Positions 1 through 64,000 of a stretch of DNA of 64,000 bases are shown here, piece by piece. Below the pieces are notes generated by a model that was given only the letters and a program-made list of their open reading frames with translations, was not told the DNA's origin and made no database searches. The translations under genes were made by a program, and so were the position numbers. Positions within the stretch are counted from its first letter, which is position 1. Each line of letters opens with the position of its first letter. Origin of the DNA: Pseudonocardiales bacterium (GTDB taxonomy: Bacteria; Actinomycetota; Actinomycetes; Mycobacteriales; Jatrophihabitantaceae); the NCBI GenBank assembly GCA_030840295.1, contig JAVEET010000030.1, forward strand, positions 1-64,000, given 5' to 3'.

Positions 1-1
1 C

Positions 2-190
2 ACGAGCGTCTACGTCGCCACCTCTCCGCTGCTCGACGGCGTCGTCGGCCGCTACTTCGAGAACTGCCAAGAAACAGATCCAGACGACCCCACGGCCGCC
101 GGCACCGACGCCGCCGGCGTCGCCCGCCACGCCCTGGACCCCGACTCCGCCGACCAACTCTGGACCGTCTCGGAACACATGAACAGCTGA
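2..190 (+). CDS. SDR family oxidoreductase, C-terminal fragment (gene starts before the window)
   Basis: Frame 2 is open from the window edge to a TGA at 188-190 and encodes the last 62 residues of a protein. The segment GRYFENCQE, followed by a variable acidic stretch and then GVARHALDPDSADQLW and a final SEHM, matches the C-terminal tail of the short-chain dehydrogenase/reductase subgroup annotated as retinol-dehydrogenase or WWOX-like oxidoreductases, which use NAD(P)H on carbonyl or alcohol substrates in the cytoplasm. The Rossmann nucleotide-binding part and the YxxxK catalytic site lie outside the window, so substrate cannot be guessed. It is probably the last normal chromosomal gene left of the accessory region. 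Confidence 0.75.
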   Translation, partial: TSVYVATSPLLDGVVGRYFENCQETDPDDPTAAGTDAAGVARHALDPDSADQLWTVSEHMNS

Positions 191-356
191 GCCAGACCAA
201 TGGGCCGCGAGGCCGACGTGCCGGCATGGGCGCCAGTTTCGAACCACTCCCCCCATCGGCGATTTAACGATCACGAGGCAGGTGCGTGAAATCCCTTCTT
301 TTCCGGGGATTTTTGCCACAGCCGCTTTCAGAAACTACTGGCGCAACACACACAGA

Positions 357-380
357 AACCCCGGCCGATGGCCGGGGCCC
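357..380 (+). terminator. GC-rich hairpin downstream of the SDR gene
   Basis: An 8-bp perfect inverted repeat, CCCCGGCC (359-366) and GGCCGGGG (370-377), with a 3-base loop. No clear T-run follows, so termination is plausible but not certain. Confidence 0.4.
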
Positions 381-394
381 TCATAACGTCGTCA

Positions 395-430
395 ATCACG
401 CGACTCATCTGTCAACGATCACGCGACTCA
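395..430. repeat. Two direct copies of ATCACGCGACTCA
   Basis: The 13-mer ATCACGCGACTCA occurs at 395-407 and again at 418-430, immediately before the recombinase-type HTH gene that starts at 438. A related start, AACGATCACG, is seen near 266. The copies may be remnants of a recombination or recombinase-binding site; this is inference from position. Confidence 0.5.
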
Positions 431-437
431 CGACAGG

Positions 438-854
438 GTGGTCCTGACGGGAGTTAGTTCGAAAACCCGGCAGGTCATCCTGACCCTGGCCGACCGAAAA
501 CCACCCACGCGACGACGGAGACCCGCCAGCGAAGCGGAGCGCCAGGTTCAAGTCCGGCTGACCGCTTCTGACACCGAACGGCTGGTCGCTGCGTACCGGG
601 CAGGATCGGGCATGAAGGAGCTGGCGGCCCTCTTCGGCGTACACCGGAACACGGTGGCGACGTCACTCCGTGCTAACAAGGTCCCGCTCCGGCGGCAAGG
701 CCTGTCCGAAGGTGACGTCGAGCGGGCAGCCATGCTGTATGCGGACGGATGGTCTCTGGCAAGCGTCGGCGGGGAGTTCGGTTGCACAGCCGAGACGATC
801 CGCCAAGCGTTCAAGCGGGTTGGCGTCGAGCGTAAGAATTCGTGGGAGCGATAA
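438..854 (+). CDS. Stand-alone recombinase-type double helix-turn-helix protein
   Basis: A 138-residue protein with two tandem HTH segments: about residues 48-78 (AAYRAGSGMKELAALFGVHR) and about 92-125 (RAAMLYADGWSLASVGGEFG, then IRQAFKRVGV). This pattern is the DNA-binding tail seen at the C-terminus of many actinobacterial resolvases and serine recombinases, but no catalytic resolvase domain is present upstream in this frame. It may be a decayed recombinase or an independent small DNA-binding protein. The GTG start at 438 is the first in frame; no strong SD is visible, so the true start may be later. The short direct repeats at 395-430 just upstream fit a recombinase remnant. Confidence 0.6.
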   Translation: MVLTGVSSKTRQVILTLADRKPPTRRRRPASEAERQVQVRLTASDTERLVAAYRAGSGMKELAALFGVHRNTVATSLRANKVPLRRQGLSEGDVERAAMLYADGWSLASVGGEFGCTAETIRQAFKRVGVERKNSWER

Positions 855-922
855 GCCCGACCGTCCGCAGTCCTCAGGGCCAGTCGTGCGTGCTGTCAGA
901 CGTGCGATCGGAGAGGCCTCCG

Positions 923-1363
923 CTAGGGCACTACGATGACCGGGCAGTGCGCCGACCGAACCAGGTGCGTGGCCAGTGATCCGACGATACGGTGCCCGGC
1001 CTGCATCGAGGCTCCGACGACCAACGCGTCGGCGTGAAGTTCCTCGGCCAGACTCGCGATCTCGTGATACGGGCTGCCGCGACGCTCCACCAAGGAGACG
1101 TCGATACCGAGCCGAGGACCATGGATCAGGATGTCCTGGCGGATCTCGCCCACGATGGACGCGCTCGTTTCCATGGCCAGGGCGGCCGCACCCGGAACGG
1201 CGGCGCTCAGCGCGCCGCTGGTTTGATGGACGTAGACAAGAACAATCCGGGAGTTCTGCCTGCGCGCAAGTCCAGCAGCGTAGGCGCCTGCGCGCAGAGA
1301 GGTGTCCGAACCATCCACGGCAGCCACGATCAGCCGTGGGCCATCGGTGCCGAATTCAAACAC
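923..1363 (-). CDS. Universal stress protein (UspA family)
   Basis: Single Usp domain of about 145 residues. The strand-1 motif LIVAAVDGS lies at the N-terminus, and the C-terminal segment VVGASMQAGHRIVGSLATHL, ending in CPVIVVP, corresponds to the ATP-binding loop region of UspA proteins (family consensus G-2x-G-9x-G-S/T); here the first glycines are spaced loosely, so ATP binding is likely but not certain. Usp proteins are cytoplasmic and linked to stress or dormancy. The frame is open up to 1540, but the extra N-terminal residues do not resemble the family, so I chose the GTG at 1363, which places the domain start at residue 8. SD support is weak. Not obviously in an operon; the gene downstream on the other strand is unrelated. 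Confidence 0.85.
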   Translation of the reverse strand: MFEFGTDGPRLIVAAVDGSDTSLRAGAYAAGLARRQNSRIVLVYVHQTSGALSAAVPGAAALAMETSASIVGEIRQDILIHGPRLGIDVSLVERRGSPYHEIASLAEELHADALVVGASMQAGHRIVGSLATHLVRSAHCPVIVVP

Positions 1364-1493
1364 CCTCGCACTGTAGCCACCCGATGGACCGGCGACGTTA
1401 CGGCCTAACCAAGTCCCAGGCCATCGGCAGCGGAGGAGTACGGGCCGCCCGCTCTCCGAACCCGAAAGACAAGTTGTCTGCCCGCAAATTGAA

Positions 1494-1534
1494 AAGGCCC
1501 CAGTCCAGCGCGTGTGCGCGAGGACTGGGGCCTT
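1494..1534 (-). terminator. Strong terminator hairpin between the beta-helix gene and the Usp gene
   Basis: Perfect 13-bp inverted repeat: AAGGCCCCAGTCC (1494-1506) and GGACTGGGGCCTT (1522-1534). Read leftwards it ends the gene at 1547-2077 and is followed by TTCAATTT. The stem core GGCCCCAGTC recurs in the terminator at 2898-2946. Confidence 0.75.
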
Positions 1535-1546
1535 CCCCATGGATAG

Positions 1547-2077
1547 CTAGCGAGTGACTTTCTCCCCATCGCGGACACCGGTGCGAATGTGTCCACGACT
1601 GATCCGTGCCGTGCCGGAGATGCGAGCGATGTCGGACACCCGGGCGGTGCCGTAGACGTACGCGTCGCCGAGGACCTCAGCGCTACCGGAGACCTTTGCG
1701 CTACCGAAGATATAAGCGTTGCCGGACACGTCGGCGTTGCCGAAGATCTTGGCTTTTTCGATGACCCGAGCACAGCCTGAGACCTTGGCGTTGCCTGAGA
1801 CCTTGGCGTTGCCTGAGACCTTTGCAGCGCCGAGAACCATGGCGGTGCCGTAGACCTTGGCGTTACCCCAGACCTTGGCGGCGCCGAGGACGGTAGCGTC
1901 GGCCGAGACCTTGGCGGTGCCGGACACCCGCGCCATGTCGAGGACGCGCGCCTGGTCGAATACCCGAGCGTTCGGTCCAACGTAGGCCGTATCAGCGACG
2001 GTGGCCGTGTCTCCGACGAGGCCACCACCGTTTTCGTGGCGGTGAAACCCTTGGGGCGTTGCGTACGAGTGGGACAT
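1547..2077 (-). CDS. Hexapeptide-repeat (left-handed beta-helix) protein, paralog A
   Basis: 176 residues. After an N-terminal stretch containing ENGGGLV come about 22 six-residue repeats of the form A-x-V-x-G-x (for example AKVSGN, AKVSGN, AKVSGC, ADVSGN, AYIFGS, AYVYGT), the signature of a left-handed parallel beta-helix as in YdcK-like and acyltransferase-type hexapeptide proteins. No catalytic histidine or acyl-transferase C-terminal cap is visible, so it may be purely structural or binding. ATG at 2077 is chosen because AGGT precedes it by 6 bases and the N-terminus then lines up with paralog B on the opposite strand. The internal triplicated block near 1778-1813 shows recent repeat expansion. 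Function unknown. Confidence 0.7.
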   Translation of the reverse strand: MSHSYATPQGFHRHENGGGLVGDTATVADTAYVGPNARVFDQARVLDMARVSGTAKVSADATVLGAAKVWGNAKVYGTAMVLGAAKVSGNAKVSGNAKVSGCARVIEKAKIFGNADVSGNAYIFGSAKVSGSAEVLGDAYVYGTARVSDIARISGTARISRGHIRTGVRDGEKVTR

Positions 2078-2308
2078 GGGTTGACCTGCTTCCAGCTGGA
2101 TGTGTCTGGCGTGCGGGTGCACGACAGACTGACCAGCTGCAGCAGGCAAACAGTCCGGAAGTCACGAGCTAGATGGGGTGCGTGCCGAGCTATCAGCTCA
2201 AGGCACTGCGGGCAATATGAACTAAACGCCACAAATTGTCAAGCGAAGCCTGCTGATCCGAAGCCGTGAACGGTCCACCTAGCGGAGGAGCAGTTACCGC
2301 TGCAAGTA

Positions 2309-2337
2309 TTGACAAAAAGTACATAATGGTATATTAT
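2309..2337 (+). promoter_or_regulatory. Near-consensus sigma-70/SigA promoter
   Basis: TTGACA (2309-2314), a 17-base spacer, and TATTAT (2332-2337), in an AT-rich pocket. It points to paralog B at 2473, giving a leader of roughly 130 bases. Such a close match to consensus is uncommon in a high-GC actinobacterium. Confidence 0.75.
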
Positions 2338-2472
2338 ATCTGCATTGCCTTGAGCTTGGCTCGGCATGTACCTCCAGAATGCTCGCACCTTTGAGTGCGC
2401 CGATCACCGCTTCAGCGGGGTCGTCTGCAGTGCGTCCGCACTGTAGACACAACCCGCTGAAAGCAGGACGCA

Positions 2473-2883
2473 ATGACAATCCCAACAGGTTGGCACCACC
2501 ACCCCAATGGTGGCGGTCTCATCGCTGACACCGCCTACGTCGCCGGCACGGCCTACGTTGGCCCGAACGCCACCGTCTTCGACGGTGCAACGGTCATCGG
2601 CAGATCGTGGATCTGCGGAAGAGCCAAGGTCTACGGCAATGCCGTCGTCCGCGGCGAAGCCACAGTCTCCGACGAGGCCAGGGTGTACGACGATGCAGTC
2701 GTGTCCGACCGCGTCAACATCTGCGGCCGCGCCCGAATCGGTGGCAACGCCATCGTTGACGGCGACAGCGTTGTCAACGGCAAAGCCACAGTCGGTGGCA
2801 AAGCCAGAGTTCGCGGACGGGCCAAAATCCGTAGCGCAGACAGGATTCATTTCGGTTACCACACGGGTGCGGTCTCCGCGTAG
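2473..2883 (+). CDS. Hexapeptide-repeat (left-handed beta-helix) protein, paralog B
   Basis: 136 residues with the same layout as the divergent paralog A: an N-terminal HPNGGGLIADTAYV segment, then about 16 hexads (ATVFDG, ATVIGR, AKVYGN, ATVSDE, ARIGGN, ATVGGK, ARVRGR). The predicted fold is a left-handed parallel beta-helix; the ligand or enzymatic role is unknown. The ATG at 2473 follows AGGA by six bases. It is driven by the strong promoter at 2309-2337 and closed by a hairpin at 2898-2946, so it forms its own transcription unit. The C-terminus, after the last hexad, is a short non-repeat tail (RIHFGYHTGAVSA). Confidence 0.7.
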   Translation: MTIPTGWHHHPNGGGLIADTAYVAGTAYVGPNATVFDGATVIGRSWICGRAKVYGNAVVRGEATVSDEARVYDDAVVSDRVNICGRARIGGNAIVDGDSVVNGKATVGGKARVRGRAKIRSADRIHFGYHTGAVSA

Positions 2884-2897
2884 ACCGTTCTGGAGAA

Positions 2898-2946
2898 GGC
2901 CTCAATCATGTTCACCATCCAGGTGATTCATGACTGGGGCCCTTTT
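2898..2946 (+). terminator. Terminator of paralog B
   Basis: GGCCTCAATCATG (2898-2910) pairs with CATGACTGGGGCC (2929-2941) apart from one mismatch and one G-T pair, followed by TTTT at 2943-2946. The right arm shares ACTGGGGCC with the terminator of paralog A, so gene plus terminator appear to have been duplicated together. Confidence 0.7.
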
Positions 2947-3020
2947 CATTTCCAAGCACCTGAGAGCCGGCGTCCCCAACCACATCCGTTCGATTGCTTA
3001 GGACGCTACGGCTACGAACT

Positions 3021-3215
3021 CTAGCCGAACGTCCGACGCTCGCGATTGACTAATCCTCGCTCGAAATCTTCGAGCTGCCGTTTGACCTCGTGGTTGTTGA
3101 TCGCGATGGTTGCGGCAACTGTGTCGTGAATTCGGATGTGCTCATCGGCGAGCTGGTCCGTCTGGCCCTCGAGTTTATCTATTCGACTTTGCAGCTCATT
3201 GATTTGCATATGCAA
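3021..3215 (-). CDS. Small coiled-coil protein
   Basis: 64 residues of mostly charged, helical sequence with heptad spacing of L/I (INELQSRIDKLEGQTDQLAD, then KRQLEDFERGLVNRERR), predicting a coiled coil. Base composition is lower in GC than the neighbours. The frame stays open about 27 codons upstream and also looks helical, with a TTG two codons before the ATG, so the start is uncertain; no good SD is seen. The 3216-3484 stretch to the right holds no convincing gene. Function unknown. Confidence 0.45.
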   Translation of the reverse strand: MHMQINELQSRIDKLEGQTDQLADEHIRIHDTVAATIAINNHEVKRQLEDFERGLVNRERRTFG

Positions 3216-3484
3216 TCGACTAACTTGCTGCGAAACCGCGGTCGCAATGAGTTTGATTGAGATCTGCTTGTGGTTCTTCGTTCATGTAGGCCTTATTAAT
3301 GACAGAAATTGCAGCATATTGCAATGGTGATTTGCGGTGAATGCGCGCTACGCCGCGCCCTCTACAGCTGTTGCATAGCTAGCTGCCGTGGGTCACGACT
3401 GGCGGGTAAGCGGCGGCTGTCATTAGGCCTAGCAGATGTTCGACGTTGGCTGTGCAATGCAGGATACCGGGCGAGCTAGCACCA

Positions 3485-4930
3485 CTAGGTCGGTCCTGGT
3501 TTCTGATTCGACGCTGACTCCTTGGGTCGGGCGTCGATTGACGAGTAGCGGATCGTCTTGCCTATAGTCTGCGCGCAGGACGCGACCACGCCGGGCAGCG
3601 CATTCATGCGTGCCTGCGACGCTTTGTTGTTCCGGTAGCGAAGCGCGACGAACCACCCCTCGGTACTGTCATCTGATTTGAGGTAACTCGGAAGCTGTGC
3701 GCTGAGTCCGTTCCAGAACTTGCCGTTATGCGCCTTCTTCAGCTCGATCAGCAAGCGGATCTTCGATCCTGAGGCAACTTTGAAGTCTACCGGGCCGCGT
3801 CCAAGCTCCACCTCACGATCGAGTTCGACGTTGAACAGTCGGAGATACTGCTGGGCCATGCCAAGGAACACTAGCTGCGCTGCCTCCTCGGGCTTCTCCG
3901 TTCCGTCAGCGTTGTGGAGCAGCGACCATCCACGCTGGTCCTCGATGAAGTGCCGGAACTGTTCGAGCATCTTGCCGACGAGGGTGCTGAGCTCCTGCTG
4001 GTTGGTGGGAACGGCGATGCCGGTGATCGGGTGGGTGGATGCGTACTCGGCCGGCTGCTTATCCCAGCCGACAACACCCTTCTTGTCGTCGCCGAAGTCA
4101 TAGCCATGCAGATCCGTCCGGCTGGATTGCTCCCGGGCCCATTTACGCACCCGGTCCGGGTACCGCCGTGCATAGTCCACGATGTTGGACTTCGAAACAC
4201 GCTGCCCGATAGTCACGTTCATCTGTGTGCGAATGTCTTCGTTGATGTTGGAGTCGAACCAGTCATCTGCATTCAAGACGGGAAGATTGTTGAGCAGCCG
4301 CTCGGGAACCAGGATGACTGGGCCGCCCGTCGCCGGGTTCGTCGGGAGCAGCACCGTGTCCTTGCTCCACCGGGCCTTATCCACGAACACGCGAGCGTTC
4401 TGTACTACGTGCTCGTCGAGCTCGATTTCGTGTCGCTTGGCCACGGCTTGCGTGTAGGCGATGAAACGGTGCTTGAGCACATTGCATGCCGCATCGGAGA
4501 TACGGTCGGGTCCGATGCCCTCGTTCAAGATGCCGATTTCTTCGATGTGCTCGGGCGTCGTGAGCCCACGGGCGATGGCGACGGCGATGCCATCGGCCAT
4601 CTGCTCGGCGAAGCGCGAGCCCGAGCCCGATCCCGAGGTGCCTACCGCCGTATAGCCGAGCCCGAACTCGGCCGGCTCAGGAAAGGTCAGCATGCGTCGC
4701 GCTGCCTTGCCTGATACCGAGGTCGGCGAGTCGGCCTTCGATACGAGCCGATAGCAGTGCACGAAGTGATCGATCAGCTCATCGTGGGCAGCCACCCACC
4801 GCTTGCCGCCCATCAGCATCAGCAACGGGTCGATAAACAGCTTGGTGTCGACCGTCATGTGCGGGTCGAACCAGTCATCTGCCTTGGTGCGGGTGATGGC
4901 GAACGCCGTGGAGAACCTCACGAGGGCCAC
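3485..4930 (-). CDS. Predicted PD-(D/E)XK-type nuclease of the defence operon
   Basis: 481 residues. The C-terminal part (about 375-450) holds GRGPVDFKV followed by IRLLIELKKA, which fits the D...(D/E)xK core of the PD-(D/E)XK nuclease superfamily. The long N-terminal part, beginning with AFAITRTKADDWFDPHM, is not recognised; a second ADDWFDSNI appears near residue 222, hinting at an internal duplication. It is the last gene of the leftward cluster headed by the SNF2 helicase and lies 76 bp from the small Cys/His gene. By context it would be the DNA-cutting effector, cytoplasmic. The fold assignment rests on a short motif only. Confidence 0.6.
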   Translation of the reverse strand: MALVRFSTAFAITRTKADDWFDPHMTVDTKLFIDPLLMLMGGKRWVAAHDELIDHFVHCYRLVSKADSPTSVSGKAARRMLTFPEPAEFGLGYTAVGTSGSGSGSRFAEQMADGIAVAIARGLTTPEHIEEIGILNEGIGPDRISDAACNVLKHRFIAYTQAVAKRHEIELDEHVVQNARVFVDKARWSKDTVLLPTNPATGGPVILVPERLLNNLPVLNADDWFDSNINEDIRTQMNVTIGQRVSKSNIVDYARRYPDRVRKWAREQSSRTDLHGYDFGDDKKGVVGWDKQPAEYASTHPITGIAVPTNQQELSTLVGKMLEQFRHFIEDQRGWSLLHNADGTEKPEEAAQLVFLGMAQQYLRLFNVELDREVELGRGPVDFKVASGSKIRLLIELKKAHNGKFWNGLSAQLPSYLKSDDSTEGWFVALRYRNNKASQARMNALPGVVASCAQTIGKTIRYSSIDARPKESASNQKPGPT

Positions 4931-5006
4931 TCGTCGCGAGCAGGCACTCGTGCCGAGACCATCGGCTCACCCAGGTGGTCGATCGTGTACGCGGCACCTG
5001 GGCCGG

Positions 5007-5234
5007 TCATGACGGCGAATCCAGCTGTGCTTCGAGCTGCTGCAAGTGGTCGATGGATTCGCCGATGAACTTTCGGGCGCAGGCCACGCAGTAGTGCTCG
5101 TGGCTGCGGGCGACGGCGATCTTCAGCCGCCGATCGCCTTTCGCGATCAGGTGTTTCTTGCTGTGCTGACAGGTGTGACGTCTGAGCGCGACGTCGATCG
5201 ACATCGGCAAGGTCAGCGACTTCGACCTACCCAT
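5007..5234 (-). CDS. Small Cys/His-rich protein, possible zinc-binding
   Basis: 75 residues with a C-x-H pair (HTCQHSKKHL) and a CVAC pair about 30 residues later, which could coordinate one zinc ion. Its ATG overlaps the stop of the upstream helicase gene by 8 bases (CATGGGTAG), a sign of translational coupling. Basic N-terminus (MGRSKS). It might be a nucleic-acid-binding accessory to the helicase; no family recognised. Confidence 0.65.
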   Translation of the reverse strand: MGRSKSLTLPMSIDVALRRHTCQHSKKHLIAKGDRRLKIAVARSHEHYCVACARKFIGESIDHLQQLEAQLDSPS

Positions 5235-7044
5235 GGAACAACTCCGTACCGACTTCGACCTCGATCGCGTCTAACCGTTCGGCGATCAGGTCAATCTCCG
5301 CCTGACTTAACTCGCTGCGCTCGTTCGTTCCGCGGCCAACGGCCGCATTGGCCTTCTGGTCAATCGCCGACTTGACGATCTGCCAGTTCGTTCGACCGAG
5401 CCGCTTGATGTCGAGGTCGTGTCCCTCGGGATTGAGCTTGCGGTCACGCACCAGCTTGGCGGACCGGGTCTTGATCGTCTCGTCGAGCAAGGCCCGGGAG
5501 GCCTGCCGCCGGGCCTGCTTGGTCACCGGTATGGGAGCGAGAAGTTCGGCCGCCCGACCGATGTCTTCGGCGCTATACCCGGCGGAAAGTAACCCCGTCA
5601 ACGCCTGCTTGAGCCGCTCATCCGAGAGCAGCGGTAGCTCTTCCAGTGTCACCGTGCCTGGTTCGGTGATGGTAACCGCCTCCTCGTCGCGCTCACGATC
5701 CATCTCGTCGGTCGGATCAACCTCGCGTTGGGCCTCGTCACCGACCGGCAGCTGCTCGGTTAGCAGCTTGAACCACTCCTGATCTGCCTCGGCGAAGTCC
5801 TTGAAGTCATCCCACGCCTTCACGGTGTTCGCGCCCGCGTGGAACACGACTGTGCCGACGTTGAGCGGGTCGCCGGGGGCGCCCTGCTTGATCACGCGCA
5901 TGATCCGGCCGACGAACTGCACGAACGGCGACAGTGTGCCGAAGATGCTGAACACCGCAGCAACCGATAGGTACGGGTGGTCGAATCCTTCGCCCAGCAT
6001 GCGGACTTGCACGATGACGTCGAGGTCGTGTCGGTCGAGCTTGGCGAGGACGGTGTCGTTGACCTTGGAGTCTTCTCGGCTGTGGATATAGTCGGCGCGC
6101 AGTCCGCGCTCGCGGAATCTGGCGACGATCTGCTTGCAGTGCTCCATGTTGAGAGCCGAGGCGATGATCTTGAGTCGCCGCTCGCCAGTCGTCTTACGCA
6201 GTCGACGGAGTTCAGTAATAGCCGCATCGGCGATCGTCGTCAGTGTCTCCTCGGAGCTGACGATGCTGCGACGGAAGTCGGCATCCTGCTCGCCGAGCCG
6301 GCGCACCTCGGCGAGATCGACTTCGACCTCTTTACCGTCGTCACGACGGACGTAACGTAGGGAAGCCGGGTTGAGGACGAGGCCTTTCACGTGCTTCACG
6401 AAGCCGTTCTGAACAGCACGGTAGATCGGGTAGGTGTAGATGATCTCCCCCGACATCAACCGACCGTCAGCGCGGGTTGGCGTCGCACTCATGCTGATGA
6501 TGCGGGCGGCCGGAAACTTTTGGCGCAGGGCCTCCCAGCTGTCTGCAACGTTGTGGTGGCCTTCGTCGAAGATGATCACGTCGAAGTAGTCGTCGGGCAC
6601 CGCCGCGAGCCACTTGTTGTCCGCGCCGCCGCGCTGCAGCTGCTGGATGTTGGTGATCACCACGTCGGCGGCGTCCATGTCGCTCCGGTTGGTCGTGGTA
6701 CCACGAATCTCAGCCGGCTCCGGGTAGTTAGGTCCGCTGAGTACCAAGCACTTCTTGTAGAACATGCCCGGCTCAGTCGGGTTGAAGTCAGCGAGAAGCT
6801 GGGTCGCGATGCGCAGGCCAGGCGCAATTACCAGGACCTTGCGCGCGCGGAGCGCAAATGGAGCCAGAGTGATGAGACCGGACTTTCCGCAGCCGACCGG
6901 CAAGACGATCCCGGCCTCGCGGTGGTTCTCGGTGTCAGCGAAATGATCATCAATGGCTACAAACGCTTCGCGCTGAGGCTCCCGCAGCCGGTCATTGCTG
7001 GTGATATCTGGGATCAGCCGCTGGAACGGGCTCTGATTGTTCAA
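5227..7044 (-). CDS. Superfamily 2 DEAD/DEAH-box helicase (restriction type)
   Basis: 605 residues. Walker A PVGCGKSG at about 49-56, DEGH box near 160, motif III SMSATPTR near 187, and a helicase C-terminal domain with QFVGRIMRV near 388, all as in the helicases of type I/III restriction systems and related defence genes. It would hydrolyse ATP to move on or remodel DNA. The C-terminal 150 residues are charged and not recognised. The start is a TTG at 7044 with AGGAG seven bases upstream; no better ATG lies nearby. It is coupled to the small Cys/His gene downstream and sits 84 bp after the XRE-ImmA/IrrE gene, in an AT-richer gap that could hold an internal promoter. Confidence 0.9.
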   Translation of the reverse strand: MNNQSPFQRLIPDITSNDRLREPQREAFVAIDDHFADTENHREAGIVLPVGCGKSGLITLAPFALRARKVLVIAPGLRIATQLLADFNPTEPGMFYKKCLVLSGPNYPEPAEIRGTTTNRSDMDAADVVITNIQQLQRGGADNKWLAAVPDDYFDVIIFDEGHHNVADSWEALRQKFPAARIISMSATPTRADGRLMSGEIIYTYPIYRAVQNGFVKHVKGLVLNPASLRYVRRDDGKEVEVDLAEVRRLGEQDADFRRSIVSSEETLTTIADAAITELRRLRKTTGERRLKIIASALNMEHCKQIVARFRERGLRADYIHSREDSKVNDTVLAKLDRHDLDVIVQVRMLGEGFDHPYLSVAAVFSIFGTLSPFVQFVGRIMRVIKQGAPGDPLNVGTVVFHAGANTVKAWDDFKDFAEADQEWFKLLTEQLPVGDEAQREVDPTDEMDRERDEEAVTITEPGTVTLEELPLLSDERLKQALTGLLSAGYSAEDIGRAAELLAPIPVTKQARRQASRALLDETIKTRSAKLVRDRKLNPEGHDLDIKRLGRTNWQIVKSAIDQKANAAVGRGTNERSELSQAEIDLIAERLDAIEVEVGTELFHG

Positions 7045-7128
7045 GTGGCGCTCCTGCCCAATTAGGGCGTAGTTAGTTAATCTTCCTATTTTACTGGATT
7101 ATTAGGCTGCGCCAAAGGTGCTTTCGAC

Positions 7129-8352
7129 TCAGCCGATCACCGGCTCGCCGCTGCCTTGTCGTCGGGCGGTACGTCGATCGAGTAGCGAGACCACTCGCCC
7201 AGTGGCGGACGCCGGCGCTTCTGTCATCGGATTGGTGTCCGCGACGAGTTCCTCGGGTGTGCGCGCGGTTACGGTTCGAAACAGCTCGGTGGGCACTCGG
7301 CACTGGGCAATTAGTAACGCCTCGTCGATGCCCTCTTGGTCCAGTAGTTCGACGGCTTTCGGCAGTAGCGATGGGAGCTCGATCGTCTTGATGAGACCTG
7401 GTTCGTCACGGCGCCAACCTCGAGCTGAGATTGTGGTCATGGCGTTGCGATAGGAGACATCGCTCAGGCGGCCAAGTCGGCGAGCTCGGAAGAGCAGCGC
7501 CTGCATGCTGACGCCCCATCGCTCCTTCAGCTTCCCTAGGTTGATCCACACATTGCCGCCCATCGTGGCTGGTAGTGCGTCGATAATCTCGGCCGCTGGC
7601 ATGAGCAGCTCGGATGCGAAGCGATGCGCCTGTTCTTCGACGATGCGACCGCCCGGTTCGGCGTCACCGTGCATGATCAAATGGCCCAGCTCGTGCGCGA
7701 CATCAAAGCGCTGGCGGTAGTAGTCCCACTTGATCGGGTTGAGCACTACCACCGGCCGAAGCCGGCTGTCGAACGAGTAGGCATCGACTGAGGCCGCTTG
7801 CGGCGGGCTGAACACGACCAGGATTCCGTGATGTTCAAGCAGGCGCACCAGGTGCCCGACCGGGCCGATACCGATCTCCCATTGTTCGCGTAGCAGCTGG
7901 GCAGCACGCTCCGGACCGTCACCGTCGAGCTCGTCGACGGCGACTGGCAAGCTCGGTAGTTGCAGCTCTGGCAGCTCGACATGACGCTCTAGGCTGCTTG
8001 CGATATCGACCGCCAGTTGCCCATAGGCGAATGCCTGATCACGAGCAAGCTGACTGGTCGAACGTAACGACCGAAAGTGCGGAGTCGTACTCAGCGCAGC
8101 CACGTCATCGGAGCGGACCGCGAAGAAGCCCGGTTCAACTGACAGACTCAGCGCAAGTTGAGCGACCGTCGCCGCAGTCGGACGTTTGGCACCCGACTCC
8201 CAGGCTGCGACCGCGGTCGCACTCTTGTCGACCCTGATTGCAAGATCACTCTTACGCAGGCCGGCGAGGTGACGAGCCATCGTCAGGCGTGCCCCGTCGA
8301 AAAGGGCGGCGACTTCGGCACTGCGATCAGGTGAGCGAGTCATGTCGCTCAC
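7129..8352 (-). CDS. XRE helix-turn-helix / ImmA-IrrE metalloprotease fusion
   Basis: 407 residues. An XRE-type HTH covers about 18-75 (LAIRVDKSATAVAAWESGAK). The zinc-protease motif HELGHLIMH lies near 217, characteristic of the ImmA/IrrE (COG2856) family, which cleaves repressors or controls toxins. GTG at 8352 overlaps the upstream stop (GTGA); the ATG at 8343 is an alternative. Translational overlap with the 271-residue upstream gene suggests a functional pair, for example regulator plus partner, in the middle of the defence operon. It may act as a protease switch controlling the cluster; this is inference from family and position. Confidence 0.85.
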   Translation of the reverse strand: MSDMTRSPDRSAEVAALFDGARLTMARHLAGLRKSDLAIRVDKSATAVAAWESGAKRPTAATVAQLALSLSVEPGFFAVRSDDVAALSTTPHFRSLRSTSQLARDQAFAYGQLAVDIASSLERHVELPELQLPSLPVAVDELDGDGPERAAQLLREQWEIGIGPVGHLVRLLEHHGILVVFSPPQAASVDAYSFDSRLRPVVVLNPIKWDYYRQRFDVAHELGHLIMHGDAEPGGRIVEEQAHRFASELLMPAAEIIDALPATMGGNVWINLGKLKERWGVSMQALLFRARRLGRLSDVSYRNAMTTISARGWRRDEPGLIKTIELPSLLPKAVELLDQEGIDEALLIAQCRVPTELFRTVTARTPEELVADTNPMTEAPASATGRVVSLLDRRTARRQGSGEPVIG

Positions 8353-9155
8353 GCCTCACCACTCGCGCGGTCGGCAGGTTGCTCAACGGCTTTGGGGCGC
8401 AGGCGTACTGGCGCGTCTGGAACCAAATTTGGGCCAGTGGGCAACGGACCGTCGCCGCGAAGCCGTCCGCCGTCAATTGGCGGCCCAGCCAATAGATCGT
8501 GACGCCATGCCCATGCCTGGCCGCCGCCGCTGTTGAAGACCGGGCTACCAAATACGAGCTCACTGCCATGGCTGACGGAATCAAGTGTGTGAGCGACGAC
8601 GAAGGTGTCCAGATCGAGCCGATATGCGCTAGCCAGAAGTTCCTCGAGACCCGCGATCTCTGTGTCAGCCGCATCGTCGAACAGCGAGAATTGAGCTGGG
8701 TTTGGTTGACGCTGGCGAGCGACCCGCTGCTTCGTCGGGCTCTTACGCGGCCAGGGCAGCTCATCGAGCTTGCCAAACGCACAGGAAGCCAGCAGGAAAC
8801 GTCGCCCCTCGACCGCCCAGCCAGGACTACCCGTCAGGTCATCTCGCCGGACAAAGTCGGGAGCGAGGTGTGGCATTGCGTTGACATCCTCCTGCGAGAG
8901 CTCGGCGTACAGGAGATCGAGATGATCCGTCGGAGCGCTGTCTGGCTGCAAGTCGTAGGCCTCGCAGGCGAAGACGCGGTCGAGCCGGTCCCGGAAGAGC
9001 GTGTAGCGGATGTTGCCGAGCAGCGCGGCATCGTGACCGTCAGCCTCGGAGAAGATCTCTAGGGTCCGACCGGCCGCAGCGCGGTAGGCCCAGCGGATAC
9101 CGGCCAGCACGCCGGCCGCCTCCAGCTCTCCGATAACATCCTGCTGTTCATCCAT
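8349..9155 (-). CDS. Unknown protein paired with the XRE-ImmA/IrrE gene
   Basis: About 268 residues, acidic, no transmembrane segment. No family recognised. Visible features are an N-terminal helical region, a proline/basic stretch near 140-160 (RKSPTKQRVARQRQPNPAQF), and a Gly-rich segment (FNSGGGQAWAW). I take the ATG at 9155; a TTG three codons earlier is also possible. The stop overlaps the GTG of the ImmA/IrrE gene, and the 180-bp gap to the DUF499 gene could house a promoter. It could be substrate, toxin or antitoxin of the protease. Confidence 0.6.
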   Translation of the reverse strand: MDEQQDVIGELEAAGVLAGIRWAYRAAAGRTLEIFSEADGHDAALLGNIRYTLFRDRLDRVFACEAYDLQPDSAPTDHLDLLYAELSQEDVNAMPHLAPDFVRRDDLTGSPGWAVEGRRFLLASCAFGKLDELPWPRKSPTKQRVARQRQPNPAQFSLFDDAADTEIAGLEELLASAYRLDLDTFVVAHTLDSVSHGSELVFGSPVFNSGGGQAWAWRHDLLAGPPIDGGRLRGDGPLPTGPNLVPDAPVRLRPKAVEQPADRASGEA

Positions 9156-9345
9156 GTCGCTCAAGCTACACCATTAGCAGCAGATCGCGCCGTAGACTCA
9201 ACCAGTGCGGCGTGTTGGTGTTGGCCCGTAACCCGGGAGGTCGAGTGTCGGAACCGAGCAGCCGATTCCAGCACGCACCCCTAGCCCGATGAGACTGCAC
9301 CTCATGCGGCCGTGACTCCCAGATTTCAGGAGTAGGTCGCCACTG

Positions 9346-12327
9346 TCAGATGTCCTTGGTGGTCGCATTGATGCCTGCCTGGTCCAGTACGGCTTTCAAG
9401 GCTGCAACGACGTCGGTGTCGGCCACCAGTTGCACCGTCGTCTGCAGATAGCTGACCTTGCCCTCGTCAAGTGCCGTGTACAGCGCCTTGAACGTGGTCG
9501 CGAGATCGTCGGCAATTGCCTGGTTGCCAAGCAAGTTTTGGCTCAGCGAGAAGTTGATCTGCTGCTCGTTGGGTGCCGTTGCTGTCGTCGTGCCGCCACT
9601 GCCACTCGTGCCGCCCGTTGACGCCCCGCCACTCGACGTCGTGCTGCCGACCCCACCCGACGTGGGCGAGACCCCAGAGCCTGCTCCATGCGTTCCGCCC
9701 GATCCGTCGACGGGGGGCGGCGGTTCCACATCAGGCTGCGTTGGCTTTGCGAGCCGAAGGCCTGCGCTGGACAGATTGACCTGGGTCGGGCCGGTGACCG
9801 CGACGACCTCACCGGTGCCGTTCACGATCTCAACAAGGCCGTCGCTGACTGCGTCATAGATGGCCTGCTGCAGATCTCTGTCACCGCCGAAGAGGAGCGG
9901 AAGACGTGGTGCGGAATAGAAGGCGGCGCGGATGTCGGACAGTGTTCGCCCATAGTCGTTGTCCCGCAGATTGTGGACGAGACCGCGAGCGCTGAACTGA
10001 CCGCTGTCGAACACCTTGTCCCGCTCGGCAAGGGCCTTCCATACAATCGTGCCATCGAGCGCGGACTTGTGTTCTTCGTCGAAAGTGACCTGGTCGAGGT
10101 AGCGGTCGCCATCTGGGTCGGGCTGCGCCAGGTATGCGACATGCTGATAGGCGCGCTTCAGGTGCTTCTCGAAATTTGCCTTGGCTTCGGCCAGATCCTT
10201 CGTGCCCGTTAACTTCAGTTCCGCATCGTTCTGTACCTCGGGCGCTTCAAGTGCCTTTTGCCGGGCGAGCAGTTCGATCGCCATCGTGCGGGCAAGCGCC
10301 CGGCGTTGAGTATTGACAACAGCGAAGACCGCGCTCGAAGCCCACTGCACCGGCATCTGCCCGGTCCCAGTGCCGAGACCCATCGCTGCGGTGAGCGCTT
10401 CGAGCGTGCCCTCCTCCATGCCATTGCGCAGACTGAACTGCGCTGGGTCCAGCACGATCAGCCGCGTGGTGTGAGCGGTGTCGATGCCAGCAGTCGATAA
10501 GACGTCGGTAGCCGATCGATCGAGTTCAGCCCGTACGAACTTCCGCTCGCGGAATGGGCCAGTGCTTGCGAGTCGCTCGGCGGTCTCAGCGATGATCGCG
10601 TCACGTTCGGTCTCGGTGATCGTACGGCGGATGTTGTTTACCAACATCCGATGGGTCAGACGGGTCGACAGGAAGTAGCGGGCGGGCTTGTTATTACCCT
10701 GCCCCGGAATGATCTCGATCGCAGACAAGCCACGATCGGGGTGGACTAATGCCTCAACGACCTCATCTGCGTCCGTGATCGTGTAGCTGCTGTCCGGAAC
10801 GCTCGTCGCGGCCTTGACCTCGGGCGCACTCGCACCGCGACCACGCCCTGGCCGGAGTGTGCCAACGATGCTAGCCAGGAACACATATGTAGCAGCTCGC
10901 TCAGCAGCGCGAGGGTTCGACGAGGTCCAGATCAGGGGCTGACGCTGAAGGTCCTGCGACCGCGCCGTACCCCTGGTGCCGTCGTTGTTAACGATCTCAA
11001 TCTCGGCCAAGCTACGGTAGTTAGCGATCGTGCGATCGTCCTCGACCAGGCCTGAGCCGAGCAGCGCCTCGCGAACAGCAGACTCGCTCAATGGCAGATC
11101 ACCCGGACCGATAAGCGCCGGCACCCATTCTCCTGCCTTGCCCCGCTGCTGCTGCGCGAAGACCGTGGCGGCGAAGATCCGGATTGTCGAACGAACGCGC
11201 TGGAACCCTGTGACCTGGCTCCATTCTTCCTTCGCCATCGCCATGAGCATCGGGTGGAAGGGATAGCACGCAGTCACTTCCTCATTCCACCGCTGCCGCC
11301 AGTCTGCCGAGATCGAATCCCAGACGTTCTTCGACCAGGTCTTGTCGCTGAGCACAGCTTGAAATTGGTTAGCGGTTGCAGCGAGTACCTCAGCAGCCGG
11401 GTCTGAGTCGAACAGCCGCCGGCGCAGAATGCTCGCGAAGTCAGACACCTCGGTCACCGTTGCTGGTAGGCCATTCCGCTCAAGCAGCGTGTTGAGATCG
11501 TCTCTGCGATCCCTCGCGGCAGCCGAGAGCGAAGTCTTGTCGACGTCAGAGGCGATCATGACTGCAAGCAGCGCAACGTTGGGAACGTCGTTAACCACGT
11601 CCAGCAGCGCCCGCAGGAACGCCATGTCCTGGGCCGCGAGGTCCGGTTTGTTCGCGCCGTCCAAGCCGTTGCCGACGTAGTCGAGCACCTCATCCACGAT
11701 TACGAGAACCGGACGGTTGATCGCCTTGATGGCCTCTGCGATCTTGCTCTTGTCGTTCCAATACGGTAGGTACCGCTCGTACAGCGAGTAGTCCTTCGAG
11801 AACAGGCGCCAGAGGAACCGCTCGTACAGGCTGACAGCCGGTCCGTCATATTGCTGCACCCCTGCGCCGGGGGTCATGTTGTCGCAAGGCAAGACAACGA
11901 CATGGGGGCGGTTCAGATCGGGTGGGAGGTCCGTGCCCGTCCGTGCCTTCGCCTGTTTGGCAACCTGCTGCCCAAGCTCAGTCGTGAACAGTGCCTCGGG
12001 GTGCGCAGCCAGATGGAACGCACCGATGCAGGCGTGCGACTTGCCGCCACCCATGCCTTGGTCAAGCCGGGTCACAGAGCGGGCCTTGAGGTAGTCATCC
12101 CCTGCGCCGATGCGAACTGCGATCTCGGTCAGCAGGTCCACCAAGCGGTCGGTGGGATGGGTGATCTCGCCGTAGTACGCAGCGTCCGCGTACGGCGGAC
12201 GGTCCGATCCGGTGCCATACACAGCCTGAAAGAGCGACATCTGGACGTCATCGATTTGGCCCGAGGCATTGATGATCTCCTGCCGGATCTTCAGCGCCTT
12301 CCACCATGGTGTGACCTCGACGGCCAT
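9346..12327 (-). CDS. DUF499-type AAA ATPase of the defence operon
   Basis: 993 residues. Starts WWKALKIRQEI, then a P-loop GMGGGKSH at 91-98 and a Walker B VLVIVDEVLDY near 206-216, as in the DUF499 family of large ATPases found next to DUF1156 methylases in defence islands. A Gly/Ser/Thr-rich flexible linker of about 60 residues (roughly 865-925) separates a short C-terminal domain. The ATG at 12327 has GAGGA upstream and lies 40 bp after the methylase stop. Likely a cytoplasmic ATP-driven component working with the methylase and SNF2 helicase; its exact biochemical role is not known to me. Confidence 0.85.
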   Translation of the reverse strand: MAVEVTPWWKALKIRQEIINASGQIDDVQMSLFQAVYGTGSDRPPYADAAYYGEITHPTDRLVDLLTEIAVRIGAGDDYLKARSVTRLDQGMGGGKSHACIGAFHLAAHPEALFTTELGQQVAKQAKARTGTDLPPDLNRPHVVVLPCDNMTPGAGVQQYDGPAVSLYERFLWRLFSKDYSLYERYLPYWNDKSKIAEAIKAINRPVLVIVDEVLDYVGNGLDGANKPDLAAQDMAFLRALLDVVNDVPNVALLAVMIASDVDKTSLSAAARDRRDDLNTLLERNGLPATVTEVSDFASILRRRLFDSDPAAEVLAATANQFQAVLSDKTWSKNVWDSISADWRQRWNEEVTACYPFHPMLMAMAKEEWSQVTGFQRVRSTIRIFAATVFAQQQRGKAGEWVPALIGPGDLPLSESAVREALLGSGLVEDDRTIANYRSLAEIEIVNNDGTRGTARSQDLQRQPLIWTSSNPRAAERAATYVFLASIVGTLRPGRGRGASAPEVKAATSVPDSSYTITDADEVVEALVHPDRGLSAIEIIPGQGNNKPARYFLSTRLTHRMLVNNIRRTITETERDAIIAETAERLASTGPFRERKFVRAELDRSATDVLSTAGIDTAHTTRLIVLDPAQFSLRNGMEEGTLEALTAAMGLGTGTGQMPVQWASSAVFAVVNTQRRALARTMAIELLARQKALEAPEVQNDAELKLTGTKDLAEAKANFEKHLKRAYQHVAYLAQPDPDGDRYLDQVTFDEEHKSALDGTIVWKALAERDKVFDSGQFSARGLVHNLRDNDYGRTLSDIRAAFYSAPRLPLLFGGDRDLQQAIYDAVSDGLVEIVNGTGEVVAVTGPTQVNLSSAGLRLAKPTQPDVEPPPPVDGSGGTHGAGSGVSPTSGGVGSTTSSGGASTGGTSGSGGTTTATAPNEQQINFSLSQNLLGNQAIADDLATTFKALYTALDEGKVSYLQTTVQLVADTDVVAALKAVLDQAGINATTKDI

Positions 12328-12367
12328 GGAGTCCTCGTTTCAGTCAGTGTCGAACGGGTGATCCGGG

Positions 12368-15118
12368 TCAGAGCAATCTGAGTTGCGCGTCCTCAAGCCG
12401 CTGTTTCTTGTCTGTAATCACTTCGTTGGTCGCAATCGCCGAGGCAGCGTTTGAGATGCCATCCCTAGTTCGCAACACTCGGGTGAAGGCGATGGCGTCA
12501 GGGTCGGAGTCAGGAAGCCGATCGGCGAGGAACTTCACCGCTGCCCATAGATAGGTGTCGTCTGCACCACGACCAGATGCGGCCAGGACTTCACCCATGG
12601 CTGTCATACCTTCTTCGGACGCAGCTGCTAGGACCAGCGCAACGTCGATCACAGGTGAGTCTGCAGTCACCCGCCCGCGGAAGCTCCGCGCATGGACGAA
12701 AGCAACACCCTTGTCCGCGTCCGGCACAAGATCGCGGACGTCGGCGGAGTCCATTGATGAAGCCAACGCCTGCCAGCGCAGCTCTGACTTCGGCTGGATC
12801 TGGCGTCCATAAAGCCGCACCCACCAAAGAGCAAAGCGCGTCCTTGCATCGAACGTTTCCAACGGATGGTGGTCAACCTCAACCGCCATCGCCTCTTGCA
12901 CAGCAGCGCGCGCCAGCGGCAAGAATGTATATATGTCAACGGGTTCGCCGCGAGAATCGAGGACGGCATCGTAGCGACCGGCCACCTCCATGGCCGGACC
13001 AGCTGCAGCCATGAGCATGTCCGCAGGTGCCAGTCCCCATCGCTCCCAGTCTGAGTAGCGGCGCTTGATTTCGTTCTTGATCTCTGTCTCGACAGCACCC
13101 TTGCGACCGGATGGACGAGTGGCCGGAGCAGGACGACAGGCCATGGTCAGAGTCGTCTGAATATTGGCCTTACCCTGCTGTCCGCCGGATTCAGTGCTCG
13201 CCGGCCAGGAGGCGGTCATGACGAGCCCAGCGGTACTCATTGACGTTAGAAGTCGTTGCCAAACTTCAGGCTCCCCATGACCAAAGACAATGGTCACGAC
13301 ACCATCGGGGCGGACGACACGGCGCATCTCTGCGAAGGCTTGGGCAATCTTTGTATCGTAGTGCTCGCGGGTTCGATGCTCCGTGTACTCAGATTTGGAG
13401 AGGCCCCGGGTTCGTTTGACGATTATTTCTTCTATTTTCTCTTGCGCCCCTGTCGGATCGGCCGTCACGAGAAGATCCGGCCACGCCGTGCCGAGCGCGC
13501 GCTTGATCCACGAGTAGAAAAGATCGGAGGAGTCAGCGTAAGCGATCATTTCATCGTATGGCGGGTCCGTAACCACAACGTCGACGCTGCAATCACGCAT
13601 TGAAAGCGCGGTCGCTGTCCCTCTTTCAACGATTCCCGGCAAACCGGCGCGCTCCGGCATGAGATCACGCAGGGTGCTTATGGAGCTCTTCTGGACAGAT
13701 CCCCAAGTACCTGGGCCGTCACCTATGCCAGCCTCGAAGAAGTCGTAAGAGAACGCAAGTGATCCCTCATTGACGAAGATCCCGGCAATCTCGACCGTGC
13801 CTTTCGATCTCGCTCTGAGCCAAGCGCCACGGGTGCTGTATCTCAGCATTCGCACCATGTTCGCTGCCGCATAGGCGGTCAGGGCTCTCCGATACTCAAG
13901 CGACACCCCTAAGTCCTTCAACTCGCGGTCAATATCATTGATCGTTCGACAGATGACGATGAAGCTGAGACTCTGCCGATCGCACATGAAGTCGCCGAAT
14001 GTTCGAGCGCCGTATATGACAGGTCCGATGATGTTGTTGTTGCCTGGGGCGATCAACTCGTCCGGGACAGCGGGAAGCACTGGGTTGAACTTGGGCTCGT
14101 CGGCAAGCCGTTTGCCCGCATCAAACACTGCATCGGCCTCTTCTGGAGTCGGAGTCCGAAACCTTTTCCCTCCATCCGGACTCGGCTCAGCAACGACGAG
14201 CAGCGCGTCTTCCCCTAGGCCGTCATTCGTCATTCTGCGATGCACTTCGAGCGAGTGCACGTGAGAACAATATATGCAGATGGCCGACTTACCGGGGATC
14301 TTTCGGCCACCCTCACCCAGAGCGTTGACGAGCGTCGCAGACCGCTCGGGCTGCCCGTCGTGAACGACAACCTTGTATGTGCCCGCGACTCGATCCGGTT
14401 CGAAATAGAACGACTGTCCAGGGTCGGACTGTGCGATCCCGCGGACTCTGCGCGTAGATGGTGACCGTAGATCCAGTTTGCCGACCAGGGGGAATCTACG
14501 GCCGCACTCCTGACAAGGGAGGGTCACCGCCCACAGGTACCCCCAAGGCTGCACACCCTTTACTGGAGGAAAAAGATCCTGCATCACCGCGACATGGCGG
14601 CGACCAATCTCTTCCAGAACGGACTCGACGTCAACCAGTAGTCGCAAGCGAGCATCGGTCGTGTCGACTCTTGCGTAGGGAAGTTCAGGCTCCGATGTCC
14701 AGTCGCGGAACGGATAGTCGATGAGGAGGTGACTTGCCAGCACGGCGACAGGTGAATAATCGAGGGCTTCCGAGCGAATGCCCAGTCTCGCTGCCTCGAG
14801 AGGAATCATTCCGCGGCCTGAGAATGGATCGAGAACCGAAGGGTCTGCGCCGTTAGCGTGCAGTTCGCGACGAAGCGCCGTCCACCCCGCGTAGCGACCG
14901 GTCAACGCGTCGATCACGATCGACTGCAGCCGCTCCCGCTCCGCGTCCTCGTCTGGCCACGGCAGTAAGGAGCAGATCAACGCCGCCTTCGCTTGGACCG
15001 TCGGCCTAGCGGCAAACCACGTAAACAGGCCCCGCTCGCTGTTACCGCTTCCCCAGCCCGCGGTGCTGTTGGCAGAGACCTCGGAACATGGGAACCAACG
15101 CTCGATTAGACGCGTCAT
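12368..15118 (-). CDS. DUF1156-type DNA methyltransferase
   Basis: 916 residues. The N-terminus resembles the DUF1156 domain; the SAM-binding motif DPFSGRG is at 97-103; a zinc-ribbon-like insertion has CQECG near 205 and CIYC near 275; the catalytic motif DPPY is near 518, followed by VVRPDGVVTIVFGHGEPEVW. These identify an amino-methyltransferase making N6-methyladenine or N4-methylcytosine in DNA. The ATG overlaps the TGA of the SNF2 gene (ATGA), so the two are co-translated. In this operon it would mark host DNA, or take part in sensing phage DNA modification. The target sequence cannot be read from the gene. Confidence 0.9.
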   Translation of the reverse strand: MTRLIERWFPCSEVSANSTAGWGSGNSERGLFTWFAARPTVQAKAALICSLLPWPDEDAERERLQSIVIDALTGRYAGWTALRRELHANGADPSVLDPFSGRGMIPLEAARLGIRSEALDYSPVAVLASHLLIDYPFRDWTSEPELPYARVDTTDARLRLLVDVESVLEEIGRRHVAVMQDLFPPVKGVQPWGYLWAVTLPCQECGRRFPLVGKLDLRSPSTRRVRGIAQSDPGQSFYFEPDRVAGTYKVVVHDGQPERSATLVNALGEGGRKIPGKSAICIYCSHVHSLEVHRRMTNDGLGEDALLVVAEPSPDGGKRFRTPTPEEADAVFDAGKRLADEPKFNPVLPAVPDELIAPGNNNIIGPVIYGARTFGDFMCDRQSLSFIVICRTINDIDRELKDLGVSLEYRRALTAYAAANMVRMLRYSTRGAWLRARSKGTVEIAGIFVNEGSLAFSYDFFEAGIGDGPGTWGSVQKSSISTLRDLMPERAGLPGIVERGTATALSMRDCSVDVVVTDPPYDEMIAYADSSDLFYSWIKRALGTAWPDLLVTADPTGAQEKIEEIIVKRTRGLSKSEYTEHRTREHYDTKIAQAFAEMRRVVRPDGVVTIVFGHGEPEVWQRLLTSMSTAGLVMTASWPASTESGGQQGKANIQTTLTMACRPAPATRPSGRKGAVETEIKNEIKRRYSDWERWGLAPADMLMAAAGPAMEVAGRYDAVLDSRGEPVDIYTFLPLARAAVQEAMAVEVDHHPLETFDARTRFALWWVRLYGRQIQPKSELRWQALASSMDSADVRDLVPDADKGVAFVHARSFRGRVTADSPVIDVALVLAAASEEGMTAMGEVLAASGRGADDTYLWAAVKFLADRLPDSDPDAIAFTRVLRTRDGISNAASAIATNEVITDKKQRLEDAQLRLL

Positions 15119-18100
15119 GCAGCACTCCCCGGAGCGTTCTTCAAGCTGCTCCCCGGCACTCTGAAGATCGCGTCACCGATCATGTCTCCACGGAACAGTG
15201 CAGCCGGATTCTCGTAGGCCCCGAAGAACCGTCCGATCCCGTCGGTGCATTGATCGATTACATACAGCCAGTAGTCCTTGCCATGCTGGGTGGCGATAAG
15301 AACCTCGTTGCCCGTCATGCGAACGCCGTCGCTGGCCGCATCCCCCGCAACGCCCTTCACTTCGATGTGTCGGACTTGATTGTGTCGCCGGGCATCCAGG
15401 TCGTAACCGCGACCTTCAGTGTGGACGTCCTCAACTGACCAGCCGTCTGACTCCAGGAACTGCTGCACGTGTCTCATCGCAGTCCATTCCGAACTGGCCT
15501 GCGCTTCAGTCTCGGGCGTGGCCGCTGGGAAAACGCGCAGGCGCCCGACCAGCTTTGGCTCCGTGAGCTGTACCTGGACGAGTTTTTCCAGCTGATCAAG
15601 TCTGATGGCCGTTTGCGTCTTCAGATGGTTGCGCAGGGTGATGCGTTCATCCTTGTTCTTGATCGTGTCGGTCAACGTGATCGGCAAGTTGTTGAGATCC
15701 TTGCGAGCTTGGGCGAACCAGTCACTCCGGACTCGTCGATGTTCGGCCACGGTGTTGTCGGCAACTTGGTGTGCCGCCGCTTCGGCTGCGCTGTGCCGGG
15801 CTGGGTGCAACGAGGTTCCTGCGTGAGCGGTAGGCACAAGGTTGGCGAGCGTCTCCCATCGAATCGCTCGAGAACTACCCGAGTCATCGACCTTCACGAG
15901 GGTTGCCCATGCACTCGCTCGCTTGCCGTCCGACTCGGTCATTCTCGCCTCGTAGGCGTAGAGGTCGTAGGGCGTGAGACTGGTCGGATCGTCAGCGGCT
16001 GCCGACTGGTGGAGGTCACCCGATAGCTCGCGGAGGGACTGGTAGATCAGGTCGGTAAAGGCCGGCTCGCCAGGACCGAGCGTGATCATGCCCGCGGTGT
16101 CGACGCTCCCAGCACTATCGCGGATGGCATCACCACTTGTAGCAACGACAGCCTCTGTACCGCCGCCGAGTGAGAGCGGAAGGTGCCCCTCTACGACGCT
16201 CAGCCGTCGGAATCCTGGACCCGCAGCCGTCGATTGCGCGGTGAGCAGGTGCGCAGCGCCGAGGCGGTCGAGGTAGGACTCGACGATCGCTGGATTGATT
16301 CGCGCGAAGAGGTCGCGCTGCAGCAGCGTCAGCGCCGCGACGGCGTCGACCTGGCTCGCAAGCCGCCGCTCAGTTTCTTGTACCTGCCGGGCAGCCCTGG
16401 TCAGCTCATGGGACTGCACGGCCTGAGCGGCCGCGATCGCTGCCTGCTTCTTGCCCTCGTCGTTGCCGTACAGATCAGTGAGCCACTTCTCGTAATCCAC
16501 GCCCGTGATCTCGGCAACGGCCGACAGACTGTCGAACATCTGACCTCGAAGCTCGTTGGCCGCGCTCACGAAGTTGTCGAGCAAAACGAACAAGGTGTCG
16601 CCCTCGCGGGTATCGGTCGCCACGAGGTTATAGAGGAAGACATCGCGGTCCTGACCAACGCGGTGGATGCGTCCCATGCGCTGTTCGAGGCGGACAAGCG
16701 ACCAAGGGATGTCGTAGTTAACGAGAACATGAGCCGCCTGCAAGTCGATGCCCTCGTTGCCGGCATCAGTCGTCACGATGATTTGAAACTCGCCACGCAT
16801 GAACGCGAAGCGGACCTCATCGCGCTCCGTGTGATTCTGGCGTCCGGAGTACAGACGCGCGGTGTAGCCGGCGGTCCGCAAGCGCTTGGCTATCCACTCG
16901 GCCGAGTCGGCGTACTCGGTAAAGACGACTGCCTGCTCGCTGCCGCCGGGCTCGACACCGTTCTTGCTCAGACAGCTATCCGTCAGCCGCTTCCACTTGG
17001 ACGGCTGCCAGGCACTGTCCTTGATGGTCGCCAGAATCTGGTCGATCAGGCTCTTGATCGCCGAACGCTCGGCTCGGGATGCGGTCGAGCCCGCATAGAC
17101 GACTTTGGCCTCGTCGGCTTCGCTCTCGTCTCCCTGGTATTCGCGGTCCGCCTGCAGTGCGGCTTCGGCTTCGCTCTTCTCTCCCATGTGCTCCTGGCGG
17201 CGTCGAAGCGTCTCCGCCAAGGCCCAGAGGCTGGACGCGGCACGCTTGCCGTAGACCATGCGAGCCAGCGGCTGGGCCACCGGTGGGAAGTACTGGTCAA
17301 CCATGTCCAGGGCGGCCTGGTAGTAGCCGAACTCAGTCGTCGATAGCGGGACGCGGTAGTTCTTGGCAGTCCGTCCCTTGAAGAGCCGGGTCTTGCCGTC
17401 GTAATCGACCAAGTCCTCTTTCATGCGACGGAGGAAGTGGGTCGGACCCGGCCTGAGCGGTGGCAATGAGATGTTGGGATCGCCACCCGGGTCTGGGTAG
17501 ATGGCAGGGTCGACGAGATGCAGCAGATGACGGAACAGCCACTCTTTGCCCCTGTGGGGCGTAGCCGTCATGAGCAAGGCGCGAGGCGTGTTCGTGGCAA
17601 GCAACCGACCGACCTGGTGGAAGCTCGTGGCGGTCGGCGTCAGGCGATGCGCCTCGTCGAAAATCACGAGATCCCACCCAGCCCGGTCCGGGCGGATGGC
17701 ATCCTGCACGGCCGGATTCACTGCGGCCAGTTCGAGCGACACAACCCAGAGGTCGTGGTTGCCGACCGCTTCCTCCCGGACCGTGTTGGCCGTCAGCTGA
17801 CGGAGGCCACCGCCGAGGAAGCGCCCGAAGTCGGCGACCCACTTCGATGTCAGGTTGGCCGGACAGACGACGAGTGCGCGCTGGACCAACCCCAGCCGCT
17901 GCATCTCGCGGAGGTACAGCCCGGCCATGATCGTCTTACCCGTGCCAGGCTCGTCTGCGAGGAGAAACCGCAAGAGTGGCTGTGGCAGCATGGCGCCGTA
18001 GACAGCAGTCGTTTGGTGGGCGTAGGGCCGAAGCTGCGTCGAGGCGATGGCGCTGGACTCGGCGTTCGTCGCCGCCGCAGCCATCCACAGCGTCCACATG

Positions 18101-18321
18101 CCAGCGAGCACCCGTGCTGAGTCGGCACCCCCGTCAGCCTCAATCGTGCTGACCAGATGCAGCTCTGACGCGGCAAGCGTCACCTCATGCATCCCGCCCT
18201 GGTCATCCAGGAGGAACAACGTCCAGCCAAGGTCGTCATCGAGCGGCATGGCAGCACGGACCACGGCGAGGTCCGGAATGCCCGTAATTCGGACACGAAC
18301 CCGTGCGCCCTTGCTGTACAC
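15115..18321 (-). CDS. SNF2-family helicase with DUF3883-like C-terminal domain
   Basis: 1068 residues. Walker A DEPGTGKT at 123-130, DEAH near 226, motif LLMTATPHRG, and the C-terminal helicase motif RMGRIHRVGQ typical of SNF2/HepA-type ATPases. The last 100 residues (GYDLDARR, HIEVKG, then NEVLIATQHGKDYWLYV) match the DUF3883 nuclease-like fold, where D...ExK could be catalytic (HIEVKG contains E-x-K). First gene of the leftward operon; overlaps the methylase. It would translocate on DNA using ATP, possibly bringing the C-terminal domain to foreign DNA. Alternative in-frame starts downstream of 18321 are possible. Confidence 0.9.
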   Translation of the reverse strand: MYSKGARVRVRITGIPDLAVVRAAMPLDDDLGWTLFLLDDQGGMHEVTLAASELHLVSTIEADGGADSARVLAGMWTLWMAAAATNAESSAIASTQLRPYAHQTTAVYGAMLPQPLLRFLLADEPGTGKTIMAGLYLREMQRLGLVQRALVVCPANLTSKWVADFGRFLGGGLRQLTANTVREEAVGNHDLWVVSLELAAVNPAVQDAIRPDRAGWDLVIFDEAHRLTPTATSFHQVGRLLATNTPRALLMTATPHRGKEWLFRHLLHLVDPAIYPDPGGDPNISLPPLRPGPTHFLRRMKEDLVDYDGKTRLFKGRTAKNYRVPLSTTEFGYYQAALDMVDQYFPPVAQPLARMVYGKRAASSLWALAETLRRRQEHMGEKSEAEAALQADREYQGDESEADEAKVVYAGSTASRAERSAIKSLIDQILATIKDSAWQPSKWKRLTDSCLSKNGVEPGGSEQAVVFTEYADSAEWIAKRLRTAGYTARLYSGRQNHTERDEVRFAFMRGEFQIIVTTDAGNEGIDLQAAHVLVNYDIPWSLVRLEQRMGRIHRVGQDRDVFLYNLVATDTREGDTLFVLLDNFVSAANELRGQMFDSLSAVAEITGVDYEKWLTDLYGNDEGKKQAAIAAAQAVQSHELTRAARQVQETERRLASQVDAVAALTLLQRDLFARINPAIVESYLDRLGAAHLLTAQSTAAGPGFRRLSVVEGHLPLSLGGGTEAVVATSGDAIRDSAGSVDTAGMITLGPGEPAFTDLIYQSLRELSGDLHQSAAADDPTSLTPYDLYAYEARMTESDGKRASAWATLVKVDDSGSSRAIRWETLANLVPTAHAGTSLHPARHSAAEAAAHQVADNTVAEHRRVRSDWFAQARKDLNNLPITLTDTIKNKDERITLRNHLKTQTAIRLDQLEKLVQVQLTEPKLVGRLRVFPAATPETEAQASSEWTAMRHVQQFLESDGWSVEDVHTEGRGYDLDARRHNQVRHIEVKGVAGDAASDGVRMTGNEVLIATQHGKDYWLYVIDQCTDGIGRFFGAYENPAALFRGDMIGDAIFRVPGSSLKNAPGSAA

Positions 18322-18505
18322 GTTCCTCCCAACGGTGATCAGACCGTCCTAAAGTAACCGCCGCCTCACGCCTGCGCCGAATGGCGCGCGAGAAGCTCCA
18401 GATCACGCGAGGCTGACACGACCCCATGATCATGCCTGTGTGGCTGTGCGGAGGTCTCGGCGCGGTGTCTCACAACGCTCAAGACGGAACGGGCATTATG
18501 CGCCA

Positions 18506-18643
18506 ATGCGCACCCTCCAGGACGCGACGCTGCTCACCGTTGGCTACGAGGGACGCACGGCCGGCGAGCTCGTGGACAAACCAACCAGCCCTGGAGCCGA
18601 CAAGGACGGTTGCCTCGACTCCGGAGTCGTGAGGCATCCTTAG
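18506..18643 (+). pseudogene. Truncated DUF488 gene
   Basis: The first about 24 residues (LLTVGYEGRTAGELVD) match the conserved N-terminus of DUF488 proteins, normally 120-190 residues, but after VD the sequence becomes unrelated and stops at TAG (18641-18643). The remainder of the gene is missing, so a deletion or insertion event has cut it just before the Schlafen-type gene. Coding potential is probably lost. Confidence 0.6.
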
Positions 18644-18646
18644 CGC

Positions 18647-20044
18647 GTGGCGATTTGGCGAAGTGCAGAGGTTGAAGCGGTCCTCGGCGGCAGCTTGGAC
18701 AGCGATGGATTGAGCGAGGCTGTGCTGCAGCGTTTGATCGACACAGAAACGTCGGAGAGGGAGCAGATCGAGTTCAAGGGTCAGCGCTATAACAAGGCGG
18801 AGGCCGGCAAGGACGGCTGGACCGCTGAGCAAGAATTCGCCAAGGACGTGTCCGCGCTGGCCAATCATCGGGGTGGGGTCCTCTTTCTCGGTGTGACGGA
18901 GAAGGCGGGCATCGCTCATTCGCTGACGCCGCTGACGTCGACCACAGCCGAGAAGGAAGAACAACGGCTGAGATCGGCCCTGGCCAACCACATGACGCCG
19001 CTGGGCGTCGCGGATTTTGTGCCGATTCCCATCGCGGCCGGAGGCTTCGCCCTCGCCGTTGTGGTGCCTCCGAGCCTCCGCGCTCCCCATGCGGTCGTCA
19101 CCAAGATCGGCACCGACAACCGTCGCCCGCTGCGCTATCCGGTACGTCACGGCACCGACACACGATGGCTGGAAGAGTCCGAGGTCGCCGAACGCTACGT
19201 GCGGCGGCTCAGGGCAGGAGAGTTGGAAGCAACCCATCTGGCCACGGTGGTGCGATACGGAATGGACGCACTGCAGCTCGCCGAGAACATCTGGCTTTAC
19301 GTGGCCATCGTCCCGGAGATCGCGACGATCGAGCGGATCGACCGCCAGACGATCTTCGCCAACCAGCAGTGGCTCGAGGATCAGGCGGTCGAGACACCGC
19401 TCAGCGAGGCCATCTTTGCAAATCTGCGGGCGATGGCCGCGCCCGGCCGGACGGTCATCGGTCGGCAGTTCGATGGCACGGATCCGGCCATGAAACCAGA
19501 CGATGTGCATCTTGAGCTCCACGCCGATGGTTCAGCCTTCGTCGCAACGGCGATCGCGTTGCACACCGCCGACCCGGAGACTGGTGGCGAGGCGCGTGCG
19601 GTCGGCTTGCAAACCCTCACACGCGACGCCATTCCTCTTATCGAACTGGCCGGACGCTGGGTGACCCATCAAGCGGCTGTGCCGGGCACCGCCCGGCTGC
19701 AAGCAGGCCTCTTTGACGCAAGCGGGACGGATGGTCGCTTCGACGAGCCGGTCGAGCTGCAATCAGTCAATGGTGTCGGGCAGATCCGGCGCGTGCCGAA
19801 CACGCGCCGCCTGACAGACGTGGCGCCAACGACCGAGACTGTCTACGACCTGACCGGACGTTTGACGACGCGAGGAGCCGTGGCGGTGGCCTCGGTGGTG
19901 ATTGATGGCCTGCTGCAATGGTTCGGCCTGGCCGACTGTCCGTTCCTCGCGCGGGACGGCTCGATCCGACTCGGGCCGTGGCAGCGCGACTGGCAGCAGG
20001 CAGTCCAGAAGTGGGCGGCCAAGCACGACGTCCCGATCGTCTAG
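18647..20044 (+). CDS. Schlafen AlbA_2 domain ATP-binding/DNA-binding protein
   Basis: 465 residues. The AlbA_2 signature is clear in the N-terminal third: EREQIEFKGQRY, then FAKDVSALANHRGGVLFLGV. Proteins with this domain are found as regulators or as parts of phage-defence loci. The region from about 200 on is not recognised. GTG start at 18647, only 3 bp after the DUF488 fragment. The next gene begins 11 bp downstream, so the two are probably one operon, transcribed away from the SNF2 operon. Role as defence component is inferred from neighbours. Confidence 0.8.
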   Translation: MAIWRSAEVEAVLGGSLDSDGLSEAVLQRLIDTETSEREQIEFKGQRYNKAEAGKDGWTAEQEFAKDVSALANHRGGVLFLGVTEKAGIAHSLTPLTSTTAEKEEQRLRSALANHMTPLGVADFVPIPIAAGGFALAVVVPPSLRAPHAVVTKIGTDNRRPLRYPVRHGTDTRWLEESEVAERYVRRLRAGELEATHLATVVRYGMDALQLAENIWLYVAIVPEIATIERIDRQTIFANQQWLEDQAVETPLSEAIFANLRAMAAPGRTVIGRQFDGTDPAMKPDDVHLELHADGSAFVATAIALHTADPETGGEARAVGLQTLTRDAIPLIELAGRWVTHQAAVPGTARLQAGLFDASGTDGRFDEPVELQSVNGVGQIRRVPNTRRLTDVAPTTETVYDLTGRLTTRGAVAVASVVIDGLLQWFGLADCPFLARDGSIRLGPWQRDWQQAVQKWAAKHDVPIV

Positions 20045-20055
20045 GGCGCCGGGAT

Positions 20056-20901
20056 ATGGAGCCGCGCAGCCTTGTCCACATTCTCAACCTGCCGAAGCGG
20101 GAACGTTTCGCAGTCATGGCTGAGGGGCTGACCCTCCTGGCGGAGCACATCGGTACCCTGCACACCGACCTCGATCGACTCCGCGATCAGGGCCGCCAGC
20201 GAGCGATGGCGGCCATCGATGTGCTGGCCAGCGAGGAAGCCGCCAAGGTCTTGATCTTGCTCGATGTCGCGCGCATGGGGTGGGGTGACCAAGAGGCAGT
20301 CGATCGGCAGCTGAAACGCTTCTACAATCACCTGGCCCGAGGCATCTACACGCGCGTCGTCGATGGCAGGCCAGCAGATTTCGCCGAGGTCCGCCGTTAC
20401 GTGGACGGCCTCCGCCAGAGCCACTTCTTGGACGGGCCGAACGACGTCGATTGGATCTTCCGGAACGAAGTACTGGCCGCACGTGAGGACAGCCTGTATG
20501 TCGATTACCTATCAGCGGAGGGCGGCGACTACTGGGCTACCCCGGCCAGCCGGGACGACATAATGATCAGCCAGCCCAGCATGATCATCAGATTGGTCAC
20601 CGCCCTCGACCGCATGGGCTGCCTCAGCATGGACGGCCTGCAGATCATTGAGGCAGTCTGGCGTGGGCAGACGATCGAGGATGAGACCCGCTGGCACGTG
20701 ATCGAAGACCTCAACCAGAAGGTTGTTGACCAACTGGCCCAGCGAGGGCTGGTGAAGGATGGCGCGACCGATGACGATGCGTACCTGGTCTACCAGCAGT
20801 GGACGTTCCCGCTCGGCCACATGGACCTGCACCAGACGGAAGTGAAGCGCGCCGAGCTATTGGCGCGGCGCAACCGGTGGCTTGCTGACCAAGAGTGGTG
20901 A
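20056..20901 (+). CDS. Unknown helical protein, possibly AbiV/HEPN-like
   Basis: 281 residues, mostly helical. The segment AMAAIDVLASEEAAKVLILL near residue 50-75 resembles the conserved region of AbiV-type abortive-infection proteins (aliphatic helix with EE-x-K), followed by a conserved-looking RFYNHLARGIY. The match is by eye and weak. ATG at 20056 is used; the frame is open upstream but overlaps the Schlafen gene. It is 11 bp downstream of that gene and likely co-transcribed. Alternative: an uncharacterised partner of the AlbA_2 protein. Confidence 0.55.
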   Translation: MEPRSLVHILNLPKRERFAVMAEGLTLLAEHIGTLHTDLDRLRDQGRQRAMAAIDVLASEEAAKVLILLDVARMGWGDQEAVDRQLKRFYNHLARGIYTRVVDGRPADFAEVRRYVDGLRQSHFLDGPNDVDWIFRNEVLAAREDSLYVDYLSAEGGDYWATPASRDDIMISQPSMIIRLVTALDRMGCLSMDGLQIIEAVWRGQTIEDETRWHVIEDLNQKVVDQLAQRGLVKDGATDDDAYLVYQQWTFPLGHMDLHQTEVKRAELLARRNRWLADQEW

Positions 20902-20939
20902 CACCGAGAACTGTCGGTGCCGGGTGAGACGCTACGGAC

Positions 20940-21158
20940 GTGAACATCACGGACGCGATCGACATCGGCTGGGACCTATCGGGGCGGCGGCTCAAAAGCT
21001 GGATCGCACGCGCCTTCCTCTGCCTAATGCTGCTCTGCCCAAGCGTCGGCATCGCGGCGTTGAGCTGGTACGCAACGCACCGAGGCCAGCAGATTCAGCA
21101 CGAGATCGAACGGGTCGTTGTCCCTCGGCTGATGCCCTCGTCCGGGCCGCGACCGTGA
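20940..21158 (+). CDS. Small single-pass membrane protein
   Basis: 72 residues with one hydrophobic span (about 24-43, FLCLMLLCPSVGIAALSWYA) after a short amphipathic N-terminus. GTG start. No family recognised; coding status is moderately supported by position after the Schlafen/AbiV-like pair (38-bp gap). Confidence 0.45.
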   Translation: MNITDAIDIGWDLSGRRLKSWIARAFLCLMLLCPSVGIAALSWYATHRGQQIQHEIERVVVPRLMPSSGPRP

Positions 21159-21246
21159 TCCTAACGATGGGAAGCGACGACCCCGATCGTTGAGAGAATG
21201 TCTGCGGCCTTCGACCGGGGCGGACACGTAGAGGCGAGGTGGGTCG

Positions 21247-22338
21247 GTGGCAGGGACATGTGCCTTCTGCGGCAAGACCACGTCACTGACCGGTGAGCAT
21301 GTCCTCGGCAAGTGGCTGTCGCGAATTGGCCTTGACCTCGATCCCGTCGCACATGTGAAGGGGCCGCTCAACCGAATCGGGCAGGAGGTGGGCGTCACCC
21401 CGCCATTCACGCGGACGGTGCGAGACGTCTGCGGGCCGTGCAACAACGGCTGGATGAGCGACCTCGAAGCCGTCGCCAAGCGGGTGCTCACTCCCGTCAT
21501 CCTCGGCGAACCCACGCGTTTGGATGGCGCTGATCTAGGAGCCATCGCAGCCTGGATGCAGAAGACGACGCTGGTCGCCATGCTCATCTCGTCCGAGGAC
21601 GAGCGGGCAGCCGGATACGGGTTGCCGTCATCGGAGTACCGCGCCCTGTATGAGCAACGCGAGTTGATGGAGCCTCTCCCCGCGAGCCAGTTCTGGGTGG
21701 CGCACTACACCGGTGAGCAGCGCTTCGCCTCAACGTGGGTCACACCCCTGACGGTGACCGTGGACGGCCTGCCAGAAGCGGAGGTGCCGCACGCCTATGC
21801 GATGACGCTCGTGCTCGGGCAGCTCGTGCTGCACGGACTGCGCTTCACGGCGCCGAGCATGGCGGTCACAGTCACGACCGCCCGTGATCTGCCACAGATC
21901 TGGCCGGTGACCGGTGACGTCGCGTGGCCGTCAGGCGATGTCATCGGCGACGACGACTTCGTGGCCATGGCTGCAGGCAAAGAGTTCGGGGTCGCGGAGA
22001 CACACCTGTCACTTCGTCCGTGGACGCCAGCGACCGAGCTTGCCCGTAGTGAACTTTTTGGAACCGTGATCGAGCTGCCGACGATCTGCGGCAAACACGC
22101 GGCGCACTACCCCGCTCGTCTGGCTCAGGAGGCGGTACGCGGGGCGAGACACGGATTCATGGTGTCGTGCGACTGCGACATCACCTACCTCATCAAAACC
22201 GACACGGGTGGAGCGCGCTGCAACGCAGCCGACTCAGCCGAGGTGATCGAGAGGCTGTACGACGAACTGCCCGGTGAGGAGCTTGTCATCGAGGACGCGA
22301 ACGGGACCTTCGTCTACAAGCTCATCGAGGATCGATGA
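21247..22338 (+). CDS. HNH endonuclease family protein
   Basis: 363 residues. The N-terminal zinc/HNH signature is clear: CAFCG followed by LTGEHVLGKWL (H of HNH), then VCGPCNNGWMSDLE, giving two Cys pairs around a ββα-metal nuclease core. The rest (about 90-363) is not recognised and may bind a substrate. GTG start at 21247, with GAGGTGGG upstream. Predicted cytoplasmic DNA nuclease in the defence island; not clearly in an operon with the genes to the right, which run the other way. Confidence 0.8.
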   Translation: MAGTCAFCGKTTSLTGEHVLGKWLSRIGLDLDPVAHVKGPLNRIGQEVGVTPPFTRTVRDVCGPCNNGWMSDLEAVAKRVLTPVILGEPTRLDGADLGAIAAWMQKTTLVAMLISSEDERAAGYGLPSSEYRALYEQRELMEPLPASQFWVAHYTGEQRFASTWVTPLTVTVDGLPEAEVPHAYAMTLVLGQLVLHGLRFTAPSMAVTVTTARDLPQIWPVTGDVAWPSGDVIGDDDFVAMAAGKEFGVAETHLSLRPWTPATELARSELFGTVIELPTICGKHAAHYPARLAQEAVRGARHGFMVSCDCDITYLIKTDTGGARCNAADSAEVIERLYDELPGEELVIEDANGTFVYKLIEDR

Positions 22339-22403
22339 CACACGGGCCGCCTGAGAACATCGATCCGGAATCCTGGTACCAGGAACACATAGGGCTCTAA
22401 GCT

Positions 22404-22832
22404 TCAGGAGCTTCTATCGCGCCCCGCACGACGAAGCAGGCGAGCGATCAGGCTGCGCTTCGTATCGTCCGGCTTTGGCACGAACGCCGGTGACGCCGAG
22501 GCCCCGATTAGATCGCGGGTACGCGTGCGCCCTGATTCGATCTGCTGCCTTGTCCACTTCCCAGACCAGCGGACCTCGTTCTCGATGATCCAGTAGTGCG
22601 ACTGGCACGGAAAGCTCCAGTTCCCAATCGAGTCGGCCAGCGATACCGTCTCGCCGTCGTATGTGACGCGCCAGCGGTGCGGTGCGAGTGGCGTGAATAC
22701 TTCGTTGCCACATCCGCAGCAGCACTTGTGCCCCACCATCGCGAATGGGATGCAGACATAGACGACGCCTTCGTCCATGTGCTCGGGGATGGAGTCGACG
22801 AACTCGTGCCTGACGCGTTGCAGCTTGCTCAC
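22404..22832 (-). CDS. DUF6527 family protein, third gene of the ubiquitin-like cassette
   Basis: 142 residues. The core HEFVDSIPEHMDEGVVYVCI and the Cys-rich HKCCCGCGNEVFTPL, then FPCQSHYWI, agree with DUF6527, a probable zinc-binding family that co-occurs with E1-like and ubiquitin-like genes in bacteria. The GTG at 22832 overlaps the stop of the E1-like gene (GTGA), so it is co-translated with it. The longer open frame to 22928 lies inside the E1 gene and is rejected. Basic C-terminal tail (KRSLIARLLRRAGRDR). Role in the conjugation pathway unknown. Confidence 0.75.
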   Translation of the reverse strand: MSKLQRVRHEFVDSIPEHMDEGVVYVCIPFAMVGHKCCCGCGNEVFTPLAPHRWRVTYDGETVSLADSIGNWSFPCQSHYWIIENEVRWSGKWTRQQIESGRTRTRDLIGASASPAFVPKPDDTKRSLIARLLRRAGRDRSS

Positions 22833-24019
22833 GTCTGGTCCTCGTTGAGCAGCGTGTTGCCGCTGACGGCATAGACGCTGTAGTGCTCCCGCTCCATGTC
22901 CGCATAGAACCCAGCCAGCTTCTTCCACTTGATGACGGCAAGGGTTGCGTTCAAGGCGTTGAGATCAGCGATTTGAACGTTGTGCTTGTAGTCGTTCTTC
23001 TCAGCGGGGTCGCCGAAGGGGATGCGACGGTACTCATGCACGTGCTCGCGATGCTGCGGCGTGCTCGTCGTCGTGCGCACCTGGCCGGTCAGCGCACCAT
23101 CGACTTCTTCGACCCCGATACCGACGTCGATGAATGGCAGGTCGAACTCCTCCAGCTTGCTCACGAGCATCTTGCGCACCGAGCCCTTGTCCACCGTCAG
23201 GAAAACGAAGCTCATGCCGCGCAGGCTCTCCACGTTGTCCTCGGTGACGTAGGTGTCATGCGGCACTATGTAGCGGCGCATCGGCCGATACAGATCAGCG
23301 AAGTAGTCGACCTTTTGCGGCACCGTAGCCAGCTTGTCGCGGCTTGGTGCGCCGGGCGAGCGGAAGGCGTTGTGCTGTACGAAGCGGTCGCCGTCGAACA
23401 GATGGATCTCGCTGACCGGCGTCTTGGCGACAAGGTCGAGCACGTACGCCCCAGTCCCGCCGAGCCCCACGATCGCTACCGGACCGGTTTTGAGCTTTTC
23501 GGTGACCTCCGAGGTGCCTGCCCGTACCGAGGCTGTGTCGGCGTACTCAAAGACCGACTCCTCTGGATCGTCTGGCGGGATGACGGGGAACGTTCGCGCC
23601 GTCACATCCGGCTCAAGCTGCTCGGCGTGTACGGATAGCAGCGCCACGTAGGTCGTCATCTTGTGGTGGTAGTCGCGGTAGCGATGCCCGTCTTCTAGTG
23701 GCTTTTTGGAGAACATGAAGTTGACCGGGACGACCCCAACGTTGGCAGCACCTCCCGCTATGACGGTGTGTAATGGGGCCCCGTCCCTCGTGCAGGGCGC
23801 TTCGCCGGCGAAGTACAACTCGTGACTCGCCGGCTGCACGGTGACGTCACCAGCCAACTCAAGCGCGGTGACCAAGGTGCCGCGCAGGACCTGCTGATTC
23901 GCGTTGACGTAGGGGATGCCGCGCACGAGGAGGACGTTGTCTGACTCGATATGCAGGTCGTAGCCCTCCTCCTGCAGCTGCAGGAGGTCCAAGCTACGAG
24001 CGATCAGTCGCTGTGACAT
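22829..24019 (-). CDS. ThiF/E1-like adenylyltransferase with DUF6791-type N-terminus
   Basis: 396 residues. The N-terminal 150 residues (VRGIPYVNANQQVLRGTLVT) resemble DUF6791; the C-terminal half is a ThiF/E1 adenylation domain with nucleotide loop VGLGGTGAYVLDLV near 185 and IHLFDGDRFVQHNAFRSPGA. E1 proteins activate the C-terminus of ubiquitin-like or sulfur-carrier proteins with ATP. Only one cysteine is present (C76, in the N-terminal domain), none in the E1 domain, so the usual catalytic cysteine is absent or supplied by C76 or a partner. Overlaps the upstream beta-grasp gene by 26 bases and the downstream DUF6527 gene by 4. Adenylation is likely; conjugation is inferred. Confidence 0.85.
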   Translation of the reverse strand: MSQRLIARSLDLLQLQEEGYDLHIESDNVLLVRGIPYVNANQQVLRGTLVTALELAGDVTVQPASHELYFAGEAPCTRDGAPLHTVIAGGAANVGVVPVNFMFSKKPLEDGHRYRDYHHKMTTYVALLSVHAEQLEPDVTARTFPVIPPDDPEESVFEYADTASVRAGTSEVTEKLKTGPVAIVGLGGTGAYVLDLVAKTPVSEIHLFDGDRFVQHNAFRSPGAPSRDKLATVPQKVDYFADLYRPMRRYIVPHDTYVTEDNVESLRGMSFVFLTVDKGSVRKMLVSKLEEFDLPFIDVGIGVEEVDGALTGQVRTTTSTPQHREHVHEYRRIPFGDPAEKNDYKHNVQIADLNALNATLAVIKWKKLAGFYADMEREHYSVYAVSGNTLLNEDQT

Positions 24020-24266
24020 CGAAGATCATGCCGTCCTTAACCCTGACGCTGCCGCCCGCAGTGAGGGAGCCCTCGGACTTGTTGCCCTCGCCGCGTCGGT
24101 ACGTCACGGTGATGTCGACGTTCTCACCGGTCGGCGGCGTGGTGAAGGCCAACGCGACCAGCTGCTCGTAGGTGATGTCCTTCTCAGACCACTGCTTGGC
24201 CCGAGTGTTGACGTAGATCGTGACCTCGTGTGCCTTATTGTGTTCGGCTGCTTCTGCGTTCGTCAT
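23994..24266 (-). CDS. Ubiquitin-like beta-grasp protein (multiubiquitin family type)
   Basis: 90 residues. VTIYVNTRAKQW, SEKDITYEQLVALAF, DITVTYRRGEG and the ending KDGMIFDVTATDRS match the pattern of bacterial multiubiquitin-domain proteins, though only one beta-grasp unit is present. It does not end in Gly-Gly; the last residues are ATDRS, so either processing or adenylation of a different terminus would be needed. ATG at 24266 has GGAGGTCATC directly upstream, a strong SD. It is the first gene of a three-gene leftward operon with the E1-like and DUF6527 genes. Substrate modifier role is inferred from this context. Confidence 0.75.
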   Translation of the reverse strand: MTNAEAAEHNKAHEVTIYVNTRAKQWSEKDITYEQLVALAFTTPPTGENVDITVTYRRGEGNKSEGSLTAGGSVRVKDGMIFDVTATDRS

Positions 24267-24609
24267 GATGACCTCCGGATGTCGTACTTTGCTGTCAGAG
24301 TTTTGACCTGGCGTCAGCGTCCCATGCACCACCGACAGTTTTGGGCAGGCCGGGCTCGAGTAAGACGAGACAGCCGCCATCGTGTCGCGCCGGTCAGAGG
24401 GCCCCTCGCGCCGGACGACGATAGCTACGCAGAGGTCAGCTTGCCGACGATCGCTGAGACGTTGTGCACTGTTCGATCAGTCGTAACCGTCGACTGGTAG
24501 GCCTGGTGAATGACGCAACGCACCATCACCCCATTTGCCAACCGTGGCACAGGCACGGAAGATCGGGATGCCTAGAACCTCCGGCAGTCCGCTGCCTGCG
24601 TAGTCCGTC
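24267..24609. other. Intergenic region between two divergent genes
   Basis: About 340 bp with no credible gene on either strand. It must contain the promoters of the ubiquitin-like operon (leftward) and of the coiled-coil gene (rightward), but I see no clear -35/-10 pair, repeat or hairpin. Confidence 0.5.
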
Positions 24610-25746
24610 ATGTCGACGTCTACCGATACCCTTAGGGCGGCCGTGACGATCGAGCACGACGGGAAGTTGTGGCGGCCAAAGCGCGGCGCGACCGCCAGCG
24701 CGGAGGAGTTCATCGCAGCCCGTGCACTGTTCATCGCGTTGCACGCTGACGCTCGGTGGAACCCGTGGGTCCTTGACGATCGTGCCGCTGATCTCGACGA
24801 GGCGATCGCGATCATCGAGCAGTGGACACGCGCTGAACCGAACCTCAGACGGCTCACTGCAAAGCAGTTCGATGCCCGGATGGCTCGCTCGGACAGAGAG
24901 TTTCGCGCAAAGCAAGCGAAGGCGGAACAACGACGCGAGCGCGACCGTGAGCGTCACGACCCCGACCGCGAAGCGGCCAGACTGGCACTGCTCGAACAGC
25001 AGTCGCGGCTGGACTACGAAGTCACTGAGGTCGCCGCACTGCGTGACGGTACGAAGTTCCCAGGACTGACTAACAGTAGGTGTGACGGGGACGTCGCCGA
25101 GGGGGAGGCCACGATCGCGAGACGCCGGGCCGAGATAGCTCGGCTGACGATCGTGGCGGGCGATCTTGAGGACGTCGTGGATGAGCGGGGCTGGCTGCCG
25201 CACGACCGTCGTGACCTGATGCTGTGCATCTTCCAGTCGTGCCGTGCCGTAGAGGTTCGGGAGCTACGATCCAGGACTACCGAGCTCTCCCAGCTCGTGA
25301 AGGCGTCGCAGGACAAGGCGGAGCGCGCGGAACACCGAGCCGAGCTGAGGCTGGCGACGACCCGGTTGGAGAAGCTGCTGGCGATCTCGGAGCTGACACC
25401 CGACGACATGTGCTCCGAGTGCGCGACACCGGTGTCCAAGCATGGATGGAGTACGCCGCCAAGCGAAGGCCCGTGTCCTGCGTGGCCGGGATGGGCAGCT
25501 CAGACCCGGAAGCTCCGGGAGATGTTCGGCTCCTTCGTACGGGCATCAGCGCCGCCTGCGCCACCGCCGCCACCGAGGCCCGTACCGCTGGCCGTGATCC
25601 CATCGCGCTTGCCGATCGCAGAAGTGCTGACACGCCTCAGCGAGATACAGGCCAAGTACCCGGATGCCGAGGTGCGTCGGGGCAACGCCAACAAGTGGGA
25701 GATCTGGGCGGGCAAGAGCAGCGAGCAGTCCTCAGAACCTGACTGA
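24610..25746 (+). CDS. Coiled-coil protein with a possible Cys pair and proline-rich linker
   Basis: 378 residues, unrecognised. Residues about 95-140 are highly charged helix (RAKQAKAEQRRERDRERHD), and 165-260 continue as helical repeats. A CSEC pair near 278 followed by H and C (KHGWSTPPSEGPCPAW) could bind zinc. A proline run near 318 (APPAPPPPPRPVP) links to a short C-terminal domain. ATG at 24610; SD not obvious. Located next to the ubiquitin-like cassette but on the other strand. Confidence 0.65.
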   Translation: MSTSTDTLRAAVTIEHDGKLWRPKRGATASAEEFIAARALFIALHADARWNPWVLDDRAADLDEAIAIIEQWTRAEPNLRRLTAKQFDARMARSDREFRAKQAKAEQRRERDRERHDPDREAARLALLEQQSRLDYEVTEVAALRDGTKFPGLTNSRCDGDVAEGEATIARRRAEIARLTIVAGDLEDVVDERGWLPHDRRDLMLCIFQSCRAVEVRELRSRTTELSQLVKASQDKAERAEHRAELRLATTRLEKLLAISELTPDDMCSECATPVSKHGWSTPPSEGPCPAWPGWAAQTRKLREMFGSFVRASAPPAPPPPPRPVPLAVIPSRLPIAEVLTRLSEIQAKYPDAEVRRGNANKWEIWAGKSSEQSSEPD

Positions 25747-25779
25747 ACGATCTAAGTGGCCCGAGATCGGTGCGGCGGT

Positions 25780-26334
25780 TCAGCCGGATTTCGCAGGAAC
25801 GGGCACGCGTTGCTCTGCCAGTTCCTCAGACCGAACAGCGACATCCGTGGGCAGTGGTGCTCCCATCGCGCCGATCAACATGAACGGGTGCGCTTGACCA
25901 GGGTCGAGCGCGACGCCGCCATTGTCTGGGAGGCCGCGTGCGATGCCAACCCCAGCGTCGATCGTCACCCTGGTCGCCGGCCCCGAGCCGACGTTCCTCA
26001 GGGCATACGTCTGTCCGTTGCGATACTCAATATTCCAGGCCGGTAGTCGGACTTGTGCCACCGCTGCTCCGGGAGCACCTTGGTGTCCCTGCGGACCCTG
26101 GCTGCCTGGTGCACCTTGCGGTCCTTGCGGGCCGGGAATGGCGAGCCGGCCGAAGCTCTCGGCGATCCGGTCCAGCGAGGTCGCCATGCTCTTGTTGGAA
26201 GCGAGCGCTTCGCGCGACCGCTCGGTGGCCTCCGTGGCCTCCCGCTTGGTCGCCTTCGATCGGTGGTTCGCGAGGTAGCCGAGGACGATCGAGACGATGA
26301 CGCCCGCCCAGCCCGCCCCGACTTCCCACGTCAT
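25780..26334 (-). CDS. Membrane protein with a collagen-like Gly-x-y segment
   Basis: About 184 residues from the ATG at 26334. One transmembrane helix near 7-22 (WAGVIVSIVLGYLA), a charged helix, then about nine collagen-type triplets (GPQGPQGAPGSQGPQG, then HQGAPGAA), and a C-terminal beta-rich domain. The topology suggests a short cytoplasmic N-terminus and an outer collagen-like stalk, or the reverse. The longer open frame to 26496 lacks support. Function unknown; collagen-like regions are common in phage and surface fibres. Confidence 0.6.
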   Translation of the reverse strand: MTWEVGAGWAGVIVSIVLGYLANHRSKATKREATEATERSREALASNKSMATSLDRIAESFGRLAIPGPQGPQGAPGSQGPQGHQGAPGAAVAQVRLPAWNIEYRNGQTYALRNVGSGPATRVTIDAGVGIARGLPDNGGVALDPGQAHPFMLIGAMGAPLPTDVAVRSEELAEQRVPVPAKSG

Positions 26335-26398
26335 GGGTAGATACTGCGCCTCAGCCCCGATGCGCCGGGGCAGCCACGCCAGATCGAAGTCGGCGTTG

Positions 26399-27205
26399 CT
26401 ACAGGCTGGCTTCCGCGTCGGGATCGAACCCGTCCGGAATGTGCAGACCCTGCTCACGACGTTGCCGGACAGCGATCCGCCGGATCTCCACGTCAAGCCG
26501 TTCGAGCTCCGGCGTCAAGTGGCTGGCCGCGATCATGTGGTCGATCGCAACGAGCGCCTCGAAGAGGTGGATGACACAGAAGCCAGCCTGGTCGATCACG
26601 GGTTCGGGTTGGTCGAGTGCCAACGGCCGCCCGGTGCTGACGTCCATGTACGGCACGGCTGACTCCCAGCAGGGGTGTGACCGAGCGGTTTCCACGAGGT
26701 AGGTCGTCCAGTCGTGGGGCGTACCGAAGCGGTCGCAGCGTTGCTTGAAGTGGAGCAAGTTGTCGTACTGCGGATCAGTCCCATCCTGATCCGCGATCAC
26801 GGCATCGAAGAGACCCAGATCAACGGCGGTCCAGTTCGCGGCCACCAGCGCGACCTTGCGCTTGGCTGCATCATGGGCAGCGCCGCGCTTGAGGATGTCG
26901 GCCACCACGCCGCCCTGCTCGGCCAGCCACTTGAGGGCCACGACGTGTTCGAGGATCGAGCGTCGGATCGGGGAGGCCTCCTCCTGGAAGCCAGTCTCTT
27001 CGAGCTGGAAAACAGCTTGGACACCACGGTGACAGCGCATGTACCAGCCATGCGCCACGTGGGTGATCGGGCGATGGGATTCCTGAAGCGTCAGGCCGGG
27101 CAATGAGGGATACAGGCCCAGCAGAATCGGCAGGAGGGCCCGATAGTCGGCCTCAGGAGTGTTCATGGTCAAGACTAGCTTTTGAGGCGTCGGGGTATCG
27201 GTCAT
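26399..27205 (-). CDS. DUF5677-like protein
   Basis: 268 residues (or 255 from the ATG at 27166). The helical segment PIRRSILEHVVALKWLAEQG is typical of the DUF5677 family, which is thought to be HEPN-like. A conserved-looking HDAAKRK follows. Cytoplasmic. Members are frequent in defence and accessory islands, but no experimental role is assumed here. The N-terminal start at 27205 touches the aquaporin remnant at 27205 on the opposite strand, which marks a probable junction. Confidence 0.65.
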   Translation of the reverse strand: MTDTPTPQKLVLTMNTPEADYRALLPILLGLYPSLPGLTLQESHRPITHVAHGWYMRCHRGVQAVFQLEETGFQEEASPIRRSILEHVVALKWLAEQGGVVADILKRGAAHDAAKRKVALVAANWTAVDLGLFDAVIADQDGTDPQYDNLLHFKQRCDRFGTPHDWTTYLVETARSHPCWESAVPYMDVSTGRPLALDQPEPVIDQAGFCVIHLFEALVAIDHMIAASHLTPELERLDVEIRRIAVRQRREQGLHIPDGFDPDAEASL

Positions 27206-27320
27206 ATCTGGAGAACAGCACGGCGACCGTCTTCGGCCTTGCGGTGTTGATCCTGATGCTCGGCCCGGTCTCGGGCGCGTACTTCAACCCTGTGGGTGTC
27301 ATCGGCGAATTGGCGAATTG
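27205..27320 (+). pseudogene. Fragment of an aquaporin (MIP) gene
   Basis: The frame translates as YLENSTATVFGLAVLILMLG followed by PVSGAYFNPV, which matches the region around the first NPA loop of actinobacterial aquaporins (consensus GPVSGAHFNPAV; the NPA alanine is V here). Both flanks are lost: the left side runs into the DUF5677-like gene and the right side into AT-rich DNA before the tail-fibre gene. A non-functional remnant. Confidence 0.6.
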
Positions 27321-27387
27321 GTTAAAAACAGAGGTAGGTCACATTTTACAAATTAGAAGTTGTTACAAGGAGGACCAGCCGTAAGGC

Positions 27388-30120
27388 TCAGGCACCGGTC
27401 GCCACGGCGTAACTCGCAAGCAAGCTCGCAGCTGAGAGGCTCGCCGATGGGGCCGTCTGGCACGCAATAGTGAACCCCGTCGTGTTCACAGCAGAGATGT
27501 ACAGGCCCAGCGCGGCCGTAGCAGCGTTATTCGGAGTGACCGTCACGAACGGCACGGTCTGAAACCCGCTCGCGTACGTGACAGTGCACAAGGCACCGGT
27601 CGTCGTGGACGTGCCGGTACCGAGCTTCACCTGGCCGCACTGGTTGCGTGAGTGGACGTCAACCGACGCCGCCGGCGGCAACGTGCCCACCGCGGAACCG
27701 TTAGCGATGGTCGGGGCGTTGCCGGTCATCCGCAGTACGGAGGCGTTGATCGTTTGAGCATTGTCGATGGTCAGGCTTGGAATGACGACTTGAGAGACAA
27801 CACAGCCGTTCACTTTCAGCTTCGTGGAACCGATGTAGCCGTCGTAGTCGGCGGCCCAACGATGCGTGGCGTCGACACCGACGACCTTGACACCGATGAT
27901 CGTTCCAGTGTTCGGGTCGCTTCCCACTTGGTCGATGTGGATTCCGATGGCGGTGTTGTCGAGGCCGATGCTGCCGTTGTAGATACGGCCACCGATGATC
28001 GTCCACCGGAATGACGCCGTCGTGAACCAGAACCCGTAGAGGGTCGGAGTATCTGGGTAGCAGCCGATGTAGATGTTGTCCGAGCCGCTGTCCTTGAAGA
28101 CGGTCTTCGGGAATTGCGCGGACACGCTGATCCCATAGCCGTGACCCGCGATATGCGTGTTGGCGCTCCCGTCAGTCTGGAACGACGTCTCAGGACCAAC
28201 CACGACATTGTCGATGAATGTTGAGTCGTAGCAGAACGACGTGGCGTAGATGCCGATGCTCCCGGTAACGACCGCGACGTCGATGGTCTTGTCAGCCTTG
28301 CAACGGCTGATCCGCATCTCATGGGTGCTCTTGGTTGCCCCAGTGTTGCCGACGACGAGTCCGTGCATATTTGGGTTCCGCCAGGTCACGCCGTCAATGT
28401 CGGAGGTGTAGCCGCTCATCACCTCTATGGCGTGGTCGGAGTGGTTGTTGCAATCGAGATAGCCGCCGACGATGAACTTGTCCCGCCACCTAAGCGTCAG
28501 AGCGCCGACAACTATCAACGCACCCGTGAACGTCGCGGTGGCGCGAATGGTGGCGCCGTGCATCCGCAGGCTCGCGTTGTTCGGGAGGTTCAGTTGCGCG
28601 CTGACCAGATACGTCCCAGGCGGGATGACCGCAACGCTTGACGCGGCATCCGCCGCGGTGAACGCGGCTTGGATCGCAACCGTGTCGTCAGTGGTGCCGT
28701 CCCCCTTGGCGCCGTACGTCTTGGCATTGATGCCCGCGCCGACGTCGAGCCGTAGCGGGACATAGGTGCTAGACAGATCTGGAATCTGCGATGTCGGGAC
28801 GTGCGTCGTGCCATCAAGAGTGGCGACACCATTGGCCGCGCCCTTGTCGAACGTCGGGACTGCGCTGGCATCGGCGGCGGTCAGGGTGACCGCACCAGTC
28901 TTTCCGGCCACTGAGGTAACTGGGGCAATCGGTGGCGCTGCCCACTTAATGCCGCTGGCCTGGGTCGAATCAGCCGTCAGGACTTGGGTGTCGGCCCCGA
29001 GGCCGAGTTTGGTGTACGACGCAGCACCAGTAGCAGCCAAGAGGTCGCCCTTCGCGGTGAAGTCGGACCTGTGAACAACGGAGCCATCATCGGCCTTAGC
29101 GTTCAGTGCAACTTGGGTGACGGTTGAGATGGGCTTGTTAGCGTCCGACGTGTTGTCGATGTTGCCCAAGCCAACATCGCTACTCGTCAATGTGACTGCG
29201 CCGGTCTTGCCCGCCACGGATGAAACAGGGGCACTTGGTGGCGCGGACCAAGTAGTTGCGGAAGTGCTCGTCGCGGTCAGGACCTGGCCGGCGGTCGGGG
29301 CCGATCCAGGCATTGCGATGCCATTAACCTTGGCGACGGTCGGGCTCGCAGCCGTACCCGCCAGGTCACCGGCCAGTTGAAGTTTGCCTTTGGAGAGGGT
29401 GGTCGCATCTGGCGTGCCGGTACCGGCGGCGGTGTCAACGTAGGCCTTGGTGGTGGCATCGGTTGGATTGGTGGGCGTCGGGACAGTGACCGTGCCCGTG
29501 AACGTCGGAGAGGCCAGCGGCGCTTTTGCAGCCAGTCCGGGGACGGTGGGCGCCGCAGCCGTGCCGCCGAGATCACCGGTGAGTTGCAGGATGCCTTTGG
29601 TGGTCGGCGTGGCATCGGTGACGATCGTGCTGGTGAACGTGCTGGCGACCCACTTGCTTGATGGCGTGTCGAAGCTCAGGACTTGGCCGTTGTTTGGTCC
29701 AGGCGCATTGACATCGCTGAGTGCAGTCAGGGACGCGGGGGCGCCGACATCGGCTGCACTCAGCGTCACCAACCCGCTGGCATCCGGTGTCTTGCCGTTG
29801 ATCTCCTGCACCGACGAGTCGGCCTTGCCGAGACTCGCCTGAACGGCATTGGTCAGATCATTGACCGGAATGCCGCCCGCGGGTTTGGTGTACTTGGAGG
29901 CGACCTGCGACACGATGCTCTGAGTGGTCGGATCGAGCTTCACGTTCGTCACCGATCCGTCTGCGAGATTCGCCGTGGACACCGCGCCAGCGCCAAGGGC
30001 AACGTTGTCGATAACGCCAGATTTTAGAGTGCCGTCAGGATTGTGGGCTTGAGACAGGAAGTCGTTGAGGATGTTTCCCCAAGTTCCGTCATCTGATCCG
30101 GGATGTGGAAGGCGTGCCAT
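27388..30120 (-). CDS. Phage tail-fibre-like protein with parallel beta-helix domain
   Basis: 910 residues. The N-terminus MARLPHPGSDDGTWGNILND is a recognisable short leader; then come repeated tail-fibre modules (SVAGKTGAVTLTSSDVGLGN, TSDANKPIS, PLASPTFTGTV), and from about 460 a pectate-lyase-like beta-helix (TYGAKGDGTTDDTVAIQAAF, VIPPGTYLVS). Such proteins trimerise as tail or surface fibres that bind or cleave glycans. There are no other phage structural genes nearby, so it is more likely a surface or secreted adhesin-like protein of the cassette, or was captured from a phage. Its upstream neighbours are prepilin, Tat-signal and TatA genes on the same strand. SD is weak and far (GGAG 17 bases upstream). 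Confidence 0.8.
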   Translation of the reverse strand: MARLPHPGSDDGTWGNILNDFLSQAHNPDGTLKSGVIDNVALGAGAVSTANLADGSVTNVKLDPTTQSIVSQVASKYTKPAGGIPVNDLTNAVQASLGKADSSVQEINGKTPDASGLVTLSAADVGAPASLTALSDVNAPGPNNGQVLSFDTPSSKWVASTFTSTIVTDATPTTKGILQLTGDLGGTAAAPTVPGLAAKAPLASPTFTGTVTVPTPTNPTDATTKAYVDTAAGTGTPDATTLSKGKLQLAGDLAGTAASPTVAKVNGIAMPGSAPTAGQVLTATSTSATTWSAPPSAPVSSVAGKTGAVTLTSSDVGLGNIDNTSDANKPISTVTQVALNAKADDGSVVHRSDFTAKGDLLAATGAASYTKLGLGADTQVLTADSTQASGIKWAAPPIAPVTSVAGKTGAVTLTAADASAVPTFDKGAANGVATLDGTTHVPTSQIPDLSSTYVPLRLDVGAGINAKTYGAKGDGTTDDTVAIQAAFTAADAASSVAVIPPGTYLVSAQLNLPNNASLRMHGATIRATATFTGALIVVGALTLRWRDKFIVGGYLDCNNHSDHAIEVMSGYTSDIDGVTWRNPNMHGLVVGNTGATKSTHEMRISRCKADKTIDVAVVTGSIGIYATSFCYDSTFIDNVVVGPETSFQTDGSANTHIAGHGYGISVSAQFPKTVFKDSGSDNIYIGCYPDTPTLYGFWFTTASFRWTIIGGRIYNGSIGLDNTAIGIHIDQVGSDPNTGTIIGVKVVGVDATHRWAADYDGYIGSTKLKVNGCVVSQVVIPSLTIDNAQTINASVLRMTGNAPTIANGSAVGTLPPAASVDVHSRNQCGQVKLGTGTSTTTGALCTVTYASGFQTVPFVTVTPNNAATAALGLYISAVNTTGFTIACQTAPSASLSAASLLASYAVATGA

Positions 30121-30208
30121 AGGTCGTTACAAAATGCTCCTGATTATCTGGAACTAGAATACGAAATGTATTAGGGAAATACAAGCATAAAAGGTCGTGC
30201 ACACGTAT

Positions 30209-30904
30209 CTACAGACTCGATGGTTGGGGTAATCCAACAATGCAAACGGTATCGCCAGACGGCGAATGTTCACTGTAGGTCTGATTGGTCAGCGTGCGGA
30301 AGTTCGGCCAGCTCGTGTCCAGAACAGGTGACAGCTTGCAATCCACCGCGCCCTCAAGCATGAACTCGATGGCAGCAGCCTGGCCGGCTCCATCTATCGT
30401 GATGCCGTTAACCATCATCTCAACGCCCCGCCAGCCCAAGCCGCCGTTATACGAGATGACTTGGGTATCGCCCGGTGGCAGGTTGCCAAACGCCTTCGTA
30501 AACGAGGCATCGAACGTGGGATCTGAGTTCGTACGGGCGGCGTTGGTCCAGCCGCAGTCGGGTATCCCATCGCTGCTTGTATCGAGATAACCTGTGCCGA
30601 GACAGACGTAGTTGACGCCGCCGCCATAAGGCGGATAGCTGCCGTTGGCAATGAGGTAGCTGTAGAGGGCCTTCTCATACTGCTTGGCGGTGTCGATGCG
30701 CTTCGCATTGCGCGCGCTGGCCTCAGCACCTGAAAATGCGTTGAGTGTAAGCGCGGCCAGGATGCCGATGACGATAATGACGATGAGCAGCTCCACGATC
30801 GTGAAGCCTCGTTGGGTGCGCACTCCGATGTTCGTGTCGTCGCCCTTCAGGGGGTGTCCTCCGCGTGCGCCGTCGTCCGAGCCGAGATGCCGAGCTCGGG
30901 ACAT
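30209..30904 (-). CDS. Type IV pilin-like prepilin
   Basis: 231 residues. The prepilin peptidase motif is textbook: RGFTIVELLIVIIVIGILAA, with cleavage after the G before FTIVELL (E at +5), then a mature domain with cysteines (VCLGTGYLD, IPDCGW, CKLSPV, TVCIVG). Before the motif lies a 33-residue leader MSRARHLGSDDGARGG..., unusually long, and its GSDDG sits at the same residues (8-12) as in the tail-fibre protein downstream. A GTG inside the frame (just before RTQRG) would give a short, normal leader. Major or minor pilin cannot be decided; no pilus assembly genes lie nearby. Confidence 0.85.
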   Translation of the reverse strand: MSRARHLGSDDGARGGHPLKGDDTNIGVRTQRGFTIVELLIVIIVIGILAALTLNAFSGAEASARNAKRIDTAKQYEKALYSYLIANGSYPPYGGGVNYVCLGTGYLDTSSDGIPDCGWTNAARTNSDPTFDASFTKAFGNLPPGDTQVISYNGGLGWRGVEMMVNGITIDGAGQAAAIEFMLEGAVDCKLSPVLDTSWPNFRTLTNQTYSEHSPSGDTVCIVGLPQPSSL

Positions 30905-30910
30905 GACCGA

Positions 30911-31114
30911 CTAGCGCCTCGCTCTGGGCGGCAGGCTGTGTCCGTAGGTCGTCAATGCAACGTCAGCGTTGTCCCTGGGGCTCGCGTGAGAGCCGCTCAG
31001 CGCGTGGATGACCGCGGTAATGCCGAGCACCGCCAGGAGGCCCGCGCCGGCTACCTTGAGGAAGCCGCGACGATCCATCTCTTTCTGTAGCAGGGTGTTC
31101 AGTTCGTCCCGCAT
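30911..31114 (-). CDS. Small twin-arginine signal protein
   Basis: 67 residues from the ATG at 31114. The segment KEMDRRGFLKVAGAGLLAVL is a classic Tat signal (RRxFLK) with an attached hydrophobic core, leaving a mature tail of only about 25 residues, ending YGHSLPPRARR. It lies directly downstream of tatA (4-bp gap) and upstream of the prepilin, so a dedicated Tat substrate is the simplest reading. Mature function unknown; a membrane-anchored peptide is possible. Confidence 0.7.
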   Translation of the reverse strand: MRDELNTLLQKEMDRRGFLKVAGAGLLAVLGITAVIHALSGSHASPRDNADVALTTYGHSLPPRARR

Positions 31115-31118
31115 GCTG

Positions 31119-31361
31119 CTACTGCGGCTCCGAGGTTGCGTCGCCCTCACGAGCGCCAGCGGCTGACGGCTTCGCCACCTTCTTCACGCCATTCGCATCG
31201 TCAAGTGATCCCCGCAGCTCTTTGAGAGAACTACCAAGACCGCGAGCTAATTGCGGCAATTTCTTGCCGCCAAATAGCAACAGTACTATTGCGAGGATAA
31301 TGAGCAATTCGGGAAAACCTAGGCCGAGCAACTCGGCAAAATGTGTGGATGGCATTGCCAT
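31119..31361 (-). CDS. tatA: Sec-independent translocase subunit TatA
   Basis: 80 residues. N-terminal membrane helix then the FGG hinge: [20 protein letters not shown], followed by the amphipathic helix [18 protein letters not shown], diagnostic of TatA/E. It forms the pore for folded Tat substrates in the cytoplasmic membrane. AAGGA lies upstream of the ATG at 31361. Being an isolated tatA next to a tiny Tat substrate, separate from any tatC, it looks like an accessory copy rather than the main housekeeping gene. Confidence 0.9.
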
Positions 31362-31390
31362 ATTCCTTGTTTAGGTTATGCTTTAAATAT

Positions 31391-31690
31391 ATGGCATATG
31401 TCCGTCAAATACAATACGAGGGTTCCACCATTGAAGTGCACGTACTCGGTTCAGGTGCCGCGCACGCAGCGGGTGGCTACGACTGTGCTGCGTATGGCGC
31501 CGGAGGCTATAACGAAGGGGCCTGCACGGCGAACGCAACGACCGTTCCGCCTAGGGCCGTAACCGCACGGGACAGTGCGAATGGGTTAAGCCCTTACCTG
31601 CCAGTGGCTATCGGCATTGGACTCGTCCTAGTCGGCTTGGTGGTCGTCATCGTTCTGCGCAGACGACGTAGGCAACGCTCCGCGCAGTAG
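31391..31690 (+). CDS. Small surface-anchored or membrane protein
   Basis: 99 residues from the ATG at 31391. N-terminal soluble segment with tyrosine/glycine-rich stretch (GGYDCAAYGAGGYNEGACTA), then one C-terminal membrane helix (VAIGIGLVLVGLVVVIVL) and a basic tail (RRRRRQRS), the layout of a tail-anchored or sortase-like protein, but no LPXTG is present. The gene is divergent from tatA with only 29 bp between start codons, so promoters must overlap. Function unknown. Confidence 0.6.
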   Translation: MAYVRQIQYEGSTIEVHVLGSGAAHAAGGYDCAAYGAGGYNEGACTANATTVPPRAVTARDSANGLSPYLPVAIGIGLVLVGLVVVIVLRRRRRQRSAQ

Positions 31691-31988
31691 GGGCGAGATG
31701 GCACTATATCTTTGATGTCTCGGCTTGGTCGTATTCCGCGCCCGGAGTGCGATAGGCGCCGATGAGAGTCTTATTCAGGTAGAAATAGAAAGGGCAACGC
31801 CTACCAGAACGAATGCAGCCCGAGCGCGAGCGATCCGAGAGGGTATATATTCGTCGGATCGCTTGCGTAGGAGTTGAATCACATGACGCGCTGACTGTCG
31901 CGCTTGTCATCACTCTGAGCATAACAAATCGACGACCGATTGCAATGACGGTTATGCCGAGGGTATAGACATGGCGATTGGACCAGTC
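31691..31988. other. AT-richer intergenic stretch with a long hairpin
   Basis: No convincing gene. It contains a 14-bp inverted repeat (listed separately) and lies next to the 3' end of the serine recombinase gene, so it may hold part of that enzyme's recombination site; I cannot prove this from sequence. Confidence 0.4.
31825..31867. repeat. 14-bp inverted repeat with 15-base loop
   Basis: CGCGAGCGATCCGA (31825-31838) and TCGGATCGCTTGCG (31854-31867) pair except for one mismatch; the loop holds TATATAT. No T-run follows on either strand, so a protein-binding or recombination site is as likely as a terminator. Confidence 0.6.
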
Positions 31989-33743
31989 CTATTCATTGGG
32001 ATGGCGGGGCTGCCAAACTTGTCCTGCCGAGGCGATGTGTTCTGCCGTTCCCGGCGAGGAAGAGACGTCCAGAACCACCAACGCCAACGCTGCGCCTCGA
32101 TCGATGCCTCCCGTTTTCTTGGGTGCGTGTGCCAACTGACGAAGCTCTCTGAGCTGGTACACGTGCCGTCCGCTGATACTCGTGGCGTCGGGCAGAATTC
32201 CTGCGCGTCGCCACTGATTCAACGTGGATGGGCATACGCCCAATAGTCGTGCCGCTTCCTGCACGGTCAGCCAGTCGTCGTATCTCGGCTCCGCCGAGGT
32301 ATCCCCGGTGACCGTGTGCGGGCTGTCCTTGACTGTCGGCGTGGGGGCCGCTGGTTCGACGTATCCCCAGAAGCGCATGGTTTCGCCCCACGTCGTGAAG
32401 ACATCGAGTACCGGTGTCGAGTACGTGTTGTCCACCACGAAGCGGACGACTAGTGCGCGCAGTCGCGCCCGCCGACTCGGATTGTTGAGATGCTGCCAGT
32501 CCTCAAGCAGAGCCTGCGCTAGCAGGGCGGGATCGATCACAGCGGCCTGCCCTTCAGTCAGAGCGATCTCGTCGAGCACGGCGGATTTCAAATGGACTTC
32601 AAGGGCAGGAAGGCTGGCTGCAAGCACGCGAGCCGCCCGCCACCGCTCGCGAGCCCACCGTTCGGCGTCCTGCTTCGCGATCGCACTCGTGCGCGGGTCC
32701 TCGGCGAGTTTGCGCAACCATGATGGGATCAGCGTATCGATCCGATTCTGGTTGACGGTGGATGACCGCGAAGGCGTTCCGTGGGATCGGCAACGATACT
32801 TTTTCCGGTCGCCGCCGAGGGCTTCTTCGGGCGTCATGGCGGTACCGCAGCGGCAGGTAAGCAGACCCTCGAGCAGGAACGCGTCGCGATCGGTGTGATG
32901 CTGCCAGCTGGTCTGTTCTCTCCTGGACCGGTAGGCCAGCCACTCAGCCTCCGTGATGAGGGCCTTCTGGGCGCCGGGAAGGTACTGTCCCTCGGCGACG
33001 ATGTATCCGGCCGCGAAGCCACGATCCAGCAGGGCCGCGACAGTCCCGTGAGACCACACGGTCCTCGGCATACGTGGATTGGCTGCCATGTAGCGACCTC
33101 GGTTGAGCCAGCGAGCCAACGACCGAAGAGATTCGCCGGCGACGTAGCGGCGATAGAGGTCCGCAATGACTGGGCCGGTTCGGCGATCAACGACGAATGC
33201 ATCGCCCTGCTTCCGGTACCCAAACTGGTTGTGTCCGTTAACCGGTAGCCCAAGACGCGCTCGCCGCTCACGGACCTCGCGCCAGACATCGCCCATTCGG
33301 TCGGACTCATAGGCAGCGAACTCGGCGAGCATCCCGCGCGCGAAACGACCGGTCGACGTACGAACGTCAAATTGCTCCGTCGCCGATTCGAGCCGGCCAC
33401 CCGCGGTCTCGACCCGATCGACGGCGACAGCCCAGTCAAGGCGGTTCCGCGCGATCCGGGACCATCGCCACACGACGATGACTTCAGCTTGCCCCTGTTC
33501 CACCATCGAAACCGCTTCGTCGACCTGTCGCGCCCGCCAGAAACGTCCGCTCAGATCGAGATCCTCCAGCACAGCGACGATCCGATATCCCCGCCTTGCG
33601 CTGTAATCACTCACCGCGGCCATCTGCAGCTCGGGACTGATCATGCCCTCGCGTGCCTGGCTAACCCGCACGTACGCCACCGCTCGTTCAGGCCGGAGCG
33701 GTGCGGCTGGCCTGCTGATATCCATGTCGCCAGAGTGAGCCAT
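31989..33743 (-). CDS. Large serine recombinase with C-terminal excisionase-like HTH
   Basis: 584 residues. Catalytic serine S28 in AVAYVRVSQ, with the usual downstream motifs VVWRWSRIARN and FARGMLAEFAAYESDRM, then the recombinase domain and a zinc ribbon (LTCRCGTAM, YRCRSH). About residues 500-550 form a MerR/excisionase-like HTH (LTVQEAARLLGVCPSTLNQW), an unusual extra domain. The enzyme would join attP and attB by 2-bp staggered cuts. Start is the first ATG; an ATG six codons later (MDIS) is an alternative. It lies between the surface cassette and a regulator gene transcribed away. Its own attachment sites were not identified. Confidence 0.85.
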   Translation of the reverse strand: MAHSGDMDISRPAAPLRPERAVAYVRVSQAREGMISPELQMAAVSDYSARRGYRIVAVLEDLDLSGRFWRARQVDEAVSMVEQGQAEVIVVWRWSRIARNRLDWAVAVDRVETAGGRLESATEQFDVRTSTGRFARGMLAEFAAYESDRMGDVWREVRERRARLGLPVNGHNQFGYRKQGDAFVVDRRTGPVIADLYRRYVAGESLRSLARWLNRGRYMAANPRMPRTVWSHGTVAALLDRGFAAGYIVAEGQYLPGAQKALITEAEWLAYRSRREQTSWQHHTDRDAFLLEGLLTCRCGTAMTPEEALGGDRKKYRCRSHGTPSRSSTVNQNRIDTLIPSWLRKLAEDPRTSAIAKQDAERWARERWRAARVLAASLPALEVHLKSAVLDEIALTEGQAAVIDPALLAQALLEDWQHLNNPSRRARLRALVVRFVVDNTYSTPVLDVFTTWGETMRFWGYVEPAAPTPTVKDSPHTVTGDTSAEPRYDDWLTVQEAARLLGVCPSTLNQWRRAGILPDATSISGRHVYQLRELRQLAHAPKKTGGIDRGAALALVVLDVSSSPGTAEHIASAGQVWQPRHPNE

Positions 33744-33873
33744 AGCCCGACATCGGCGCGAGAATCGGCCGGCCGACGATCACACCTTGCGCGGCGACCA
33801 TTTCCCTGATTAGGTGCCCCCTCCGTTCGGGTCGCCCGGATACCGGGCGGCACCGAATGAGAGGACGTTTCAT

Positions 33874-34860
33874 ATGGATGTTTCCGCGCGAACGCGGGTT
33901 GCCATGGTCGGCCTGCCGACGGTGATTCAGGCCGGGATCGCATCCCTGGTGCCTGAAGCGGAGATCGTCGGCGCCTACGAGAACCTTGGCGACCTCCTGG
34001 CCGAACCTGCCGTCGTGGACATCGTCATCATGGACGTCCGCGGATCTTCGGCTAGCTACGTCAGCGGTGCTGAGGAGGTCGCAGCTGCAGTCGACGCCGG
34101 CTATAGCGTGCTGCTCCTGAGTGGCGAGCGCGACCTGTTGGTCCTGCTCGCGCACCTGTCGGCGGGAACCGGCGGTGTCGTCTTCCACCGTGATGACCGT
34201 GACACCCTCGCCGACGCCATCCAGGAGGTCGGCGCTGGACGACGGTTCGTGTCCGCGCCTTCGTCCGTTCTGCACTCAGCGTGCAAGCTTGGTCTCTCGC
34301 TGACGCCTAGGCAGAGGCAGATGGTGTTCGCCCGGGCGGATAAGGAGACGTTCCGTTCGGCCGCGGTTCGACTGGGCATGTCCCAGAAGACGGCCAAGGA
34401 ATTCTTCGCCAGCGCGCAACGAAAGCTGGCGGCGGAGCCACGTGAGCCAGGGACGCCTGGGCACGCCGGGGAGCCGCGCGTCGGAGCTCTAATGACGGCA
34501 CCACTGCGCTTTCCGGACGACCTACCGGAGTGGAGTTCGCGGAAGGCTGACTACGACCACGAGCCGCTTGTCACGCGCACTGGTGACGGCTTCACCATCG
34601 CCGTGACCTATCACCACACGGTGGTCACGATCTTCATGACCAACCCCGAATTGAACTACGCCGAGACCACCGGGCCGGGCGAGCTCGACGGCGAACAGGA
34701 TCGGCCGATCGTGGGCGGTGTCCGCGACACCTCCCCCGCGTTCCTGCGCAGGCTATGGCAGCTCGGCTATCCGTTTCGGGTGTTCCCGATCGTGACCGAC
34801 TACGAGGCCAGCTTCGTCCAAGACGGCGAGCCGACGGACGGTCTGATGTGGACCGAATGA
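33874..34860 (+). CDS. Response-regulator-like protein with LuxR-type HTH and extra C-terminal domain
   Basis: 328 residues from the ATG at 33874. An N-terminal receiver-like domain has the phospho-accepting-type aspartate in VDIVIMDVRGSS; a LuxR-type HTH lies near 140-185 (LSLTPRQRQMVFARADKETF, LGMSQKTAKEFF). After it a 125-residue domain starting MTAPLRFPDD is unrelated to response regulators; it begins with an internal ATG that has GGAG upstream, so it might also be made separately. No partner kinase is nearby. Divergent from the serine recombinase, so it may regulate it. Confidence 0.65.
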   Translation: MDVSARTRVAMVGLPTVIQAGIASLVPEAEIVGAYENLGDLLAEPAVVDIVIMDVRGSSASYVSGAEEVAAAVDAGYSVLLLSGERDLLVLLAHLSAGTGGVVFHRDDRDTLADAIQEVGAGRRFVSAPSSVLHSACKLGLSLTPRQRQMVFARADKETFRSAAVRLGMSQKTAKEFFASAQRKLAAEPREPGTPGHAGEPRVGALMTAPLRFPDDLPEWSSRKADYDHEPLVTRTGDGFTIAVTYHHTVVTIFMTNPELNYAETTGPGELDGEQDRPIVGGVRDTSPAFLRRLWQLGYPFRVFPIVTDYEASFVQDGEPTDGLMWTE

Positions 34861-34888
34861 TGACGTCGCGGCAGGCGTGGGCGCACCG

Positions 34889-35113
34889 ATGAGCTACCAG
34901 TACCTCGACACCATCACCTCCGAGGATCTGCGGCTGCTCTCCGACGTCGACCTGATGCAGCTGCGGCAAGTGGTCATCCAGTTCGGCTGGGAGATCCGGA
35001 CGCGCTGGCTCACCGATGAGCAGAGGCGCGACTGGCGGTCATGGGTCGAGGCCCTCACCGATGAAGTTTTGGCGCGCGACTTGTGGCTGTTCGAGGAGGT
35101 AGACGCGATCTGA
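34889..35113 (+). CDS. Small unknown protein
   Basis: 74 residues from the ATG at 34889, acidic and helical (DLRLLSDVDLMQLRQVVIQF). No family recognised. It follows the regulator gene by 28 bp on the same strand and is likely co-transcribed with it. Confidence 0.5.
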   Translation: MSYQYLDTITSEDLRLLSDVDLMQLRQVVIQFGWEIRTRWLTDEQRRDWRSWVEALTDEVLARDLWLFEEVDAI

Positions 35114-35117
35114 CGAC

Positions 35118-35900
35118 CTAATTGTTTCGGCGCGCAAAGGCTTCGGCGGCACCGATGAGCGCCGCCTCGGGGTAGGGCGACACCATGACTCTCGGCCGGG
35201 TGAAGTGTTTGGGTAGCTGTTCGAGTTCGCCTCGCAAGTTCGCTTTGAACGCGTCCCAGTGGTTCCTGGCGATGCCGCCGGACAAGACGACGGTTCGCGG
35301 TTGGAAGACAGCGCTCAGCCGCTCGATGAACGACCCTAGGCGGTAGCCGTAGTGGGCGCGGCCGCGGTCGCTGCCCATCGTCTGCTCCAGTTCCTTCAAC
35401 CCGCTGGAGCCAAGCGCCCACCACGCCTCGGGTGAGCTGGCGCGGGTGTCGAGCTTCCACTCGCCCAGGTCCCAGTTCTCACCGGAACACGGGATCATCG
35501 GACAGCCGTGGCGGTCTGTCAGTCCGAAACCTACGGACGTGCCGAGTGAGATAGCGAGGGTGCCGTGCTCGACGTCCGGCATTGCGCTGGCGGCGTAGGC
35601 GTGGGCCTCACCATCGTTCAGGACGACCACCGGGCATCCCAGGCTTCGCGTGAGGTCTGCCTCGAGTTCACCGACGAGTTCCGGTGCCGCGCGGCTCATG
35701 CGGACATACCCGTGTTCGCTATCGACGAAAGCGGCCAACGAGATCGCCACGCCGTCGAGCGGCGATGTGGCGTCACGGACCGCGCGCACGAGGCTTGCGC
35801 GATCCGTGACCTTGACCGTCGCCGATTGCAATTGCTGGCCCGGGCGCACGACCGCCAGGCGAGACGAACTGCCGCCGATGTCGAGCACGACTACCGCCAT
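35118..35900 (-). CDS. ROK-family sugar kinase
   Basis: 260 residues. ATP-binding motif VVVLDIGGSSSRLAVV at the N-terminus, a sugar-site region with VVVLNDGEAHAYAA and LGTSVGFGL, and VLSGGIARNHWDAF. These belong to the ROK/glucokinase family, which phosphorylates glucose or related sugars with ATP in the cytoplasm. The canonical ROK zinc motif CxCG is not seen, so it may be a divergent or N-acetylglucosamine-type kinase. ATG at 35900 has GGGAGGG upstream; the longer frame lacks support. No sugar transport genes adjoin. Confidence 0.75.
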   Translation of the reverse strand: MAVVVLDIGGSSSRLAVVRPGQQLQSATVKVTDRASLVRAVRDATSPLDGVAISLAAFVDSEHGYVRMSRAAPELVGELEADLTRSLGCPVVVLNDGEAHAYAASAMPDVEHGTLAISLGTSVGFGLTDRHGCPMIPCSGENWDLGEWKLDTRASSPEAWWALGSSGLKELEQTMGSDRGRAHYGYRLGSFIERLSAVFQPRTVVLSGGIARNHWDAFKANLRGELEQLPKHFTRPRVMVSPYPEAALIGAAEAFARRNN

Positions 35901-36016
35901 GATCCACCCTCCCGCGACCTGCCATGCCCGGCCGCTTGCATGAGCAGATTGTGCCAGCCGTCCCTCGGCGGCCCGCCGACGAACATGTTCATGCGGTTCG
36001 CTCAAAATGAAGGAGG

Positions 36017-36057
36017 GCCCGAAGGCGCGAGTCATTGCTGACTCAGGTCCTTCGGGC
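36017..36057. terminator. Bidirectional hairpin between two genes
   Basis: GCCCGAAGG (36017-36025) pairs with CCTTCGGGC (36049-36057), with an inner GAGTCA/TGACTC. It lies beyond the start side of the kinase gene and overlaps the stop of the next gene on the minus strand, so it can end leftward transcripts from 36043-37092. Confidence 0.65.
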
Positions 36058-37092
36058 ATCTAGCTCGACGACTTTCTCACCAGCTTCGAAGCCGTGGCCG
36101 GCGACGCTGACTCGCGCGGTCAGGTAACCCGTGTATTCAGCGCCGGGTCGGATGTAGCCGTCCATCTCCTTGTGGCCGAGCAACGTCGCCAGCGGCGTGA
36201 ACGCGTCGGGATCCATCCGGTGGCCACCTTCGCTCTCGGTATAGAGCGTGTTGAACAGGCGAAGGGTCGTCGTGTCGTAGTTCACGACGATCGGTTCGTC
36301 GCTCACGAGAGCCGCACTATCCCATACCGAGATGCAGTTATGGGCGGAGAGTTCCGCCCAGACGTACGCGGTATCACTGCCGTCTTGCTGGACGAGCCCG
36401 AGTCGCACCTTGGCGCCCTGGATCCAGCCAGCCTGGTTGACGATGAAGTTGTCGGCGCCGCTGTTGTCGAAGTAGATGAACATCTCGAGGGTGTCACCTG
36501 GACTGACACGCGCTCTGTCCTTCCACGATCCGTCTTCGGTCTTGACCTGAACGAAGTTGCGCTCATCACCGTGCGCTGGATTGTCGATGATGCTGTTGAA
36601 CACCGGATACGGTGCGGGCTTGTTGATCGTGAAGAGTGTGCGCTCCGGGCCCCAGCCGCCCTGGTAACGCTCTGGTTCGGACGGCGCGCGGACCGCCTCG
36701 CCAATTTCCTCCCGTGAGCCGCGGATCTGTCGTAACCGGATCGCGAGGGCCTTGATCCCCGACTCTTCCCATTCGGCGGCGGTGGCGATCTGATTCTTGT
36801 CTGCCTCGATCTGATGCGGCTGCGGATACCGCCGCAGGTAGTAGGCACCCCGACGCCTACTGAGGTCATTCCGTGGGCCGTCGAAGCCGACCGCAAGTGC
36901 GTTGCGCACCGCTTGCTCTCCTAACGACGAGCCGAGGCCGTCGACCATCGCTTCGAAGTCGGCATACGAGATCATCTTGCGCAGCATCTCGGTCCGAAGC
37001 CACTTGTCCGGGGTAAGACCTTGGCCCTTGCGGAGCAGTTTGACGTCCTCGCGCACGCCGTCCAGCCAGGCCTCGTCCAGGTCGTCGTCCAA
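36043..37092 (-). CDS. Unknown protein with a beta-rich C-terminal region
   Basis: 349 residues. The N-terminal 120 residues are helical and basic (DKWLRTEMLRKMISYADFEA). From about 160 a beta-rich region has repeated hydrophobic strands (LEMFIYFDNSGADNFIVNQA, AKVRLGLVQQ) resembling cell-surface or adhesion-like folds, but no signal peptide is visible. Stop codon lies inside the downstream hairpin. No family recognised. Confidence 0.6.
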   Translation of the reverse strand: MDDDLDEAWLDGVREDVKLLRKGQGLTPDKWLRTEMLRKMISYADFEAMVDGLGSSLGEQAVRNALAVGFDGPRNDLSRRRGAYYLRRYPQPHQIEADKNQIATAAEWEESGIKALAIRLRQIRGSREEIGEAVRAPSEPERYQGGWGPERTLFTINKPAPYPVFNSIIDNPAHGDERNFVQVKTEDGSWKDRARVSPGDTLEMFIYFDNSGADNFIVNQAGWIQGAKVRLGLVQQDGSDTAYVWAELSAHNCISVWDSAALVSDEPIVVNYDTTTLRLFNTLYTESEGGHRMDPDAFTPLATLLGHKEMDGYIRPGAEYTGYLTARVSVAGHGFEAGEKVVELDARRT

Positions 37093-37217
37093 CTTTCTCC
37101 CAACTTCTTCCCGAGTTTCTGCTCTGTAGCCCGACTGTCCCAGCGTGCGAGTTTATCGGTGCTGACGATCACGTCAGTGGAGGCAGAGGCCCAACGAGGG
37201 CAGATAGAAGGCATGAG

Positions 37218-37511
37218 ATGGCAGGCACGATCACCCTCTTTGGGGTTCCGCTCCCCGAGGAACCCGACTGGTCGTCAAGGCGCGGCCAGAACAAGGAACT
37301 CGCGAAGACCGTCGGCAAGATCCGTCAGGGTGGCCTCGGTCTTGACGGTGCGGCCGCTCTGACCGGGCGGTCAATGGATGCACTGTACGGCCTCGACATC
37401 AAGCGCCGCGCGCTGGCGGGCAACGACCCCGGTCTCAACGCTGCGATGGCCGAGCTGGAGATGGCCTTCGTCCAGAAGGCCAAGGGCATCATCGGCGGAG
37501 TGGACCGGTGA
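37218..37511 (+). CDS. Small unknown protein, first of a run in the mobile element
   Basis: 97 residues. Starts MAGTITLFGVPLPEEPDWSS; hydrophobic helices alternate with charge, no membrane span. ATG at 37218 with AGAAGG upstream. Its stop overlaps the GTG of the next gene (GTGA), so the run is co-translated. Function unknown. Confidence 0.6.
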   Translation: MAGTITLFGVPLPEEPDWSSRRGQNKELAKTVGKIRQGGLGLDGAAALTGRSMDALYGLDIKRRALAGNDPGLNAAMAELEMAFVQKAKGIIGGVDR

Positions 37512-37720
37512 CGGACATGGCTCAGCCGGACAGCCGCGCGGCACTCGACGAGCATTCGATCTTCCGGGATTGGCACGCACATCTCGACTCAGTTCGCGCC
37601 GCGACTGGTTCACAAGGTGCGTTGCCCGGGTCACCAGGAGATACGGCGACGTCCGTGGCCGCGCTGATCACGGACCAGACCGCGTGGCAGGCGCTACCCG
37701 CGGGAGACAGCGATGGGTGA
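37508..37720 (+). CDS. Small unknown protein
   Basis: 70 residues, overlapping both neighbours (4 bases upstream, 8 downstream). Soluble, low complexity. GTG start at 37508, or ATG four codons later. Function unknown. Confidence 0.5.
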   Translation: MTDMAQPDSRAALDEHSIFRDWHAHLDSVRAATGSQGALPGSPGDTATSVAALITDQTAWQALPAGDSDG

Positions 37721-37982
37721 CTTCCTGGCCGATGCGCTCGCCGGCGCCCTCCTAGTCGTCGTTTACGGCCCAGTGCTCGTCGTCGGTTACCTGCTCAAGT
37801 ACACGGCGCTCGGCCTCTGGACTCTCGGCCGGCTCATCGTCGCGCTAGCGCTGGCACTGCCGACGGTGCAGCGCTGGCAGGTCGATCGGCGCACCAACCG
37901 CGCCATCGCGGCCATCAACGACCTTGCCCAGATCGCGAGCCGGGACATGGACCGCCTCGCCCGATCCGCTGGAAGGAGGTGA
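37713..37982 (+). CDS. Small membrane protein of the mobile element
   Basis: 89 residues with one or two hydrophobic spans (ADALAGALLVVVYGPVLVVG, then LWTLGRLIVALALALP) and a basic C-terminal tail (WQVDRRTNRAIA). Probably inserted in the membrane. It precedes another small gene with a strong SD. Could be part of a transfer or regulatory module; unknown. Confidence 0.6.
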   Translation: MGDFLADALAGALLVVVYGPVLVVGYLLKYTALGLWTLGRLIVALALALPTVQRWQVDRRTNRAIAAINDLAQIASRDMDRLARSAGRR

Positions 37983-37986
37983 ACAG

Positions 37987-38205
37987 ATGCGACCACAAAC
38001 CAAGGCACCCAAGCCGCTGACTGTTGAGCAGATTGTCGAGAGCGTCGCGAACGATGTCATCCAGCTCATCGAGTCAACCCGGGTGCTGGCTGGCTTGCTC
38101 GGCACACAGACCCACCGGCAGCTGTTCCAGGCGGCCGCGGCCGAATACGCCGACGCCGTCGGCGAGCGAGTGCTCGACCAACTGTTCGGCGCCGAGACAG
38201 CCTGA
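37987..38205 (+). CDS. Small helical protein
   Basis: 72 residues, helical, starting MRPQTKAPKPLT with LTVEQIVESVANDVIQLIES. GGAGGTGAAC seven bases before the ATG at 37987 is an excellent SD. Four bp after the membrane gene. Function unknown. Confidence 0.65.
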   Translation: MRPQTKAPKPLTVEQIVESVANDVIQLIESTRVLAGLLGTQTHRQLFQAAAAEYADAVGERVLDQLFGAETA

Positions 38206-38239
38206 CCCATTCGCAACCACTCAATGAAGGAGGTGACCC

Positions 38240-38434
38240 ATGACTGACATAACACCAGACAGCTGGCACGAAGCCGACTTCGCGTTCGCCGTGGAGGCGA
38301 CCGTCGAAGTCCTCCGCGCCGAGGCGGCTGAAATCGCCATGGAAGACCAGCTCGCTGGCAGCCTGCTTGGCCGACTCGCCAACGCCTACGCCGCACAGGC
38401 ACTCGAACTCGGCCAGGAGTTCCTCTACCGCTAG
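38240..38434 (+). CDS. Small helical protein
   Basis: 64 residues, acidic and alanine-rich (FAFAVEATVEVLRAEAAEIA). GGAGGTGACCC before the ATG is a near-perfect SD. Possibly a structural or regulatory element protein; unknown. Confidence 0.6.
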   Translation: MTDITPDSWHEADFAFAVEATVEVLRAEAAEIAMEDQLAGSLLGRLANAYAAQALELGQEFLYR

Positions 38435-38558
38435 ACCGCCGAACGCCGGCCCGGGTCATCTCGGCGGCACGGCACTCCCCCCAGTGGACGCACGAGGCCA
38501 CCAGATCACGGGTGGTCACGGTGGCCTCGTGCGCCCGAAACCGACCGGAAGGAAGATC

Positions 38559-38630
38559 ATGAGCTCCAACGCGATGGCCGGATCGCACGATCGCGCGCGC
38601 GAGTCCGTACATACCGGAGAGTCGTCGTGA
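38559..38630 (+). CDS. Tiny leader-type peptide ORF
   Basis: 23 residues (MSSNAMAGSHDRARESVHTG, then ESS). GGAAGGAAGATC precedes the ATG, and its stop overlaps the GTG of the next membrane gene (GTGA), so it may set translation of that gene. Below the usual size limit for confident calling. Confidence 0.4.
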   Translation: MSSNAMAGSHDRARESVHTGESS

Positions 38631-38821
38631 GAGACGACGTCCGCAGCTGGGGCGGCAGAGTGGTCGGCTTCGCCGGGTCCCTGTTGTTCGCAGCGGTGCT
38701 TCTCTATCTCGCTGTCGGGCTGTTGCGATGCATTTGGCTGTGGTTGGTGGGCGTCGCAATTGTGGTCGCGTGCCTCGGGATTGCAATCTGGTGGCTGAGA
38801 CGGCGGAAAACATATTGGTGA
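38627..38821 (+). CDS. Small two-span membrane protein
   Basis: 64 residues with two hydrophobic helices (VVGFAGSLLFAAVLLYLAVG and LWLVGVAIVVACLGIAIWWL) and a basic C-terminus. GTG start coupled to the tiny upstream ORF. Membrane location in the element is clear; function unknown. Confidence 0.6.
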   Translation: MRDDVRSWGGRVVGFAGSLLFAAVLLYLAVGLLRCIWLWLVGVAIVVACLGIAIWWLRRRKTYW

Positions 38822-38898
38822 AAATGCAAACTCCAAATTGCCTCCGAATATCAGAGGTCGGGGTATTCCCGCCCGCGAAGTAGTTTTTACAATAGGTC

Positions 38899-38927
38899 TT
38901 GCGTGTTGATTTGATTCAACGTATAAC
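38899..38927 (+). promoter_or_regulatory. Promoter with inverted-repeat operator filling the spacer
   Basis: TTGCGT (38899-38904) and TATAAC (38922-38927) with a 17-base spacer. GTTGAT-TTGA-TTCAAC (38905-38920) fills the spacer and is an almost perfect inverted repeat of the pattern RTTGAA-N4-TTCAAY seen again at 38944 and 45287, so a repressor would block RNA polymerase. It drives the small gene and the transfer-type genes from 39013. Confidence 0.6.
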
Positions 38928-38943
38928 AAAAGGCACGCCCCGC

Positions 38944-38959
38944 GTTGAATTCATTCAAT
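38944..38959 (+). promoter_or_regulatory. Second operator copy upstream of 39013
   Basis: GTTGAA-TTCA-TTCAAT; the inverted repeat is centred 39 bases from the first, about 55 bases before the next start codon. The same pattern is found at 45287-45302. Confidence 0.6.
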
Positions 38960-39012
38960 AGCCGCGAATGGCACCGCAATTATCAAACGAGAAATGAGAG
39001 GAGAGCAGAGCT

Positions 39013-39243
39013 ATGTCCACCACACCCCGCACGCCCCGAAAGGGTAACCGCCACGAGCGGCATATCACTGTCCGTGCTATTCGCCGTGACCAGCCGGATG
39101 TGCGCAAACTGTCCCGGGCCATTATCGCCCTGGCAATGGCGCAAGCTGAGGCCGAAGCCGAGAAGGCCAAAGACGGCACCGATGAGCCGGCGACAGACGC
39201 GAACCAACTGCTGGAGTCCGAGGGAGAGCGGGATGCCAGATAA
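39013..39243 (+). CDS. Small unknown protein before the coupling ATPase
   Basis: 76 residues, basic in the first half (RKGNRHERHITVRAIRRDQP), acidic and alanine-rich after, hinting at DNA binding or an adaptor role. GAGAGGAGAGCAG gives a strong SD. Its stop lies inside the start region of the next gene (11-base overlap). Function unknown; operon position right after the operators suggests it belongs to the transfer unit. Confidence 0.6.
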   Translation: MSTTPRTPRKGNRHERHITVRAIRRDQPDVRKLSRAIIALAMAQAEAEAEKAKDGTDEPATDANQLLESEGERDAR

Positions 39244-41380
39244 GCCATTCGTCTGGCGTCAGTTGCATTGGCCGACGCCGCTCGATCCGGAGCGACTCAC
39301 GACGCTGCTGCGGGTCTGGTCGACCGATGTCGTGTCCCAGGAGATTGTGCTGGAGACCCGGGCGACCGCAACGGGTGTCCGCTGGCTCCTTGGTGCCCGC
39401 GTCGACTCTCTGCCCCGGCTGCTCGATCCCGCTCGCGACCTCATTCCCGGCCTGTCGGCGGTCGAGGCGAGCGCACCGCGCGAGGACATCCAGACCTGTC
39501 GCCGGCTCAGCATCTCAACGCGCCACCGGCCGCTCCACGACGACCCCGTCGCGGTCACCCGGGCGGTGTTCAGCGCCCTGCACCGCGCGCGACCGGACGA
39601 GGAAGTCGTCTTACAGCTGGTCCTTGGTCCGCGCCGCAAGCCAGCCGTCATCCCGAACGAGATCCCTTCGTCATATGTCAGGCCGCTCTGGCAGAACGTC
39701 TTCTCTCAGCCCGGTGCCAATCTCGACACCGAGAAGCGGCAAGCGCTGCGCGCCAAGCACGCCGCCCACGGCTTCGCCTGCACCATCCGGCTCGGCGTCC
39801 GCGCCACCCGCGTCGACCGCCGCAAGTCACTTCTGCTCGGCTTGTACGGCGCACTGCGCTCCGTTGAGGACACCGGCACCCACCTGCGGCTCATGAACGA
39901 GCTACCCCACCGGCTCAACCAGCCGCGCACGCCGTGGATCTGGCCCCTGGTCATGAACACGATCGAGCTGACTAGCCTGGCCGGTGCTCCGCTCGGGGAT
40001 GACGACCTGCCGGGCCTGCCCGCCGCCCATCCGCGGCTGCTCGCACCCGAACACCTCGCGAAGGCTGGTGACCGCGTCATCGCGGCCGCCACCGCACCCG
40101 GTGTGACTGGCAACCTCGGCTACTCGGTCGCGGATTCAACCAGGCACAGTTGGTTTTTGGGTCCGAACGGGACCGGCAAAACTACCGCCTTGTTGAATTT
40201 GATCACCCAGGATATGGCGGCCGGTCGCGCCGTCGTGGTCGTCGAACCGAAGGATCTCGTCAGCGAGGTGCTGGCCCGCGTGCCAGCTAACCGCCGCGAC
40301 GACGTCGTGCTGCTCGATGCCAGCGACCCCGAAAGTGTCGTCGGCTTCAACCCGCTCGCCTCGGCGGGCAGATCGCCCGACCTGGTGGCCGACACCATCC
40401 TTGGCGTCTTCCATGCGCTGTATGCAGATAGTTGGGGGCCACGCACCCAGGACGTGCTGCACAACGCGCTGCTCACCCTCGCCCGCCGTGATGACGCCTC
40501 GCTGATCATGCTGCCGCTGCTGCTGACCAACCCAGCCTTCCGCCGCTCGATGACCAAGACCGCGATGCAGGATGATCGCTTCGCGACGGGGCCATTCTGG
40601 GCAGCCTTCGAAGCACTCAGCGACGCCGAACGGGCGCAGGTCATCGCACCGGCCATGAACAAGCTGCGGCCGTGGCTGATCCGCCCATCGCTACGTGCCG
40701 TCCTCGCCCAGCAACAGCCGCGCTTCAACGTCCGCCAGGTGCTGACCGATAAAAAGATCCTGCTCGTCCCGCTCAGCAAAGGCACCCTCGGACCGGAAGG
40801 TGCCCAGCTGCTCGGCGCCATGGTGCTCAGCGAACTCTGGCAAGCCATCCGCGAGCGCGTCACCGTGCCGGTCAACGAGCGCACGCCCGTCATGGTTTAC
40901 ATCGACGAGGTTCAAGATTTCCTGAAGCTGCCCACCGACCTGGCCGACGTGCTGGCGACGTCGCGCTCGCTCGGGGCCAGCTTCCACGTCGCGCACCAAT
41001 ACAGGGATCAGCTCAGCCCGAACATGCGCTCAGCCTTCGAGACCAACGCCCGCTCCCGGATCGCCTTTCAGCTATCCGCAGCGGATGCCAAGGCCATGGC
41101 CGCGGGCCAGAGCGAGCTGACCGCCAACGACTTCACTGCCCTCGGCGCCTACGAGGTCTACGCCCAGCTGATGCACGACGGCCACCTGACCGGCTGGGCA
41201 TCGGGCAAGACACTGCCGCCGCCACCAACCACCAGCAACCCGCGTGACATCCGCGCCGCCAGCCGCGCCAACTACGGCCGACCGGTCGCCGAGATCGAGG
41301 CCAGCTTCGCCGAACTGCTCGACCAGCCACCGCAAGCACCGCCGAAAGCGCCCGGACGGCTGCCCCGGAGGGACGCATGA
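39233..41380 (+). CDS. VirD4/TraM-type coupling ATPase (HerA/FtsK superfamily)
   Basis: 715 residues. Walker A GPNGTGKTT near 309-317, Walker B VMVYIDEVQDF near 553-563, then DVLATSRSLGASFHVAHQY and FETNARSRIAFQLSAADAK, typical of type IV secretion coupling and TraM-recognition ATPases that dock a DNA substrate at the channel. The first 300 residues, a beta-rich region (LVLGPRRKPAVIPNEIP), are specific to actinobacterial versions. ATG at 39233 with GAGGGAGAGC. It overlaps the preceding and following genes by 11 and 4 bases. Role: probably binds element DNA for transfer; no relaxase or VirB-like gene is visible, so it may rely on another element. Confidence 0.85.
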   Translation: MPDKPFVWRQLHWPTPLDPERLTTLLRVWSTDVVSQEIVLETRATATGVRWLLGARVDSLPRLLDPARDLIPGLSAVEASAPREDIQTCRRLSISTRHRPLHDDPVAVTRAVFSALHRARPDEEVVLQLVLGPRRKPAVIPNEIPSSYVRPLWQNVFSQPGANLDTEKRQALRAKHAAHGFACTIRLGVRATRVDRRKSLLLGLYGALRSVEDTGTHLRLMNELPHRLNQPRTPWIWPLVMNTIELTSLAGAPLGDDDLPGLPAAHPRLLAPEHLAKAGDRVIAAATAPGVTGNLGYSVADSTRHSWFLGPNGTGKTTALLNLITQDMAAGRAVVVVEPKDLVSEVLARVPANRRDDVVLLDASDPESVVGFNPLASAGRSPDLVADTILGVFHALYADSWGPRTQDVLHNALLTLARRDDASLIMLPLLLTNPAFRRSMTKTAMQDDRFATGPFWAAFEALSDAERAQVIAPAMNKLRPWLIRPSLRAVLAQQQPRFNVRQVLTDKKILLVPLSKGTLGPEGAQLLGAMVLSELWQAIRERVTVPVNERTPVMVYIDEVQDFLKLPTDLADVLATSRSLGASFHVAHQYRDQLSPNMRSAFETNARSRIAFQLSAADAKAMAAGQSELTANDFTALGAYEVYAQLMHDGHLTGWASGKTLPPPPTTSNPRDIRAASRANYGRPVAEIEASFAELLDQPPQAPPKAPGRLPRRDA

Positions 41381-42318
41381 CCGGGGAGAGCGGCGTTCCC
41401 GCCGCTGTTCCCGCCGCGTGGTCACACACACCGCTGTCCCCGAACGATTCCGCACACTCTGCTCAGTTAAGGGCCGGTAATACCTCTGCCACCTCCGGTG
41501 TCAGAGGAACACCCCCGCCTCGCCTTGGCCGCCTGGCACTCGACCGGCTCCGCTCCAGCCTCAGCGACCGTGACTTGGCCGTGCTCCGCAGCGTGGCCAG
41601 CCACCGGTTCCTGACCACCAAGCACATCGACAAGCTGCACTTCACCGGTCTGGCCGGTGACAGCTGGGGCACCCGGATGGGCCGCCGGGTACTGAAGCGG
41701 CTGCATGAGCAACGCATCCTGACCCGCCTCGACCAACGCATCGGCGGTGTCCGGTCGGGCTCCGCGTCCCTCGTCTGGCAGGTCGGCCCGGTCGGTGACC
41801 GGCTGCTGCGCATGGACAGCGGGCGGCGCATTCGCGGGCGTCAGCACGAACCGTCGCAGCGGTTGCTCAAGCATTGCCTGGCGATCGCCGACACCCATGT
41901 CGCCCTCGTCCGGGCCGCCCGTGCGGAGTCCTTTGAACTGCTTGACGTCGCGACTGAGCCGCACTGTTGGCGCACCTTCACCGGCATCGCCGGTGAGCCC
42001 CGCGTCCTCAAGCCGGACCTCACCGTCATCACTGCCAGCGGCTCGTACGAAGATCACTGGTTCATTGAGATCGACCTCGGCGGTGAGCACGTACCGACCA
42101 TCCTCGATAAATGCCGCATATATGAGGCCTACCGGTCGAGCGGTATCGAGGACGAACAACGTGGTGTGTTCCCGGTCGTCGTCTGGCTTATGCACAGCGA
42201 GGAGCGCGCGCATATTCTCCGGCAAGCGCTGACTAGCGCGCGCCAGCTCGACCCGCAGCTGTTCCGGGTTACCACGGCCCAGCACCTCATTGACCTGGTG
42301 GCTGGAGGCTCAGCGTGA
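41377..42318 (+). CDS. Replication-relaxation family protein
   Basis: 313 residues. The central part (DRDLAVLRSVASHRFLTTKH, MGRRVLKRLHEQRILTRLDQ) is a winged-helix followed by a segment with KPDLTVIT and ENHWFIEIDLGGE-like strand (DHWFIEIDLGG), the signature of the Replic_Relax family found in actinobacterial plasmids and integrative elements. Thought to help initiate replication or transfer. Overlaps neighbours by 4 bases each side, so it is in the same operon as the coupling ATPase and the DNA methylase. Confidence 0.8.
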   Translation: MTGESGVPAAVPAAWSHTPLSPNDSAHSAQLRAGNTSATSGVRGTPPPRLGRLALDRLRSSLSDRDLAVLRSVASHRFLTTKHIDKLHFTGLAGDSWGTRMGRRVLKRLHEQRILTRLDQRIGGVRSGSASLVWQVGPVGDRLLRMDSGRRIRGRQHEPSQRLLKHCLAIADTHVALVRAARAESFELLDVATEPHCWRTFTGIAGEPRVLKPDLTVITASGSYEDHWFIEIDLGGEHVPTILDKCRIYEAYRSSGIEDEQRGVFPVVVWLMHSEERAHILRQALTSARQLDPQLFRVTTAQHLIDLVAGGSA

Positions 42319-43343
42319 GTCGCGTGGTCCGTAACCAGGTGCTGGTCGGCGACGCGACCGAGCAGCTCCGCAAGCTCCCCGACGGCAGCATCGATATGGT
42401 CCTGACCTCGCCGCCGTATTTCCGGCTCCGCAACTACGAGGTCGACGGCCAGCTCGGACTCGAAGGCCACGTCGAGGCCTGGGTCACCGGGCTGCGTACG
42501 GTTGCCGCCGAGTGCGCCAGGGTTCTCGTCCCAACCGGCAGCCTGTGGCTCAATCTGGGGGACACCTTCTCGACGCACGCTCGCCAAGGTGCGATCCGCA
42601 AGTCGCTTCTCCTCGGGCCCGAGCGGCTGGCGCTGGCTTTGACCCGGGACGGTTGGACGCTGCGCAACAAGATCGTCTGGGCCAAGACCAACCCCGTCCC
42701 CAGCTCGGTGCGTGACCGGCTGTCCGCCACCCACGAGCTGATCTACGTCCTGGTCCGCCAGGCCGACTATTTCTTCGACCTGGACTCGATCCGCGAGCCG
42801 CACACCAGCAAGATCACGAAACGCCGGGCGATCAAAGACCGGGGCATCGAGGCCTGGCGCGGCCCGAACGGTGACGACGCCGCCGGGCTGGACACGATCA
42901 AGGCCGAAGGACGCGTCGGGCACCCGCTGGGCAAGAACCCGGGCGATGTCTGGCGGCTGGCCAGTAGTAGTTACCGGGGTGCCCACCACGCCACGTTCCC
43001 GGTCCAGCTCGCCACCCGCATGCTCATGGCGGGCTGCCCGGAGAAGCGCTGCACCGCCTGCCGGTTGCCCCACAAGCGACGCCTCATCCGCGCCCTCGGC
43101 GGCACCGCCGTCCGGGGCGCCCTCGGCCCGACCTGTGACTGCAGCGCACCCGCTGAGCCCGGATTCGTCCTCGACCCGTTCTTCGGCGCGGGCACAACCG
43201 CCGTTGCCGCGGAGGCCCACGGCCGGGACTGGCTGGGTATCGAGCTCAACCCGGACTTCGCGAAGCTGGCGACCAGGCGTATCGAGGCGGCACGAGCGAC
43301 CAGCGCGACGTCTCCCCCGAACTCGACCCGGCGGCCGGCATGA
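42315..43343 (+). CDS. Site-specific DNA methyltransferase of the mobile element
   Basis: 342 residues. Catalytic TSPPYF near 32-37 precedes the SAM motif DPFFGAGTT near 288, the order of a permuted (beta-class) amino-methyltransferase for N4-cytosine or N6-adenine. A Cys-rich insert (CPEKRCTACRLP, TCDCSAP) could bind zinc. No endonuclease lies beside it, so it is an orphan methylase; with ArdA it probably protects the element against host restriction. Overlaps the upstream gene by 4 bases. Confidence 0.85.
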   Translation: MSRVVRNQVLVGDATEQLRKLPDGSIDMVLTSPPYFRLRNYEVDGQLGLEGHVEAWVTGLRTVAAECARVLVPTGSLWLNLGDTFSTHARQGAIRKSLLLGPERLALALTRDGWTLRNKIVWAKTNPVPSSVRDRLSATHELIYVLVRQADYFFDLDSIREPHTSKITKRRAIKDRGIEAWRGPNGDDAAGLDTIKAEGRVGHPLGKNPGDVWRLASSSYRGAHHATFPVQLATRMLMAGCPEKRCTACRLPHKRRLIRALGGTAVRGALGPTCDCSAPAEPGFVLDPFFGAGTTAVAAEAHGRDWLGIELNPDFAKLATRRIEAARATSATSPPNSTRRPA

Positions 43344-43425
43344 GCCGCCTCGTCGGTGTCATGCGGTCGATTTTCGTGACCTGCAACAGGCAGATCACCG
43401 ACCGCACAGCACCGAGGAGGTAGCC

Positions 43426-43770
43426 ATGTCCAACCCGGACAACGGCACCGCAAAGGGCAGCGTGAAAACGCTGGCCATCCGGTTGGAACCGGAGCTCCAC
43501 GCGCAACTGAGCCTGATTGCTCAGCTACGCGACAGCACCATCACCGATGAGATCCGGCAGGCGATCGAGGCGCACATCGTTTCGGTCAAATCCGCCCCGG
43601 AACTCGCCGCGCGGGCCGACGGCGTGCTCGAGGACATTGAGCGCGAAGCCGTCGCCCGACGGGCCGCCATCGCAACGCTGTTCGGGGAGACCCCGGCCAG
43701 CGAACCCGCGACGAGCCCGACGCCGATCAGCCGCCCCCGCGGCGGCCGGAAGGCAGGTGGCGACGCCTAA
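43426..43770 (+). CDS. Ribbon-helix-helix type DNA-binding protein
   Basis: 114 residues. VKTLAIRLEPELHAQLSLIA fits an RHH strand-helix, followed by DSTITDEIRQAIEAHI; the tail is helical then basic (RPRGGRKAGGDA). GAGGAGGTAGCC before the ATG at 43426 is a strong SD. Probably a small regulator or partition-type DNA binder of the element. Confidence 0.7.
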   Translation: MSNPDNGTAKGSVKTLAIRLEPELHAQLSLIAQLRDSTITDEIRQAIEAHIVSVKSAPELAARADGVLEDIEREAVARRAAIATLFGETPASEPATSPTPISRPRGGRKAGGDA

Positions 43771-43879
43771 TCGGTGACCACCCCGGCGGGGACGAGCGGA
43801 TTGAGCACTGCGCTCATCCGACTCGTCTCCGCCGGACACAAAAAACAGAACGAACAACCAGTAAGTGAGAGGAGGTGAC

Positions 43880-44539
43880 ATGGAGCATGAGGGACAACCT
43901 GATCGAAGCCACGACGAGCAGCTGCCGCTCTGGTCCGCCGAACAGCGACCGGATCGGCAGCCGCGCGTCTGGATCGGCTCCCTGGCCGACCTTGAGCGCG
44001 GCATCCTCCACGGTGAGTGGATCGACGCCGCTCGCGAAGCTGTCGATATCCAGGCTGACATCCAGTCGCTGCTCGACGCCTCGCCGAGCGCGAGCGGGCG
44101 CGGAGAGCCCGTCGAGGACTGGGCAATCTTCGACGCCGACGGCTTCGACGGACATCCCTTGGCACCCCGCGAGCGCATCGAGACCATCAGCCGGCTCGCC
44201 CGCGGCATCACCGAGCACGGACCGGCGTTCGTGGCTTGGAGCCACATCGTCGGTATCGACAATGAGGCAGCCCTGGCCGGCTTCGAGCAGGCCTACCTCG
44301 GCCGGTTCAACTCCGTCGAGGATTACGCCCGCACGATCATGCAGGAGCTGGGCTACCTCGATGAGATCACCGGACTCAGCCCACGCGTCCGCCGCTACCT
44401 CGACATCCGCTGGGACCGGCTCGCCCACGACATCTGGACCAGCGGCGACGTCGAGATCGTGCACGCGGGCGGCGGCGGGGTGTGGGTCTTCGATACCCGC
44501 CCCACTGACCCTCACGACCCACAACAACCAACCAAATAA
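43880..44539 (+). CDS. ardA: ArdA-type antirestriction protein, copy 1
   Basis: 219 residues. The region WIGSLADLERGILHGEWIDA, later EDWAIFDADGF and FEQAYLGRF, is characteristic of ArdA, a DNA-mimic that inhibits type I restriction enzymes and sometimes their methylation. Highly acidic, as expected. GGAGGTGAC before the ATG at 43880. Followed by a second ardA-like gene 17 bp away, giving a tandem pair. Confidence 0.85.
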   Translation: MEHEGQPDRSHDEQLPLWSAEQRPDRQPRVWIGSLADLERGILHGEWIDAAREAVDIQADIQSLLDASPSASGRGEPVEDWAIFDADGFDGHPLAPRERIETISRLARGITEHGPAFVAWSHIVGIDNEAALAGFEQAYLGRFNSVEDYARTIMQELGYLDEITGLSPRVRRYLDIRWDRLAHDIWTSGDVEIVHAGGGGVWVFDTRPTDPHDPQQPTK

Positions 44540-44556
44540 GCAACGAAGGAGGTGAC

Positions 44557-45225
44557 ATGGAGCATGACAACCAACAACCCGAGAAACCCAACCACGCCAC
44601 GGGCGGCGAGCAGCCGCAGACCACTCCGGCCAATCCGATCGAGCAGACCGAGCGGGCCGAGACGCTGGATGGGGACCGCCCGAAGATCTGGGTCGGCAGC
44701 CTGTCCGACTACAACAACGGCGTGCTGCACGGCGAGTGGATGGACGCCGCCCGCGACGCCGACGAGGTCCACGCCGACATCCAGCGGATGCTCTCCGCAT
44801 CACCGACCGCAGCCAAATATGGCGACGTGGCCGAGGAGTGGGGCATCTTCGATCACGAGGGCTTCGGGGCATACAGCGTTCACGAGTACGACTCGATCGA
44901 CACCGTCAGCCGAATCGCGCGCGGCATCGAAGAACACGGGCTGGCCTTCGCCGCCTGGGCCGACATGTGCGACAACGACCACGACCGACTCGACAAGTTC
45001 GAGGAGGCCTACCTGGGCCACTACTCGTCCGCCGAGGGCTGGGTCGAGGAGCTCATGGACGACCTCGGGCACACCCGGGAAGTCGACGACGCCGTTCCTG
45101 AGAGCCTGCGCCCCTACGTGCGGATCGACATCGAAGGACTTGCCCGCGACATGCAGCTTGGTGGCGACGTCTACACAGCCGCAGCCGACGACGGCGGCAT
45201 CTATTTATTCGACAGCCATGTATAA
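44557..45225 (+). CDS. ardA: ArdA-type antirestriction protein, copy 2
   Basis: 222 residues, same family as copy 1: WVGSLSDYNNGVLHGEWMDA, EEWGIFDHEGF, FEEAYLGHY. About half of the aligned residues agree with copy 1 by eye, so the pair arose by an old duplication. The SD is AAGGAGGTGAC. Divergence could widen the range of restriction enzymes countered. No obvious terminator before the next operator. Confidence 0.85.
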   Translation: MEHDNQQPEKPNHATGGEQPQTTPANPIEQTERAETLDGDRPKIWVGSLSDYNNGVLHGEWMDAARDADEVHADIQRMLSASPTAAKYGDVAEEWGIFDHEGFGAYSVHEYDSIDTVSRIARGIEEHGLAFAAWADMCDNDHDRLDKFEEAYLGHYSSAEGWVEELMDDLGHTREVDDAVPESLRPYVRIDIEGLARDMQLGGDVYTAAADDGGIYLFDSHV

Positions 45226-45286
45226 CACATTGTCAGGACAGCCTTTGCTCAATTGCGAATTCGCCATTGTGGAATTGTCAACGACC

Positions 45287-45316
45287 ATTGAATTCGTTCA
45301 ATGAAATTCGTAGAAT
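45287..45316 (+). promoter_or_regulatory. Promoter and operator of the XRE regulator gene
   Basis: ATTGAA-TTCG-TTCAAT (45287-45302) is an inverted repeat with perfect arms. TTGAAT (45288-45293) could serve as -35 and TAGAAT (45311-45316) as -10, with a 17-base spacer, so the operator overlaps the -35 box. The same pattern occurs at 38905 and 38944, about 6.3 kb upstream. Confidence 0.65.
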
Positions 45317-45341
45317 AGAAGGGAATAAGGAGAATCATTTT

Positions 45342-45716
45342 ATGACCCCAGAAGAAGCACGACGACTTGCCAAACGGCTACGCGCCCGCCGCGAGAAGGC
45401 TGGCCTATCGGCCCACGAGGTCGCCCGCCGCGCAAGCGTCAATGTCGCCACCGTCACCCGCATCGAACTTGGCCAAATTGCGAACCCGCGAGCAGAAAAC
45501 CTCCTCTCTATTGCAGCCGTACTCGACATCCCTGCCTCCGACATCTTTGCTCTCGCCAACTGGGTGCAGAAGGATGACCTGCCGAGCTTCAGTCCCTACA
45601 TGCGCGCCAAGTACGGCTTCCTGCCGGAATCAGCCTTCCGCGAGATGCAAGACGTCTTCGACGAGATGGCTGTCAAGTACGGCACGCACGGGCCCGCTCC
45701 CGGCGACGACGAGTAG
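45342..45716 (+). CDS. XRE-family transcriptional regulator
   Basis: 124 residues. HTH about 13-60 (LSAHEVARRASVNVATVTRI). The downstream half (FSPYMRAKYGFLPESAFREM) fits a ligand or oligomerisation region. AAGGAGAATC before the ATG at 45342. Probably the repressor that binds the inverted repeats at 45287 and 38905/38944, and may be cleaved by the ImmA/IrrE-like protease encoded next. This is inferred from genome position and symmetry of the operators. Confidence 0.8.
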   Translation: MTPEEARRLAKRLRARREKAGLSAHEVARRASVNVATVTRIELGQIANPRAENLLSIAAVLDIPASDIFALANWVQKDDLPSFSPYMRAKYGFLPESAFREMQDVFDEMAVKYGTHGPAPGDDE

Positions 45717-45787
45717 GACTGTTCGGCGACGACTTTGTTCCTTGGGCGATTACTTATCTATTGCGCGAACCTGAAAGGAGGGTCTTT

Positions 45788-46429
45788 GTGCACGAACATC
45801 CAACCACCAGCGGGAACACCCCGAGCACGCTACTGAGGCAGCTCCGAGCGCTGCTGCCTGAACATGAACTCAGCCTGGCAGAGCTGTTTGCCTTGCTCGA
45901 CGACCTCGCTCATCACCTGCGGACGGCGTGCGGGATCACAGGAGACATCCTGCCGACCGAGATCATCTCGTCCCTGCCGCACTTCCGCATCGAGAACACT
46001 GACTTCCCGATCTCGGGCTTCAGCTTCTGGGACGACGACGCCAAGGAGTGGGTCATCCGACTCAACGAAGACGAGGCCGAGCCCGTCCGCCGCTTCACGC
46101 TCCTGCACGAGTTCGGCCACATCCTCTGGCACGGCTGGGAAGCCAAACTCTTCCCCGGCATGGAGGCGCCCAATATGGACCGCCTGTCGGAATTCGCTGC
46201 CGACCTCTTCGCTGGCGAGGCCCTCACACCCAAGCACCTGATGGCCCGCGCCTACAGCCGCGGACTGCACAGCCCGACAGCCCTCGCCCGCCGCTTCGAG
46301 GTCAGCACCAACACAGTCCGCTGGAAGCTCGACCAGATGAACCTGCCGACACCGGCCCGCGCCGACATCATCGACGTCCAGCAATCCATCCGGCCGCGGA
46401 TCGCGCCGCTCGTGGAGATCACCTCGTGA
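45788..46429 (+). CDS. ImmA/IrrE-family metalloprotease
   Basis: 213 residues. Zinc motif HEFGHILWH at about 107-115, with the downstream glutamate region (SEFAADLFAGE), typical of ImmA, which cleaves the element's repressor to relieve repression and trigger excision, as in ICEBs1. GTG at 45788 with AAAGGAGGG upstream; no ATG in good context. C-terminal HTH-like segment (TALARRFEVSTNTVRWKLDQ). Lies 71 bp after the XRE gene. The repressor-protease pair is the likely switch of the element. Confidence 0.8.
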   Translation: MHEHPTTSGNTPSTLLRQLRALLPEHELSLAELFALLDDLAHHLRTACGITGDILPTEIISSLPHFRIENTDFPISGFSFWDDDAKEWVIRLNEDEAEPVRRFTLLHEFGHILWHGWEAKLFPGMEAPNMDRLSEFAADLFAGEALTPKHLMARAYSRGLHSPTALARRFEVSTNTVRWKLDQMNLPTPARADIIDVQQSIRPRIAPLVEITS

Positions 46430-46487
46430 GCGCCACCCGCACTCGGTGCCGGCAACAACACTTCATAGTTCCTCGAGAGGAGGTCTC

Positions 46488-46739
46488 ATGACGACAACCG
46501 AACTCATACCCGCCAAGGCAGTATCGGTGACACCCGGGGCTCCGGGACGATCCGGCGACCTGCGCTTCATGCTCACCATCCCAGAGGCGGCCGCGAAGCT
46601 TCGCGTCAGTCGCTGGACGTTCTACAAGCTCATCAACAATCGAGAGGTAGACACAATAAAGATCGGAACGCGGCGGCTGGTCTCCTCCGACGCTTTGCAA
46701 CGGCTTGTCGTTCGACTGGAAGCCCAGCAGGACGACTGA
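46488..46739 (+). CDS. Excisionase-type HTH protein (Xis)
   Basis: 83 residues. A MerR/excisionase HTH (MLTIPEAAAKLRVSRWTFYK, INNREVDTIKIGTRRLVS) in the second half. GAGAGGAGGTCTC before the ATG at 46488. It directly precedes the integrase (2 bp), the classical xis-int order, and should bend attachment-site DNA to favour excision. Confidence 0.8.
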   Translation: MTTTELIPAKAVSVTPGAPGRSGDLRFMLTIPEAAAKLRVSRWTFYKLINNREVDTIKIGTRRLVSSDALQRLVVRLEAQQDD

Positions 46740-46741
46740 CT

Positions 46742-48277
46742 ATGGCGCTTAAACGACCAAACGGAGAAGGTTCGATCTATCTGCGCAAGGATGGGCGCTA
46801 CGAAGGCGCTGCGTACTTGCGCACGGCGATGGGCAAGCGCAAGCGGGTGAGGGTCTATGGAGCGACACGCGAACTGGCCCACCAACGCTTGCTAGCTGAA
46901 CTCACCAAGGCACAGAAGCGAATCCCTGTACCAGATCAACCGTGGACGGTAGCCCGGTATCTCGACTACTGGATGTCTAACGTGGCAAAGGTCAAATTGC
47001 GACCGAAGACGTATGAGCTCTATGAGATGGTCGTCCGCACGCGCCTCAAGCCGGATCTCGGTACCAAGCGTCTGGCCCGACTTTCTGTCGCCGACGTTCA
47101 GTCCTACTTGAACGACGAGATCGAACGAGGACGGTCGGTGCGTAGCGCCCAACTGACGCGCACAGTCCTCAGCGCGGCTCTGACTCGAGCTAACCGCGAG
47201 GAACTGCTCAGCCGCAACGTCGCCCGGCTTGTCGAACTGCCGATCAGCGAACGAAAGGAAATTCAGCCGTGGACAGCTGACCAGGCCGCTACGTTCCTAG
47301 CTTCCACCGCTGATTCGAGGCTGCACGCAGCATTCGTGCTCTTAGTCCTCTACGGCATGCGACGCGGTGAAGTCCTCGGCCTTCGATGGGGCGATGTCGA
47401 CTTCAAAGATGATGTCATTCACGTGAGACAGCAGCTGCAGCGCATCGAGGGTGAACTCCAGCAGGGACCACTCAAGACGTCGTCCGGACGCCGAGACTTG
47501 CCACTACTCGAACTCGCGAAGGACGCACTCCTCGGTCATCGCTCGGCAGTGCCCGCGCCGGTGGAGGGTAGCGCGCTGGTCTTCACGCGTGGGACCGGTG
47601 AACCTCTTGATCCAAACGGGTTTACATCGACGTTTCACCGAGCTCGGCTAAAGACCGACCTGCCGCGGATCACGGTGCACCACCTGCGCCATACGGCAGC
47701 AACGATGCTCAAGAACCTTGGTGTTCCCGCACGCGATGCACAGGTCATTCTCGGCCACGCGCACATATCGACGACGCAGCAGCTGTATCAACACGCCAGC
47801 CTAAACGACCGGCGGGCGGCGCTGACCCGAGTCGAGCGGGCGCTGACGACGGCTGGTGCCTCTGGGCGTAGCCGTCAAAGACAGCCGTCAACGAGCAATT
47901 CCGTGACGGCTTTCAAAGGATTTCAATCTGGAGGGACCAGTGGGGCTCGAACCCACGACACCCTGCTTAAAAGCCTGGCTCACCTCAAGAGTCACCCCTG
48001 TTTGAGAAATCTGGCCGAGGGCGTCGAGAGGTGTCTGCGCCAATTGGCGCTTGGATCGGCTGCCGTCAAATCGAGCCGTCAGCTCACCCCTGTTCCCGTT
48101 TGGCCGCTCTACTTTTTGGTACCAAAATCGCAAGTCCTGCAACCCGGAGGCCACCATGACCGCACTGCCGATCTCGAACCAGGCACCGGACGCGGTGATC
48201 TACCTCCGCGTGTCGACCAAGGAACAAGCGGAACGGGGTGGCGAAGCCGAAGGCTTTTCGATTCCCGCGCAGCGTGA
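46742..48277 (+). CDS. Tyrosine integrase of the mobile element, extended through its att site
   Basis: Catalytic residues are readable: R near 207 (YGMRRGEVLGLRWGD), HxxR at 313-316 or 314 (VHHLRHTAA), H near 339 (LGHAHIS) and nucleophile Y349 (QLYQH). The N-terminal SAM-like arm region and zinc-free Arm domain precede. After about residue 375 the frame passes through a tRNA-Lys-like fragment (SGARTHDTLLKS, 47929-47973) and then 100 more residues of non-homologous sequence before the stop, so the native gene likely ended within or just after the tRNA fragment. Mobilises the element by site-specific recombination at a tRNA 3' end. Confidence 0.85.
   Translation: MALKRPNGEGSIYLRKDGRYEGAAYLRTAMGKRKRVRVYGATRELAHQRLLAELTKAQKRIPVPDQPWTVARYLDYWMSNVAKVKLRPKTYELYEMVVRTRLKPDLGTKRLARLSVADVQSYLNDEIERGRSVRSAQLTRTVLSAALTRANREELLSRNVARLVELPISERKEIQPWTADQAATFLASTADSRLHAAFVLLVLYGMRRGEVLGLRWGDVDFKDDVIHVRQQLQRIEGELQQGPLKTSSGRRDLPLLELAKDALLGHRSAVPAPVEGSALVFTRGTGEPLDPNGFTSTFHRARLKTDLPRITVHHLRHTAATMLKNLGVPARDAQVILGHAHISTTQQLYQHASLNDRRAALTRVERALTTAGASGRSRQRQPSTSNSVTAFKGFQSGGTSGARTHDTLLKSLAHLKSHPCLRNLAEGVERCLRQLALGSAAVKSSRQLTPVPVWPLYFLVPKSQVLQPGGHHDRTADLEPGTGRGDLPPRVDQGTSGTGWRSRRLFDSRAA
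47929..47973 (-). other. tRNA-Lys-like 3' fragment, likely attachment site of the integrase
   Basis: Read on the minus strand: loop CTTTTAA (anticodon TTT), GCAGG, GTGTC, T-stem GTGGG-TTCGAGC-CCCAC, then TGGTCCC and CCA. It lacks the D-arm and 5' half, and the anticodon stem 5' side does not pair, so it is not a functional tRNA. Elements that integrate at tRNA 3' ends leave such a fragment at one end. A complete tRNA-Lys at the other end is not seen in this window. Confidence 0.7.
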
Positions 48278-50009
48278 AGCGTGCCTGCGACGCGCCGAGC
48301 AGCTCGGCGCCCGGGTCGTAGAGGAGTTCCTTGACGCGGGCGAGTCAGCCCGTTCGTCCAGCCGGCCGGACCTGCAGCGCATGCTGACATACCTGGCCGA
48401 GGAGCCGGTCCGCTATGTCATCGTCCACAAGGTCGACCGTCTCGCCCGCAATCGCGCCGATGATGTCGAGATCAACCTCGCCATCAAGAAGGCCGGGGCC
48501 ACGCTCGTCTCGGTCACCGAGAACATCGACGAGACACCCTCCGGCATGCTGCTGCACGGCATCATGAGTTCTATCGCCGAGTTCTACAGCCAGAACCTCG
48601 CCGCCGAGGTTGTCAAGGGCACCGAGCAGAAGGTCCGCGCCGGTGGCACACCCACCCTGGCGCCCATCGGCTACCTGAACGTTCGTGACGTCATCGACGG
48701 CCGCGAGATCCGCACCATCACCATCGACGCTGAGCGCGCCGCGCACATCCGCTGGGCTTTTGATAGCTACGCCACCGGAAGCTGGAGCCTCAACCGGTTG
48801 GCCGCCGAGCTTGAGATCCGCGGACTGACCCGAAGGCCGACGGCCACCCGCGACGCCAAGCCGATTCCCGCCAACAAGCTCCACGGCATCCTCCGCAACC
48901 GCTACTACATCGGCTACGTCACCTGGCGCGGTGTCGAACACCCCGGCAAGCATGAGCCACTCATCGATAGCGAGACCTTCGAACGCGTCCAAGAGGTGTT
49001 GCGCGGGCACCGGCAATCTTCCACCCGGCCGCAGAAGCACACGCCATACCTAGCTGGCTCGCTACACTGCGCCCGCTGCGGCTCCAAACTGATCTACGGT
49101 GTCTCGACCGGCCGGCGCGGAGGCAGCTACGCCTACTGGCTCTGCCTTGGCAGACACAAGTACAAGAATGGCTGCGACCTGCCCTACCTCGCGGAAGAAC
49201 GCGTCGAGCAGGCAGTTGTCGCCCAGTGGCAGTCCGAGTCACTACCCCAAACGACCACCGACGCGATCCGTGAAGGCCTGCTCGCCGACCTGCAGGACTA
49301 CGCCGCGACGACCAAAGCCGAGAATCAACGACTCGACGAACGCATCCACGCCATCCGCAGAGAGCGCTTCAAGTGGGCAGAGAAGGCGATGGAGGAGAGC
49401 GTTCCACGCGACATCGCCAAGCAGAAGCAAGATGAACTGGCGGCCCAACTCGCCACCGCTGAGGAGCAGTTAAAACGACTCGACACCGCCGCAGGAGACC
49501 ACGAGCGCCTGATCACCGCCGCGACCGAACTCGTTGCCAATTGCGCCAGGGCTTACGAGGAAGCCGACGACATCACGCGCCGCGCCTACAACCAGGCATG
49601 GTTCGAGCGAATCTGCCTCGACATGACCGACCCGACGACCGTTGTCACCGCCGTCACCCGAACGGAGGTCATCGACGCGATCCAGACCGCGACCGTATCG
49701 GCGCCCAGATCCACCCAAACGGCCCGGGACGATGACCCCGAACCGTCCGCCAGAACGCCCCGAAATGACAAAGGACGCGGCGCCCTCGGCTACCGCGTCC
49801 TCTCTCGTGTCAGGGGTTCGAACGTGCCCTGTTTGGTGGAGCTGAGGGGATTCGAACCCCTGGCCCCCTCGATGCGAACGAGGTGCGCTACCAGACTGCG
49901 CCACAGCCCCCAACCACCGGTGAAGATTACCAGCCGGTCAAACGGCGTCGTCACACTGCCCGACGCATTGCCCGGTCGTCGAACTCTTCCTCTTGGTACA
50001 ACCCGGTGA
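48156..50009 (+). CDS. Large serine recombinase with frame running through tRNA-Ala
   Basis: 617 residues. Catalytic S20 in VIYLRVSTKEQ, then VDRLARNRADD, the Recombinase domain, a zinc ribbon (CARCGSKL, YWLCLGRHKYKNGCDL) and a coiled-coil C-terminal half, the layout of phage-type large serine integrases. ATG at 48156 with CCCGGAGGCC. The last 75 residues are encoded by the antisense of the tRNA-Ala terminator, the tRNA itself (VELRGFEPLAPSM, then RTRCATRLRHSPQ) and the end of sepX, so the original C-terminus was shorter or was fused by insertion here. It overlaps the integrase frame at its 5' end. Confidence 0.85.
   Translation: MTALPISNQAPDAVIYLRVSTKEQAERGGEAEGFSIPAQREACLRRAEQLGARVVEEFLDAGESARSSSRPDLQRMLTYLAEEPVRYVIVHKVDRLARNRADDVEINLAIKKAGATLVSVTENIDETPSGMLLHGIMSSIAEFYSQNLAAEVVKGTEQKVRAGGTPTLAPIGYLNVRDVIDGREIRTITIDAERAAHIRWAFDSYATGSWSLNRLAAELEIRGLTRRPTATRDAKPIPANKLHGILRNRYYIGYVTWRGVEHPGKHEPLIDSETFERVQEVLRGHRQSSTRPQKHTPYLAGSLHCARCGSKLIYGVSTGRRGGSYAYWLCLGRHKYKNGCDLPYLAEERVEQAVVAQWQSESLPQTTTDAIREGLLADLQDYAATTKAENQRLDERIHAIRRERFKWAEKAMEESVPRDIAKQKQDELAAQLATAEEQLKRLDTAAGDHERLITAATELVANCARAYEEADDITRRAYNQAWFERICLDMTDPTTVVTAVTRTEVIDAIQTATVSAPRSTQTARDDDPEPSARTPRNDKGRGALGYRVLSRVRGSNVPCLVELRGFEPLAPSMRTRCATRLRHSPQPPVKITSRSNGVVTLPDALPGRRTLPLGTTR
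49773..49800 (-). terminator. Terminator of the tRNA-Ala gene
   Basis: GGACGCGG (49773-49780) pairs with CCGCGTCC (49793-49800); leftward reading is followed by TTTGTC. It sits 33 bp beyond the 3' end of the tRNA. Confidence 0.65.
49834..49910 (-). tRNA. tRNA-Ala (anticodon CGC)
   Basis: Full cloverleaf on the minus strand: acceptor 5' GGGGCTG pairs with 3' CAGCTCC, including the G3-U70 pair that identifies alanine tRNA; anticodon stem CCTCG/CGAGG with loop TTCGCAT (anticodon CGC); T-stem AGGGG/CCCCT with TTCGAAT; encoded CCA end. It borders the core genome and is overlapped antisense by the serine recombinase frame. Confidence 0.95.
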
Positions 50010-50697
50010 GGTCCACGGTGTCAGCCATGCCGTGCAGGGCGACATCGTCATCGTCGATCCTGACCACGGTTTCAGAATCGGTGTAGACCGGTATTTCCTC
50101 GGTCAGATCGTAGGAGTGGCTCATGGCCAGCCCGGAACGGTTGAGCCGGGATTCGCGACGTTCGCGGTCGCGCAGCGCCTGGCTCCGCAAGAAGTACAGA
50201 TACCCGGTCAGGGACCCGGTGAACACAATTCCGGCCGCCCACGCAAGGGTGCCGCCGGCTGCGACTGCCCAGAGCAGTCCGATCACGGTTCCCAGAATGA
50301 GCAGCGTGAGCGAACGACGTCGACGCGTCATCATCTGCCGCCTGGCCTCCGACATGTCGGCCTTGGAAACGCGTTCGGGGTACATGACTGCCTCCATGGC
50401 GGCGGGCACCGGGCGACGAGCGGCTGCTGACACGCTCGCGGGTGCACCAGGAACAAAGGTCTGTGGACGAGTGGCCGGGCCCGACTTTCCGCGGGCCTCG
50501 GCGGGGTTGTTGTCACGGGCGATCGGACGAGCGAGGGAACCAAGCGAGCGTCGGGTCCCGAGGGCGCGCATCGCGGACGAGAATCGGGCGGCCGATCGCT
50601 CACCGGCCCGGTCGTCGAGCTTCTGGATGACCATGGGTATTACGACGATCAACCAGAGGACGGCCAGCACCACCACCGTCATCATTGGCGACAACAT
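49951..50697 (-). CDS. sepX: SepX/GlpR-type divisome membrane protein
   Basis: 248 residues from the ATG at 50697 (GGGAGA upstream). An N-terminal membrane helix (MMTVVVLAVLWLIVVIPMVI), a basic cytoplasmic linker, two further hydrophobic segments (about 130-175: LTLLILGTVIGLLWAVAAGG), and an acidic C-terminus. This layout and its position beside galU and moeA match the actinobacterial SepX (formerly GlpR) protein, which takes part in cell division. Its 3' 59 bases overlap the antisense serine recombinase frame. First core gene right of the tRNA. Confidence 0.8.
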   Translation of the reverse strand: MLSPMMTVVVLAVLWLIVVIPMVIQKLDDRAGERSAARFSSAMRALGTRRSLGSLARPIARDNNPAEARGKSGPATRPQTFVPGAPASVSAAARRPVPAAMEAVMYPERVSKADMSEARRQMMTRRRRSLTLLILGTVIGLLWAVAAGGTLAWAAGIVFTGSLTGYLYFLRSQALRDRERRESRLNRSGLAMSHSYDLTEEIPVYTDSETVVRIDDDDVALHGMADTVDLTGLYQEEEFDDRAMRRAV

Positions 50698-50919
50698 CGC
50701 ATCTCCCGTCACATCCGTAACAACTCCACCGCCACGCTAGGGCGACGGGGCAACGGATCGCGGCAGGCGCGCCGAGTGTCAACATCAAGTACCGCTTGAT
50801 GGTTGAGGTCGATAGCCGGTGATCCACTCGCATCTTTCGGGATCAGGCGACCAAGAACGCGGGTGGATCACCTGAACATAGTCACCGGTGGCATCACCAC
50901 CGGAATGCCTAGAACAACC

Positions 50920-51543
50920 TCAGCCCGGTGGCAGCGGCAGGGACGCAAGCCGTGACAACAGGGTGCCGCCACGAGTCTCCTCGGCCGTGATGGCGAACGC
51001 CACGTGGTCCCGCCACGCTCCGCCGATATCGAGAAACCGCTCGTAATAGCCTTCCTGGCGCAGGCCGAGCTTCTCCACCACTCGCAGGCTGGGCCCGTTC
51101 TCGGGGCGGATATCGACCTCGACGCGGTGCAGTCGCGCTTCAGTCAGGCAATGGTCCAACACCAACGCCAACGCCGTCGGCGTGATACCCCGGCCGGCGA
51201 CCGCCGAATCGATCCAGTACCCCACCGAGCAGGATCGCAGGGCGCCCCGGCTCACGTTCGACACGTTCATCTGTCCCACCAGGCGGTCGCCATAACAGAC
51301 CACGAATGGCAACATCGTGCCGGATCGGCCCGCGGAACGCATTCGAGAAAGCGACCGATGGAACTCTGTGACCGAGTTGCGCGCCAGCCACGACTGGGTG
51401 GAGGACGGCTCCCACTGCGTTAGCCAGTCCTCGTTGGCCAGTCGGACCCGGCTCCACTCGCGGGCGTCGCGTCTCCGCGGCGGGCGCACCGTCACCGGGC
51501 CGGCGATCAAGACGGCAGGCCAGCCAGGATGGATCTCCGACAT
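50920..51543 (-). CDS. GNAT acetyltransferase, RimJ-like
   Basis: 207 residues. RimJ/RimL-type pattern: VTVRPPRRRDAREWSRVR at the N-terminus, VGYWIDSAVAGRGITPTALAL (acetyl-CoA binding loop) and VEKLGLRQEGYYERFLDIGG. Uses acetyl-CoA to acetylate an amine, perhaps a protein N-terminus. In actinobacteria it commonly lies between sepX and moeA, as here. Start ATG at 51543 or slightly upstream. Confidence 0.85.
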   Translation of the reverse strand: MSEIHPGWPAVLIAGPVTVRPPRRRDAREWSRVRLANEDWLTQWEPSSTQSWLARNSVTEFHRSLSRMRSAGRSGTMLPFVVCYGDRLVGQMNVSNVSRGALRSCSVGYWIDSAVAGRGITPTALALVLDHCLTEARLHRVEVDIRPENGPSLRVVEKLGLRQEGYYERFLDIGGAWRDHVAFAITAEETRGGTLLSRLASLPLPPG

Positions 51544-51561
51544 GTCAGCTCGAGATGCAGG

Positions 51562-52902
51562 TCAGCGCTGAGCCAGCATCAGCGGCAGGACGGTAACCCG
51601 GGATCCGGGAACCACCTCGGTCACGTCCTCCTCGATGATGACCAGACAGTTCGATGCCGCCATGGACGCGATGAGATGCGAGGCCTGGCCACCGATCAGT
51701 GACACCGAGTACCGACCGTCCGGCTCGCGGTGCAACAACCCGCGCCGGTACTGCCTGAGCCCGGTCGGGCTCTCCATCCGTTCCAGGGCGATCGCCTGCA
51801 GGGTCTGCCGTTGCACATTGCGCTTACCGAGCAGTTTGCGGATAGCCGGCCGGACGAACACCTCGAAGGACACCAGGGACGACACCGGGTTACCCGGTAA
51901 GCAGAAGATCGGCGTGTGATCCCGGCCGAGATAGCCGAACCCCTGCGACATGCCGGGCTGCATCGCGACCCGCGCGAAGTCCACCGTCCCGAGCTGACTG
52001 AGCGCCTCCTTGACCACGTCATAGGCTCCCATACTCACCCCGCCGGTGGTGATGATCACGTCCGCCCGCAAGAGCTGGGAATCCAGGACGTCGAGTAGCC
52101 GGGCATGGTCATCCGGAATGATGCCGACCCGGTAGGCATCTGCGCCGGCATCGCGAGCCGCTGACGCCAGCATGTAGGAGTTCACGTCCGGGACCTCACC
52201 GAAACCGGGGATGCGGTTGAGGTCTACCAGCTCCGAACCGGTGGAGATGACCACCACCCGCGGTCGCGGCCGGACCAGCACCCGATCGTGGCCGGTAGCC
52301 GCCAGTAGCCCGATCTGCTGGGGCCCGAGCGCTGCTCCGGGACCAAGCGCGACCGCTCCGGCCGCGAGATCCTCACCGGCGCGTCGGACGGATTCACCGG
52401 TGCGCACCGAGCGGCGGATAGCCACCCGGGCCACCCCGCGGTCGGTGTCTTCCAGGCCGATTACCGCGTCCGCGCCGGGCGGGATCGGGGCGCCGGTCAT
52501 GATCCGCATGCACAATCCAGGACCCATTCCGGAGACCGATCGCGCGCCGGCGACCACGTCACCGACCACCGGCAGGACGATCGGTTTGTCGTCGGTGGCC
52601 TGACGAACGTCAACCGCGCGCACTGCGTAGCCGTCCATCGCCGCATTGTCGAAGCCCGGTAAGGGGCGGTCGGAGATGATCTGCTCGGCGAGGAGCAGCC
52701 CCTGGGCATCGAGCAGCGTCAGCTGGATCGGATCGATGGAGCCGATGGTGTCCAGCACCTTGGCCAGGTGTTCGGCCACTGGGCGCAACGTCGACTCGTC
52801 CCGCCCCGTCCCGGCGGAGCCGCCGGCGGCGACGCCGGACGAGCCCACATCGGGCACGACGCCGATTCGCTCGGTCGGCGAGTCAGGGCTGTTCTCGGTC
52901 AC
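51562..52902 (-). CDS. moeA: Molybdopterin molybdenumtransferase MoeA
   Basis: 446 residues. The family core is present: FDNAAMDGYAVRAVDVRQAT, ITTGGVSMGAYDVVKEALSQ and LPGNPVSSLVSFEVFVRP. MoeA inserts molybdate into adenylated molybdopterin to finish the cofactor. The N-terminal 40 residues are Gly/Ser-rich and non-conserved. GTG start. It lies 12 bp downstream of galU, likely one operon. The moaCBE genes of the same pathway are 5-6 kb to the right. Confidence 0.9.
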   Translation of the reverse strand: MTENSPDSPTERIGVVPDVGSSGVAAGGSAGTGRDESTLRPVAEHLAKVLDTIGSIDPIQLTLLDAQGLLLAEQIISDRPLPGFDNAAMDGYAVRAVDVRQATDDKPIVLPVVGDVVAGARSVSGMGPGLCMRIMTGAPIPPGADAVIGLEDTDRGVARVAIRRSVRTGESVRRAGEDLAAGAVALGPGAALGPQQIGLLAATGHDRVLVRPRPRVVVISTGSELVDLNRIPGFGEVPDVNSYMLASAARDAGADAYRVGIIPDDHARLLDVLDSQLLRADVIITTGGVSMGAYDVVKEALSQLGTVDFARVAMQPGMSQGFGYLGRDHTPIFCLPGNPVSSLVSFEVFVRPAIRKLLGKRNVQRQTLQAIALERMESPTGLRQYRRGLLHREPDGRYSVSLIGGQASHLIASMAASNCLVIIEEDVTEVVPGSRVTVLPLMLAQR

Positions 52903-52914
52903 TCTGGCGCACTC

Positions 52915-53859
52915 CTACTGGTCGGTGCGGCCAGCCTCGTCGATGGCGTCCGCTGAGATACCCTTCGCGAACTCGACCAACCAGCCACTGAAGTCGGCCC
53001 CCAACTCGGGATGCTCCACGGCCAGCCGGACAACCGCCCGCAGATAATCCTGCCGGTCACCGGTGTCGTAGCGCCGTCCCGAGAACACGACTCCATGGAT
53101 AGGTACCCCATCTTGCCCCAGGGTGCGCATCGCATCGGTCAGTTCGAGCTCGCCACGCTTACCGAGTTCGGTGCGGCGCAGCGCGTCGAAGATCTCCGGA
53201 GGCAGCACGTAGCGTCCGATCACAGCGAGATTCGACAATGCCTCTTCAGGTTTCGGCTTCTCGATGAGCGTCGCGATCTCGATTACACCGTCGATCACCT
53301 CGCCGGCCGGCTTGATACTGCCGTAGAGCGAGATGAATCGGCCCTCGACCTCGATCAGACCGACAACGATGCCGCCCCGCTCGGCCTGTACGTCGAGCAT
53401 CTTGCTCAGCAACACATCGCGCTCATCGATGATGTCGTCGCCGAGCAGCACCGCGAACGACTCGTTACCGGCGAACGCTTCGGCGTGCGCCACGGCGTCA
53501 CCGAGGCCCCGCGCAACCCGTTGCCGGGTGAAATGGATGCGGGCCAGATCGGTCGACCGGCGGACCCGGGCCAGCCGATCGGTATCGCCCTTCTGTTCCA
53601 GGGCCGCCTCGATCTCCGGGGCCGCGTCGAAATGCTCCTCGATCGCGTTCTTGCCCCGGGCCGTGATGATCAACACGTCCTTGAGGTTCTCCCGGCCGGC
53701 CTCGGCGACGATGTACTCGAGGGCCGGGACGTCCACCACCGGGAGCAATTCCTTGGGGACGGCCTTGGTGGCGGGCGCGAACCGGGTGCCAAGACCTGCC
53801 GCCGGAATGACGGCCTTGGTCGCACGAATACCGGTACCGAACGAATGAGGGTTTGCCAT
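52915..53859 (-). CDS. galU: UTP-glucose-1-phosphate uridylyltransferase
   Basis: 314 residues. KAVIPAAGLGTRFAPATKAV (nucleotide-binding signature), KELLPVVDVPALEYIV, AVLLGDDII, and IEKPKPEEALSNLAVIGRYV identify GalU, making UDP-glucose from UTP and glucose-1-phosphate for cell-wall and glycan synthesis. ATG at 53859. Cytoplasmic. Confidence 0.93.
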   Translation of the reverse strand: MANPHSFGTGIRATKAVIPAAGLGTRFAPATKAVPKELLPVVDVPALEYIVAEAGRENLKDVLIITARGKNAIEEHFDAAPEIEAALEQKGDTDRLARVRRSTDLARIHFTRQRVARGLGDAVAHAEAFAGNESFAVLLGDDIIDERDVLLSKMLDVQAERGGIVVGLIEVEGRFISLYGSIKPAGEVIDGVIEIATLIEKPKPEEALSNLAVIGRYVLPPEIFDALRRTELGKRGELELTDAMRTLGQDGVPIHGVVFSGRRYDTGDRQDYLRAVVRLAVEHPELGADFSGWLVEFAKGISADAIDEAGRTDQ

Positions 53860-53876
53860 AGCGGCACACTAGCCAA

Positions 53877-54431
53877 GTGACGTCAAAGGCCGATGCGCGC
53901 GGGCGTGCCCTCGGCGTCCGAGCAGCCCGATCCCAGCCGGCCCGGGACGCGGCCCGAACCCAGATCCGCAGTGTGTTGCGGGACTGGCTGACCGCGGCCG
54001 AGCTGGCTCCCGGAAGCCGGATCGCTGCGTACGAGCCGCTTCGGACCGAACCCGGGTCCGTCGAATTGCTGGCGGACCTGACGAAGGCCGGATACGTAGT
54101 GCTGGTACCGGTGACGCTGTCCGACAAGGACCTGGACTGGACCGTATGGACCGGTTCCGGCGAGAACCGGCAAACTCTCGGCGTCGACGCGATCGGATCG
54201 GCCTCGCTCGTCCTGGTGCCGGCCCTCGCCGTCGATCCGGTCGGCAACCGTCTGGGCCGCGGCGGCGGGTCCTATGATCGGGCCTTGACCCGGATTGCGG
54301 CCGGCACGCCCGTCGCCGCCGTGCTCTTTGCGGGTGAAGTGCTGGCTCAGGTGCCGACGGATCCCTGGGACCATCCGGTGACTGCGGTGATTACGCCGGA
54401 CGGTTGGCAGAACCTCCCCGTTCCGCCCTGA
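53877..54431 (+). CDS. 5-formyltetrahydrofolate cyclo-ligase family protein
   Basis: 184 residues. VPVTLSDKDLDW and VVLVPVTL, then LVPALAVDPVGNRLGRGGGS and YDRAL, fit the 5-FCL family (ATP-dependent conversion of 5-formyl-THF to 5,10-methenyl-THF). Divergent from galU with only 17 bp between starts, so promoters overlap. GTG start at 53877. Confidence 0.9.
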   Translation: MTSKADARGRALGVRAARSQPARDAARTQIRSVLRDWLTAAELAPGSRIAAYEPLRTEPGSVELLADLTKAGYVVLVPVTLSDKDLDWTVWTGSGENRQTLGVDAIGSASLVLVPALAVDPVGNRLGRGGGSYDRALTRIAAGTPVAAVLFAGEVLAQVPTDPWDHPVTAVITPDGWQNLPVPP

Positions 54432-54631
54432 CCACCCGGCCGAGGACGCAAGACGAGAATCCGACCAGCCGTCCGGGGCGGATTTGGTCGGACCCGACTG
54501 GACGCCGGAACACCCCATGACGCACCATTGTTAGCAGTCGTGAGGCCCGAGTGCTAACCCGCCCGGACCGAGCACCTCCAGTTGCAACGTGTGCGCTGCC
54601 GAGTTCAGCTCTGATGAAGGGTTCCATCGCA

Positions 54632-55093
54632 ATGCCGACCTACCAATACGCCTGCACGGATCCGGACTGCGGAAACCAGTTCGAGCAGTTCCAGGCGTTC
54701 AGCGATCCGTCCTTGACCGAGTGCCCGGTATGTGGCCAGCGGGTGCGCAAGGTGTACGGCTCGGTCGGCGTGGTCTTCAAGGGTTCGGGCTTCTACCGCA
54801 ATGACAGCCGGGACGCGAAGGTGCCCGCGAACGCCTCCGCGGCGGGTTCGGATGCCAAGGCCGACTCTGCAACGTCGGCGGATTCGTCGTCCCCGGCCAA
54901 GTCCGACTCGGCGAAGGGTTCGGCCAAGGATTCGTCCAGCGGCTCGGCCGCCAAAGCCGAGTCGTCGTCAGCCGGCTCCGCATCTTCCGGAAGCTCTGGG
55001 TCATCCTCGGACGGGGGCACCTCGAAGGGGTCGTCCAACGGCTCGAAGGGCTCCTCGGGCACGTCATCATCGAAGGCCGCCGCGGCCCGCTGA
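54632..55093 (+). CDS. FmdB-type zinc-ribbon protein with long Ser-rich tail
   Basis: 153 residues. N-terminal FmdB domain of about 55 residues (MPTYQYACTDPDCGNQFEQF, LTECPVCG, VYGSVGVVFKGSGFY), with two Cys pairs for zinc. The following 95 residues are low-complexity Ser/Ala/Gly/Lys. ATG at 54632 is chosen as MPTYQY is the canonical N-terminus; the upstream open frame is spurious. Family role not established; perhaps regulatory. Confidence 0.85.
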   Translation: MPTYQYACTDPDCGNQFEQFQAFSDPSLTECPVCGQRVRKVYGSVGVVFKGSGFYRNDSRDAKVPANASAAGSDAKADSATSADSSSPAKSDSAKGSAKDSSSGSAAKAESSSAGSASSGSSGSSSDGGTSKGSSNGSKGSSGTSSSKAAAAR

Positions 55094-55179
55094 CCCACCC
55101 GCCTGTGGACAACTGAGGCGCTGTCCACAGATTTCGGACTGCAGCCGCGGCGCCCGGTCACGGGCTGCATCGTAGAGAC

Positions 55180-55863
55180 ATGGTTTCCTCCCGCGGCCGG
55201 GCGCCGTCCCTGCTGGGCACCGTGCCGTCCTTGGCCGGCTGGCCACGACGGCTTGCGGCGTTGCTCTGCCTGACTCTGGCCGTGCTGTCTGCCCTCACGT
55301 CGCTGCACTCTCGTAGCTCGGCGCAGTCGGAGGCGCGCATTCAGGTCGTCCTGACCACCCACAGCCTGCCCGCGGGGACTGTGTTGACGCGCGCCGATCT
55401 CAAGCTCGTACAGTGGCCGGCTTCATGGGTGCCCCCAGATGCCCTGGCTTCGACGGACGCGGCCCTCGGGCATCCGATCGGCGCGGCGATGTCCGCGCGC
55501 GAGCCGCTCACCGCCAAGCGCATGCTCGACGGTTCGATCACCGGCTCCTTGAAGCCCCGTCAGGTAGCTCTGAGTATCACCTTGCCCGATGTCGGCCAGG
55601 CGGCCATCCTGTCGGCCGGTGCCATGATCGACCTCTGGGCCGCCAACGACGCGGGCGTCATCGCAGACGGCAAGCCAGTCAGTGGCGGCGCTCTCGGACG
55701 GGAAATCGCAACCGCGGTAAGGGTATTGGTCGTACTGCCGCCCTCGGAGCGCGCCAGTGCCACTGGACTGACGGTGGTCCTCGCGGTTGATCGAACCGCC
55801 GCTTCACGTCTGGCGAATCAGCCATCTGGCACGCTGCTGGCTACGCTTAGGCCGGATTCCTGA
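55180..55863 (+). CDS. SAF-domain protein, CpaB/RcpC-like
   Basis: 227 residues. N-terminal membrane helix (LAALLCLTLAVLSALTSL) then a SAF domain (VVLTTHSLPAGTVLTRADLK, GAAMSAREPLTAKRML), as in CpaB, which helps assemble Flp pili. No other pilus-assembly genes follow, so role is uncertain. ATG at 55180. Confidence 0.8.
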   Translation: MVSSRGRAPSLLGTVPSLAGWPRRLAALLCLTLAVLSALTSLHSRSSAQSEARIQVVLTTHSLPAGTVLTRADLKLVQWPASWVPPDALASTDAALGHPIGAAMSAREPLTAKRMLDGSITGSLKPRQVALSITLPDVGQAAILSAGAMIDLWAANDAGVIADGKPVSGGALGREIATAVRVLVVLPPSERASATGLTVVLAVDRTAASRLANQPSGTLLATLRPDS

Positions 55864-55966
55864 TTACTCACCGTAGTCAGGTTGGCATCAGGAGCACGAG
55901 TGATGGTGCTTCCGAGGTCAGAGCGCAACAGCTGAAGCCCGCCGGGACACACGAAGGAGAGGCAGC

Positions 55967-56404
55967 ATGCTCAGGGGATTCAAGGACTTCATGATGCGGG
56001 GAAATGTCGTCGACCTCGCGATCGCCGTGGTGATCGGCACCGCCTTCGCCGCCGTCGTCAAGTCGTTCGTCGACGCGATCGTGACGCCGATCCTGAATGC
56101 CTTCCCCGGTGCCTCAGTCAACGGCTGGGGGTTTTCGCTGCGGGGCGGCAAGCTGCGCGCTTCGACCTTCATCAACTTCTCGGCAATCATCAACGCCCTG
56201 ATCGTGTTCGTGATCACGGCTGCCGTTGTGTATTTCATCTTCGTACTACCGATGCAGAAGCTGCAGGCGCTGCGAGCCCGCGGCCAAGAGCCTGAGCCGG
56301 AGGCTGTCCCCGAGGATGTGCTCCTACTGCGCCAGATCCGCGACGCACTCGGCGCCCGCCCCACCGACGGGACGGCCGGACCGACGCCGCAGAATCCGTT
56401 CTGA
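55967..56404 (+). CDS. mscL: Large-conductance mechanosensitive channel MscL
   Basis: 145 residues. MLRGFKDFMMRGNVVDLAIA and VVIGTAFAAVVKSFVDAIVT (first helix), NALIVFVITAAVVYFIFVLP (second helix) identify MscL, which opens under membrane tension during osmotic downshift. The C-terminal helix is acidic. GAAGGAGAGGC before the ATG is a strong SD. Confidence 0.95.
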   Translation: MLRGFKDFMMRGNVVDLAIAVVIGTAFAAVVKSFVDAIVTPILNAFPGASVNGWGFSLRGGKLRASTFINFSAIINALIVFVITAAVVYFIFVLPMQKLQALRARGQEPEPEAVPEDVLLLRQIRDALGARPTDGTAGPTPQNPF

Positions 56405-56482
56405 TCGAAGACCGGTGCGGCCAGAGCAGTCCCGGGCGACCGGCTCGCGCCCCTCGTCAGCGGAAAGATCGTCGGCGCGAGG

Positions 56483-56707
56483 TCAGCCGTGATGCGGTGG
56501 ACGCTCGGAGCGGTACCACGCGTCGCTGTAGCCGCCCGGCTCGTCGCCCCAGCCGATCTCCTGCTCATCGGAGGTGCCCGACGGTAAGACCTCGTCGGAC
56601 GGGTGGCGCCGAGGGTGTTGATCAGACGATGATGGATGTTGATCTGTGAGCTCACTGGGACCGACGTCAGCGTCGACGTCGTGATCCTCGGGTGGTGTCG
56701 CTGGCAT
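56483..56707 (-). CDS. Small acidic conserved-type protein
   Basis: 74 residues, disordered and acidic at first, ending with EIGWGDEPGGYSDAWYRSER and PPHHG. The GWGD...YSD.WY pattern is, as I recall, a conserved C-terminus of actinobacterial small proteins of unknown role. Start codon near 56707; SD not clear. Confidence 0.6.
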   Translation of the reverse strand: MPATPPEDHDVDADVGPSELTDQHPSSSDQHPRRHPSDEVLPSGTSDEQEIGWGDEPGGYSDAWYRSERPPHHG

Positions 56708-56758
56708 GGTTCCAGTGTGCCTCCCATGAGCCTGCTACCAAGAGGAGGCTGTTCAGCG

Positions 56759-57250
56759 ATGGCATTGTTCGACAAGGTCAAGGGATTGTTCGACCACGCG
56801 AAGGACAAGGCCGCTCCGCTCGCGGAGCAGGCCAAGGAGAAGGCCGGCCCGCTCGCCAAGGAGGCGCTGCAGAAAGCGCAGGAGGTGTCTGGGCAGGTCC
56901 GGGAAAAGGCGGGCCCGCTCGCGGCCGAGGCAAAGGACAAGGCATCCGAACTCGCCGGCAGGGCGGCGCCGGCGGTCGCCTCCGGAGTCGACCGGGCGGC
57001 CGAGAGCCTGGACAAGGCCACCGGTGGCCGGTTCACCGAGAAGATCGACACCGTCCAGGAGAAGGTGCACGAGGCTGCCGCCAAGGCAGCGGCGACCGAG
57101 ACCGGGACGGTGCCGGAGACAGCAACCGCGGCGACTGACACCGCCGCCGTGACGGTTACCGAACCAGTGGTCGATCTTCCCGGAGCGGGCGGCACCACCA
57201 CCGAGAACCCGTCCGACGCGACCGGTACGGCCGAGGACCGGCCGACCTGA
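56759..57250 (+). CDS. Rv0909-like antitoxin-type helical protein
   Basis: 163 residues. MALFDKVKGLFDHAKDKAAP and repeated helical KAGPLAKEALQKAQEVSGQV-like segments resemble the actinobacterial Rv0909/MT0933 antitoxin family (also related to late-embryogenesis-type repeats). The C-terminus is Thr/Ala-rich. AGGAGG precedes the ATG at 56759. No toxin partner is next to it, so antitoxin function is uncertain. Confidence 0.7.
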   Translation: MALFDKVKGLFDHAKDKAAPLAEQAKEKAGPLAKEALQKAQEVSGQVREKAGPLAAEAKDKASELAGRAAPAVASGVDRAAESLDKATGGRFTEKIDTVQEKVHEAAAKAAATETGTVPETATAATDTAAVTVTEPVVDLPGAGGTTTENPSDATGTAEDRPT

Positions 57251-57261
57251 TCGCGGGACGG

Positions 57262-57507
57262 ATGGGCACGGACTCCGAGGTCACCGTCCGGTATTGGGCA
57301 GGAGCCCGCCGGGCGGCTGGCCTGGACTCGGAGCGGTTGAGCGCCGCCACGCTCGGCGAGTTGCTGGCTCAGATCCGCGCCCGCCCGGCGCTAACCGCGA
57401 TCATCCAGGCCAGTTCTTTCCTGGTCGATGGCGTAGCCGGGCAGCCGGGGACGGTGCTGGTCGACGGAGCCACCATCGACGTGCTGCCGCCCTTTGCCGG
57501 GGGTTGA
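57262..57507 (+). CDS. moaD: Molybdopterin synthase small subunit MoaD
   Basis: 81 residues, beta-grasp fold ending DVLPPFAGG, the C-terminal Gly-Gly that becomes thiocarboxylated and donates sulfur to molybdopterin. VTVRYWAGARRAAG is the typical first strand. 11 bp after the preceding gene. Partner MoaE is encoded in the opposite operon just downstream. Confidence 0.9.
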   Translation: MGTDSEVTVRYWAGARRAAGLDSERLSAATLGELLAQIRARPALTAIIQASSFLVDGVAGQPGTVLVDGATIDVLPPFAGG

Positions 57508-57570
57508 GCGGCCCGCCGGCGATCCGGTGTCCGCCCGATCCCTACCTCAGGGCAGCGAAGACACGACGCG

Positions 57571-58014
57571 TCACGGGCAGTTGACCCACTCATCGGTTCC
57601 GTCGGCGAAGACCTGGCGCTTCCAGATGGGCAGCCGGGACTTGACCTCGTCGACCAGCCGGGCGCAGCTGTCGAAAGCCTGCTTGCGATGAGCAGCGGTC
57701 ACTGAAGCGACCAGGGCCACGTCGCCGATGGCGAGCTTGCCGATCCGGTGGCTGACGGCAACAGCGATCACCGAGGGATCGGCCGCGATCTCCTCGGCGA
57801 CTCCGCGGATGATCTCAGCCGCCGTGGGGTAGGACGAGTACTCGAGTTCTGTCACCTGACGTCCGTGGTCGTGCTCGCGCACCACACCGCAGAACGTCAC
57901 GTCGGCGCCGGCACCGTGGTCGCGGACGGCAGCGGCGTGGGCCGCGACGTCCAAGGCACGGTCGCGTACCTCGGCGATACGCACCTTGCTCCCGCTTCTC
58001 GGCTCCTCGTTCAC
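57571..58014 (-). CDS. moaE: Molybdopterin synthase large subunit MoaE
   Basis: 147 residues. ALDVAAHAAAVRDHGAGADV, GVVREHDHG, HRIGKLAIGDVALVASVTAA and the active segment VKSRLPIWKRQVFADGTDEW identify MoaE, which holds the catalytic lysine and, with MoaD, makes molybdopterin from precursor Z. Last gene of the moaC-moaB-moaE operon; start overlaps moaB stop (4 bases). Confidence 0.92.
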   Translation of the reverse strand: MNEEPRSGSKVRIAEVRDRALDVAAHAAAVRDHGAGADVTFCGVVREHDHGRQVTELEYSSYPTAAEIIRGVAEEIAADPSVIAVAVSHRIGKLAIGDVALVASVTAAHRKQAFDSCARLVDEVKSRLPIWKRQVFADGTDEWVNCP

Positions 58015-58508
58015 ATGCCACCTCCGGGTCGGTGATCGCCGCCGGTCAGCTGGTCCAGCACGTGGTGCACCAGCGGCTCCAGCACCGCCAGCCCGTCCCG
58101 CACACCTCCCGGCGAACCGGGCAGGGTGACGACCAAGGCGTCTCCGATGGACCCGGCCACGCCTCGGGACAAGACCGCGGTCGGTACCCGTTCCGCGTTA
58201 GCCTGCCGGATTCGTTCGGCGATACCCGGGATCAGCCGATCCAGCAACGGGATCACCGCTTCCGGCGTCACATCGGTCGGGCTCAAGCCGGTACCACCGG
58301 TAGTGATGATGAGGCGGGCGCCGTCGGAATGCACGGTGCGGATCGCCTTCTGGATCGCGGGGATCTCGTCGGGCACCACCAGCTTGGCGACGACGGAGAA
58401 TCCCCAGTCCCCGAGGGCATCGGTCAGCAGTGTTCCCGAGGTGTCGGATCGCTCCCCTGCGGCCGAACGATTCGAGCAGGTGATCACGGCCGCCCGCACA
58501 TCGGTCAT
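58011..58508 (-). CDS. moaB: MoaB/Mog-type molybdenum cofactor protein
   Basis: 165 residues from the ATG at 58508, overlapping the moaC stop (ATGA). ITTGGTGLSPTDVTPEAVIP and TLPGSPGGVRDGLAVLEPLV match the MoaB/Mog family, which adenylates molybdopterin before MoeA inserts Mo. Second gene of the operon. Confidence 0.9.
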   Translation of the reverse strand: MTDVRAAVITCSNRSAAGERSDTSGTLLTDALGDWGFSVVAKLVVPDEIPAIQKAIRTVHSDGARLIITTGGTGLSPTDVTPEAVIPLLDRLIPGIAERIRQANAERVPTAVLSRGVAGSIGDALVVTLPGSPGGVRDGLAVLEPLVHHVLDQLTGGDHRPGGGM

Positions 58509-58972
58509 GATCGGTCCCATCGGCCGCGCCGTCCGCCGCTCTTGTGTACGAGGTGAACGGCATTCAGTTCGGCGCCCCGATCGACCGCCTTCACCATGTC
58601 GTACAAGGCCAGTCCGGCCACCGTGACGCAGGTGAGCGCCTCCATCTCGACCCCGGTACGGTCAGCCGTCCGAACGGTCGCGCTGATTTCGATGCTGGTT
58701 TCCAGCACGGTCAGGTCCACGGTGACCCCGTGAATCGCAACCGGATGACACAAGGGCACCAGTTCCGGCGTGCGCTTGGCGGCGGCGATCCCGGCGATGC
58801 GGGCCACGGCGAGCGCATCGCCCTTGGCGAGACCGTCCCGGCGGAGCAGGTCGATGACCTCAGCCGTGGTGTCGAAACGCCCGTAGGCGGTGGCCTCGCG
58901 CGCCGTGACGTCCTTGCCCGAGACGTCGACCATCCGCGCTGCTCCGGCGGCGTCCACGTGAGTCAGTTCCAC
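58505..58972 (-). CDS. moaC: Cyclic pyranopterin monophosphate synthase MoaC
   Basis: 155 residues. MVDVSGKDVTAREATAYGRF, TPELVPLCHPVAIHGVTVDL and TGVEMEALTCVTVAGLALYD, MVKAVDRG match MoaC, which completes precursor Z (cPMP) after MoaA. First gene of the operon moaC-moaB-moaE. moaA is not in the window. Confidence 0.94.
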   Translation of the reverse strand: MELTHVDAAGAARMVDVSGKDVTAREATAYGRFDTTAEVIDLLRRDGLAKGDALAVARIAGIAAAKRTPELVPLCHPVAIHGVTVDLTVLETSIEISATVRTADRTGVEMEALTCVTVAGLALYDMVKAVDRGAELNAVHLVHKSGGRRGRWDRS

Positions 58973-59050
58973 AACAGCAGCGTACGGCCAGCCTGACCGC
59001 CTAGTCTGATCCCACCCGCTCCTCGACCGCGCTCGACAGGGAGAGACGAT

Positions 59051-60712
59051 TTGCCGCCTTCGATTGAGCCAACCGCCGCGGTTAACGCCATAGAAACGTC
59101 CGCTACCTACGGTGCGGGCGTGGCCGACCTCTTCTCCGACTATCCCTTCGGACGGGCCTGGGACGAGATGTTCTCATCGAGCGGGGTGACCCGTCCGGCC
59201 TATGACGCGGTCGTCGCCGCCGTGCAGTCCCTCGACGCTGATGAGTTGCGGGCCCGTGCCGAGGGCTTGGCGCGGTCATTCCTGGACCGTGGCGTCACCT
59301 TCGACGTGGGTGGGGTCGAGAGCCCGTTCCCGACCGACCTGATCCCCCGCATCATCGAAGCGGCCGAGTGGGAGGTGGTGGCCCGCGGTGTGGCGCAACG
59401 AGTGAGAGCCCTGGAGGCATTCCTGACCGATGTCTATGGTGACCGCCGGGTGGTCGAGGACGGTCTGGTGCCGCACCGGGTCCTGATCACTTCCAAGTAC
59501 TTCGAGCGCCACGCTTATGGCATCGAGCCGCCCAACGGTGTCCGGATACACGTCGCCGGCATCGATCTGATCCGCGACGAGCAGGGCAAATTCCGGGTCC
59601 TCGAGGACAACGTCAGGATTCCGTCCGGCGTGAGCTATGTGCTGGAAAACCGCCGGGCGACGATGCAGGCGCTTCCCGAACTGTTCGCCGGGGTCCGGGC
59701 GCGAACGGTGTCCGACTATCCGGCCAAGCTGTTGCAGGCGCTGCGCAAAGCGGCTCCGCGTGGGGTCACCGACCCCACGATCGTCCTGTTGACGCCGGGT
59801 TCGTACAACGCCGCTTACTTCGAACACACGCTGCTCGCCCGGACGATGGGGGTCGAACTGGTCGAGGGCCGGGATCTGGTCTGTTCGAACAACACGGTGC
59901 GGATGCGCACCACCTCCGGTGAGCGTCGGGTGGACGTCATTTACCGCCGCGTAGACGACGCGTTCCTCGATCCGGTGCATTTCATTCCGAACTCGGTGCT
60001 CGGCTGCCCTGGCCTGCTGACCGCGGCCCGGGCCGGCAACGTGACGATTGCCAACGCCGTCGGAAACGGCGTTGCCGACGACAAGCTGCTGTACACCTAC
60101 GTACCGGACTTCGTTCGTTACTACCTGAACGAGGAGCCGCTGATAGACAACGTCGACACCTTTCGGCTGGAGGAACCGGAACATCTGGCCGAAGTGATCG
60201 ACCGACTCGATGAACTGGTCCTGAAACCCGTTGATGGTTCGGGCGGCAAGGGAATCGTCATCGGACCTCAAGCCGGTCGGGACGAGCTGGACGAACTCCG
60301 GGCGAAGGTCCTGGCCGATCCCAGAGGCTGGATCGCCCAGCAGGTAGTGCACCTGTCAACGGTGCCGACGGTGATCGGTGACAAGATCGCTCCCCGGCAT
60401 GTCGACCTCCGGCCGTTCGCGGTGAACGACGGTGACGATGTCTGGGTACTGCCGGGTGGGTTGACCCGGGTCGCGCTCCCCGAAGGGTCACTGGTGGTGA
60501 ACTCCAGCCAGGGCGGCGGCTCCAAGGACACCCTGGTGCTGGATGCCCCGCGCAGCTACCCCACGTTCGCCGCCAGCGCGGACGGCGAGAACCTCGATCG
60601 GCCGGTGGAAGACGTCGCTGACACCAGGATGACGGCCCAGGTGAGCATGCGCAGCCCGGATCCGGGGCCGATGGCGATGCAGGATCAACAACAGCAGCAA
60701 CAACAGCGGTGA
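59051..60712 (+). CDS. Circularly permuted ATP-grasp family protein
   Basis: 553 residues. RVLEDNVRIPSGVSYVLENR and VLLTPGSYNAAYFEHTLLAR, LKPVDGSGGKGIVIGPQAG, IAQQVVHLSTVPTV are hallmarks of the permuted ATP-grasp (DUF404/407) family. Such proteins ligate unknown substrates with ATP. TTG start at 59051 with GGGAGAG; no better codon nearby. C-terminal Gln-rich tail (QQQQQQQR). Operon with the alpha-E and transglutaminase-like genes. Confidence 0.88.
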   Translation: MPPSIEPTAAVNAIETSATYGAGVADLFSDYPFGRAWDEMFSSSGVTRPAYDAVVAAVQSLDADELRARAEGLARSFLDRGVTFDVGGVESPFPTDLIPRIIEAAEWEVVARGVAQRVRALEAFLTDVYGDRRVVEDGLVPHRVLITSKYFERHAYGIEPPNGVRIHVAGIDLIRDEQGKFRVLEDNVRIPSGVSYVLENRRATMQALPELFAGVRARTVSDYPAKLLQALRKAAPRGVTDPTIVLLTPGSYNAAYFEHTLLARTMGVELVEGRDLVCSNNTVRMRTTSGERRVDVIYRRVDDAFLDPVHFIPNSVLGCPGLLTAARAGNVTIANAVGNGVADDKLLYTYVPDFVRYYLNEEPLIDNVDTFRLEEPEHLAEVIDRLDELVLKPVDGSGGKGIVIGPQAGRDELDELRAKVLADPRGWIAQQVVHLSTVPTVIGDKIAPRHVDLRPFAVNDGDDVWVLPGGLTRVALPEGSLVVNSSQGGGSKDTLVLDAPRSYPTFAASADGENLDRPVEDVADTRMTAQVSMRSPDPGPMAMQDQQQQQQQR

Positions 60713-60722
60713 GGGGAAAGCG

Positions 60723-61661
60723 ATGCTGAGCCGGATCGCCGAATCGCTGTTCTGGATCGGCCGTTACATCGAACGGGCCGATGACACCGCACGAATCCTC
60801 GACATCTATCTGCAGCAAATTCTCGAAGATGCCTCGGTCGAGGAAGAGGCCTGTCGCACGCTGTTCGACGTGATGGGCCGGGCGATGCCGTCCGACGGCG
60901 GTCGGGTCGGCGTGCGTGAGGTGCTCCAACAACTGGCCTACGACCGGCAAGCTCCCAGCTCGATCACGGGCGCGTTGTCGGCGGCCAGGGTAAACGCACG
61001 CAGTGCCCGGGACTCGGTGTCCTCGGAGATGTGGGAAGCGCTCAACCTGACCTTCCTCGATCTGTCCGAGCAACGCAGACGCGCCGAACGGGTGGGGGCC
61101 CACCGGTTCTTCCAGTGGGTCAGGGAACGGACGTCGTTGGCCAATGGCGTCGCCGATTCCACTATGAGCCGGGACGAGAGTTGGCTGTTCCTCGACCTCG
61201 GACGCAGTATCGAGCGGGTCGACATGACGGCGAGGCTGATCACGACCCGGGCCGCCGGCGCGACGTCCGGACCGGCGTGGACGACCTTGCTGCGGGCCTG
61301 CGGCGCCAACGAAGCCTACCTACGCACCTACCGGGGCCGGGTCAGCGACCGGACCGCGGCCGAATTCCTGTTGCTGGACCGGTTGTTTCCGCGCTCGATG
61401 TTCTTCGCCCTGTCCCGGGCCGAGGATCGGGTGGGCGTGCTCGACCGAGGCGGGGAGGGCCGGGTCGGCACCGAGGACGCCGCCCGGCGGTTACTGGGCC
61501 GAGCTCGCACCGGGTTGGAATTCCGCGGTGTAGACGAGATGTTGTCCGACCTTCCCGGGTACCTGGAGTCCATCCAATCGGCGTGCGCTGATGCGACCTC
61601 CGCGATCGGTACCCGGTACTTTCCGCACGCGGTCATCCAGTGGGTCGGAAAGGGGGCCTGA
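60723..61661 (+). CDS. Alpha-E domain protein (DUF403 type)
   Basis: 312 residues. MLSRIAESLFWIGRYIERAD is the canonical N-terminus of alpha-E proteins, which co-occur with the permuted ATP-grasp and transglutaminase-like genes. Helical throughout; biochemical role unknown. Ten bp after the ATP-grasp gene, and the next gene starts one base after its stop, so they form one operon. Confidence 0.88.
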   Translation: MLSRIAESLFWIGRYIERADDTARILDIYLQQILEDASVEEEACRTLFDVMGRAMPSDGGRVGVREVLQQLAYDRQAPSSITGALSAARVNARSARDSVSSEMWEALNLTFLDLSEQRRRAERVGAHRFFQWVRERTSLANGVADSTMSRDESWLFLDLGRSIERVDMTARLITTRAAGATSGPAWTTLLRACGANEAYLRTYRGRVSDRTAAEFLLLDRLFPRSMFFALSRAEDRVGVLDRGGEGRVGTEDAARRLLGRARTGLEFRGVDEMLSDLPGYLESIQSACADATSAIGTRYFPHAVIQWVGKGA

Positions 61662-61662
61662 C

Positions 61663-62514
61663 ATGTGGCGGGTCAGAGTTCAACATCGAACCGGATACTC
61701 TTATGAGGGCGAAGTGATCTCGTCCTTCAACGAGGCGCGAATGACGCCGTTGACCGATCCGAGTCAGGTCACGCTTGAGTCCCGGGTCGAGATCACGCCG
61801 GCCGCGAGCGCATATCGTTACCGCGACTACTGGGGAACGCAGGTCACTGCTTTCGACATCCACACGCCTCATGACGAGTTGGTGGTCACGGCGACCAGTG
61901 TCGTGGAGACCTTTCTGCGACAGGGTATTTCCGGTGACCTGACCTGGGACGACCTGCAGAACGAGCTGGTCCGTGACCCGTACGCCGAATGGCTGGCCTT
62001 CACCCGCCGGACGGAACCGGGAGCCGAGTTGGCCTCGCTCGCCCGCGAGGTCGCCCAGGCGCCGGCCGGTCCGCTCTCACCAGCGTTGGCCGCGATCGCG
62101 TGCGTCGAGACGGTGCGCTCGAGGATGGAATACCGGCTCGGAGCGACCGGCGTGCACACCTCTGGCCTGGAAGCCTGGCATGAGCGCAAAGGGGTTTGCC
62201 AGGACTTTGCCCATGTCACGCTGGCTATGTTGCGATCACTGGGGCTGCCCGCGCGTTATGTGTCCGGCTACCTCCATCCCAATGCGACGGCGGCAATCGG
62301 CGAAGTGGTGGAAGGGGAAAGTCATGCCTGGGTCGAATGGTGGGACGGCGAATGGGTCGGCTATGACCCGACGAACGGTAACCCGGTCGGCGAACAACAT
62401 GTCGCGGTTGCCCGCGGCCGCGACTACGACGACGTCACCCCGCTGAAGGGCATCTACTCAGGCCCGAAGTCCTCCGGCTTGGGGGTAGTAGTAGAACTAA
62501 CCCGCCTGGCCTGA
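61663..62514 (+). CDS. Transglutaminase-like cysteine protease/transferase
   Basis: 283 residues from the ATG at 61663. The Cys-His-Asp triad is readable: GVCQDFAHV (C), GESHAWVEWW (H), YDPTNGNPVG (D). The N-terminal beta-domain (VRVQHRTGYSYEGEVISSFN) is typical of bacterial transglutaminase-like enzymes of this operon type. Predicted cytoplasmic peptidase or acyl transferase; substrate unknown, presumably linked to the ATP-grasp product. Confidence 0.9.
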   Translation: MWRVRVQHRTGYSYEGEVISSFNEARMTPLTDPSQVTLESRVEITPAASAYRYRDYWGTQVTAFDIHTPHDELVVTATSVVETFLRQGISGDLTWDDLQNELVRDPYAEWLAFTRRTEPGAELASLAREVAQAPAGPLSPALAAIACVETVRSRMEYRLGATGVHTSGLEAWHERKGVCQDFAHVTLAMLRSLGLPARYVSGYLHPNATAAIGEVVEGESHAWVEWWDGEWVGYDPTNGNPVGEQHVAVARGRDYDDVTPLKGIYSGPKSSGLGVVVELTRLA

Positions 62515-62531
62515 CACTTCCCTCACGGGTG

Positions 62532-63821
62532 TCACCAGATGGTCAATGACCGCCGGAAGATGCCGGCAAGGTCCTCGGCACCGACCGGACGAGGGCAGGT
62601 GGCCAGCAACCGTTGTTGTTGCACGGCACCCGCGACCAGGTCGTCGACATCGTCCTCGTGATACCCGACTCCCGCGATGCCGTTCGGCAGTCCGATGTCG
62701 CGCATCAGCGTCGCCAGGACCTGGGGCAGGAAGTCCGCGAGGTCGTCCGGCCGCTCCGCGCCAGGGGCGAGCAACTCGGCCGCGCGCACGTGACGCGCCG
62801 GATCCGCCGCGAACGTGAAGCGGAACGCTTCGGGCGCGGTGAGCGCGACCGACATGCCATGCGGGACCATCGGCTCGGCCTGCGGGTAATCCGGCGGCCG
62901 GAAATCCCGCACCCGCCCGGCGATCGGATATGCGTTCGCATGCGGGATGTGCACGCCGGCGTTGCCGAAGCCCATGCCGGCGAAGGTAGCGGCCAGCGCC
63001 ATGGCCGCGCGGGCGTCCCGGTCCGCACCGTTGCGCACCGCGGCGCGGAATGAACCGGCCAACAGGTCGAGCGCTTTCTCCGACCACATGTCGGCGATCG
63101 GGTTCGCGCCGCAGTAGGGAACTCGCTGATCCGGCTCCTTGTGTTCAAAGGAGGTGTACGGGCGTGCCGTATAGCTCTCCAATGCGTGGCACAGGATATC
63201 CATGCCGGCGGCGGCGGTGACCCCGGCTGGCTGGGTCCAGGTGAGATCCGGATCGATCACCGCGAGAGTCGGCCGCAGCCAGGCATGACTGATGCCGGTT
63301 TTGACCTTCAGTGCCAGCACATCGAGCACGCAGACGGTCGTCGACTCTGAGCCGGTCCCGGTCGTCGTGGGGACTGCGACCAAAGGCTTGAGCGCCCGGG
63401 TCGGAGCACGGCCGAGGCCCACCGGAAGGTTGACGTAGTCCAGGAGCTCGCCCGGGTTGGTGCTCAACAGGTTTATGGCTTTCGCGGTATCGATACTCGA
63501 GCCGCCACCAACCGCGATGTAAGCATCGAAGTCCCCGTTGGCCTTTGCCCAGTCGATCGCGTGCCGCAGGCTCTCGTCCGTGGGCTCGATCCGCGATTCG
63601 TCGAAAACCAGGGCCTCGATACCGAAGTGCACCAACTGCGCCGCCACTCGCTGGGGAAGCCCGGTCGCCGACAGCCCGGCGTCGGTCACCACTAGAACTC
63701 GGGAAACACCATATCGGGAAAGATCAAACCCGATCTCACCTGAGGCGCCCGGGCCGAACTTCAACTGCGGAGCACCGTAGGTGAAGATGTTCTCGGGCAC
63801 TGCCGGCGCAGGCAGGGTCAT
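62532..63821 (-). CDS. Iron-dependent alcohol dehydrogenase, hydroxyacid-oxoacid transhydrogenase type
   Basis: 429 residues from the ATG at 63821 (GGAG upstream). NAD-binding GGGSSIDTAKAINLL, TTTGTGSESTTVCVL, metal site region GMDILCHALESYTARP, IPHANAYPI, and HGMSVALTAPEAF identify the Fe-ADH family; the overall pattern resembles the ADHFE1/HOT group. Converts a hydroxyacid to an oxoacid with transfer of the hydride. The frame extends upstream to 63896 without support. Convergent with the transglutaminase operon. Confidence 0.85.
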   Translation of the reverse strand: MTLPAPAVPENIFTYGAPQLKFGPGASGEIGFDLSRYGVSRVLVVTDAGLSATGLPQRVAAQLVHFGIEALVFDESRIEPTDESLRHAIDWAKANGDFDAYIAVGGGSSIDTAKAINLLSTNPGELLDYVNLPVGLGRAPTRALKPLVAVPTTTGTGSESTTVCVLDVLALKVKTGISHAWLRPTLAVIDPDLTWTQPAGVTAAAGMDILCHALESYTARPYTSFEHKEPDQRVPYCGANPIADMWSEKALDLLAGSFRAAVRNGADRDARAAMALAATFAGMGFGNAGVHIPHANAYPIAGRVRDFRPPDYPQAEPMVPHGMSVALTAPEAFRFTFAADPARHVRAAELLAPGAERPDDLADFLPQVLATLMRDIGLPNGIAGVGYHEDDVDDLVAGAVQQQRLLATCPRPVGAEDLAGIFRRSLTIW

Positions 63822-63850
63822 TGACGGGCTCCAGACGTTTGGCGAAAACG

Positions 63851-64000
63851 TCAGTGTAGAACCGTCCCGAAGCTGACGTTGGGCCACCAGTTCCAACTCT
63901 GCGAGCGGATTCCTTGTTCCTCATTTGCCGCGGCCACCATGCTGTTGCCGCCTTCGTAAACCCCGACGTGCCAGACGTAACCGCCTCGACCCTGATGGAA
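63851..64000 (-). CDS. NlpC/P60-type protein, C-terminal fragment (gene continues beyond window)
   Basis: The last 49 residues before a TGA at 63851-63853, reading from the window edge: GYVWHVGVYEGGNSMVAAAN, then IRSQSWNWWPNVSFGTV. This is the catalytic-histidine end of the NlpC/P60 cell-wall peptidase fold (H in HVGVY). Probably a secreted peptidoglycan hydrolase; the catalytic cysteine and any signal peptide lie outside the window. Confidence 0.65.
   Translation of the reverse strand, partial: FHQGRGGYVWHVGVYEGGNSMVAAANEEQGIRSQSWNWWPNVSFGTVLH

Follow-up and report, generated by a model that had tools for sequence, protein, structure and literature searches.

Results

Organization of the locus

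The window, by which we mean the whole 64,000-nucleotide stretch of DNA that was analysed, carries on its minus strand a single operon of about 1.9 kb (22404-24266) composed of a Multi_ubiq gene, a DUF6791-ThiF gene and a DUF6527 gene. The main reference for comparison is the Bub system, presented in outline in PMC13373217 (citing Ye et al. 2026 and Gong et al. 2025) as consisting of the Ubl BubA, the E2 BubB and the JAB-E1 protein BubCD. The features of the window copy are as follows:

24272..24276, minus strand: Shine-Dalgarno sequence GGAGG, 5 bases upstream of the Ubl ATG (sequence)
23994..24266, minus strand: Ubl, 90 aa, a single Multi_ubiq beta-grasp domain (Pfam PF14452, E 6.9e-18)
22829..24019, minus strand: E1-like protein, 396 aa, with DUF6791 (residues 11-162) and a ThiF/E1 adenylation domain (about 167-396) (Pfam, NCBIfam, PDB, AlphaFold2)
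23792..23794, minus strand: codon of Cys76, the sole Cys of the E1-like protein (sequence)
23708..23710, minus strand: codon of Ser104 in the FSxK motif of DUF6791, candidate nucleophile (52/52 conservation; weak profile pairing with Bub E2)
23189..23191, minus strand: codon of Asp277, predicted adenylation Asp (51/53 in the family, 9/9 Bub E1s)
22988..22990, minus strand: codon of Tyr344, aligned with the Tyr mutated in BubCD(D104A/Y370F) (51/53 in the family; hhalign)
22404..22832, minus strand: DUF6527 protein, 142 aa from GTG at 22832, zinc-finger-like (CxCGC...CxSHY) (Pfam PF20137, E 7.8e-22)

The Ubl gene shares 26 bases (23994-24019) with the E1 gene, and the TGA stop of the latter overlaps the GTG start of the DUF6527 gene as GTGA (22829-22832); because of this second overlap the DUF6527 gene is best read as 22404-22832 and not from 22928. 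The Pfam matches for Multi_ubiq, DUF6791 plus ThiF and DUF6527 thus bear out the preliminary description, made from the letters alone, of three overlapping genes on this strand. Its statement that the cassette contains no E2 or protease gene also held, since Pfam identified neither an E2 nor a JAB gene in the cassette, and none is found in the annotated flanks of relatives of the DUF6791 type. The flanking genes of the window were likewise without an E2 or JAB match in a Pfam scan. In the source genome as a whole the Prok-E2_E model (PF14462) gave zero matches and one JAB was located outside the cassette, while the Prok-E2_B model matched neither this genome nor any control genome, which makes its result uninformative.

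Genomic setting

On one side of the cassette, three minus-strand genes between 9346 and 18321 matched the HmaC (E 1.2e-27), HmaB (E 3.3e-42) and HmaA (E 6.1e-88) models and probably constitute an Hma-type defence system. An RmrA-like HTH-peptidase is encoded at 7129-8352 (E 3.7e-112). The defence island is extended on the plus strand (18647-20901) by genes for a Schlafen/AlbA_2-domain protein and, after it, an AbiV-like HEPN protein. To the right of the cassette a phage-type integrase lies near a tRNA-Ala gene (46742-49910, the tRNA at 49834-49910); no att repeat matching the 3' end of this tRNA occurs in the window. Directly upstream of the Ubl gene is a divergent gene of 378 aa with no family match (24610-25746, plus strand), and a repetitive 910-aa protein with the look of a tail fibre or pectate lyase is encoded at 27388-30120 (minus strand).

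CapH/CapP, CapW and WYL-type regulators are associated with operons of this general kind: CapW or CapH plus CapP occur in 219 of 544 Bub operons, for which, according to the same source, protection against phage is yet to be demonstrated (PMC13373217). Among the relatives of the window cassette, CapH/CapP adjoin L062 and L051, L053 and L046 have weaker matches alongside, and at L049 the neighbour is a WYL regulator. Such regulators stand beside some relatives only, and not beside the window copy; where they do adjoin a copy they suggest a role in defence or stress.

Recurrence and distribution

A scan of one genome per species returned 33 related loci, with Pseudomonadota, Verrucomicrobiota, Planctomycetota, Binatota and Saccharibacteria among the phyla represented, and in nearly all of them the order Ubl-E1-DUF6527 and the same overlaps recur. 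Since order and overlaps are repeated in dozens of loci from several phyla, the three-gene arrangement is not a product of chance. Relatives were also present in 116 plasmid records, ranging from Acinetobacter and Rhizobium to Streptomyces, Micrococcus and Cytobacillus. The annotated regions of sixteen of these records were read, and most consist of the bare three-gene cassette; in none of them do the annotations place a separate E2 or JAB gene next to a cassette of the DUF6791 type. Exceptions to the standard composition were L057, which has no annotated Ubl gene, L059, where the DUF6791 protein occurs without the other two genes, and L060, which is of the Bub type. As to single neighbours, a DUF2188 protein immediately precedes the Ubl gene in L062 (5500-5733), and L057 encodes a DUF3892 protein upstream of its E1 gene.

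In the phylum of the window itself the family is sparse, being found in 3 of 396 sampled genomes and in 5 of 150 relatives, with the window genome counted in each. The cassette is therefore probably mobile, given that it is patchily distributed and often plasmid-borne. Carriage by phages was considered and rejected, as no match occurred in 50,697 phage records and only four IMG/VR contigs contained a relative.

The adenylation domain

Pfam divides the E1-like protein into DUF6791 (PF20590, E 8.8e-46) and ThiF (PF00899, E 3.3e-09), and over NCBIfam it matches NF004805 (E 1.5e-164), a family named "hypothetical protein". Matches to the PADLOC E1-E2 and NCBIfam 6A-MBL models are confined to about 60 residues in the nucleotide-binding part. 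An AlphaFold2 model of the whole protein had a pLDDT of 86. Across the family alignment, G185, G187, G188, G190, D209, D211, R220 and K236 of the ThiF part are present in 53 of 53 sequences, N217 in 48 and D277 in 51; the Bub E1s agree closely with these conserved residues, and all nine carry the equivalent of D277. We take D277 to be the equivalent of MoeB D130, the spacing of the residues resembling that of the MoeB adenylation residues.

BubCD was the best solved relative of the ThiF part in a PDB search, and its structures were aligned by Foldseek as well. In profile comparison the ThiF part and the Bub E1s matched with an E value of 5.9e-20. Y344, found in 51 of 53 family members and, as judged by eye, represented by a Tyr at the equivalent site in 9 of 9 Bub E1s, falls in the alignment on the Tyr that is changed in BubCD(D104A/Y370F), structure 9eav; here a two-residue numbering offset was deduced from the JAMM Asp in the BubCD alignment.

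Conservation of C76

The preliminary description had drawn attention to a single cysteine, and indeed the E1-like protein has exactly one, C76, which lies in the DUF6791 part and leaves the adenylation domain without any. A first alignment of 34 sequences, found with peptide patterns and drawn from loci close to the query, showed C76 to be invariant in 33 of 33 close relatives. The wider set adds loci from a Pfam model search, a scan of viral contigs and a plasmid tblastn, and in the 52 sequences that cover the site C76 is retained in 41, with H in 6, R in 3, S in 1 and F in 1. Hence C76 as a universal catalytic thioester cysteine, a proposition that held in the first set, was broken by the wider family, and the suggestion that it carries the chemistry gave way with it, since the 11 homologues with H, R, S or F have intact cassettes. 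Where checked, the C76-less proteins are sound DUF6791-ThiF fusions with Ubl and DUF6527 genes adjoining. One of the homologues without C76 is the Rhizobium etli plasmid copy, L049. Replacement of C76 by another cysteine was also discarded: the alignment revealed no substitute Cys common to the C76-less proteins. Parsimony places no fewer than 4 changes at C76 on the tree, and well-supported branches force at least 2 of them. The loss of C76 in several related lineages suggests that the tagging chemistry probably does not rest on this residue.

It could instead be hypothesized that C76 is a true thioester cysteine, E2- or E1-like, in the majority that bears it, and that the H, R, S and F lineages use another route or are inactive. 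The retention of C76 in all close and most wider homologues, always after an invariant Pro, would fit such a division, as would its being the only Cys in the window protein; moreover, in the E2-like domain of the related 2006 type 6c the classical His is replaced by a Cys (PMC1779556). However, the replacements are independent, the cassettes around them are intact and they share no substitute Cys. In the predicted DUF6791 model the window C76 follows the fourth strand by about 5 residues, which would place it near the HPN position rather than the position of the E2 catalytic Cys. Taken together, we regard a clade-limited thioester as rather unlikely.

Fold of DUF6791 and the position of Ser104

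A set of polar residues in DUF6791 is conserved more strictly than C76, comprising S104 (52/52), K106, H66 and K120 (51/52 each) and Y124 (53/53). If a nucleophile exists, Ser104 would be a better candidate than C76.

Modelled alone by AlphaFold2, DUF6791 reached a pLDDT of 88 and agreed with the model of the whole protein. The order of elements, namely helices, four strands, the C76 loop, short strands and a long helix (in outline helix-b-b-b-b-loop-helix), resembles in our reading that of an E2. In the Foldseek PDB search the top three matches were Atg10, a C. elegans UBC and Ube2g2 (E 0.19-0.34, TM at most 0.44), and E2 or UEV folds made up roughly half of the first 50 matches, none of them significant; in the viral set the ASFV E2 ranked fourth. 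With hhalign, DUF6791 and the E2 domains (Prok-E2_E) of nine Bub-type proteins were collinear over 107 columns in a weak match (E 0.084, probability below 1%), the control domains scoring worse (E 0.32-0.87). This weak alignment pairs S104 of FSxK with the Ser of an invariant WSRH in the Bub E2s. The UBC families of Pfam matched none of 32 DUF6791 members, and a relationship of DUF6791 to JAB was dismissed, the hhalign match having an E value of 0.32 over 12 columns only. On the model and these weak comparisons, the fused DUF6791 may represent an E2-like domain that has diverged.

Because the support for an E2 fold is weak, one should also consider that the E1 acts alone, with the acceptor attacking Ubl-AMP directly as in MoeB or MccB and with DUF6791 serving as a non-catalytic binding or dimer domain. 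The adenylation residues are the most nearly universal set in the family, and ThiF-type enzymes without a catalytic Cys exist, as is known for the family at large. Against this, the polar set of H66, S104, K106, K120 and Y124 looks like an active or binding site. We consider an E1-only route to be doubtful, to about the same degree as a clade-limited thioester.

The C-terminal end of the Ubl

The Ubl was correctly described as lacking a Gly-Gly end, its C-terminus reading ...TATDRS. By phmmer it matched a solved multi-ubiquitin protein, 9cd2 (E 7.7e-07), which ends in TDKS. A terminal Ser directly before the stop, always encoded by TCN, was present in 51 of 51 Ubls of DUF6791-type cassettes, this count covering the Ubls of the class whose end was read, and the aligned Ubls all have Thr at position -4 from the end. 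Where the genes overlap in the common frame, the leading T of the terminal Ser codon falls on a wobble position of the E1 gene, so that its constancy suggests selection acting on the Ubl end. Nevertheless, the Ubl end lies within the gene overlap and its constancy may partly reflect constraint from the E1 frame, the two effects being not fully separable. In L044 a second, opposite-strand Ubl copy (7426-7659, minus strand) ends in NNA and is the sole exception to the terminal Ser; it is perhaps a decayed duplicate.

In a Bub-type Enterobacter protein the E2 part is preceded by Gly229; BubA(155-229), as named in PDB titles, stops at an identical residue number, and this agreement fits a JAB-made maturation in the Bub type. 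The Bub Ubl thus probably has a Gly end cut by JAB, and the DUF6791-type Ubl, judging from the sequences, an encoded Ser end. As the latter already stops at its encoded Ser, presumably no protease gene is needed for its maturation.

ThiF-like enzymes are also known, as a family, from sulfur transfer and peptide modification, and the E1-like protein has distant ThiF, MoeB and MccB matches, so the Ubl might be a sulfur carrier, or a C-terminal modification of it might lead to a small-molecule or peptide product. However, the Ubl has no Gly-Gly end, the E1 has neither catalytic nor zinc cysteines, and the best solved relatives of the two proteins are the BubCD E1 and the multi-ubiquitin Ubl. Sister operons, moreover, carry E2 and JAB domains, and regulators of immune operons adjoin relatives. 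We consider a role outside protein conjugation very unlikely.

The DUF6527 protein

Alignment of relatives revealed the conserved motifs H.C.CGCG and C.SHY in DUF6527, and the window protein bears the signature C69-x3-C73-x34-C108-x2-H111 (ORF numbering). From this motif we would guess at an E3-like chooser of target or acceptor.

Discussion

Proposed mechanism

Ubiquitin-like tagging is usually taught as cysteine thioester chemistry with a Gly-ended modifier. Our results favor, with moderate confidence, the view that the cassette is a stripped-down bacterial ubiquitin-like conjugation system and a sister of Bub. The Ubl would be made with its reactive end already exposed at the fixed Ser, and a JAB protease would be unnecessary. 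The ThiF domain, whose active-site residues are kept, would then adenylate the C-terminus of the Ubl with ATP. In place of a separate E2, the fused DUF6791 could take over the Ubl or steer the adenylate to its target, independently of C76, either by way of Ser104 if there is a covalent intermediate or otherwise by direct attack on the adenylate. The zinc-finger-like DUF6527 may help to select the target or acceptor in the manner of an E3. Finally, the neighbours of relatives suggest that the operon is probably induced by phage attack or DNA damage.

A more far-reaching version is that these cassettes form a cysteine-free branch of conjugation, in which the Ubl is bound to Ser104 of an E2-like DUF6791 through an oxyester, or the adenylate passes straight from it to the target, and in which an encoded Ser end replaces the Gly exposed by a protease. 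We offer this version tentatively and think it possible rather than probable. The preliminary description had held that the chemistry must depart from the textbook route; the lack of a separate E2 or protease gene agrees with this, but the adenylation residues are kept and the sister operons of the Bub type carry E2 and JAB domains, so that only part of the claim stands.

What deserves emphasis is that a plasmid-borne cassette keeps its adenylation site without a universal Cys, a Gly end or a protease. Attention consequently shifts from C76 to Ser104 and the end of the Ubl. With three genes in about 1.9 kb, the cassette is small enough to rebuild in a laboratory strain, and the minimal needs of a ubiquitin-like pathway become directly testable.

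Comparison with known systems

The operon type was already listed in 2006. Iyer et al., in note b to their type 6e, describe a polyUbl, an E1 in which a domain X replaces JAB, and a metal-binding protein (PMC1779556). The three-part make-up is the same, Frankia is listed there, and X is given as a beta-rich domain; the window E1 is likewise fused to a distinct N-terminal domain without a JAB match, and from position and description domain X presumably is DUF6791. The 2006 metal-binding signature, C-x3-C-x35-38-H-x2-C, is nearly that of the window protein, C-x3-C-x34-C-x2-H, in which the last two letters are swapped. A difference is that the window Ubl is a single domain and not a polyUbl, although one 2006 example is also single-copy. 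The 2006 type further lists an inactive E2/RWD-like protein, whereas the window cassette has no separate gene of that kind and its DUF6791 is only weakly E2-like. No paper naming DUF6791 or DUF6527 was found in the literature searched. Beyond the 2006 listing, the present analysis tests C76, draws attention to Ser104 and to how the Ubl ends, and sets the cassette against Bub.

BilABCD, as outlined in PMC11354881, also combines a bacterial Ubl with an E1; it has a separate E2 with a catalytic Cys and a JAB, neither of which was found in the window cassette. The N-terminal fusion of an E2-like domain to an E1 in Cap2 of type II CBASS, and in 6A-MBL, would be a shared feature if DUF6791 proves E2-like; unlike type II CBASS, the window cassette is without a cyclase and without a JAB.

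A further comparison is with Bub, for which non-canonical intermediates have reportedly been described. Its PDB structures include 9ea4, 9ea5, 9ea8, 9eae and 9eav. In a plasmid operon of Robbsia, a gene for two Multi_ubiq domains joined to Prok-E2_E is followed by JAB-ThiF and DUF6527 genes, and the E1 matches Citrobacter BubCD with an E value of 2.3e-140. Seven further regions, judged by a ThiF protein of JAB-E1 length (456-471 aa), the JAB domain itself having been checked in Robbsia only, contain DUF6527, a Ubl and an E2 part that is either fused or encoded separately; in an eighth, L071, the ThiF protein is shorter and DUF6527 is not annotated. Bub and the window type have in common the Multi_ubiq Ubl, a homologous E1 domain, a DUF6527 gene after the E1 gene and the Tyr (Y344 versus Y370), and regulators of the CapH/CapP type accompany both Bub and relatives of the window type. 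They differ in that Bub operons encode Prok-E2_E, as a protein or a domain, and an E1 with a fused JAB, whereas the window type, with no match to either, has DUF6791 in their place, and in that the Bub Ubl seems Gly-ended after cleavage whereas the window-type Ubl ends in its encoded Ser. At the level of sequence, the shared core of the window type and Bub is Ubl, E1 and DUF6527, with DUF6791 standing where Bub has JAB.
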